In this document: one piece after another, positions 1 through 38,170 of the stretch
Numbering within the stretch: position 1 is the stretch's first letter
Layout of the letters: every line of letters begins with the position of its first letter
From: PVC group bacterium
Lineage (GTDB): Bacteria; Auribacterota; Erginobacteria; Erginobacterales; PUNC01
Assembly (NCBI GenBank): GCA_003551625.1
Contig: PUNC01000191.1
Span: 1-38,170, forward strand
Direction: 5' to 3'
DNA length: 38,170 nt
Made by a program: the position numbers and the translations under genes
The notes under the pieces: model-generated
The model's input: only the letters and a program-made list of their open reading frames with translations
Databases searched by the model: none
What the model was told of the DNA's origin: nothing

Positions 1-96
1 CTGATGAAATTATGCGGATTCAAAGACAAGCTCATTAAACCGTTCCCGGCCGAGAAGGCGGCCCAGAAACTGAATTCGCTGCTTATCAGCAGATAA
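1..96 (+). CDS. C-terminal fragment of a probable response-regulator receiver domain (truncated by window start)
   Basis: Frame 1 reads LMKLCGFKDKLIKPFPAEKAAQKLNSLLISR*; the 'GFKDKLIKPF' pattern resembles the conserved K-P-F end of receiver domains. Only about 31 aa are visible. Confidence 0.45.
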   Translation: MMKLCGFKDKLIKPFPAEKAAQKLNSLLISR

Positions 97-194
97 GAGA
101 GAGGCGGTGAGAGATCGGCCGAGGCCGGAGAAGGTAAGACCAGGGGAGTTGCGACGGCCTCCCGGACTGCTGGATATGCGAACCGGCCGCGGTG

Positions 195-2336
195 CTAAGC
201 CGATCTGCCGCCACTGCTTGCCGCCGCCGCCCGGTCGCCCAGAAACTCGGACAGTTCCGCCAACGTAAGGGCGGGGGCTTTTCTTCCCCGGCGCCCGTCC
301 ATCCCGCCTGAGCAGAACATAGCGTTGAGCACCGCTTCCTCGGTCACTTCCACCGCGGCCTCGTAGAGGCCGTCGAGATACCTGTCGGTGACGAAACTGA
401 GATTCAAAACCCGGGTTTTTTCCTTGGCCCGCCGCGTCGTCCGGTTGGCGATTGAAAAAGCAAAAAGTATCTCCCCGCTGCCGGAGGCGGCGTGGGAACC
501 CACCCTTCCCAGCCCCAGGGCCGCCCGCTTCGAGAGCTGGTTCAGCTGGGAGGAGAGCATCGGCGCGTCCGTGGCCAGGATCACCACCACCGAGCCCCGG
601 TCGTTCTTCCGTCGGGTGTGATGGGGATAGCGCCGGTCGAGTTCCTTTCCCACCACCCGGCCGGCTACGGTCAGATTGCGCATCCGGCCGAAATTCGACT
701 GGACCAGGGCCCCCACGGTGTAGCCTCCCAGTCGGCGGGGGAGGGCCCGGCTGGCGCTGCCGATCCCGCCGGCGAAGTCAAAAGTGATCATCCCCGTGCC
801 GCCCCCCACCGAACCCTGCTCTACCGTGCCGCCGGCCGCCTTTTCGATGGCCGCGATCGCGTCCTCGACGCTGTTGGTTCCCGCCCGGACATCGTTGAGG
901 AAAGAATCGTCGGTCTCGCCGATCAGGGGAATCGTGACCGAGAGTCTGCGGCCCAGCTCGGGATGCCGCCGGAGCATATACTCGATAATCCCCTGGTGGA
1001 CGGTTCCGATCGACATCGTGTTGGTGAGCAGGATCGGGGTTTCGATCCAGCCCCAGTCCATCGCCTGGGTCAGCCCCGACATCTCTCCCACCCCGTTGAG
1101 AATGAAACCTCCGGCCACGATATGATTGTTGAAATAATCGGTAGAACTGGGGACGACAGCGGTGACTCCGGTGCGGACGGCGGTCGGCACGCCGTCCGGA
1201 CCGTTGACGTCTTCGATCCGGGTTACTTGTCCGACCTTGACTCCGAACACGTCGGTTATCGCGTTGTATTCCCCGGAGGGGAACCTTCCCACGGTAATTC
1301 CCAGGTCCCGCGCCGTTCCCGGCCGGGATCGCCCGGGAATCTTTTTCCGGTCGCCGGTGACCCGCAATCCGTAGCGCCGGACGGCCGAGCGAATAATCAG
1401 GTCCAGGACCTCAGCGAATTTCAATCCTTTCGCCCGGCCGGCCGTCATCAGCGAAAAAGAAGGGCGCAGGCCGGGCAGCGGGTTGGCCTCGATCAGGTAG
1501 GGGGTCCCGTCCCCGGCCAGGCGGATATCGATCCGCCCGAGGTCGCGCAGGTTCAGCACCCTCACCGCCCGCTCGGAAAGCGCCAGGATGTCCTGGCGCT
1601 GCCGGGGTGTTAGTTCGGCCGGACAGACGGCCGAGATCAGACCTTCTTTCGCGCCTTTCTCCTTGATCTCGTAGTCCACGATATCGTGTTCGCCGGGGTG
1701 TGAGATCTTCCATTCGACCACCTCCAGCAGGCCGCCCGGCCAGGCCTCCAGCCAGGGGACGGTGATCTCCCGGCCGGGGATATACTGTTCCACCGTCAGT
1801 CCTTTGGGAAACTCCTTCAGCAGCTTTTCGATAATTTTTCCGGCTTCCGATTTATCCTCGACGATTGAGTCCTGGGCAATTCCCTTGGACGAGCCTTCGT
1901 AATTGGGTTTGATGATCAGGGGAAAGGGAAGATCCGGCGGCAGGGAGCGCCGATCGGCGGTAACCACGGCGCCTTTTGGGGTGCGGATCCCGTGGGTTAA
2001 AAGAATTTCTTCGGTCAGGCGTTTGTCCAGACCGACGTAAAGCGTGGCCGCTCCGCTGCCGGTATAGGGCAGCTCCAGCATCCGGTAGACGGCGGGGTAA
2101 TAGGCCTCCCGGGCCACGCCTCCCACCCCCTCGGCGACATTGAAGATCAGATCCGGGCGGGCTTCGGTCAGGCGTTTGACGATCTGGCCGGCGGTGCCGG
2201 TAACCTCGATGGGTACCACGGAGTGGCCCAGGCTCTCCAATGCCCGCCGCAGCCGTTTCACGTCTTCGGAGGTCAGCAGTTCCGCCTCCGCCATACCCTC
2301 TTCCCGTCTCAAGTTGTAAGCCAGGCCGATACGCAT
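195..2336 (-). CDS. Fusion protein: N-terminal D-Ala-D-Ala-ligase-like ATP-grasp, C-terminal P1/DmpA-type aminopeptidase (S58)
   Basis: N-terminal half has ATP-grasp features (LIIKPNYEGSSKGI, DIRLAGDGTPYLIEANPLPGL). C-terminal half has DmpA-like features (ITDVFGVKVGQVT, GTNSVEDAI, GSVGGGTGMITFDFAGGIGSASR, GALVQSNFG). One continuous 713-aa ORF. Confidence 0.85.
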   Translation of the reverse strand: MRIGLAYNLRREEGMAEAELLTSEDVKRLRRALESLGHSVVPIEVTGTAGQIVKRLTEARPDLIFNVAEGVGGVAREAYYPAVYRMLELPYTGSGAATLYVGLDKRLTEEILLTHGIRTPKGAVVTADRRSLPPDLPFPLIIKPNYEGSSKGIAQDSIVEDKSEAGKIIEKLLKEFPKGLTVEQYIPGREITVPWLEAWPGGLLEVVEWKISHPGEHDIVDYEIKEKGAKEGLISAVCPAELTPRQRQDILALSERAVRVLNLRDLGRIDIRLAGDGTPYLIEANPLPGLRPSFSLMTAGRAKGLKFAEVLDLIIRSAVRRYGLRVTGDRKKIPGRSRPGTARDLGITVGRFPSGEYNAITDVFGVKVGQVTRIEDVNGPDGVPTAVRTGVTAVVPSSTDYFNNHIVAGGFILNGVGEMSGLTQAMDWGWIETPILLTNTMSIGTVHQGIIEYMLRRHPELGRRLSVTIPLIGETDDSFLNDVRAGTNSVEDAIAAIEKAAGGTVEQGSVGGGTGMITFDFAGGIGSASRALPRRLGGYTVGALVQSNFGRMRNLTVAGRVVGKELDRRYPHHTRRKNDRGSVVVILATDAPMLSSQLNQLSKRAALGLGRVGSHAASGSGEILFAFSIANRTTRRAKEKTRVLNLSFVTDRYLDGLYEAAVEVTEEAVLNAMFCSGGMDGRRGRKAPALTLAELSEFLGDRAAAASSGGRSA

Positions 2337-2349
2337 ATTTTTTTCCGGG

Positions 2350-3357
2350 TTAACTTTCCGCCTCCCTCAGGCGGGCGGCGTCCTCCTCCGGGAGGTCCGG
2401 GTTGACCGCCGTTCCGGTCTCGAACTCGTAGCCGGCGGGAGTGGTCAGCCGGGGGAGGATCCTGAGGTGCCAGTGGGAGAAAACTTCGCTGCCGGGAGAA
2501 AGAAAGCGGGCGCTCAGCACGTAATTATAATCGAAATCTCCCAGGGCTTTCTTCAGCCGCCGGAGAACAGTTTTCAGAAATCCGGCCAGTTCCGGGAGTT
2601 CTTCCGGGGCGATCATTCCGAAACTCGGGAGGTGGGTCCGGGGGGTTATCCAGGTCTCAAACGGAACTTCGGCGGCAAAAGGGATGAAGGCCAGAAAGTT
2701 TTCGCCCCCCATAACGATCCGAGCCCCTTCCCCCTCTTCCGCGGCCAGGACGTCGCAATATACGCACCTTCCCCGCCGATGATAATATTCCCGGGCCGCC
2801 GTCTCTCTCCTCTCCTGCCGGGGAGAAGCGAGGCGGGCGGCGATGAGCTGGGAATGGGGATGGACGAGGGAGGTCCCGGCGGATTCGCCCCGGTTGCGGA
2901 AAACAATCACCCGGAGACCGGGGTCCTCCCCGCCGATCGCCCGCCAGCGGCGACGATACGCCTCCAGAACCAGGGTCAGGGCCGGAACCGCCAGCTCTTC
3001 CGGTTCCACGTTATGGCGGGGGCTTTCGATGATGATCTCGTGCCGGCCGTAAGCCGGGAGGGATCGATAAAAGCCTTCCGGCCGTCCCGGATCTTCAGGC
3101 CGGGGAGCCAGGATCGGATACTTGTTGGGGATGACCCGGGCCTGCCAGCCGCCATTTTCCCCGTCCGGTAACTCTTCCAGGATCGGAGGGATCCGATCCT
3201 CATTGCCGGGACAGAAGGGGCAATCCGGGTCATATTCCGGCGGGGCCGGAGCGTCGCCGTTTTTCTCCTTCCGGAAATCGGAAGGCCTTTTTCCCCGGTC
3301 GGGGGCGAAGATCACCCAGTTGCCGGTGGTTGCATCCTGGCGGATTTCTCCTTTCAT
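2350..3357 (-). CDS. galT: Galactose-1-phosphate uridylyltransferase
   Basis: RQDATTGNWVIFAPDRGKRPSDF, CPFCPGNE and the HIT-like SLVHPHSQLIA active-site motif; C-terminal FSHWHLRILPR. Confidence 0.92.
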   Translation of the reverse strand: MKGEIRQDATTGNWVIFAPDRGKRPSDFRKEKNGDAPAPPEYDPDCPFCPGNEDRIPPILEELPDGENGGWQARVIPNKYPILAPRPEDPGRPEGFYRSLPAYGRHEIIIESPRHNVEPEELAVPALTLVLEAYRRRWRAIGGEDPGLRVIVFRNRGESAGTSLVHPHSQLIAARLASPRQERRETAAREYYHRRGRCVYCDVLAAEEGEGARIVMGGENFLAFIPFAAEVPFETWITPRTHLPSFGMIAPEELPELAGFLKTVLRRLKKALGDFDYNYVLSARFLSPGSEVFSHWHLRILPRLTTPAGYEFETGTAVNPDLPEEDAARLREAES

Positions 3358-3384
3358 TTTCCGTGGATATGTTCGGATTGAGCC

Positions 3385-4557
3385 TTATGTTTTACCGTCC
3401 GGGTAGCGGAAGATCGCGGCCAGGGTGGCGTCCGCCGGCATCCGCCCGCTCTCGACCGTGTGAACCCGGCCGCCGTTGAGAATGGTGTGGGCGGAGGCGA
3501 AATCGATCAGGTCGCCCGCGCCCGCCGCCTCCCGGTCGAAAACCTCCGTCCTTCCGGAAGCGGGGTCGAATTTTCCCCAGCGATGGATATCGAGCGGGGC
3601 GAAGAGCGCTTCCACCCGGCCCCAGTAGGCGGCCTCGACCACGGTTTTCAGATCGCTTCCGGCCAGCCCTTCGGCCGCCTTCCGGCCGAAGCTTTCCTCG
3701 TCCCGGCGTCGGGCCCGGAGAAAGTAGGGCTCGACCACCGGCCAGGCCCGGTCGTGAAGTTCTTTCTCATCGATCCGGTCGGGGTTGGTGGAAAGACCGC
3801 CTCCGATCAGGTGGGGATAGGAGTTGACCTCCCGGTAAAGAGAGAGGTATTGATCGTCGGCCGCCAGGAGGAGCGGATCTTCCAGGCCCCCGGTCTTCCG
3901 GTTGACCTCGGCGTCGATCCGGTGGAAGAATTGCTTCAGCAACTTCTTTTCATCCTCTTCTCCAGACCCCTGGCCGTGAAAGACCGCCGGCCGCCGGCCG
4001 GCGCCCCCGGCGGTCCCGGTGTGAAACTGAAGGTGCTTCTGGGGGGAATCGAGGTTGAGGAATTCCTCGAAGCTGCCGGGGAGATCGGGAAGTTCGATCT
4101 CCCGGACGCTGTAGTGAGTTCCCTCCAGAAGCCGTACCCGGTGCTTGCTGAAGGCCAGAAGAAAGAACCGCCCGTTCCCGGAGAGGATCCCCAGCAGGGG
4201 CGTGACGTGGAAACGGGGGGAGACGGTCACCAGTTCCGGCAGTTCCACCGGGAGACGGTAATAGCGGAAGGTGTTCTTCGAGAGAAAGACGGCCAGGCCG
4301 TCGGCCGGATGGTCCCATAAGGCTTCCCGGTCCGGCAGCTCCCGGATCGGCCGGAGGAAGTTCTCGGCTTCCTCGGCCTTCATCCCGCTCTCCTCCAGGT
4401 ATTGTCCGGCTTGGTAGAGGAGGTTCTTCAGCCGGACCGGGTTCTGCTGCCGCTCCCGCCCGGCCCGGGCCGTGGGCAGGTAGATGGAGACGGCCGGGTC
4501 GAGGCCGTCGGCGATCAGTTGTTTCAGCTCTTCTCTGGTCAGTAACATCATTTCCAA
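3385..4557 (-). CDS. baeRF (bacterial archaeo-eukaryotic release factor)-like protein
   Basis: SIYLPTARAGRERQQNPVRLKNLL, LAVFLSKNTFRYYRLPVELPELVTVSPRFHVTPLL and the GRVHTVESGRMP C-terminus match the baeRF family pattern. Confidence 0.75.
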   Translation of the reverse strand: MEMMLLTREELKQLIADGLDPAVSIYLPTARAGRERQQNPVRLKNLLYQAGQYLEESGMKAEEAENFLRPIRELPDREALWDHPADGLAVFLSKNTFRYYRLPVELPELVTVSPRFHVTPLLGILSGNGRFFLLAFSKHRVRLLEGTHYSVREIELPDLPGSFEEFLNLDSPQKHLQFHTGTAGGAGRRPAVFHGQGSGEEDEKKLLKQFFHRIDAEVNRKTGGLEDPLLLAADDQYLSLYREVNSYPHLIGGGLSTNPDRIDEKELHDRAWPVVEPYFLRARRRDEESFGRKAAEGLAGSDLKTVVEAAYWGRVEALFAPLDIHRWGKFDPASGRTEVFDREAAGAGDLIDFASAHTILNGGRVHTVESGRMPADATLAAIFRYPDGKT

Positions 4558-4675
4558 GTTGCCTCCCGGTTGACGCGATTACTACCGCTCCGGCCAAAGT
4601 TTAATTTACGCTTGGACAGTAATGGAATATGCGCGATATCGGTAATATAAAAAGTCATCCGCGCATTGCGAGAGG

Positions 4676-5311
4676 TCATTCTTCCCCTCTCTCCCACCTT
4701 TCAAGGATTTCGATCACTTCCCGGTCGGGAACGTCGTACCAGTTTTGGTAGGCCTGGGCGACAGCCCGGAAAAACCGCGGAGTTTCCAGAACAACCACCT
4801 CGTCGGCCTCATTTTCAAGGGCTCGGGCCGTATCCGGTCCGGCGACCGGGGCCGCCGCGACGATCCAGGCGGCTTTTTGTTTCCGGCAAAGGGCGATCGA
4901 AGCCATCATTGTCGAGCCCATCGCGATCCCGTCATCGACCAGGATTATCGTTCTCCCGGCGATCTCCGGCAGCGCCCATCCTCTCCGCAAGACCTGTTTT
5001 CTTCGCTCGATTTCCCGGGACTGCTCATCTTTAATGGATTCCAGCAAATCGGGATGAATCCAGCGGGCCACCCTTTCAAAGATATATGTGGAGCCGTCCT
5101 CCGCGATCGCGCCGAATCCGGCTTCCGGATCGTCCGGGGTAGGGAGTTTCCGGGTGATGACGATGGAGAAGTCGGCGTTGAGAAATCGGGCCACCTCAAG
5201 CCCGACCTCGACCCCGCCCCGGGGAATGGCCAGGACCAGGACGCCCCGGTCCCGGTACTTCTCCAAGCTTTCGGCGAGCCGCCTGCCCGCGTCGCCGCGG
5301 TCGGTGAACAT
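4676..5311 (-). CDS. Phosphoribosyltransferase-domain protein
   Basis: PRPP-loop-like TIILVDDGIAMGSTMMAS; VLAIPRGGVEVGLEVARFLNADFSIVITRKL is typical of the stress-island PRTase family. Confidence 0.85.
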   Translation of the reverse strand: MFTDRGDAGRRLAESLEKYRDRGVLVLAIPRGGVEVGLEVARFLNADFSIVITRKLPTPDDPEAGFGAIAEDGSTYIFERVARWIHPDLLESIKDEQSREIERRKQVLRRGWALPEIAGRTIILVDDGIAMGSTMMASIALCRKQKAAWIVAAAPVAGPDTARALENEADEVVVLETPRFFRAVAQAYQNWYDVPDREVIEILERWERGEE

Positions 5312-5359
5312 CTTAAGCCTCCTCTCTGTCTTTCAGTTTGTTCCCCTTCCGAGACCGGT

Positions 5360-5576
5360 TTAAGCTTGTCCCAGCATCCGCTTCAGTCTCAAGGCGTTTT
5401 GGGGGGCGTGGCCGCTGTCGTCATTGTCGAAGTAGCAGTAAACGTCCTTCCCCATCCTCGCCCAACTCGAGAAGGCCCCGGCCCAGCCGGAAAGATCCCG
5501 GATAGAAGTTTCCCTTCCAGTGGGGGTAATGCCACCCCGAAGTCCCGATCCGAATCCGGCCGCCCCTCTTGCTCAT
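5360..5576 (-). pseudogene. DUF72 family remnant: N-terminus joined to C-terminus, large internal deletion plus frameshift
   Basis: From the ATG at 5576: MSKRGGRIRIGTSGWHYPHWKGNFYPGSF (DUF72 start). In a different frame just downstream: SWARMGKDVYCYFDNDDSGHAPQNALRLKRMLGQA* (DUF72 end, stop at 5360-5362). The middle of the domain is absent. Confidence 0.75.
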
Positions 5577-6574
5577 TCCGGGGCGACCATCCTCTCCGCT
5601 TCCCGGACCATCTGGCAAGCGTAGCCCCACTCGTTGTCATACCAGCTCAATACCTTGACCAGGTCGCCGTCGATGACCTGGATCATCTCCAGGTCCACGA
5701 TCGACGCCCGGGGATCCCGGACAATATCCGAAGAAACCAGGGGCGCGTCGGAAGCCCCCAGGATGCCCCGGTAGCGGGCGGATTCGGCTTCCTCGCGAAA
5801 GATGTTCCCGACTTCTTCGACGGTGGTGGGGCGTTCGGTCAGAACTACGACGTCGGCCAGGGATCCGGTCGGGATCGGCCCCCGAACGGCCAGCCCGTTG
5901 AATTTACCCTGGTATCGCGGCAGGACTTTCGCCGTCGCGGTGGCGGCCCCGGTGTTGGTGGGGACAAAATTGGCAGCTCCCGCTCTACCCCGGCGCATTT
6001 TCCGGTGGGGGCCGTCCACCAGACCCTGGGAGGAGGTGTAGGCGTGAATGGTGGTCATGGCGGCCTTGAGAATCCCGATTCGTCGCCCCAGAATCTCGAT
6101 AACCGGGGCGACGCAGTTGGTGGTGCAGCTGGCCATGGAGATGATCTCCGGATCACCCTCGGCCCGGTTGACCCCCCCGACCACAGTGGGCACCTCGGGG
6201 CTTTTGGAGGAGGCCGAAAGGATTACCCTCTTCGCTCCCGCTTCGAGATGTTTTTCCAGGTCTTCCTTTTTCCTGAATATTCCGGTGCATTCAAAGACGA
6301 TATCGATCTCCAGTTCCGACCACGGAAGCCGGGCCGGGTCCTTCTCGCCGATCACCCGGTAGTAGGTTCCGTCCACCACCAAGTTGTCTCCGTCATAAGT
6401 CACTTTTTTCCCGTATCTGCCGTAAACCGTGTCATACTGGAGAAGATAGGCGAGGTTTTCCACCGGGGCGAGGTCATTGACCTCCAGCACCTCGAGTTTC
6501 TCGGATTCCAGGATCAGCTTGAAGACCGCCCGGCCGATCCTTCCCAGGCCGTTGATTGCCACTTTTCTCTTCAC
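5573..6574 (-). CDS. gap: Glyceraldehyde-3-phosphate dehydrogenase
   Basis: KVAINGLGRIGRAVFKL, SMASCTTNCVAPV active site, WYDNEWGYACQMV. Confidence 0.95.
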   Translation of the reverse strand: MKRKVAINGLGRIGRAVFKLILESEKLEVLEVNDLAPVENLAYLLQYDTVYGRYGKKVTYDGDNLVVDGTYYRVIGEKDPARLPWSELEIDIVFECTGIFRKKEDLEKHLEAGAKRVILSASSKSPEVPTVVGGVNRAEGDPEIISMASCTTNCVAPVIEILGRRIGILKAAMTTIHAYTSSQGLVDGPHRKMRRGRAGAANFVPTNTGAATATAKVLPRYQGKFNGLAVRGPIPTGSLADVVVLTERPTTVEEVGNIFREEAESARYRGILGASDAPLVSSDIVRDPRASIVDLEMIQVIDGDLVKVLSWYDNEWGYACQMVREAERMVAPE

Positions 6575-6649
6575 GATTGTTCCTCCTTCCCGGCTTGTTT
6601 TCCCGCCGCTAACGAATTCCGCATATCTCCGGGCCTGCTATCTCAGCGG

Positions 6650-6686
6650 GATCAGGTTTTGAAATCCTTCAGGCGATAGACGGTTT
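6650..6686. repeat. 37-bp perfect direct repeat, copy 1 (upstream of gap)
   Basis: gatcaggttttgaaatccttcaggcgatagacggttt, identical to 8410-8446. Confidence 0.95.
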
Positions 6687-6935
6687 TCGTTCCATCCTTC
6701 CAGAACCGAAGAAAAACAGGGGCATAGCACTCGGACTGCCGGGAGTAAAATGCCGGTGCGGGAGGGGATAGCGGGTGGTCCCGCTCACAAGCTCGCCGCA
6801 GCGCCGGACCTGCTCCCCGTGCCCGGAGAGCCGGAATCAACGGCTCTGTTACGCCTGTTTGGAGCCGTCCCCGAGTAGGTGAGGGAACGGCCGGATCAGC
6901 GGAATACGATCTCGGTTCGTCGAAACGGGCGCTCG

Positions 6936-7064
6936 TCAGTACATCCTATCGCCTTCCGCCGGCATCTCCGGCGAATGATGTCGATGTCTCTCCCTTCTGC
7001 ACCCCGAAAGACCAATCGTTAAGACCGCGCCCAGCAATACGATCCAAATGACCACTTTCCTCAT
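6936..7064 (-). CDS. Small His-rich predicted lipoprotein (42 aa)
   Basis: MRKVVIWIVLLGAVLTIGLSGCRRERHRHHSPEMPAEGDRMY; lipobox LSGC; GGAGG upstream of the ATG at 7064. Confidence 0.6.
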   Translation of the reverse strand: MRKVVIWIVLLGAVLTIGLSGCRRERHRHHSPEMPAEGDRMY

Positions 7065-7167
7065 GACCTCCTCCTTTGAGTTAGAGGGCCGGGGAGCCAT
7101 TCCCCGATTCCGGTTGGAAACTGAACCGATTTTTATCCTTATCATACGGTCTGTCCCGGAAGCGCTG

Positions 7168-7197
7168 TCCAGACCCGGAATCCATCATTTATTGACT
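7168..7197 (-). promoter_or_regulatory. Degenerate member (site G) of the AGTCAAT regulatory motif
   Basis: Minus strand AGTCAAT-AAATGATGGATTCCGGG-TCTGGA; only the first half matches, but the spacer shares TGATGGATTCCG with site H. Confidence 0.35.
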
Positions 7198-7261
7198 TTT
7201 TTCCCGATGGAAAAAACGGTCCCGAAGAATTTTATCGAGCCGCCGGAACGAGGTGAATAAT

Positions 7262-7291
7262 AGTCAATAAAAAAGGGCTTCCGCCAATTGT
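7262..7291 (+). promoter_or_regulatory. Shared motif AGTCAAT-N17-AATTGT (site A)
   Basis: AGTCAAT AAAAAAGGGCTTCCGCC AATTGT, upstream of the beta-barrel gene. Confidence 0.65.
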
Positions 7292-7473
7292 CTTCCGCGC
7301 CGTCTCCTTGAGATTATGAGTCGCGATTATCGACACGTTCATCAATCCGGCTCATCGAAAGGAGGTGAAAATTGCTTTTGCCGATTTTTTTACTCTTGCC
7401 GGCGGTCGCGATCATCGTGGCGCGGCCGTCCCGGCAAACCGGATAACCGAAGCAGATGAAAGGGGGATAAGGG

Positions 7474-8067
7474 ATGAAAAGAATACTGACGATAACGGCC
7501 GCCTGCGGCGTGATGGCGCTGACGGCGGCGCCCGCCTTTTCCCAGGTGGGATTGGAGATCCACGGTCTATACGCATTCAATTTCGACGCTGAAATCGGGG
7601 GCGTCGAGATCGAACCCGACGACGTTTTCGGCGGCGGGGCTTCAGTGGTCTTCAAGCTGGGTCGGGTAGGCCGCATTGACCTGGGAGGAGATTACCTCCG
7701 GACGACAGTCGGGGGCGCCGTCTCTAACGACGTCACGCTGATCCCGGTGACGGCCGCCTTGAGACTGGGGGTTCCCATCAAAGAAGCCCTCTTTCTGTAT
7801 GTGGGGGGCGGCGCGGGTTGGAGTTTCAACGATATCGACAGCAGGTTCGTGAAACTCAAGGACGGGTTGGTATATTTCGGTTGCGGAGGCATCGAGGTCA
7901 ACCTGGGAGCCGCGGTCGCCCTGCGCGGCGAATTCCGATATCTCTGGCATAACCCCGATATCGAATTCAGGGCCGGCGAAATAGGGTTAACCGAGCAGTT
8001 CGGGCGGTCGACAGATTTTCAGCTCGACCATATGCAGGCCCGTGCCGGCCTGGTTTTCTGGTTCTAA
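7474..8067 (+). CDS. Outer-membrane beta-barrel-like protein
   Basis: Signal peptide MKRILTITAACGVMALTAAPAFS; alternating amphipathic segments; terminal ARAGLVFWF with aromatic C-terminus. Confidence 0.75.
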   Translation: MKRILTITAACGVMALTAAPAFSQVGLEIHGLYAFNFDAEIGGVEIEPDDVFGGGASVVFKLGRVGRIDLGGDYLRTTVGGAVSNDVTLIPVTAALRLGVPIKEALFLYVGGGAGWSFNDIDSRFVKLKDGLVYFGCGGIEVNLGAAVALRGEFRYLWHNPDIEFRAGEIGLTEQFGRSTDFQLDHMQARAGLVFWF

Positions 8068-8092
8068 GAAAAACAACCTTTTAATAGCGGAG

Positions 8093-8377
8093 ATGAAAAT
8101 GACTCTGATCGAATTTCTTCTTCTTCTGCTGCTGGCCGCGATCATCGGACTGCTGGGGCAGGCCCTGGCCGGATTCACCACCGGGGGGCTTCTGGTCTCG
8201 ATTATCGTGGGGTTCGCGGGAGCATTGCTGGGCCGCTGGCTGGCCAGGGAGCTGAATCTGCCCGAAATCCTGGCCGTCTCGATCGGCGGAAGAACCTTCC
8301 CGGTGATCTGGTCGATAGTGGGGGCCGCTCTCCTGAGCTTGGTCCTGGGGGTTTTGAGGATTCGGGTCCGGGGTTGA
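8093..8377 (+). CDS. GlsB/YeaQ/YmgE-like (transglycosylase-associated) small membrane protein
   Basis: MKMTLIEFLLLLLLAAIIGLLGQALAGFTTGGLLVSIIVGFAGALLGRWLARELNLP; Gly-rich TM pattern. In-frame ATG at 8093. Confidence 0.7.
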   Translation: MKMTLIEFLLLLLLAAIIGLLGQALAGFTTGGLLVSIIVGFAGALLGRWLARELNLPEILAVSIGGRTFPVIWSIVGAALLSLVLGVLRIRVRG

Positions 8378-8409
8378 GGCCCGGGTGCGTCCGGCAAGGT
8401 GTCGCCCTC

Positions 8410-8446
8410 GATCAGGTTTTGAAATCCTTCAGGCGATAGACGGTTT
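8410..8446. repeat. 37-bp perfect direct repeat, copy 2 (3' end of treT-like gene)
   Basis: Identical to 6650-6686; encodes the C-terminal TVYRLKDFKT* on the minus strand. Confidence 0.95.
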
Positions 8447-9635
8447 CAATAGAATTGAAAAGGTCGAGATAGTTTTCCAGCAGTCGGGTGAGGAGGAAGC
8501 GCTCCCGGACGGTTTCCCGGGCCTCGGCTCCCATCTTTCGGCGCAGCTCGTCATCTTTGAGCAGCAGCACCATCTTTTCGGCGGCCTGCTCGACGGAGGA
8601 GACGAGAAACCCGTTTTTACCCTCCTCGATCTGATAACGGATCCCGCCCACGTCGCCGCCGATGACCGGGGTTTTCTTCCACATCGCCTCGGCCACGGTC
8701 AGGCCGAAGCCCTCCCGGATCGATTTCTGGAGAACCACCGCCGCCCGGCACTGGAGGGCGTTGACCAGGGCGGTGTCTTCCTTGCTGAGGATGATGATCC
8801 GCTCTTCCCTCTGGTGGATCAGCGAATCGTAAACCTCTTCTCCTTCCGGATCGTCGGTGGCCACGTTGCCCAGCAGCACCAGGGTGGCGTCAACCTCCTT
8901 TCGCGCGATCTTGAAAGCCTCGATCACCCCTTCCGGATCTTTCCAGCGGTCGAAGCGGGAGATCTGGACCACCAGGGGGAGATCGGAGGGGATATCGTAA
9001 TGAGATAGCCGCTCGTCGATATCTTCTTCGCACAATTCACGGTTGGTGATGGAAAAGGGATCGATGGCCGGCATAAAGAAAAGCTGGGGGATGTCCAGCT
9101 CCTGCCGGTATTCCTCGATACTGAAGATGGCGGCGTCATACCGGTCGATGAATCGGCGCAGGTATTTAAGCAGACCGGAATCGGGATCGGTCAGATCGAC
9201 GTGGCAGCGCCAGACCCAGGGGCCGTGCTTGGCGTAATGCTCGATCATCGGCAGCGGCTGGGGATCGTGGACGATCACCATATTATGGTCGAGGTGGTTC
9301 CGGATCGAGTTCTGGAAGACAACTTCCTCGTAGATCTCTTTTTTACGATCGGAAAGATTGATCTTTCCGCCCTGGAGAGCGTTGTGCATCTTCTTGGTAA
9401 CGCCGAAGAAATCCGGGGATCCCTGGATTATCCTCCACCCGGTCTTGAGGCCGACGCTGTTCATCAGGAGCGAGAGCGGGCCGAGCAGGGCGGCCACGCC
9501 GCCGCCGTAATAGGTGGAGCTGACATTGGCGATATGAAATCCCTCAAGCGGCCGGGCCTTCTTCAGTATCCTCTCCGCCGCTTCATCGCCGATCAAGGTG
9601 GCGTAATCTTCCACGGTGACGAGTTTTCTTTTCAT
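8412..9635 (-). CDS. TreT-like trehalose synthase / GT4 glycosyltransferase
   Basis: FHIANVSSTYYGGGVAALL, WRIIQGSPDFFGVTKKMHNALQG, HDPQPLPMI, WRCHVDLT, REGFGLTVAEAMWKKTPVIGGDVGGI are characteristic of TreT. Likely start is the internal Met at 9635. Confidence 0.88.
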   Translation of the reverse strand: MKRKLVTVEDYATLIGDEAAERILKKARPLEGFHIANVSSTYYGGGVAALLGPLSLLMNSVGLKTGWRIIQGSPDFFGVTKKMHNALQGGKINLSDRKKEIYEEVVFQNSIRNHLDHNMVIVHDPQPLPMIEHYAKHGPWVWRCHVDLTDPDSGLLKYLRRFIDRYDAAIFSIEEYRQELDIPQLFFMPAIDPFSITNRELCEEDIDERLSHYDIPSDLPLVVQISRFDRWKDPEGVIEAFKIARKEVDATLVLLGNVATDDPEGEEVYDSLIHQREERIIILSKEDTALVNALQCRAAVVLQKSIREGFGLTVAEAMWKKTPVIGGDVGGIRYQIEEGKNGFLVSSVEQAAEKMVLLLKDDELRRKMGAEARETVRERFLLTRLLENYLDLFNSIETVYRLKDFKT

Positions 9636-9677
9636 AACCCTCCTTTGTTTTGCCGTCTGCCCCGCTGTCGGCACGGG

Positions 9678-10649
9678 TCAGCTCTGTTCTTCGGGAAAAT
9701 ACTCCACCTTGCCTCCCGGGTCCTTAAGGAGCTTTTGGTAGAGACGATCGGCGTCTTCTTTCCGGCAAAGTTCGGTGCCCGGCGTCATCACCGCGGCCGC
9801 TCCGGCCGCCACTCCCCGGCAGACGGCTTCAAACAGGCTTTTATCCTCGGCCAGACTCAGAACAATGGCGCCTACCATACTGTCGCCCGCCCCCACGCGA
9901 CTTTTTATGGGGACGACCGGGGCGCGGATCCGCCGGCTTTCCTTCTTCGTCACCAGAAGAGCTCCGGAACCGCCCATTGAGACGACCACCACTTCCACGC
10001 GGCCGCTTTCGATCAGGCAGTGAGCCGCTTCGGCCTGCGCCTCTTCGCTGTCGATATCTTTTTCAGCCAGCTGTTTGAGTTCGTTGAGGTTGGGCTTGAG
10101 CAGGTACACCCCCTCGCGGGCGGCCCGGCAAAGAGGGTCTCCGGAGGTATCCACCACCACTCGGGCTTTCAGTTCGGCCCCCAGGCGGGCCAGTCGGGCG
10201 AAGAAATCGTCCGGGGCTCCGCGGGGAAGACTGCCGCTGGCAACCAGGTAGTCGGGGCGGGGTTGGAGAGAGGGGATTTTATCCAACAACCTGTCGCAGT
10301 CTTCACCCCCGATTTCGGGGCCGGGCAGGACAAAACGATACTGGCGGCCGCTGGAGGTTTCCAGGGCGGTAAGGTTGCCGCGGCTCTCTCCGGCCACCTC
10401 CAAGGATTGATCTATGATGCCCGAGGAGCGGAGCAGTGAATCCAACTCCCGTCCCGTCGCGCCGCCGGCCAGGAAAAAGGCGGTTGATTTTCCCCCGAGG
10501 ATTTGTATCACCCGGGACACATTGATCCCGCCGCCGCCGGGTTCCTTGCGGAGGTTTCGGCAGCGAAGTTTCCGGTCGGCGATAACCTGGTCGAGCTCCA
10601 CGCTTATATCGACCGCCGGGTTCATCGTTACGGTCAGCACGTTCTTCAT
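9678..10649 (-). CDS. PfkB-family sugar (phospho)kinase, 1-/6-phosphofructokinase type
   Basis: VTMNPAVDISVELDQ, GGGGINVSRVIQILGG, SRVGAGDSMVGAIV. Confidence 0.9.
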   Translation of the reverse strand: MKNVLTVTMNPAVDISVELDQVIADRKLRCRNLRKEPGGGGINVSRVIQILGGKSTAFFLAGGATGRELDSLLRSSGIIDQSLEVAGESRGNLTALETSSGRQYRFVLPGPEIGGEDCDRLLDKIPSLQPRPDYLVASGSLPRGAPDDFFARLARLGAELKARVVVDTSGDPLCRAAREGVYLLKPNLNELKQLAEKDIDSEEAQAEAAHCLIESGRVEVVVVSMGGSGALLVTKKESRRIRAPVVPIKSRVGAGDSMVGAIVLSLAEDKSLFEAVCRGVAAGAAAVMTPGTELCRKEDADRLYQKLLKDPGGKVEYFPEEQS

Positions 10650-10806
10650 CGCTGGATTTCCTCAAGTAAGTTCAGCTCTTGCCGGTCACGCGATCCCAAC
10701 CTTAAAACGACAAAGTTATTCTCCGCTCCGCGAACAACATAATTCACCTCCCGGTTATGCGTTAGCTCATACTCACTTGAATTATTTCACCCCTTAGAGA
10801 GGCAAA

Positions 10807-10836
10807 ACAATGGGCGGAATCCATCAATAATTGACT
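10807..10836 (-). promoter_or_regulatory. Shared motif AGTCAAT-N17-CATTGT (site H)
   Basis: Minus strand AGTCAAT TATTGATGGATTCCGCC CATTGT, upstream of the pfkB-treT unit. Confidence 0.65.
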
Positions 10837-10934
10837 AATGTCTACTTTAATTTTTTTGAGTATTCTTGTTAGTGAATAATCCGGGATATGATCTTCACTC
10901 CCGAAAAATCGCGATTCGGGACGCCGTAGAATTT

Positions 10935-10964
10935 AGTCAGATAAAAAGGGAAAGAGGCTATTGT
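10935..10964 (+). promoter_or_regulatory. Shared motif AGTCAGA-N17-TATTGT (site B)
   Basis: AGTCAGA TAAAAAGGGAAAGAGGC TATTGT, upstream of the PLD-VTT gene. Confidence 0.6.
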
Positions 10965-11000
10965 GGAATAAGGGGCAAAAACCGAAAATAAATCGGTAAC

Positions 11001-13160
11001 TTGAAGCCATCGAATAGGGTGGGAGTATTCGTTTTAATGGAACCGGGAATAATCAGAGAAGGCAGGAATTGCTGGAAGATTGCCGCCGCCGCCAAAGCGG
11101 CCTTCCTGATCGACGGCGAATCCTACTTCAGAGCTTTCTACGATTCGGTTTCCAAGGCGCGGAAAGCCGTTTATATCCTGGCGTGGGATTTCGACAGCCG
11201 CGTCCGGCTTTTGAGAAACGATTCGAAGGGCAAATATCCGGCTGAACTGGGGAGCTTCCTCGGGTGGGTAGCCCGGAAACGGAAACCCGACATATACGTC
11301 CTGGTCTGGGACCCGGCCTTGATCTACCGTTTCGAACGGCAGGTCTTTCCCGGTCGTAAGCTTATCGGTAAATCCCGGCGAATCCGCTTTCATCTCGATT
11401 CCAGCCATCCTTTCGGCGTCTCGAGCCATCAGAAGATCGTGGTGATCGACGATTCGGTCGCGTTCTGCGGCGGAATCGATCTGAGCAAAGAGCGCTGGGA
11501 TACCCGGGACCATCTTCCCGGCGACGGCCGCCGAAGAAATCCGGCGGGGGAAGAATATCCGCCTTTTCACGACATCCAGATGGCGGTTTCCGGCGACGCC
11601 GCCGCCCGGCTCGGCGAGCTGGCCCGTAGCCGCTGGGAAAAAGCCACCGGACAACAGTTGGAACCTCCCTCCCCCGGTTCAGATCCCTGGCCGGACGGCC
11701 TGGTCCCCGACCTGGAGAATGTCCGGGTGGCCATCGCCCGGACCTATCCCGCTTACCGGGATTATCCGGGAATCCGGGAAGTGGAGTCCCTCTACCTCGA
11801 TTCCATCAACGCCGCCCGCAGGTTCATCTATTTGGAAAATCAGTATTTCACCTCGTTCCAGATTGGAAAAGCGCTGGCCCGGCGGCTGGAGGAAAAAAAC
11901 GGGCCCGAGGTCGTGCTGGTTCTTCCCCTCCACTGCTCCGGCCGTCTGGAGGAATCAACCATGGGGGTCTTGAGACTCAACCTGCTTCGGGATCTTCGAA
12001 AATCCGACCGGCACCGGCGCCTGCGGGTATTTTACCCGGTCAGCGACGAAGGAGAGCCGATTATGGTGCATTCCAAAACAATGGTCGTTGACGATCGCTT
12101 GCTCCGGATCGGCTCTTCCAACACGACCAGCCGGTCCCTGGGCACCGATATCGAATGCGACCTCGCCCTGGAGGCGGACAGCGAAAAAACGGGCCGGGCC
12201 GTCGCGGGATTCAGAAACCGGCTTCTAGCCGAACATTTGGGGATAGAGTCGAAAAAAATCGCTCAAGCGCTTGCCCGGACCGGTTCCCTCATCGAAACAA
12301 TCGAGCTGTTCCACGGCGGTCGGCGCGAACTGCTAAAGCTGAAACCGGAGGAAATGTCTCCGTTCGATCAATACCTGGCCCCCAAAGAAATGGCAGACCC
12401 GGAGCGGCCGATATCCGGAGAAGAATACCTCGAAAGATACCTCTCCCCTTCCAAAGGGAAGGAACGCCGGACCGGATGGTTCAAGCTGGTTGTTATCGGC
12501 GCCTTGATTCTGGGCGCCACCGCCTTCTGGCACCTGACCGGCGCGGAAGACTGGGTCCGGGCCACCCTCATCGAAGAATTTTTCCTGTCCTTGCGGGACA
12601 GCGTCTGGGCCCCGATGGCGGTAGTATCGGTTTTTGTCATCGGGGGTCTGGTGATGCTCCCGGTTACCTGGATGATCGTGGGCACCGCCCTGATCTACGG
12701 GCCGGTCCGGGGGTTTGTCTATTCCCTGGCCGGCACGCTTCTCAGCGCCTCGGCCGCCTACCTGGCGGGAAAAATCGCGCAGAACATCACCGACCGGCAT
12801 ACGGCCGGGCGGAATCTCAGCCGCGTCCGGAAATGGCTTTCGCGGACAAGCATCCCGACGATCGCGGTGATCCGCAACATCCCCATAGTTCCGTTCACCG
12901 TCGTCAATATGATGGCCGGCTCGATGCGGGTCAGCTTCCGGGTATTCATCCTGGGAACGATCATCGGGATGCTGCCGGGAATGGCGGCCCTGGTCTTCTT
13001 TTCCGCCCGGGTCGTCGACCTGGTGCGCGATCCCTCCCTGGTCAATATCCTGATAGCCGGGGCGACCCTCGCCGTGATGATCGCCCTGGCGACTTTTCTC
13101 CAGCGGCGGTTAAACCGGGTCGTTGAGGACGATAATTCGGAGGAAGCGAAAAGTGAATGA
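11001..13160 (+). CDS. Phospholipase D-like protein fused to C-terminal VTT/DedA-like (SNARE-associated) membrane domain
   Basis: Two HKD-type motifs (SHQKIVVIDDSVAFCGGIDL; VHSKTMVVDDRLLRIGSSN), then TM segments GGLVMLPVTWMIVGTALIYGPVRGFVYSLAGTLLSASAAYLAGK and RNIPIVPFTVVNMMAGSMRVSFRVFILGTIIGMLPG. 11001 is a TTG; an in-frame ATG lies at 11037. Confidence 0.88.
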   Translation: MKPSNRVGVFVLMEPGIIREGRNCWKIAAAAKAAFLIDGESYFRAFYDSVSKARKAVYILAWDFDSRVRLLRNDSKGKYPAELGSFLGWVARKRKPDIYVLVWDPALIYRFERQVFPGRKLIGKSRRIRFHLDSSHPFGVSSHQKIVVIDDSVAFCGGIDLSKERWDTRDHLPGDGRRRNPAGEEYPPFHDIQMAVSGDAAARLGELARSRWEKATGQQLEPPSPGSDPWPDGLVPDLENVRVAIARTYPAYRDYPGIREVESLYLDSINAARRFIYLENQYFTSFQIGKALARRLEEKNGPEVVLVLPLHCSGRLEESTMGVLRLNLLRDLRKSDRHRRLRVFYPVSDEGEPIMVHSKTMVVDDRLLRIGSSNTTSRSLGTDIECDLALEADSEKTGRAVAGFRNRLLAEHLGIESKKIAQALARTGSLIETIELFHGGRRELLKLKPEEMSPFDQYLAPKEMADPERPISGEEYLERYLSPSKGKERRTGWFKLVVIGALILGATAFWHLTGAEDWVRATLIEEFFLSLRDSVWAPMAVVSVFVIGGLVMLPVTWMIVGTALIYGPVRGFVYSLAGTLLSASAAYLAGKIAQNITDRHTAGRNLSRVRKWLSRTSIPTIAVIRNIPIVPFTVVNMMAGSMRVSFRVFILGTIIGMLPGMAALVFFSARVVDLVRDPSLVNILIAGATLAVMIALATFLQRRLNRVVEDDNSEEAKSE

Positions 13161-13884
13161 CAGCGGGCGAGCGGACGTGGCGCCTTTAAGAATCGCCACT
13201 TACAATATTCACTCTTCGGTGGGGGTTGACGGCAGGCACGAGCCCGGCCGGATCGCCCGGGTGATTCGCCGGATATGCCCGGACCTGATCGGCCTGCAGG
13301 AGGTCGACTACGGCTACTGGGTCCGGGGCGATGGAGAAAAGCTTGACGTTCTCGAAAACGATACCGGCCTGAAGATCTTCTGCGGGCCGACATTGATCCG
13401 GCACCTCTCCAGTTATGGAAACGCGCTGCTTACGAAGCTGCCGGTCGGCAGGCTGCGGAGAATCGATTTGAGCGTTCCCGGCTACGAGCCCCGGGGCGCC
13501 CTGGTCGCTTATCTCGAAGTCGACAACCGTTCGCTCCGGACGATCGTGACCCATTTCGGCTTAAGAAAAGCGGAACGGGAAAAGCAGCTCCGGGTGCTCC
13601 AGGAGATACTGGACGAGAACGACGCCGATCTCACTATTCTTTTGGGAGACTTCAACGAGTGGAGTCTTTGGGGCCCGGCCCGCCGGCGGCTCGATCGCCG
13701 GTTGGGCAAATCGCGGTCGCGCCGCACCTATCCGTCCCGTCTGCCTGTATTCAGGCTGGATCGCATCTGGTGCCATCCCTCCTCGGTCCTGGAAAACATC
13801 CGGGTCCACAAGACCCCCCTGGCCCGGACAGCCTCCGATCATCTTCCCCTGGTTGCCGAGATCCATCCGGCCAAACTCCGATGA
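13153..13884 (+). CDS. Endonuclease/exonuclease/phosphatase (EEP) family hydrolase
   Basis: LRIATYNIHSSVGVDGRHEPGRIARVIRRICPDLIGLQEVD, ILLGDFNEWS, TASDHLPLVAEI. GTG start at 13153 overlaps the upstream stop. Confidence 0.88.
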   Translation: MNDSGRADVAPLRIATYNIHSSVGVDGRHEPGRIARVIRRICPDLIGLQEVDYGYWVRGDGEKLDVLENDTGLKIFCGPTLIRHLSSYGNALLTKLPVGRLRRIDLSVPGYEPRGALVAYLEVDNRSLRTIVTHFGLRKAEREKQLRVLQEILDENDADLTILLGDFNEWSLWGPARRRLDRRLGKSRSRRTYPSRLPVFRLDRIWCHPSSVLENIRVHKTPLARTASDHLPLVAEIHPAKLR

Positions 13885-14276
13885 ATCCCGCGGTTACAGC
13901 CCACGTCGCCGCCGGCATCGCCTGGCCCGTGGTCTATCTCCTCTGGAATTTCATCTTTTCGGCGGCCGCGGCTCCCTTTTTCCTCGCTCCCGAAGAACGG
14001 GAAAAGTCCGCCGGAAGAAGCGTTACCCGCGCCGATCTGTTCGAAGCCCTGGGCGCGGCGGGTTCCCAGTTCCTGTGCCTCTTTGCAGGAAGTTCGATCC
14101 TGGGGATTTTCAACCGGGTGCCGGGTTTCGAGTTGCTGCTGATTTATTCGGCCTGGGCCTTCCTCATGGTCGTCGCCCGGGGACCGGTGTTAGGCCTGCC
14201 CGGGCGCCACGGGGTCATTCCCGACGCCGTCGGGATGGCGGCGGGACTGGGGGCGGGATACCTGATTATTTTCTGA
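13881..14276 (+). CDS. Small integral membrane protein, unknown function
   Basis: MNPAVTAHVAAGIAWPVVYLLWNFIFSAAAAPFF...; ATGA overlap with the EEP stop; several hydrophobic segments. Confidence 0.65.
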   Translation: MNPAVTAHVAAGIAWPVVYLLWNFIFSAAAAPFFLAPEEREKSAGRSVTRADLFEALGAAGSQFLCLFAGSSILGIFNRVPGFELLLIYSAWAFLMVVARGPVLGLPGRHGVIPDAVGMAAGLGAGYLIIF

Positions 14277-14317
14277 CGCCGACCTATCCGCCAAGCCTTT
14301 CCCCCTGGGTAGATAAA

Positions 14318-14347
14318 AGTCAATCAAAAGGAGAGGCGGTCTATTGT
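14318..14347 (+). promoter_or_regulatory. Shared motif AGTCAAT-N17-TATTGT (site C)
   Basis: AGTCAAT CAAAAGGAGAGGCGGTC TATTGT, upstream of the 14518 gene; near-identical to site D. Confidence 0.7.
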
Positions 14348-14517
14348 TTGTCGCATCGAAAAGAGGAAGAATTTCACGGAAACGATAGAAAGGGCGATAG
14401 GTTCTTAAAAACAAGCTGGGATTCCCGGTAAAATTAACGGGGTTGTGAAACCGGAATAGATTCGCCGGGCGGGCGCCTTCCCGCCGCGGCGAGCCAACCG
14501 AAGCAGGAGGGATCATT

Positions 14518-15201
14518 ATGAAAAGGCTGGCGGTAGTGTTGATATTGACGGGTTTGCTGGGGGCCTTTGTCCACGCCCCGGCCAACGCCATTATGCACGG
14601 CGAGAGACAAGACCGGGAAACGAGGACGATCCTCCGCGATCTCGAGTCAGGAATCGAGCGGCTGAGATCGGAGGCAAGGGAGCTCGGCGACCGGATTCGC
14701 CCTGAAGTCGAGGAGATGCTCGGCCGGGCGGAGGAGAATTTGGCCTCGGCCGTCGAATACCTCGACGGAATAAGGGAGGACGATCCCGACGAGGAAGCAA
14801 AGGCGGCGGCGCGGCGCGCGGTTGAAGAGGCCGAACACGCTTATAATGTGGCGGCCGTTCACCTCGGTCTCAAATCGGATCAGCCGGAACCGGAACAGAG
14901 AGCGGAACTGGGCAAGCGGATCGAAACCCTGATGGCGAGTTTTGAAAAGAGGATAAAGGGCGCGGAGGAAAGAGCGGGAGAAATCTCCGAGGAAAGACGG
15001 GAAGAAGCGGAGAGGCTGATTGCTTCGGCCCGGGAGGAATGGGACAAGGCCCGGGAAGCGATGACCCGCCTGACCGAGGATGGTGAAGACGCGAGCGAGA
15101 CGGTCTGGGAGGATCTCAAGGAAGGGATGGGCAGCTCTCTCGATACTTTAAGCCGGACTTACCAGTCGGCTGCCGACTACCTTGAAGAGGAAACTTCCTG
15201 A
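14518..15201 (+). CDS. Secreted/periplasmic coiled-coil protein, unknown function
   Basis: Signal peptide MKRLAVVLILTGLLGAFVHAPANA; remainder is Glu/Arg/Ala-rich helical sequence; AGGAGG-like site upstream. Confidence 0.65.
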   Translation: MKRLAVVLILTGLLGAFVHAPANAIMHGERQDRETRTILRDLESGIERLRSEARELGDRIRPEVEEMLGRAEENLASAVEYLDGIREDDPDEEAKAAARRAVEEAEHAYNVAAVHLGLKSDQPEPEQRAELGKRIETLMASFEKRIKGAEERAGEISEERREEAERLIASAREEWDKAREAMTRLTEDGEDASETVWEDLKEGMGSSLDTLSRTYQSAADYLEEETS

Positions 15202-15342
15202 TTGCTGAAAAATCCACGCCGTAGTCAAAAAACGGCTGTGGGGGGGGGAGGGGCGGCGCCCATTCCGTCTCGGGCCCCCGAACTTTTTTCTCTTTCGGCG
15301 GGACTCGTCTCATCCGGAAGAGAGCCTTGCCGGGTAGATAAA

Positions 15343-15372
15343 AGTCAATCAAAAGGAGAGGCGGTCCATTGT
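15343..15372 (+). promoter_or_regulatory. Shared motif AGTCAAT-N17-CATTGT (site D)
   Basis: AGTCAAT CAAAAGGAGAGGCGGTC CATTGT, upstream of sodC. Confidence 0.7.
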
Positions 15373-15436
15373 CCGCTCCGACCGCGGGTGGAAGAATTAC
15401 TGTCAGGATATGAACCGAAAAAGCGGAGGCCGAATT

Positions 15437-15994
15437 ATGAGAAGATTACTGTCGTTATCGCTCTTCGCCGCCGGATTGGCGGCACTGGTTCCTTTATCGT
15501 TCGGGTCATCCGGTGGGGAGCCCCCTCCGGAAGCCAGGGCGGTTCTTCGAAACGCGGAAGGCGAAGAAGTTGGGGTCGTCCGCTTCAAGGAAACCGCGGC
15601 CGGGGTTCAACTGTCGGTTCGAATCGACGGCCTTCCGCCCGGAATCCGCGCTCTGCACATTCACGAAGCCGGCAGCTGCCGGCCTCCGGGATTTGAGAGC
15701 GCCGGCGGCCACTTCAACCCCACCGGGGCCCGCCACGGTTTCCTCAATCCGGAAGGACCCCACGCCGGAGATTTGCCGAACTTCACGGTTGAGGAGGACG
15801 GGACCGCTGAATTCACGATTACCACCGGGAGGGTGACCTTGAGGGAAGGAGAGAAAAACTCCCTCTTTCCGGAAGGCGGAACCTCCCTGGTCGTTCACCT
15901 CGACCCCGACGACTACCTGACCGATCCGGCCGGCCGGGCCGGCGAGCGGATCGCCTGCGGAGTGATCGAAAGCATTGTTGGGGACGAGGATTGA
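15437..15994 (+). CDS. sodC: Cu/Zn superoxide dismutase-like protein, exported
   Basis: Signal peptide MRRLLSLSLFAAGLAALVPLSFG; LHIHEAGSC, GGHFNPTGARHG, PHAGDLPN, VVHLDPDDY, GERIACGVIE match the SodC metal-ligand pattern. In-frame ATG at 15437. Confidence 0.9.
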   Translation: MRRLLSLSLFAAGLAALVPLSFGSSGGEPPPEARAVLRNAEGEEVGVVRFKETAAGVQLSVRIDGLPPGIRALHIHEAGSCRPPGFESAGGHFNPTGARHGFLNPEGPHAGDLPNFTVEEDGTAEFTITTGRVTLREGEKNSLFPEGGTSLVVHLDPDDYLTDPAGRAGERIACGVIESIVGDED

Positions 15995-16029
15995 AAATAT
16001 CGGCCGTTTCGAACCGGGGGAGGTGAATA

Positions 16030-16542
16030 ATGTCCAGGATCGCCGTAATCATCGATAACGGGTTTGAAGACTCGGAATATCTCAAGCCGGCGGAAGCCTT
16101 CCGCCGGGAAGGCCACGAGATCGTTCATATCGGCCGGAAGGAAGGCGCCGTGGTCAAGGGAAAGAAGAAGGAGACGCCGGTTACCATCGAGCGGGAGGTT
16201 TCCTCCCTCTCCCCGGACGATTTCGACGCGCTCCTGATTCCGGGCGGTTATTCGCCGGATAAACTCCGGGCTTATCCGGAGCCGGTGGAATTCGTCCGGG
16301 CGTTCGTCGAGAGCGGCAAGCCGGTCTTCTTCATCTGCCACGGCGGCCAGCTTCTGATCAGCGCCGATGTCCTGCGGGGAAGAAAAGCTACCGGCTGGAA
16401 GTCGATCGCCCGCGACCTGATCAACGCCGGGGCCGATTACCGGGATGAGGAAGTGGTGGTTGACGGAAACTTTGTCTCCAGCCGCCAGCCCTCCGATCTT
16501 GACGCCTTCATCCGCGAATCGCTCCGCCTTCTCCCCGCTTAA
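16030..16542 (+). CDS. DJ-1/PfpI family protein
   Basis: IAVIIDNGFEDSEYLKPAEAFRREGHEIVHIG, DALLIPGGYSPDKLR, VFFICHGGQLLISADVLRGRKATGW. Confidence 0.92.
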   Translation: MSRIAVIIDNGFEDSEYLKPAEAFRREGHEIVHIGRKEGAVVKGKKKETPVTIEREVSSLSPDDFDALLIPGGYSPDKLRAYPEPVEFVRAFVESGKPVFFICHGGQLLISADVLRGRKATGWKSIARDLINAGADYRDEEVVVDGNFVSSRQPSDLDAFIRESLRLLPA

Positions 16543-16608
16543 GAATCTATCTTAAATTCCAACCGGCCCAGATTATTCATAATTCGGGCCAACCCAAGGA
16601 GGTGCCTT

Positions 16609-17004
16609 ATGACCGCGTTGAATGAAATGCTCCAGTCCGCCGACTGGAAAAGCGAAAAACACGTTCCGGTGATCGAGGCTCCGGAGAAAGCGGGCAAGGG
16701 CGAACTTTTCGAGGTCAAGGTGGGGGTGGGCAAGGAGATCTCCCATCCCAACAAGACCGAGCACCACATCCGCTGGATCGATCTCTACTTCCATCCCGAG
16801 GGGGAGAAGTTCCCGTATCAGATCGGGAGGGCCGAGTTTACCGCCCACGGCGCGTCGGCCGAGGGTCCGGACACCAGCTCCATCTACACCAATCATTCGG
16901 CCGTCTTCACTTTCAAGACCGAGAAGCCGGGTACGATAATGGCCGCGTCTTATTGCAACATTCACGGCCTCTGGCAGAACTCGGCCGAGCTGGCGGTGGA
17001 GTAG
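16609..17004 (+). CDS. Superoxide reductase (neelaredoxin / class II desulfoferrodoxin-like)
   Basis: SEKHVPVIEAP (EKHVP motif), HPNKTEHHIRWIDLYF, CNIHGLW iron-ligand Cys/His motif. Confidence 0.92.
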   Translation: MTALNEMLQSADWKSEKHVPVIEAPEKAGKGELFEVKVGVGKEISHPNKTEHHIRWIDLYFHPEGEKFPYQIGRAEFTAHGASAEGPDTSSIYTNHSAVFTFKTEKPGTIMAASYCNIHGLWQNSAELAVE

Positions 17005-17061
17005 CATCATTCGCCGGGGAATAGTTGCGATACTGCAGATACCGGAGGGGAGAGAAAGCAT

Positions 17062-18006
17062 ATGAATACGAAGCCGAGAAAGCTGGGAATCATCGGCGCC
17101 GGAGCGGTCGGGACAAGTTTCGCCTTCACCCTGATCCAGAGCGGCCTGGTCGAGGAGATCGTGATGGTTGATCCGGCCAGGGAAAAACTCCAGGGCGAGA
17201 TCTCCGACCTCAACCACGGCCTGGCCTTCCTTCCGCCGGTCCGCGTCCGCGCGGGCGAATTCAAGGACTGTTCCGACGCGGCGGTGGTGGTTATAACCGC
17301 CGGCGCCGCCCAGAAGCCGGGGGAGACGCGCCTGGACCTCACTAAAAAGAACGTCTCCATTGTGAGGGATATTATAGAGGAGCTCAAGCCCGTCTCTCCC
17401 GGGCAAGTCCTGATAATGGTCACCAACCCAGTCGATGTCCTCACCTGGGCGGCCATCCGCGCCGGAGATTTCCCGCCCGGCACCGTGATCGGATCGGGAA
17501 CGGTATTAGACAGCTCTCGGTTCCGGCACTTCCTGGCCAGCCATTGCGGGGTGGACACGCGCTACGTTCACGCCTGCGTCGTCGGGGAACACGGAGACAG
17601 CGAGGTTTGTCTCTGGAGCTGGGTGAACTTCTCCGGTATCCGCCTCGGCGACTACTGCCCGGCCTGCACCCGGAAATGCGAGGGGATCGACCGGGAAGAG
17701 GTCGAACGGAAGGTCCGGGAATCGGCTTATCACGTCATCCAGGCCAAGGGGGCCACCAACTGGGCGGTCAGCCTCGCCCTGCTCCGGATCGTCGAGGCTA
17801 TCTTCCGGGACGAGAACAGCATTCTTACCGTTTCGGTCCCGGCGGCGGGACAATACGGCCTTCCCGACGTGTGCCTGAGTCTTCCGGCCATCGTGAACTC
17901 CCGGGGAGCGGAGCAAATCATCGCCGGCCCGATGGAGGAGAAGGAAAAAGAAAGATTATTCGCCTCGGCTGATGTCCTGTTGAAAATGCGGGAACAGATC
18001 GAATAA
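17062..18006 (+). CDS. ldh: L-lactate dehydrogenase
   Basis: IIGAGAVGTSFAFTL, VTNPVDVLTW, GSGTVLDSSRFRHFLA, VVGEHGDSEV, GATNWAVSLALLRIVEAI. Confidence 0.92.
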   Translation: MNTKPRKLGIIGAGAVGTSFAFTLIQSGLVEEIVMVDPAREKLQGEISDLNHGLAFLPPVRVRAGEFKDCSDAAVVVITAGAAQKPGETRLDLTKKNVSIVRDIIEELKPVSPGQVLIMVTNPVDVLTWAAIRAGDFPPGTVIGSGTVLDSSRFRHFLASHCGVDTRYVHACVVGEHGDSEVCLWSWVNFSGIRLGDYCPACTRKCEGIDREEVERKVRESAYHVIQAKGATNWAVSLALLRIVEAIFRDENSILTVSVPAAGQYGLPDVCLSLPAIVNSRGAEQIIAGPMEEKEKERLFASADVLLKMREQIE

Positions 18007-18029
18007 TAATCCCCGCTCCGCTGAAAATA

Positions 18030-18059
18030 AGTCAATAAAAAGGAGAGTGGATCTATTGT
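18030..18059 (+). promoter_or_regulatory. Shared motif AGTCAAT-N17-TATTGT (site E)
   Basis: AGTCAAT AAAAAGGAGAGTGGATC TATTGT, upstream of the aldolase gene. Confidence 0.7.
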
Positions 18060-18161
18060 TGATATTTCCCGGAGGTAACAACATAGGACGATAAATTAGA
18101 CAAGAAAGTCGGGAGTCAAAATACGGGATAGATCTTGAATAATTGTAGAAGGAGGCGCGAA

Positions 18162-19181
18162 ATGGATATAAACCCGGCTGTTCTCGATACCGCCCGCCGG
18201 CTGGTGGCGGAGGGCAAGGGGATTCTGGCCGCCGACGAGAGTTCCCCCACCATAAAAAAACGGCTCGACTCCATAAAGGTCGAATCCACCGAAGAAAACC
18301 GCAGGAATTACCGGCAGCTGCTCTTCACCGCCTCCGGGGTCGAGGAGTTTATCAGCGGGGTTATTCTCTTCGACGAGACCATTCGTCAAAAAACCGACGA
18401 CGGCGTCCCGTTTCCCGAAGTTCTCGATCGCCGGGGGATGATCCCGGGGATCAAGGTGGACCTGGGCGCGAAGAAGCTGACAAATTTTTCGGCCGAGAAG
18501 ATCACGCAGGGGCTGGACAATCTCGCCGACCGCCTGGAAGAATACCGGGAACTCGGCGCCCGCTTTACCAAGTGGCGGGCGGTAATCACGATTCTCGGCG
18601 AGTCCGTTCCTTCCCGTTTCTGCGTCGAAGCCAACGCCCTGGCCCTGGCCCGGTTCGCGGCTCTCAGCCAGGAGGCGGGGCTGACCCCGATCGTTGAGCC
18701 GGAGGTGCTGATGGACGGAGAACACACCATCCAGCGCTGCGAGGAAGCCACCCTGGGCGCCCTGGACGCCGTCTTCAACCGGCTGCGGGAACACCGTGTC
18801 GTCCTGGAAGGGATTCTTCTTAAACCCAATATGGTTGTTTCCGGGTCGGACTGCCCATATCAGGCCCCTCCCCGGGAGGTGGCCGAAGCCACTATCCGCT
18901 GTTTCCGCCGGGTGGTTCCGGCGGCGGTTCCGGGAATCGTCTTTCTTTCCGGTGGGCAGACTCCCGAAGAAGCCACCGGCAATCTCAACGCACTCAATCA
19001 ACGCGGCCGGCAGCCCTGGGAGCTGAGCTTTTCCTACGGCCGGGCTCTCCAGCAGCCGGTCCTGACCGCCTGGCGGGGGGAGGCCGGCAATACCGCCGCC
19101 GCCCAGGAAGCGTTTCTTCACCGTGCCCGGCTCAACTCCCTCGCCCGCCGGGGGGAATACTCCCCGGATCGGGAAGAATAA
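18162..19181 (+). CDS. Class I fructose-bisphosphate aldolase
   Basis: GKGILAADESSPTIKKRLDSIKVESTEENRRNYRQLLF, GVILFDETIRQ, LEGILLKPNMV, FLSGGQTPEEAT. In-frame ATG at 18162. Confidence 0.93.
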   Translation: MDINPAVLDTARRLVAEGKGILAADESSPTIKKRLDSIKVESTEENRRNYRQLLFTASGVEEFISGVILFDETIRQKTDDGVPFPEVLDRRGMIPGIKVDLGAKKLTNFSAEKITQGLDNLADRLEEYRELGARFTKWRAVITILGESVPSRFCVEANALALARFAALSQEAGLTPIVEPEVLMDGEHTIQRCEEATLGALDAVFNRLREHRVVLEGILLKPNMVVSGSDCPYQAPPREVAEATIRCFRRVVPAAVPGIVFLSGGQTPEEATGNLNALNQRGRQPWELSFSYGRALQQPVLTAWRGEAGNTAAAQEAFLHRARLNSLARRGEYSPDREE

Positions 19182-19221
19182 GAACGAATGAGAACTCGAG
19201 CGAAGCGATTATTTTATCAAT

Positions 19222-20745
19222 TTACCGGCGGCGGTAGGACAGGTAAACCGGTTGCCCGTTTCTTAGTATGTCGAAAACAACCCCATCCGAAAGGGATATC
19301 TCCCCGGTTGCCTTTTTAAAGTCTTCCACGTTATTGATTTTCCGCCGGTTGATCTGTCTTATGACGTCGGAGCTCCGCAAGCCGATGCCGTAAGCCTCGG
19401 CATCGTGTTCGACCCGCACAACCACTACTCCCTCGTCCGTGGTCAGGTCATACCTGCGTCGGACGCCGCCGTCGATATTGCTGACGTGTATCCCTTTCCA
19501 GCGGGCCTGGGTTTCTTCTCTTTCGATTTCTTCTTCCGGTTCCGCTTCGGCAACGGGCATCTCTACGGGCATTTCACCCAGTTCCACTTCAAGGTCCTGC
19601 CGGCGGCCGTCGCGAATAACGGTTACCGTTACCGTGTCTCCGGGCGAAAAAGCGCCTATAATATCCTGCAGGTGTCTTACCGCTTCCACCTTTCGCCCGT
19701 CAATCTCGACTATCACGTCGCCCCGGCGGATTCCGCCCCTCCGGGCGGGAGTATCTTCCCAAACCCGGTTGACCAGGGCTCCGTCCGCGGTCTCCAGGCC
19801 AAACTGGTCTTTTATGACCTCGTCCACTTCCCTTATTTCCACCCCCAGCCAGCCCCTTACGACTCTGCCCACCTCAATAAGCTGGTCCAGGATGAGTACG
19901 GCCCGGTTTATGGGTATGGCGAAGCCGACCCCGGCGAATACGCCGGTAGGGGCGAAGATCGCCGAATTTATTCCGATTGCCCGGCCGTGCATATCCACCA
20001 GCGGACCCCCGGAATTTCCCCGGTTTATGGAAGCATCAGTCTGAATCATCTCTCCGAAATTTTGCCCCTGAATTACGACGTTCTGCCTCCGGGCGCTGAT
20101 TATGCCGGCGGTGAAAGTCTGTTCCAGCCCGAAAGGGCTGCCGGCGGCCATAACCGCGTCGCCGACCCTGATCTTGTCTGAATCTCCCAGGGGAAGAGGG
20201 GTAAACCGGCGGGAAGCATTTATTTTAACCACCGCCAGGTCCGTCCGGGGATCCCGGCCCACCACCTCGGCGTCATAGGTTTCATCATCGTAGAGGGTAA
20301 CTTGTAACTCCTCGGCGCCTGCCACCACGTGATAATTGGTGAGGGCATAGCCTTCTTCGTTCACTATGAAACCGGAGCCGGTCCCCTCCTGCCGGAATCT
20401 TCGGGGTTCTTCCCGGCGGCGCCTCTCGGGCATATCAAAGAACCTTTCAAAAAAGTCGTCAAAAGGGTCCCCAAAAAAATACTCAAACGGGGATCGTCTG
20501 ACTTCAATGAACCGGACCGAAGAAATATTTATCAGCGACGGGCCGACGGCTTCGGCGACGTCGGCTACGGAGACCATTCCGCCCGCGGCTTCCACGAGAC
20601 TGTTCCGCGGAGCCGGCGAATCGTATTGAAAAGCCGGCCGTTCCCGCCCCGGTTCGTCTTCCCGGTTGCCTACCGCGGCATACCTGCCCAGCAAAAACCC
20701 TCCGGCCAGAAAGATCGCAATCGCCGCTAATGTTTTTTTGTTCAT
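19222..20745 (-). CDS. HtrA/DegP-type serine protease with PDZ domains
   Basis: GSGFIVNEEGYALTNYHVVAGA, DPRTDLAVVKI, TDASINRGNSGGPLVD triad; two PDZ-like regions (GWLGVEIREV..., GIHVSNIDGGV...). Confidence 0.93.
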   Translation of the reverse strand: MNKKTLAAIAIFLAGGFLLGRYAAVGNREDEPGRERPAFQYDSPAPRNSLVEAAGGMVSVADVAEAVGPSLINISSVRFIEVRRSPFEYFFGDPFDDFFERFFDMPERRRREEPRRFRQEGTGSGFIVNEEGYALTNYHVVAGAEELQVTLYDDETYDAEVVGRDPRTDLAVVKINASRRFTPLPLGDSDKIRVGDAVMAAGSPFGLEQTFTAGIISARRQNVVIQGQNFGEMIQTDASINRGNSGGPLVDMHGRAIGINSAIFAPTGVFAGVGFAIPINRAVLILDQLIEVGRVVRGWLGVEIREVDEVIKDQFGLETADGALVNRVWEDTPARRGGIRRGDVIVEIDGRKVEAVRHLQDIIGAFSPGDTVTVTVIRDGRRQDLEVELGEMPVEMPVAEAEPEEEIEREETQARWKGIHVSNIDGGVRRRYDLTTDEGVVVVRVEHDAEAYGIGLRSSDVIRQINRRKINNVEDFKKATGEISLSDGVVFDILRNGQPVYLSYRRR

Positions 20746-20885
20746 ATATTGACCTCCCGTCTGACAACTGTGTTCACGGTTGATTGCCGGGAATCTTTCC
20801 GCGGGTCTCTGGCATCATTTCAACCCCCGGCGATAAGAGTCTCCGGCATTTACCTTATTGTATCTTCCCCCACCGGAGGGGGAAA

Positions 20886-20916
20886 ACAATGTGTCCGCTT
20901 TACTATTTTTTTGACT
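20886..20916 (-). promoter_or_regulatory. Shared motif variant AGTCAAA-N18-CATTGT (site I)
   Basis: Minus strand AGTCAAA AAAATAGTAAAGCGGACA CATTGT, upstream of the HtrA-type protease. Confidence 0.5.
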
Positions 20917-21110
20917 TTCTTCCCCAAGATATGTTCAGCCTTCCCGCCGTTCGCCCGCCGCGCCGGCCGGTTTCGGGGTCTTCAAGCGGACGCCGCCCGA
21001 TCGAACCAACGATTACAAAAAGAACTTTTTGGCGGCCGGATGGAGTAGAAAAAATCAAAAAAAAGAAAACTCCGATTGCCCGGAAGAAATCGGAATAGGA
21101 GAATAGTATT

Positions 21111-21968
21111 ATGAAGATGATGAAGGGAATAATCATCGCCCTGGTGCCGGTATCGGTTTTCGCCATATACCAGTACCGCCTGAACGCGGCGCTGCTGATA
21201 GTTGTCGGCGTAGCCGCGGCGGTGGCTTCGGAAGCGGGCTATCAATTTCTCAGGAGAAAGCCGCTTAAGATCAAGGATCTCAGCGCCGTGGTCACCGGTC
21301 TGTTGCTGGCCCTGTCGCTCTCCCCATCGGTGCCGCTTTACGTGGCGGCGGCTGGTTCCGCGGTCGGTATCGTCATCGGGAAACAGCTCTTCGGCGGTTA
21401 CGGAAAAAACATTTTCAACCCCGCCCTGTTCGGACGGCTGTTTATAATTTACGTATTTCCGGGGGCGATGACCCCCTGGCTGACGCCGATCGACGGGTTA
21501 ACCACCGCTACCCCCCTGCAGAGCTTTAGCCGGGAAGGCGTCCTGGCTCCGATTCACGAACTCTTTCTCGGCTCGATCCCGGGAAGTCTCGGCGAAAGCT
21601 CGGCGCTGTTGCTGCTGCTCGGCGCCGCCTGGCTTCTGTATAAGCGATACGCCAACTGGCGGGTTCCCGCCGGCGTCCTGGCCGCCGTGATCATCATCTG
21701 CCTTCTGACCGGTCAAAATATTTTATTTCACCTGTTTTCGGGCAGTCTGATGATCGGGGCGTTTTTTATGGCCACCGATCCCTTTACGTCGCCGCGAACG
21801 CAACCAGGGCGATATATCTTCGGTTTCGGAGTGGGAGCGATCGTTATGGCGATGCGGCTGTGGGGTTGGCTGCCTGAAGGAACCACCTTCGCCATCCTTG
21901 GGATGAACGTCTTCGTGCCGGTGATAACCCGCTTTACCCGCTCGCGCCGGAGAACCAAACCGGGTTGA
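21111..21968 (+). CDS. RnfD/NqrB family membrane protein, stand-alone
   Basis: LKIKDLSAVVTGLLLALSLSPSVPLYVAAAGSAVGIVIGKQLFGGYGKNIFNPALFGRLF, DGLTTATPLQSF, FMATDPFTSPRTQPGRYIFGFGVGAIVMAMRLWG. Confidence 0.88.
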   Translation: MKMMKGIIIALVPVSVFAIYQYRLNAALLIVVGVAAAVASEAGYQFLRRKPLKIKDLSAVVTGLLLALSLSPSVPLYVAAAGSAVGIVIGKQLFGGYGKNIFNPALFGRLFIIYVFPGAMTPWLTPIDGLTTATPLQSFSREGVLAPIHELFLGSIPGSLGESSALLLLLGAAWLLYKRYANWRVPAGVLAAVIIICLLTGQNILFHLFSGSLMIGAFFMATDPFTSPRTQPGRYIFGFGVGAIVMAMRLWGWLPEGTTFAILGMNVFVPVITRFTRSRRRTKPG

Positions 21969-22004
21969 TAGCGGTCGGTCCCCCCCCATTACTTGGTAGA
22001 TCTA

Positions 22005-22034
22005 AGTCAATTTTCGAGGGAATCAGGCGATCGA
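22005..22034 (+). promoter_or_regulatory. Partial member (site F) of the AGTCAAT motif family
   Basis: GGTAGATCTAAGTCAAT resembles GGTAGATAAAAGTCAAT of sites C/D, but the ATTGT half is absent. Confidence 0.3.
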
Positions 22035-22137
22035 CGGTGAAAACGCGTACTTTATTTATAATTACGATGACGAATTCCAATAATATCCATTACCATTACT
22101 CACCCAAAACGGAAGTGAACCACCAAAAGGAGCGAAG

Positions 22138-22614
22138 ATGAAAAAGCTGCTGATCGCGATCTCGGTTTTGGGGTTTTCAATGGCGGCGATGCCGGCCTAT
22201 GCCGAACGCGGAGTCGGTGTTGGAGTGATAATCGGCGAGCCCACGGGTTTGAGCGCGAAAGTCTGGACCTCGCCTTCGACGGCGGTCGCCCTCGCCGCGG
22301 CCTGGTCTTTCTCCGGCCGGGATGCCGTGCATTTTCACGCCGATTACCTTTTGCATAACTTCAAGCTTCTCGGCCCGCCCGAGCTGCCGGTTTATTACGG
22401 GCTCGGCTCCCGTCTGAAACTTCGGGGGGGGAAGCGGAGCGACGACGATGACGACGGAGATATTTTATTGGGAGTACGCGTGCCGGTGGGTATCGCCTAC
22501 CATTTCCCCGGCGCCCCGATAGATATATTCGTGGAGATCGCGCCGATTCTCGATCTTGTTCCCGATACCGACTTCAGCTTGAACGCCGCGCTCGGCGCGA
22601 GATTTTACTTCTGA
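22138..22614 (+). CDS. Small outer-membrane-like beta-barrel protein
   Basis: Signal peptide MKKLLIAISVLGFSMAAMPAYA; repeated beta-like segments; C-terminal LGARFYF; SD (aaaggag) upstream. Confidence 0.65.
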   Translation: MKKLLIAISVLGFSMAAMPAYAERGVGVGVIIGEPTGLSAKVWTSPSTAVALAAAWSFSGRDAVHFHADYLLHNFKLLGPPELPVYYGLGSRLKLRGGKRSDDDDDGDILLGVRVPVGIAYHFPGAPIDIFVEIAPILDLVPDTDFSLNAALGARFYF

Positions 22615-22922
22615 TTTTAATCGGGAGCGGCGTTGTTAATATTCGCCTTCTCCTATCCGGCTGTTTTGAACTTCCCCCGCCTTGCCGCGGCCGGTTCTTT
22701 ACCGCGCCGCCCCGCTTCCGCTCTTTATTCCTATTTCCGTCCGTATCCGCCGCCGGTGGGGAAGGTAGTAAACAGTCGGGATAACGGCAAAACTCTCAAT
22801 TGTTAAGCTCCCGTCGGGGTGGGAATAATGCCGGTGACAACATCTTCCGGCTGAAATATTCTCACCCGGGAGTAGAAGCGGCCCCACCCGAAAGGTCGTT
22901 CATTATAACGAGGAGAGGAATT

Positions 22923-23270
22923 ATGCGCTTAATCAAGGGATTGGTAATAATATTCGGCTGCCTTCTGGCGGGTGAATTTCTGGCGGGATACATCCCTCTC
23001 ACTCTTCCGGGCAATGTGATCGGGATGGTACTGCTTTTCGCGGGCCTGTCTTCAGGGATGATCGCGCTGGAGGACGTGGATGCCGCGGGCGAACTTTTCC
23101 TGGACAACCTTATTCTCCTCTTTGTCCCACTCAGCGTGGGCATCATGAGGTACTTCGACCTGCTGGCCGAGGAAATCCTGTCGGTTGTTGTGGTGGGGTT
23201 GGTCGGTTACCTGTTGCTCTTCCTCTTTTCGGGAAAACTCGTTGACCTTCTAAACCGCGGGGATTCTTGA
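22923..23270 (+). CDS. LrgA/CidA family holin-like membrane protein
   Basis: CLLAGEFLAGYIPLTLPGNVIGMVLLFAGL, LFLDNLILLFVPLSVGIMRYFDLL. Confidence 0.88.
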   Translation: MRLIKGLVIIFGCLLAGEFLAGYIPLTLPGNVIGMVLLFAGLSSGMIALEDVDAAGELFLDNLILLFVPLSVGIMRYFDLLAEEILSVVVVGLVGYLLLFLFSGKLVDLLNRGDS

Positions 23271-23271
23271 G

Positions 23272-23967
23272 ATGATCTCGGATTTCATCGCCGATCCGGT
23301 TTTCGGGGTCACCCTGACCCTGGCGGCCTATTTCATCGGGATTATCGTTTATAAAAAAACCGGGAGTATGTATCTGCATCCGATGCTCGTGGCGCTGGTT
23401 CTTATAGCGGCCTTCCTGCTGTTGACGGGCATCGAATACGATACTTATAACCGGGGAGGAGAACTTATCACTTTTCTTCTGGGGCCGGCCACGGTGGCGC
23501 TGGCGATTCCCATGCACAAACACCAAAAGCTTTTAAAAAAGAATGCGGTTGTAATTCTTGCCGGGACCGCCGCCGGGGCGGTAGCGGGTGTTTTGCTCGT
23601 GCTGCTGCTCGGCCTTCTTACGGGAGCGGGGCATCTTTTCAAGATCTCCGTAATTTCCAAGTCGGTGACCACCCCCATTGCCGTGGGTATCACCGACCGG
23701 CTGGGGGGCGCCGCTTCTCTGACCGTAGTCTTTACCATTCTTCACGGCCTTGTCGGCGGAATCTTCGGACCCCGGCTGCTCGACCTGTTGCGCGTCCGTT
23801 CCAGGTTGGCTCGCGGCCTGACTATGGGAATGCTTTCGCACGGGTTGGGAACCGCCCGGGCGCTTGAAGAGAGCGAAATGGAAGGCGCGTTGGCCGGCCT
23901 GGCGATAGGGCTGATGGGCTTTTTTACCGCCCTGGCCGCTCCGCTTCTGATCCAGCTCATTCCGTAG
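23272..23967 (+). CDS. LrgB/CidB family membrane protein
   Basis: FLLGPATVALAIPMHKHQKLLKKNAVVIL, ISVISKSVTTPIAVGITDRLGG, GMLSHGLGTARALEESEMEGALAGLAIGLMG. Confidence 0.92.
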   Translation: MISDFIADPVFGVTLTLAAYFIGIIVYKKTGSMYLHPMLVALVLIAAFLLLTGIEYDTYNRGGELITFLLGPATVALAIPMHKHQKLLKKNAVVILAGTAAGAVAGVLLVLLLGLLTGAGHLFKISVISKSVTTPIAVGITDRLGGAASLTVVFTILHGLVGGIFGPRLLDLLRVRSRLARGLTMGMLSHGLGTARALEESEMEGALAGLAIGLMGFFTALAAPLLIQLIP

Positions 23968-24147
23968 GATTCCCCCGCGCTTTTTTCCCTGATGATTTTT
24001 TCGTAGTGCAGCCTTTTTGGCCTGCTATAGTAAGGGCGGGGCTGAAGCCCTGCGCTGTGAAAGATTGGCCGGGCTGATGATCCCGCACCGCGACCGGCGT
24101 TTGAAAAGCTGAACTGTTACAAGGGATTCGATTCCGGGAGAGGCGTT

Positions 24148-24780
24148 ATGAGTGTCGATCTCAGGACCTATGTTCATCTCGACGATCTCCAGCCCCAGGT
24201 GGCCTGTTTCATCGCCACCGTATCCAAGGGGTATATGCCGCTGGAGCGGCAGGCTTCCGTGCTTATTGAGGTAGCGCCCGGAATGCCGATAAACACTATG
24301 ACCGACGTCGCTCTTAAGGCGGCCGATGTTACCCCCGGTATGCAGATTGTGGAACGTTCCTACGGTCTGCTGGAAGTTCATTCCTACGACCGTTCCCAGG
24401 TCGTTGCCGCGGGAGCCGCGATCCTCGATCATTTGAAGTTGCGGGAGGAGGAACGGTATGCTCCCAAGATCACCACCACCCAGACGATCACCGGGATGAC
24501 CGGCTGGCATTCAATGCTGATCAATCGTTTCCGTCACGGCAACTTTATTCACGAACGGACCACTCTTTATGTCCTGGAGGTAGCGCCGGCCGGTTACGCC
24601 GCCCTGGCCGCCAATGAGGCCGAGAAGGCGGCCGAAATCGACATCCTGGAGTTGATCGCTTTCGGCGCCTTCGGACGGGTATATCTCGGCGGGATGGAGG
24701 AGGAGATCGCCCAGGCCTCCCGGCGCGCGATCGACGCCTTGAAGGCGATCTCCGGCCGGCCCAATCCAGTATCCGAATGA
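24148..24780 (+). CDS. Tandem-BMC-domain (CsoS1D-like) microcompartment shell protein
   Basis: Two BMC-like halves: SVLIEVAPGMPINTMTDVALKAADVTPGMQIVERSYGLLEVHSYDRSQVVAAGAAIL and LYVLEVAPAGYAALAANEAEKAAEIDILELIAFGAFGRVYLGGMEEEIAQASRRAIDALKAI; N-terminal LRTYVHLDDLQPQVACFIATVSKGYMPL resembles CsoS1D proteins from memory. Confidence 0.75.
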   Translation: MSVDLRTYVHLDDLQPQVACFIATVSKGYMPLERQASVLIEVAPGMPINTMTDVALKAADVTPGMQIVERSYGLLEVHSYDRSQVVAAGAAILDHLKLREEERYAPKITTTQTITGMTGWHSMLINRFRHGNFIHERTTLYVLEVAPAGYAALAANEAEKAAEIDILELIAFGAFGRVYLGGMEEEIAQASRRAIDALKAISGRPNPVSE

Positions 24781-25445
24781 GCCGGCTCCGTATCGGTTTA
24801 TTGCTGGTTCTGGTGGTTCTGCGAATATACTCCGGCTCGGTCTTCTCCCCCTGGGCGGAGAGCGAGCTTCCGCGGCTGTGGCTTTACGACACGCTCTTCT
24901 ACGCCGGTTACCTTCTTTTTTTCTGGTGGGGTGCCGAAGCGCTGCGGCTGATCGTCGTCCGAAGGAGAACCGGCTCGTGGCGGCGGGCGGCGGTTCCGCT
25001 GGCACTGCTGCTGGCCGCGGCCGTCCTGCCGCTGGCCAACTTCGCGCTGCACCGCACCGCCGCGGGCTGGCGGATGCGGGTCGAGCTTTCCGCGCCGTCG
25101 CTCCGCTCCCACAAGGATCCCGTTATCGGCGATCGCCGCCACCGCGCCGGTTGGTTGATCATCGATTCCGTTCGCGCGCCCTGCGGAGACCAGGCGTGGC
25201 TGTGGCTGGGCCGTCCTTTCGGCGGCGGCACGGGGATCAACCTCGCTCTCGTTCACAGCCCGCCCGGCCCGCCGCTCTCCCCCCTGCCCGAAGCGTTCAG
25301 GTTCCGTCGCGTGAACGACCAGTGGTGGATGGCGTATCAGAATCCGCGCGCCTACCGGCGGGGTCGGGGCTATTCGGCGGAGGATTGCGTCGCCGGCATT
25401 GTGGTTGAGACCCACAGGGCGGGTATGCGGTATATCGCCGACTAA
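24777..25445 (+). CDS. Membrane-anchored protein of unknown function, overlapping the BMC gene
   Basis: ATGA overlap with the BMC stop; N-terminal TM segments, then a soluble domain. Confidence 0.6.
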   Translation: MSRLRIGLLLVLVVLRIYSGSVFSPWAESELPRLWLYDTLFYAGYLLFFWWGAEALRLIVVRRRTGSWRRAAVPLALLLAAAVLPLANFALHRTAAGWRMRVELSAPSLRSHKDPVIGDRRHRAGWLIIDSVRAPCGDQAWLWLGRPFGGGTGINLALVHSPPGPPLSPLPEAFRFRRVNDQWWMAYQNPRAYRRGRGYSAEDCVAGIVVETHRAGMRYIAD

Positions 25446-25578
25446 GACGTCTTTCTCCTGTGGGCAGTGTTAGGGGCCGTTCAATACCAGTATCTTCATT
25501 CCTTACTCCTCCGCCGTTTCGGAAATTATCCGGATAGTCCCCCGGCCGATTACCGGTTCTCGTGTTAAAATAAGGCGT

Positions 25579-26757
25579 ATGGAAGCGAAGAGAAGGCTTG
25601 TCACCGCCGTTCTCTTTGGAAACGGTATTACCAGACGCCGGCCCCGGGCGGCCTCGATTTTGATCGCCGTCCTGGCGGCGGCGGCGCTCTCCTGCCGTCC
25701 GGCCGGCTCCACCGAAGCCGCGGCGGATTCCGGAGGGGAGAACGCTCTTCCCCGAGAAGCGATGTTCTACCGGGAATTGAAAGACGGCGCGGTCCGCTGC
25801 GATCTCTGCCCCCGCCGTTGTGTCATCGCCGAAGGCGCGCGGGGATTCTGCCGGGTCCGGGAGAACCGGGAGGGGAAGCTCTACAGCCTGGTCTTCGGCC
25901 GCCCCTGCACGGTTGACGTGGGGCCGATCGAGAAAGCGCCGCTTTACCATTTCATTCCCGGGCACAGCCGTCTCTGCCTGGCCACGGTGAGCTGCAATTT
26001 GCGGTGCCGGCACTGCCACAACTGGCAGATCTCCCAGGCCGGCCCCGGCGAGCGCAGGGAATTCAAGCTTTCACCGGAAGAGATCGTGGAGCGGGCCCTG
26101 AGCCGGGGGCTGACCTCGATCTCGTTTACCTATACCGAGCCGGTCATCTTCTACGAGTATGTTTACGAGATCAGCAAGCTGGCCCAAAAGAGGGGGATCA
26201 AGACCTCGATCGTCTCCAACGGCTACATCAACCCCGCGCCGCTGCGGAGGCTTCTTCCCCACCTTGACGCGGTCAAGATCGACCTGAAGGGATTCACGGA
26301 AGCCTTCTACCGGGAGGTGGCCGCGGCGGAACTCCAACCGGTGCTCGAAACGCTCAAGGTCTTGAAAGAGGAGGGCGCCTTCTTCGAGATCGTCAACCTC
26401 GTCATCCCCACGCTCAACGACGACCCGCGGGACCTCAAGAGGATGTGCGCCTGGATCGCGGAGAACCTGGGAGCGGACGTGCCGGTCCATTTCAGCCGTT
26501 TCTCCCCTTCCTACCGTCTGACCCACCTCCCCCCCACGCCGGTCCGGACCCTGGAGGAGGCGGTGAGAATCGCCGGGGAGGCCGGCCTGAAATACGTCTA
26601 CATCGGCAACGTCCCCGGCCACAGGAATAACAGCACCTTCTGCCCCGGCTGCGGGAAGCGGCTGATCCACCGGGTTCACTTCTCGGTCCTGGAGAACAAT
26701 ATCGAGGGCGGGGAGTGCGGCTTCTGCGGATACGAGGTCGCCGGGGTCTGGAAGTAA
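25579..26757 (+). CDS. AmmeMemoRadiSam-system-type radical SAM enzyme with N-terminal export-like signal
   Basis: CDLCPRRCVIAEGARGFCRVREN, LATVSCNLRCRHCHNWQIS (CxxxCxxC), SFTYTEPVIFYEY, C-terminal CPGCGKRLI...CGFCGYEVAG. N-terminus RRRPRAASILIAVLAAAALSC. Confidence 0.88.
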   Translation: MEAKRRLVTAVLFGNGITRRRPRAASILIAVLAAAALSCRPAGSTEAAADSGGENALPREAMFYRELKDGAVRCDLCPRRCVIAEGARGFCRVRENREGKLYSLVFGRPCTVDVGPIEKAPLYHFIPGHSRLCLATVSCNLRCRHCHNWQISQAGPGERREFKLSPEEIVERALSRGLTSISFTYTEPVIFYEYVYEISKLAQKRGIKTSIVSNGYINPAPLRRLLPHLDAVKIDLKGFTEAFYREVAAAELQPVLETLKVLKEEGAFFEIVNLVIPTLNDDPRDLKRMCAWIAENLGADVPVHFSRFSPSYRLTHLPPTPVRTLEEAVRIAGEAGLKYVYIGNVPGHRNNSTFCPGCGKRLIHRVHFSVLENNIEGGECGFCGYEVAGVWK

Positions 26758-26812
26758 ATATCCCCGCCGGTCGCGCGGCAAAGCTTATCCGCCGCTGCGC
26801 TTCTTCCCCCGG

Positions 26813-28195
26813 TCAGAAGAGAAAACGGGTGATCTTTCGCAGGACCTTCAAGGGGCTCCGGTAGGGGGGATACCTCAGTTTCAGGTCGAAACGGAACGAC
26901 CTTACCATCACGCTCTTTTTATGGGAGAAGGTCTCGAAACCCGCTTGACCGTGGTAAGCACCCATTCCGCTCTCTCCCACGCCGCCGAAGGGCAGCTCGG
27001 GATTGATGATCTGGGAGACGGTGTCGTTGACGCAGACCGAGCCGGAAGAGGTCTCCCGAAGGACCCTCCGGCGGAGCCGGCGGTCGCGGGAGAATAGGTA
27101 GAGGGCCAGGGGCCGGGGCCGGCCGGCGATCAGGGCCAGGGCCTCCTCGAGATCGCGATAGGCGAGGACCGGGAGGATCGGCCCGAATATCTCCTCCTCC
27201 ATCAGGGGGTGCTCCGTGGAGTCGAGCGGAACCACGGTCGGGGCCAGGTACCGCCGGCTTTCATCCCCCCCGCCGCCGATCACCGGCCGCAAGCCCTGGA
27301 GCATACCGGCCAGGCGGCGGTGGTGATCGCGGTTGACGATCCGGGCGTAGTCGGGGCTCTTTTCCGGTTCGGGACCGTAAAACTCCTCGATCGCCTCCCG
27401 GAGCGCGGCCGTCAGCTCGTCGCGGACCTCCCGGTGGACCAGGAGGTAGTCGGGGGCGACGCAGGTCTGCCCGGCGTTGAAGAACTTGCCCCAGGCGATT
27501 CTCCGGGCGGCGGTCTTGACCGGGATGTCCCGGTCCACCAGGCACGGATTCTTTCCTCCCAGTTCCAGGGTTGCCGGAGTTAAGTTCTCGGCGGCCGCTT
27601 TCAGGACCAGTTTCCCCACGCGCTTCGAACCGGTGTAGAAGATGTAATCGAACTTTTCTCCCAGCAGCTCCCGGGCCGTATCCGACCCGCCTTCCACCGT
27701 TTTCACCAGGCCGGGATCGAAGGTTTCGTGGAGGAGGCGGGCCAGCGCCCGGGAGGAGGCCGGGGCGTTCTCGGAAGGCTTGAGGACCACGCAGTTGCCG
27801 GCGGCCAGGGCGGCCAGGAGTGGGGAGAGCGAGAGCTGGATCGGGTAGTTCCAGGGGGCGATGACCAGGACTACCCCGTAGGGTTCGAAGATAATCCGGC
27901 TGGAGCCCGGCCGGCTGAGCAGCGGGGTCCGGACCCGGCGGGGACGGATCCAGAGGGGGAGGCGCTTGAGAACGTAGTCGATCTCCCGGACCAGCAGGCC
28001 GATTTCGGACAGGTACGCCTCGGCGGCCGGCTTTGCCAGGTCCTCGGCCAGGGCGGCCAGCAGCTCCGGCTCCCGTTCGACCAGGGCCGATCTCAGGGCC
28101 CGCAGCGCCGCCCATCGCTCCGCCGGCGGGCGGGTCTTCCCCGAAGCGAAATACTCTCTCTGTCCGGATATGATTTCGGAAATCCTGTCGGTCAT
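26813..28195 (-). CDS. NAD(P)-dependent aldehyde dehydrogenase (fatty-aldehyde/ALDH3-like)
   Basis: EPYGVVLVIAPWNYPIQLSLSPLLAALAAGNCVVLKPSE, TLELGGKNPCLV, FNAGQTCVAPDYLLV, EEIFGPILPV. Confidence 0.93.
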   Translation of the reverse strand: MTDRISEIISGQREYFASGKTRPPAERWAALRALRSALVEREPELLAALAEDLAKPAAEAYLSEIGLLVREIDYVLKRLPLWIRPRRVRTPLLSRPGSSRIIFEPYGVVLVIAPWNYPIQLSLSPLLAALAAGNCVVLKPSENAPASSRALARLLHETFDPGLVKTVEGGSDTARELLGEKFDYIFYTGSKRVGKLVLKAAAENLTPATLELGGKNPCLVDRDIPVKTAARRIAWGKFFNAGQTCVAPDYLLVHREVRDELTAALREAIEEFYGPEPEKSPDYARIVNRDHHRRLAGMLQGLRPVIGGGGDESRRYLAPTVVPLDSTEHPLMEEEIFGPILPVLAYRDLEEALALIAGRPRPLALYLFSRDRRLRRRVLRETSSGSVCVNDTVSQIINPELPFGGVGESGMGAYHGQAGFETFSHKKSVMVRSFRFDLKLRYPPYRSPLKVLRKITRFLF

Positions 28196-28202
28196 AAAGT
28201 GA

Positions 28203-29717
28203 TCAGCGGCGGGAGTTGATGATGGCGTCCCCGGCCCGCAGGCCGCTCATCAGAACCATCGGCATCCCCCCGCCCGGGTTGACCGACCCCCCGACGAAGT
28301 AGAGGTTGCGGTAGCGGGGGCTGACCTTGGGGGCCTTGAAGCCGGAATTCTTCCGGATGTCGGTCACCGCGCCGTAGATCGAGCCGCCGGTGGAGAGATA
28401 GTTGGCCAGAATATCCTTCGGGGTCCAGACGTGCTCGACCACCGCCGACTTCCGCAGTCCCGCCAGCCCCATCCGTTCCATCTTGTCCAGGACCCGATCC
28501 TTGAGTTCTAGGTAGGCCTCCTCGCCGGGGTTGTGCTCTTCGGACAACGGCGGGATGTGGGGAAGGATCTTGATGTTGTCGCTCCCTTCCGGGCAGACCG
28601 AGGGGTCGGTGCGGGAGGGGGCGACCACGTAGAGGGTCGGATCGTCGGGAATCCGGCCCTCCTCGAAGACGCTGCGAAAATGCTCGCGCTGGTCGGCGGA
28701 GAAAAAGAAGTTGTGGTGGGCCAGTTGCGGGTAGACCCGGTCGGTTCCGAGGTGGATCACCAGCCCGGAACAGGCGGGGCCGAACTTTCTGTTGAGCCGG
28801 CGCAGGTATCTCGGGTCGGGCGGAAGGAGTTCGCGGTGGGCCGGTATCGTCTCCATATTGGAGACCACCCAGTCGCCCTCGATCCGGCTGCCGTCTTCCA
28901 GGATCACCCCCTCGGCCCGCCCGCCGCGGACCGGGATCTTCGCCACCCGGCAGCCGTAGCGCAACTCGACTCCCAGTTCCTTGAGGACCTTCTCCAGCGC
29001 CCGGGCGATCGCGTACATCCCTCCCTCCACGTACCAGAGGCCGAATTCGTATTGGACGTTGGGAAGCATATTCATAAAGGCCGGGGCGCGGAGGGCCGAA
29101 CTCCCGACATACTTGATGAAGAAAGCCATCGTGTCGCGCAGGTGGGGATGGGGGAGCCGCCTGCGGACGGCGGCGTCCATCGTCCTTAAGAAGTCCTGCC
29201 TGAGAATCTGCCGGAGGGGGGCCCGCCGGAGCATCTGGAAGGCGTTATCGGCGGCGGTTTCGAAATAGGCGGCGTTGACGGCGTCGTACTGCCGCTTGGA
29301 ATAATCGAGGAAACGCCGGAAGGGTTCGGTCAGGCCGGGTCCCAGCCGGTCGAGCTGGCGGACGGTTTCTTTGGGGTCGGGGGTGAGGTCAAAGACGGTT
29401 CCGTCCTCGAAAAAGTTGCGCCAGTGGGGGATGACGGGGACGAACTTCAGGTAATCCCGGCGGGTTCGCCCGGCCCGGCGGAAGACCTCGTCGAAAATTT
29501 TGGGGAGCGTGAGGATCGAGGGCCCCATATCGAAAGAGAAGCCCCCGGTCTCAAGAAGGTTGAGCTTTCCCCCGGGCCGGTCGTTCTTCTCGCAGACCGT
29601 GACCCGCCGTCCGGCGCCGGCCAGGGCGCAGGCGGCGGCAAGTCCGCCGAGGCCGGCCCCGATGACGATCGCCCGGCGATTCTCCCCGTCAGCAGTCCCC
29701 CCTCCGGGTCCTCTCAT
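28203..29717 (-). CDS. CrtI/CrtN-family carotenoid desaturase/oxidase (second of pair)
   Basis: AIVIGAGLGGLAAACALAGAGRRVTVCEKNDRPGGKLNLLETGGFSFDMGPSILTLP; C-terminal NLYFVGGSVNPGGGMPMVLMSGLRAGDAI. ATG at 29717 overlaps the upstream gene stop. Confidence 0.88.
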   Translation of the reverse strand: MRGPGGGTADGENRRAIVIGAGLGGLAAACALAGAGRRVTVCEKNDRPGGKLNLLETGGFSFDMGPSILTLPKIFDEVFRRAGRTRRDYLKFVPVIPHWRNFFEDGTVFDLTPDPKETVRQLDRLGPGLTEPFRRFLDYSKRQYDAVNAAYFETAADNAFQMLRRAPLRQILRQDFLRTMDAAVRRRLPHPHLRDTMAFFIKYVGSSALRAPAFMNMLPNVQYEFGLWYVEGGMYAIARALEKVLKELGVELRYGCRVAKIPVRGGRAEGVILEDGSRIEGDWVVSNMETIPAHRELLPPDPRYLRRLNRKFGPACSGLVIHLGTDRVYPQLAHHNFFFSADQREHFRSVFEEGRIPDDPTLYVVAPSRTDPSVCPEGSDNIKILPHIPPLSEEHNPGEEAYLELKDRVLDKMERMGLAGLRKSAVVEHVWTPKDILANYLSTGGSIYGAVTDIRKNSGFKAPKVSPRYRNLYFVGGSVNPGGGMPMVLMSGLRAGDAIINSRR

Positions 29718-31225
29718 ATCCGTCTCCGGACCGGAGGGAATTCTACCCCGTATTTTTCGGAGATCATATTGGCGGCAATCCGCCCCGACTCGAAGATGGT
29801 GGGAAGGCCGCTGCCGGGGTGGGTCCCCCCGCCGACCAGGTAGCAGCGGCCGCACTCCTCGAACCGGTTGCGGGGACGGAGGTAGATCATCTGGTTGAGG
29901 CTGTGGGCGAGGTTGAATACCGCCCCGGCGTAAACGTTGTAATCCTTCTTCCACTCGGCGGGGGTGATGATCTTCTCCTCCCGGATCGCCTGCCTGAGAC
30001 CCGTCAAACCTCCCCGCTTCTCTACCAGGTCAAGAACCAGTTCCCGGAATCCCGCCTTCTCCTTCTCCCAGTCGATGTCGCCCCGGAGATTGGCGACCGG
30101 GACCAGGATGTAGAGCGCCGAGGCGCCGGACGGGGCGAGGCCGGGGTCGGTCGTAGAGGCGTTGCGGATATAAAAGGATAAGTCCCGAGATAGGGTTTTG
30201 GCCTTGAAGACCTCCTCGACGTTTCTGCGGTAGTTTTCGGCGAAGAATATGGTGTGGTGGGGCAGATCATAGACGCGGTCAAGGCCGAGATAGAGCATAT
30301 AGATCGAGCAGGAGAACTCCTTCCGGGCCAGCTTCTCCGGGGCGTATTTTCGGAGGAAGCCATCCGGGAAGAGGTTCTCCATCGCGTAGCCGAAGTCGGC
30401 GTTGATCACCACCTCATCGGCCAAAACCTTTTCTCCCGATTCCAACTCCACCCCGGTCGCCGACCGCCCCTGAACCAGGACCTTGCCGACCGGTGATTCG
30501 AGATGGATCTCGGCGCCTCTCTCCCGAGCCAGCTCGGCCATCTTCCGGCTGATCTCGGAGAGCCCGCCCATCACGTGGTAAACCCCGAAGGCGTGCTCGA
30601 TGTAGGAGAGGATGGCGAAGAGGCCGGGGCAGTCCCAGGGGGACATCCCCAGGTATTTGGCCTGGAAGGTGAAGGCCAGCGCGAGGTCGTCCTCCCGGAA
30701 ATACTTCTTGAGCAGGTAAAAGAGGCGTTTGGTGAGGCTGAGGTGGGGAATGGCCTTGAAGAGGTTGGCGGAGAAGAGGGAGCCCAGGGTGCTGTAGGGA
30801 ACCTGGAGGCAGGGGTAGAGCTTTCGGAAGCGGATATCCTCCCGGGTCAGGTATTTGTCGAGGCTGCCCCCCCGCCCCGGGAAGGCCCGATCGATCTCGG
30901 CCCGCAGTTGCTCCCGGTCGCTGAAGATATCCAGGTGTTTGTCGGGATACTGGAGCCGGTACATCGGCTCCAGCCGGCGCAGATCGAGGTAATCGGCGAC
31001 TTCGGCGCCGGCCTCGTTGAAGACCTCCTCCAGGACCTCCTTCATCATCAGGAAGGTGGGCCCGGTGTCGAAGGTGAAGTCTCCGAGTTTGGTGGGGGAG
31101 TTTCTGCCTCCGACCCCTCCGGCCCTCTCGAATACGGTGACCCTGAAACCCCGCTGGGCGAGGATCATCGCCGCGGTAAGTCCCCCCGGCCCGGCGCCGA
31201 TAACGGCAACCCGCTTTTCTTTCAT
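29714..31225 (-). CDS. CrtI/CrtN-family carotenoid desaturase/oxidase (first of pair)
   Basis: VAVIGAGPGGLTAAMILAQRGFRVTVFERAGGVGGRNSPTKLGDFTFDTGPTFLMM; C-terminal RCYLVGGGTHPGSGLPTIFESGRIAANMI. Likely start at 31225. Confidence 0.88.
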   Translation of the reverse strand: MKEKRVAVIGAGPGGLTAAMILAQRGFRVTVFERAGGVGGRNSPTKLGDFTFDTGPTFLMMKEVLEEVFNEAGAEVADYLDLRRLEPMYRLQYPDKHLDIFSDREQLRAEIDRAFPGRGGSLDKYLTREDIRFRKLYPCLQVPYSTLGSLFSANLFKAIPHLSLTKRLFYLLKKYFREDDLALAFTFQAKYLGMSPWDCPGLFAILSYIEHAFGVYHVMGGLSEISRKMAELARERGAEIHLESPVGKVLVQGRSATGVELESGEKVLADEVVINADFGYAMENLFPDGFLRKYAPEKLARKEFSCSIYMLYLGLDRVYDLPHHTIFFAENYRRNVEEVFKAKTLSRDLSFYIRNASTTDPGLAPSGASALYILVPVANLRGDIDWEKEKAGFRELVLDLVEKRGGLTGLRQAIREEKIITPAEWKKDYNVYAGAVFNLAHSLNQMIYLRPRNRFEECGRCYLVGGGTHPGSGLPTIFESGRIAANMISEKYGVEFPPVRRRI

Positions 31226-31430
31226 ATCTTCTCTCCGTCGGCAAATCGCCGGTTTGGCATCATTAAGCGATGATATCACGCCCGATTCCTCAGTCCAGAA
31301 ATTATCTTCTGCTGGGGATTGATCGATAAGCCCGAATCGGGTAGAATCCGGTTTTTCCACGTGCGGCGCTGTCCGGCCGGAAGGCAGACTGATCACCGGA
31401 GTCAGAGCTCGATAAACGGATTTCCAGGCT

Positions 31431-32405
31431 ATGTTCGCGGTCGGCGGTTATCAACTCATCGGGGGTCTCTACCTGGGCTGGGGGATCGGCGCCAACAACG
31501 CCGCCAACATCTTCGGCACCGCGGTGGCGACCCGGGCGATCCGTTACGGGTTGGCGGTGGTCCTGATGGCGATCTTTGTTTTCGTCGGGTCCCTGGCCGA
31601 AGGGCCGGGGGTTTTTTTGTCCGGGAGCGCCACCTTCGCGGAAGGGGGTTGTCTCACCCTGGCCCTGATCGCGACTCTGGCCGCCGCCGCCAGCATCAAC
31701 CTGGTTACCTATCTTGCCCTCCCCACCTCCACCTCTCAGGCGGCGATCGGGGCTTATATGGGTGTCGCTGTGGCCTCGGTGGGTTGGCAGGCGGTGGAGT
31801 GGGGGAAATTCAGCCGGATGACGGTGGGCTGGGTCTTCAGCCCGCTGGTCGGTCTGGTTCTCTGTATTCTGCTGATCAAGATACTGGGTCCTCTTCTCAA
31901 CCGGACGGTAAAAACCGCCCTCGCGCGCGACCGTCTCTTCAAGGTGCTGTTCATTCTCTTCGGCTGCTACGCCGCCTACACCCTGGGGGCGAACAACGTG
32001 GTGGTGACCACCGTCGCCTATTACGACGGGGGGATGTTCGGATTATCCGGGAGCGGCTCCGCCGCCTTCTGGGCGGCGGCGATCGGAGGGGCGGGTATGG
32101 CCCTGGGCGCTCTCACCTACGGCCGGAAGGTGATGATTACCATCGGCAAGAAGATCACTCCCTTGAGTCCCTTCACGGCCCTGATCGTGCTCCTGGTTCA
32201 CTCTATGACGCTCCACTTCTTTACCTGGCTCAACATTCCGGTATCCTCCACCCACGCGGTGGTGGGGGCGGTGGTCGGGGTGGGTCTGCTGCACGGGGTG
32301 GAGACGATCAACCGGATCACCCTGGTCAAGATATTCGTCAGCTGGATCGCCACCCCCGCGGTGGCGGGCCTTCTCGCCTGGGCGGTAGCCGCTGTTTTAT
32401 TTTAG
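31431..32405 (+). CDS. PiT-family inorganic phosphate transporter
   Basis: GWGIGANNAANIFGTAVATRAIRYG, ALPTSTSQAAIGAYMGV, TLGANNVVVTTVAYYDGG, NIPVSSTHAVVGAVVGVGLLHG. Confidence 0.93.
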   Translation: MFAVGGYQLIGGLYLGWGIGANNAANIFGTAVATRAIRYGLAVVLMAIFVFVGSLAEGPGVFLSGSATFAEGGCLTLALIATLAAAASINLVTYLALPTSTSQAAIGAYMGVAVASVGWQAVEWGKFSRMTVGWVFSPLVGLVLCILLIKILGPLLNRTVKTALARDRLFKVLFILFGCYAAYTLGANNVVVTTVAYYDGGMFGLSGSGSAAFWAAAIGGAGMALGALTYGRKVMITIGKKITPLSPFTALIVLLVHSMTLHFFTWLNIPVSSTHAVVGAVVGVGLLHGVETINRITLVKIFVSWIATPAVAGLLAWAVAAVLF

Positions 32406-32493
32406 CGGGCATAATGACGGCCTGGCCGAAAAGGAAGATTACGGAACAGGGATTTTGGCCCAAGCATAGGCTTTCATAAGGCATTTCACCTAA

Positions 32494-33780
32494 ATGCGCC
32501 GTCAACTTAACTTATTGCTGCTGTCTGCCGCCTTATTCACAACGCCAGTTTTTGGATATACAAGTACATTCTCCCGCGTTGCAGACTCAGGTCATTATGT
32601 CTCGATCGCTTCGTGCCGCGATAATTTATGCCGGCCGCATTCGATATATAGCCTTAATGGCATTAGGTTATACCGCTTCCTGTTAAGGCCGGCATTGCCG
32701 TGGCATTCCTGCCGGATGTATCCTTCCTGTTCGCAGTACTCGTATGAAACCTTCAGCAGGGATACCTTTATTAAGTCCTATTTAAGGACTGTGGATAGAC
32801 TGATGCGTTGCGGTCGGGATTCAGGGAATTATAAAAAGCTATATGTAAATGGAAGATATCTTCATATAGACATAGGCGGTGGCGGCGGCAACAACGCAAC
32901 CGCGTCGAACAATAGGAACGCAATAAGCATATGTGCCGAACACAGAAATACCGGAATATACAATGTAGTACGGGGTAATAATCCTAGTGGAAACAAGACC
33001 GCCGATGAGCGCTTATTCGCATTCGCGAATTACCTGTATATGAATAGAAAGTATGATAAAGCGAATCTGGAGTACCACCGGCTCATCAGTTACTACCCCA
33101 GATCACAGTATGTTATAGACGCATATTGGGGCCTGTATTATACCTATTATCAAGTCGGTAAGTTAAACGAAGCGGTTAACGCGTTAATAAGTATTGCCGA
33201 TAGGGAGTCCCGCCCGGAAGTATTAACCGATATATATATGCTCATCGCATCTCGATATTTTGAATTGGATAAAATAAAGTTATCACGTCAATACCTGTCG
33301 CTCGCCATTGACCGGTCGCCGGACGAGGAAGGTAGAGAAAAAGCGAAAATGTTGACGGCCATTACCTACGCCGGCGAACAGAACTGGAAAAAGTCTCGTT
33401 TCATATTATCATCGATACTTGAAGATTCGGCCTATCGAGAGCGTGTCCAAGAGCTTGAATTGTTAATCGGCAAAGGAGAGGATCTGAAGCTTCGCAGTCC
33501 GTATCTTGCCGGGATGATGAGTATTGTTCCCGGACTGGGATATTATTACACCGGTTATAGAAGCGCGGCGGTTTCAACATTTATCGTAAACGGCCTGCTT
33601 CTCTGGGGGACGTATGAAGCATTTAATCGTAATAACCGGGAACTTGGAACCGTTTTGGGGGTGTGCAGTGCCGGTTGGTATGCGGGGAATATTTATGGCG
33701 CTGTGGTGACGACGGAAAGAGCGAACCAGAGCGCCCTTCAGGGATACCGCGTTAAGCTGCAGTTAAAGTTGATATTCTGA
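32494..33780 (+). CDS. Secreted YidD-domain / TPR-like / C-terminal membrane-segment fusion protein
   Basis: Signal peptide MRRQLNLLLLSAALFTTPVFG; YidD signature IRLYRFLLRPALPWHSCRMYPSCSQYSYETF...DRLMRCGR; helical repeat region (YLYMNRKYDKANLEYHRLISYYPRSQYVIDAYWGLYYTYYQVGKLNEAVNAL); C-terminal YLAGMMSIVPGLGYYYTGYRSAAVSTFIVNGLLLWGTY. Confidence 0.8.
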   Translation: MRRQLNLLLLSAALFTTPVFGYTSTFSRVADSGHYVSIASCRDNLCRPHSIYSLNGIRLYRFLLRPALPWHSCRMYPSCSQYSYETFSRDTFIKSYLRTVDRLMRCGRDSGNYKKLYVNGRYLHIDIGGGGGNNATASNNRNAISICAEHRNTGIYNVVRGNNPSGNKTADERLFAFANYLYMNRKYDKANLEYHRLISYYPRSQYVIDAYWGLYYTYYQVGKLNEAVNALISIADRESRPEVLTDIYMLIASRYFELDKIKLSRQYLSLAIDRSPDEEGREKAKMLTAITYAGEQNWKKSRFILSSILEDSAYRERVQELELLIGKGEDLKLRSPYLAGMMSIVPGLGYYYTGYRSAAVSTFIVNGLLLWGTYEAFNRNNRELGTVLGVCSAGWYAGNIYGAVVTTERANQSALQGYRVKLQLKLIF

Positions 33781-33924
33781 TCATCAGGTATGATCTTCCG
33801 GCCACGAGGGCCTTTCCCGAGAGCTGGCAGCTATTTTGAACTTGCTCTCGTTCGCGGTCCCCGCCGTGCCCACCCTTTTCGAAGCCCTCCCGCAAATGTT
33901 TGGCCTTCGTTTAGGGGTAACCGG

Positions 33925-33986
33925 CACCTGGTAAAGTCAAATGTAAAGATTTGACCCCAAATGATCCTTGAATTATCTTCCAGGTG
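33925..33986. repeat. Nested inverted repeat (REP/MITE-like)
   Basis: Outer arms CACCTGG (33925-33931) / CCAGGTG (33980-33986); inner arms GTCAAAT (33936-33942) / ATTTGAC (33949-33955). Confidence 0.6.
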
Positions 33987-34080
33987 GGGGTAAAGTGTTG
34001 GTTTGACAACGGTAGCCTGGTTGGTCGGACGACTTCCTTATTGGAAGGCGGCCGAGTATTGTTCCTTCATTAAAGTTCCG

Positions 34081-34108
34081 GGCGGCTTAATGATAAGCCG
34101 CCTTTTTT
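34081..34108 (+). terminator. Rho-independent terminator
   Basis: GGCGGCTTA-ATGA-TAAGCCGCC followed by TTTTTT. Confidence 0.85.
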
Positions 34109-34162
34109 GTTTGATCAAGCGCCCGCGGTTGGCGAAGAGGGCGGAAAAAAAGAGAGGCAGCT

Positions 34163-36868
34163 ATGAATGAAAGATATTTCGCGGTTGCGATCGCGGTCTT
34201 CGGCCTGACGCTGGCGGCTTTTGCCGCCCCGGCGCTCGGCCGGGAATACCAATGGGCCTGGATGAAGGGCTCCGACGAGATAGATCAGCCGGGAGAATAC
34301 GGCGAGCTCGGCGTGGAGGCGGAGGCCAACACTCCCGGGGCGCGGTCGGGATCCGTCTCCTGGACCGCCGATGCCGGCCGCCTCTGGCTCTTCGGGGGCC
34401 AGGGCCTCGATAAAGACGGCAACTCGGGCGGGCTCAACGACCTCTGGCGCTACGATCCGGCCACGGGGAACTGGACCTGGATAAAGGGCGCCGACGTGAG
34501 TCGGCAGCCGGGAGTCTACGGCGAGCTCGGCGTGGAGGCGGAGGCCAACACTCCCGGGGCGCGGTCGGGATCCGTCTCCTGGACCGACGATGCCGGCCGC
34601 CTCTGGCTCTTCGGGGGGAGGAATTACATCATTTGGGAATTCCTCAACGACCTCTGGCGTTATGATCCGGCCACGGGGAACTGGGCCTGGATGAAGGGCT
34701 CCGACGAGATAGATCAGCCGGGAGAATACGGCGAGCTCGGCGTGGAGGCGGAGGCCAACACGCCCGGGGCGCGCGACTGGCCCGTCTCCTGGACCGACGA
34801 TGCCGGCCGCCTCTGGCTCTTCGGGGGCTATGGCCGTGATAAAGACGGCGACTGGCACTACCTCAACGACCTCTGGCGCTACGATCCGGATACGGGGAAC
34901 TGGACCTGGATGAAGGGCTCCGACGAGATAGCCCAGGCGGGAGTCTACGGCGAGCTCGGCGTGGAGGCGGAGGCCAACACTCCCGGGGCGCGGAGTGCTC
35001 CCGTCTCCTGGACCGACGATGCCGGTCGCCTCTGGCTCTTCGGGGGCTGGGGCTTTGATAAAGACGGCGAAATTGGCAGTCTCAACGACCTCTGGCGCTA
35101 CGATCCGGCCACGGGGAACTGGGCCTGGATGAAGGGCTCCGACGAAAAAAACCAGCAGGGAGAATACGGCGAGCTCGGCGTGGAGGCGGAGGCCAACACG
35201 CCCGGGGGGAGGGAGAATTCCGCCTCCTGGACCGACGATGCCGGTAACCTCTGGCTCTTCGGGGGCGGCGGCATGGATGGAGAAGACAACTGGAGCAAGC
35301 TCAACGACCTCTGGCGCTACGATCCGGCCACGGGGAACTGGGCCTGGATGAAGGGCACCGACGAGAGAAACCAGCCGGGAGTCTACGGCGAGCTCGGCGT
35401 GGAGGCGGAGGCCAACACGCCCGGGGCGCGGTTTGATATCTTCTCCTGGAACGATGATGCCGGCAACCTCTGGCTCTTCGGGGGCTCGGGCCTTGATAAA
35501 GACGGCAGCAATGGCTGGCTCAACGACCTCTGGCGTTTTAGCCTGCCGCCACCCGCAATCGCGGAGTCCTGGTACCTGCCGGCGGGCGGAACCGAGCTGG
35601 CGGGGACGGCGGTAGATACCTATATACTGATCTTCAACCCCGGCCCGGAAGCGGCGCCGGTGGAGCTGGTCTTCGTGGGCGGGAACGGCGAGATCGCCCG
35701 CCACGAGGCGGAGGTGGCCCCCTCGTCGCGGGCCACCTTCCGGATGAACGACCACGTGGCGGAGGCGGGAACGGTCTCGACGATCGTGATCTCGCTTGAC
35801 GGCCTGCCGCTGGCGGTGGAGCGTTCGAGTTACTGGGCCGGCGGGGAGTCCGGAACGCAGGCGGCCGGGGAGTGGGCCGGAGGCCACAACGCCCCGGCGC
35901 TGGACCTTGTGGAGGAGACGTGGTATCTGGCCGAGGGAGCGACGCACCTGTTCGACCTGTTCATCCACGTTCTCAACCCCGACCCGCTCGCGGCCGCCGA
36001 GGTGGAGGTAACCTTCTTCGACCAGCAGGGCAACGACTGGTCGGTCCTGACGGAGGTGCCGGCGCTGAGCAACCGGACGGTTGAGGCGCGGGTGGAGGCG
36101 GGCGAGCGGGGGCAGCTGTCGGCGAGGGTGGAGAGCCTCAACGGGGTTCCGGTGGCGGTGGACCGGACGACCTACTGGCCCCGGGGCGGTCCCTGGACCG
36201 ACGGCCACGCCTCGGTCGGAACCCCGGCGGCGGGGCTCACCTGGAGGCTGGCCGAAGGAGCCACTCACATCTTCGACTGCTACCTGGCGATCCACAACCC
36301 CTCGGTGACGGAGACGGCTGAGATCCTGATCGGATTTACGGGGGCGGCGCCGGGGATAATCTTCCAGCCGGCGGAGGTGGGGCCGCTCTCCCGCTACACC
36401 CTCAAGGTCAACGACGTGGTCGGCCCGGCCGGCGCGGTGGCCGCCACGGTGGTCTCGGATATCCCGGTGGTGGCCGAGCGGGCGATGTATTGGCCGCAGG
36501 GTTCGCCGGACGGCTGGACGGGAGGCCACGGCTCGGCGGGAACGCCGCAGGCGTTTTCGACCTGGCGCCTGGCCGAGGGAGCGGCGCACATCTTCGACTG
36601 CTATCTGCTGATATTCAACCCCTCCGATACGGACGCGGCGACCGTTGACTTCAACTTCCTGGACAAACACGGCGACACCATCCCCCACCAGGAAACGGTC
36701 GCGCCGCTGGACAGGACGACGGTAAAGGTCAACGACCTGGTCGGTTCGCTCGACGCGTTCTCCACGGAGGCGACCTCCGACATTCCGGTGGTGGTCGAAA
36801 GGGCGATCTACTGGCCCAAGGGCGGCCCCTGGATCGGGGGGCATAGCTCGCTTGGAGTGGGGGAGTGA
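34163..36868 (+). CDS. Secreted repeat protein: six Kelch-like blades plus four C-terminal 'WYLAEG...NP' modules
   Basis: Signal peptide MNERYFAVAIAVFGLTLAAFAAPALG; six copies of GELGVEAEANTPGxR...W.DDAGRLWLFGG...LNDLWR (last copy truncated/variant); then four WYLxxGxTxxFDxxxxIxNP modules. Confidence 0.85.
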   Translation: MNERYFAVAIAVFGLTLAAFAAPALGREYQWAWMKGSDEIDQPGEYGELGVEAEANTPGARSGSVSWTADAGRLWLFGGQGLDKDGNSGGLNDLWRYDPATGNWTWIKGADVSRQPGVYGELGVEAEANTPGARSGSVSWTDDAGRLWLFGGRNYIIWEFLNDLWRYDPATGNWAWMKGSDEIDQPGEYGELGVEAEANTPGARDWPVSWTDDAGRLWLFGGYGRDKDGDWHYLNDLWRYDPDTGNWTWMKGSDEIAQAGVYGELGVEAEANTPGARSAPVSWTDDAGRLWLFGGWGFDKDGEIGSLNDLWRYDPATGNWAWMKGSDEKNQQGEYGELGVEAEANTPGGRENSASWTDDAGNLWLFGGGGMDGEDNWSKLNDLWRYDPATGNWAWMKGTDERNQPGVYGELGVEAEANTPGARFDIFSWNDDAGNLWLFGGSGLDKDGSNGWLNDLWRFSLPPPAIAESWYLPAGGTELAGTAVDTYILIFNPGPEAAPVELVFVGGNGEIARHEAEVAPSSRATFRMNDHVAEAGTVSTIVISLDGLPLAVERSSYWAGGESGTQAAGEWAGGHNAPALDLVEETWYLAEGATHLFDLFIHVLNPDPLAAAEVEVTFFDQQGNDWSVLTEVPALSNRTVEARVEAGERGQLSARVESLNGVPVAVDRTTYWPRGGPWTDGHASVGTPAAGLTWRLAEGATHIFDCYLAIHNPSVTETAEILIGFTGAAPGIIFQPAEVGPLSRYTLKVNDVVGPAGAVAATVVSDIPVVAERAMYWPQGSPDGWTGGHGSAGTPQAFSTWRLAEGAAHIFDCYLLIFNPSDTDAATVDFNFLDKHGDTIPHQETVAPLDRTTVKVNDLVGSLDAFSTEATSDIPVVVERAIYWPKGGPWIGGHSSLGVGE
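34301..35560 (+). repeat. In-gene tandem DNA repeats, about 219 bp (one 210 bp), six copies
   Basis: ggcgagctcggcgtggaggcggaggccaacac begins at about 34301, 34520, 34730, 34949, 35168 and 35387. Confidence 0.9.
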
Positions 36869-36945
36869 ACGGCAGGTAATCAGTGATCAGTCCCGACGAA
36901 AGTCTGTCGGGATCTTCGCTTCGCTGCGATAACCGGTGAGCAGTG

Positions 36946-36989
36946 AAAACCCGGCCGGGGTGCTCAAGAAATCCCCCGGCCGGGTTTTT
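36946..36989. terminator. Rho-independent terminator, probably bidirectional
   Basis: AAAACCCGGCCGGGG - tgctcaagaaat - CCCCCGGCCGGGTTTTT, A-tract one side and T-tract the other. Confidence 0.8.
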
Positions 36990-37058
36990 CTTCTGCGGGT
37001 TGGTCTAAATGCTAAGGTGAATAATTTCACCGGCTGCCCAGTTGAAACGTCCCCCTTA

Positions 37059-37109
37059 CCCTCTCTCGACAAACTTGTGACAAGTTGCCTTTCTCCTGGA
37101 GGGAGAGGG
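37059..37109. repeat. Nested inverted repeat of unknown type
   Basis: Outer CCCTCTC (37059-37065) / GAGAGGG (37103-37109); inner AACTTG-TGA-CAAGTT (37072-37086). Confidence 0.5.
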
Positions 37110-37172
37110 AATTTAAAAGCAGTCGTTCTCTTCCGCAAACCAGCCTCAACCCGCCGGGCCGGACTGTCGGCT

Positions 37173-38170
37173 TCAGCTCCCCGGGCCGTGGAGGTACATA
37201 AAGACCTTCTCCGGGGTCAGGGGGAGGGAGGGGGCCGGTTTGTCCCGGTGGACACTGCGCAGGGCCCGGAGGATGGCGAAGTAGGACCCGATCCCGTGGA
37301 TGTAGGGGGGCTCGCCGACCGCCTTGGAGTTGCCGACCGCGTAGGGGTTGGAGGCGTCTTCGAGGATATGTACGTTGAACCGCTCGGGCACGAACTTGAG
37401 GTCGGGGATCTTGTAGGAGTTGACGGCGGTCAGCATCCGGCCGTCGTCCCCGTAGCGGAGCTGTTCGATGGTCGCGTAGCCGATCCCCTGGATCACCCCG
37501 CCCTCGATCTGGCCCCGGTCGATCTCCGGGCTCAAGGACCGTCCGACGTCGTGGACGATGTCGAGGCCGAGGATTTCGTAGGTTCCCCGGATACAGTCGA
37601 TCTCCACCTCGGTCAGGGAAGCGCCGTAGGCGTAGTAGGCGTAGGGCCGGCCCTTCTCCTTGACCGGGTCGAGGTAGACCCCGGGGGTGGCGTAGAAGGC
37701 GTGGCAGGAGAGATCGACCCGGGCGGAGTAGGCGTCGCGGATCAGTTCCTCCCAGGTGTAACCGGTCCGGGCCGACGTCAGGTGGATCTCGCCGTCGCGG
37801 ATCGAGATGTCCCGGGGGTTGTCGTGCTTGAACCGGGTGACGGCGAAGGCTTTCAACCGCTCCACCAGCTCCCGGCAGGCGTACTGGACGGCCATCCCGT
37901 TGAGGTCGGCTCCGGTGCTGGCCGAGGTCGGGGAGGCGTTGGGGACCCGGGTGGTGTTGGTGGCCTCCATCCGGATCCGGCGGGCCGGGATCCCCAGGGC
38001 GTCGGCGGCGATCAGGACGATCTTGGGATAGACCCCCTGGCCCATCTCCACCGCCCCGGTGGAGACGGCGACGCTGCCGTCGAGGTAGATGTTGACCAGG
38101 CAGCCGGCCTGGTTGAGGGTGGTCTGGGTGAAGGAGATCCCGAAGCAGACCGGCTGGACCGCCACGCCCC
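37173..38170 (-). CDS. Xanthine dehydrogenase-type molybdopterin-binding subunit, C-terminal part (truncated by window end)
   Basis: GISFTQTTLNQAGCLVNIYLDGSVAVSTGAVEMGQGVYPKIVLIAADALGIP, TSASTGADLNGMAVQYACREL, GVIQGIGYATIEQ, SKAVGEPP. Open to the window edge. Confidence 0.9.
   Translation of the reverse strand, partial: GVAVQPVCFGISFTQTTLNQAGCLVNIYLDGSVAVSTGAVEMGQGVYPKIVLIAADALGIPARRIRMEATNTTRVPNASPTSASTGADLNGMAVQYACRELVERLKAFAVTRFKHDNPRDISIRDGEIHLTSARTGYTWEELIRDAYSARVDLSCHAFYATPGVYLDPVKEKGRPYAYYAYGASLTEVEIDCIRGTYEILGLDIVHDVGRSLSPEIDRGQIEGGVIQGIGYATIEQLRYGDDGRMLTAVNSYKIPDLKFVPERFNVHILEDASNPYAVGNSKAVGEPPYIHGIGSYFAILRALRSVHRDKPAPSLPLTPEKVFMYLHGPGS

Follow-up and report, generated by a model that had tools for sequence, protein, structure and literature searches.

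The gene analysed here lies near the end of the window, by which we mean the whole stretch of 38,170 nucleotides that was analysed (contig PUNC01000191.1 from a PVC group bacterium). It is a real coding frame at positions 32494-33780 of the forward strand, and its 428-residue product can be divided as follows:

32494..33780 (+): predicted exported YidD-TPR-hairpin gene, 428 aa, stop codon included (open reading frame, profile matches, model)
32494..32556 (+): putative signal peptide, residues 1-21, MRRQLNLLLLSAALFTTPVFG (sequence; hydrophobic N-terminus in homologues)
32635..32868 (+): YidD domain, residues 48-125, with the CRMYPSCSQY core and a DRLMRC motif (Pfam match at 56-107, model)
32878..32988 (+): Gly/Asn linker, disordered, residues 129-165 (model pLDDT <50)
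33001..33519 (+): TPR-like helical repeats, residues 170-342 (AlphaFold2 model, Foldseek matches)
33529..33717 (+): conserved hydrophobic two-helix hairpin, residues 346-408 (PGLGYYYTGY ... GWYAGNIYGAV; alignment, model)
33757..33777 (+): C-terminal tail LQLKLIF, residues 422-428, similar to an outer-membrane beta-signal (F-ending family members)

The YidD domain, which a preliminary description had read from the sequence, is matched by two profiles above their curated cut-offs: Pfam PF01809 at residues 56-107 (47.6 bits versus a cut-off of 27, E=1.4e-12) and NCBIfam TIGR00278 (45.4 versus 40). The proposed TPR-like repeats are borne out by structure prediction, the sequence profiles being all sub-threshold (TPR_2, 0.0086; NCBIfam YbgF, 7.4e-7, and BamD, 3.7e-6). 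An AlphaFold2 model (mean pLDDT 77.5), for which 13 family members were used, begins with a signal helix, followed by the YidD domain at residues ~48-125, a disordered stretch at 129-165, repeat helices at 170-342 (pLDDT about 91-96) and a helical hairpin at 348-424. In a Foldseek search of the PDB this model resembles TPR proteins generally, including BamD, PilF and YfgM. By sequence and by fold, the closest named envelope proteins to the repeats are BamD, YbgF (CpoB) and YfgM; the window protein differs from these in falling below the NCBIfam cut-offs and in its additional YidD and hairpin domains.

The model and the fold search suggest an exported TPR protein, with a plausible signal sequence judged by hydrophobicity only. 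The claim of an export signal gains from the homologues, since 69 of 75 exported-type YidD reading frames begin with a hydrophobic segment and several of the other six are start-codon artefacts. Some family members carry lipobox-like signals. In the window protein the signal ends at PVFG-YTS with no cysteine directly after it, in contrast to the lipid-modified cysteine of pilotins, and a lipobox-like match (IASC) sits ~25 residues beyond the signal end.

The C-terminal membrane segment of the preliminary description is indeed hydrophobic and conserved, but it is better described as a two-helix hairpin, often followed by an aromatic, beta-strand-like tail. Averaged over 92 members, the hairpin flanks carry charges of +1.55 and +1.42 and the loop -0.16. 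The last residue of these 92 proteins is F in 45, Y in nine and W in two, and the tail, which resembles an outer-membrane beta-signal, may function as one. The conserved hairpin, with such a tail behind it in many members, makes association with the outer membrane as likely as association with the inner membrane.

The host genome and the origin of the gene

The window genome contains four Omp85 matches and two secretins, which mark the organism as a diderm with a periplasm. It also contains a canonical yidD (G000:C93) beside rnpA, whereas the window gene lies outside the rnpA-yidD-yidC locus, its neighbours being a PiT transporter gene and a kelch gene. The protein shares with canonical YidD (PF01809/TIGR00278; Escherichia coli YidD) the profile family and the C...P[ST]CSxY core; unlike the small, stand-alone and signal-less canonical protein, it is a 428-aa fusion to TPR-like repeats and a hairpin, and it begins with a hydrophobic, putative export signal. 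An ordinary cytoplasmic YidD is ruled out by this signal, the fusion and the second, canonical copy. Elsewhere in the same phylum, an open reading frame read as an RnpA-YidD fusion occurs at L005:1069-1749 (+), and similar open frames of 220-226 aa lie at the YidD matches of L012, L014, L016, L018, L020 and L022. In the window itself, a 909-aa open reading frame at 34115-36844 (-) looks like a shadow frame antisense to the kelch-repeat gene (34163-36868).

The window gene is compositionally foreign. Its GC content is 0.461 and its GC3 0.502, against 0.574-0.674 and 0.649-0.945 in 15 other coding sequences of the window that were compared; ATA accounts for 13 of 25 isoleucine codons and TTA for 14 of 48 leucine codons, and AGA/AGG are also enriched. 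The comparison agrees with the earlier impression of an AT-richer, ATA- and TTA-heavy gene of foreign appearance. An assembly chimera is unlikely to explain the low GC content, as GC-rich genes flank the gene on the same contig. No close donor for horizontal transfer emerged from the tree or from scanning species genomes with the C-terminal part: the nearest relatives in the scan are only ~37-38% identical, and in the tree the window protein clusters with a clade of fused proteins (L043-L047, L049 and L050; support 0.862).

Distribution of the YidD and TPR-hairpin unit

The full architecture was found in one of 44 genomes of the window's phylum, namely the window genome; another phylum has the parts as separate genes, adjacent or overlapping. 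Species genomes were scanned with the C-terminal part alone, which keeps YidD from driving the matches, and this yielded 23 loci in TA06, Zixibacteria, Verrucomicrobia, Brevinematales, Deltaproteobacteria, Bacteroidota, Chlamydiae and others. Of these loci, 21 have YidD, 12 as a fusion and nine as an immediate neighbour, and at the remaining two the gene for the C-terminal part is at a contig end. C-terminal-part matches also occur in 63 of 93 genomes of a chlamydial phylum sample and in 38 of 148 of a Desulfobacterota sample (the name used here for the phylum to which the Desulfobacteraceae locus L054 belongs). Among the regions fetched from the phylum that contains the Bacteroidaceae locus L053, many have operons of an exported YidD and one or two TPR-hairpin genes. 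The plasmids searched gave no match. The search for YidD-plus-TPR architectures thus recovers the unit, fused or as neighbouring genes, in many phyla, and the architecture is not a one-off. No description of an exported YidD or a YidD-TPR fusion was found in the open-licence papers searched, in keeping with the view that this architecture had not been characterised.

The exported YidDs are set apart from canonical YidD in the tree (support 0.954): 13 of 15 canonical sequences and none of the 75 exported ones fall on one side of the split, the other two canonical sequences having no resolved placement. A diagnostic D before the conserved R is found in 66 of the 75 exported forms, and in the window protein the canonical PGGxDPVP ending is altered. 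Chlamydial members have other residues in place of the core cysteines, which are therefore not essential throughout the family.

Secretins, cl2 and other neighbours

The neighbours of the unit differ between lineages. In Chlamydiota the gene order is secretin, TPR-hairpin gene (often lipoprotein-like) and exported YidD: a same-strand secretin is near the TPR gene in all 20 regions, within 300 nt in 15, and YidD is adjacent in 19. This linkage may represent a single inherited arrangement. One chlamydial secretin (L064:483-5339, +) is 1619 aa long with 13 Secretin_N matches. In another region, a second secretin gene (L140:5496-8306, +) separates the TPR-hairpin gene from that of the exported YidD. 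In Desulfobacterota, YidD is adjacent to the TPR gene in 14 of 20 regions. The TPR gene is found within gsp operons at L054 and L155-L157, and near gspF at L163. Other neighbours include LolA-like genes at or near the upstream side of exported YidD (L097:1510-2247, +; L098:3763-4464, -; L029:2815-3540, -) and PEGA lipoprotein genes (L031 and L033, with related genes in L105 and L107), while many Bacteroidota and Desulfobacterota units have metabolic neighbours instead.

Besides the secretin, a second kind of partner that recurs is cl2, an exported protein of ~175 aa whose gene is directly adjacent at most Zixibacteria, Bacteroidota and Verrucomicrobia loci of the C-terminal-part scan. Four members were checked and matched no Pfam family, the TrbI cut-off not being reached; in a genome search with TrbI the best match (E=0.04) was at the cl2 gene of L063. 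The top 22 PDB matches to a cl2 model are VirB10-family and related type IV secretion core-complex proteins, with a TM of only ~0.45, and a sequence search of the PDB with the cl2 profile returned nothing relevant. Aligned by hhalign to seven VirB10 C-terminal domains, the cl2 profile is colinear (E=2.4e-4; controls 0.9 and 0.31), and its hydrophobic insert starts opposite the part of VirB10 in which the membrane-crossing helices begin. The same method gave no match to a single VirB10 (TrwE of R388). Because of the low TM and the missing Pfam TrbI match, 'VirB10-like' is the furthest that the predicted fold of cl2, a modest match, can be taken. cl2 also differs from VirB10 in being a stand-alone protein, and type IV secretion neighbours were not seen. 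A cl2-like domain followed by a Gly-zipper-like tail occurs outside the YidD module at L176:1345-2034 (+).

Secretins and VirB10 are components of multimeric outer-membrane channels. The window gene adjoins no secretin, cl2 or LolA gene. Both secretins of its genome are on other contigs and none occurs among the window genes scanned, so the gene does not have the same-locus arrangement of a pilotin and its secretin; cl2 was not found in the genome (assembly 92.6% complete). With neither a secretin nor cl2 beside the gene and no cl2 detected in the genome, a secretin encoded elsewhere in the genome is a possible client of the window copy.

A possible role in channel assembly

Like the TPR pilotins PilF and TadD, the window protein is a predicted exported TPR protein; its structural matches include PilF, and some of its relatives are lipoprotein-like and lie beside a secretin. 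Pilotins are not known to contain a YidD domain or the hairpin of the window protein. A pilotin role of TPR lipoproteins for secretins is established (PMC10499894), and for the secretin PulD, BAM-independent assembly is documented (PMC4604470). We favour a factor that assists assembly or insertion from the periplasmic side, given the recurring linkage to channel components, the resemblance of the repeats to BamD and pilotins, and the fact that TPR lipoproteins serve secretins as pilotins. We tentatively suggest that the window protein may be such an envelope-side factor, resembling a TPR pilotin and serving ring-forming outer-membrane channels. Sec export and removal of the signal would place the YidD domain and the TPR solenoid in the periplasm, with the flexible linker between them. 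Anchorage to a membrane, possibly to the outer membrane on its inner face, would come from the hairpin. A client or partner would bind in the TPR groove, and the YidD domain would help a hydrophobic segment to insert into the membrane. In lineages that allow a guess, the partner would be a ring-forming channel component, either a secretin or the small protein of VirB10-like fold, and the factor would act like PilF or TadD. The distinct envelope-protein assembly function previously suggested for a periplasmic YidD thus fits the neighbourhood evidence, and is otherwise offered here as a suggestion. The LolA-like genes upstream at three loci and the lipobox-like signals of some members point the same way, whereas the lack of a secretin, cl2 or LolA gene beside the window gene, the metabolic neighbours of many Bacteroidota and Desulfobacterota units and the modest fold match of cl2 speak against it. 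Computation establishes the domain architecture, the conservation of the unit, the separate clade and the neighbouring genes; from these the location, the anchoring membrane, the client and the insertion activity are inferred.

The hairpin could also be an inner-membrane anchor, with YidD and the TPR repeats on the periplasmic face, where they would aid Sec/YidC insertion or early folding of exported proteins from the trans side in a manner similar to YfgM-PpiD. Consistent with this are the likeness that Foldseek found to YfgM from the PpiD-YfgM complex (TMt 0.70, rmsd 3.4) and the tie of canonical YidD to insertion that depends on Sec/YidC (Yu et al. 2011, cited by PMC8082313 and PMC3573977). 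However, positive hairpin flanks around a neutral loop are the reverse of what the positive-inside rule predicts for periplasmic flanks, and linkage to yidC, secY or ppiD did not stand out among the partly annotated neighbours at the loci read; we consider this placement credible but doubtful. There is a limited chance, too, that the unit is an envelope module for lipoprotein or lipid transport or for structural bracing, with secretins, cl2, LolA and PEGA proteins as mere fellow envelope genes. The variation of neighbours with lineage, from LolA-like and PEGA lipoprotein genes to metabolic ones, would be expected of such a module, but neither a secretin in every one of the 20 chlamydial regions nor the repeated adjacency of cl2 across several phyla would be.

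For the window copy in particular, the strongly foreign composition, the single occurrence in 44 genomes of the phylum, the failure to find cl2 in the genome and the distance of the closest relatives (~37-38% identity) could all mean a recent orphan acquisition that has lost its original partner and is drifting or of little function. This seems unlikely, given that the reading frame is intact and the invariant residues of the family are kept in the alignment. The old family name 'haemolytic domain', and the report, cited in PMC3573977, that the family member YtjA of Bacillus subtilis lyses cells, would point to a secreted lytic or pore-forming protein. Such a role is very improbable in view of the conserved fusion to the TPR-hairpin, the broad distribution and the envelope-channel neighbours, and no toxin-like context was seen at the loci examined.

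The proposed role in channel assembly might extend to the family as a whole, although more doubtfully: exported YidD plus TPR-hairpin could be a widespread device for assembling BAM-independent, ring-forming channels, namely secretins or, elsewhere, a miniature VirB10-like protein. TIGR00278 is an equivalog model for YidD, and exported proteins above its threshold would be named as the cytoplasmic-side YidC helper. The exported family also provides a second setting in which to test the biochemical role of YidD, which is poorly understood in the cytoplasm. If the exported family does assemble outer-membrane channels, it would be a candidate assembly factor for the secretins of Chlamydiota and others, and would extend the function of YidD to the opposite side of the membrane.
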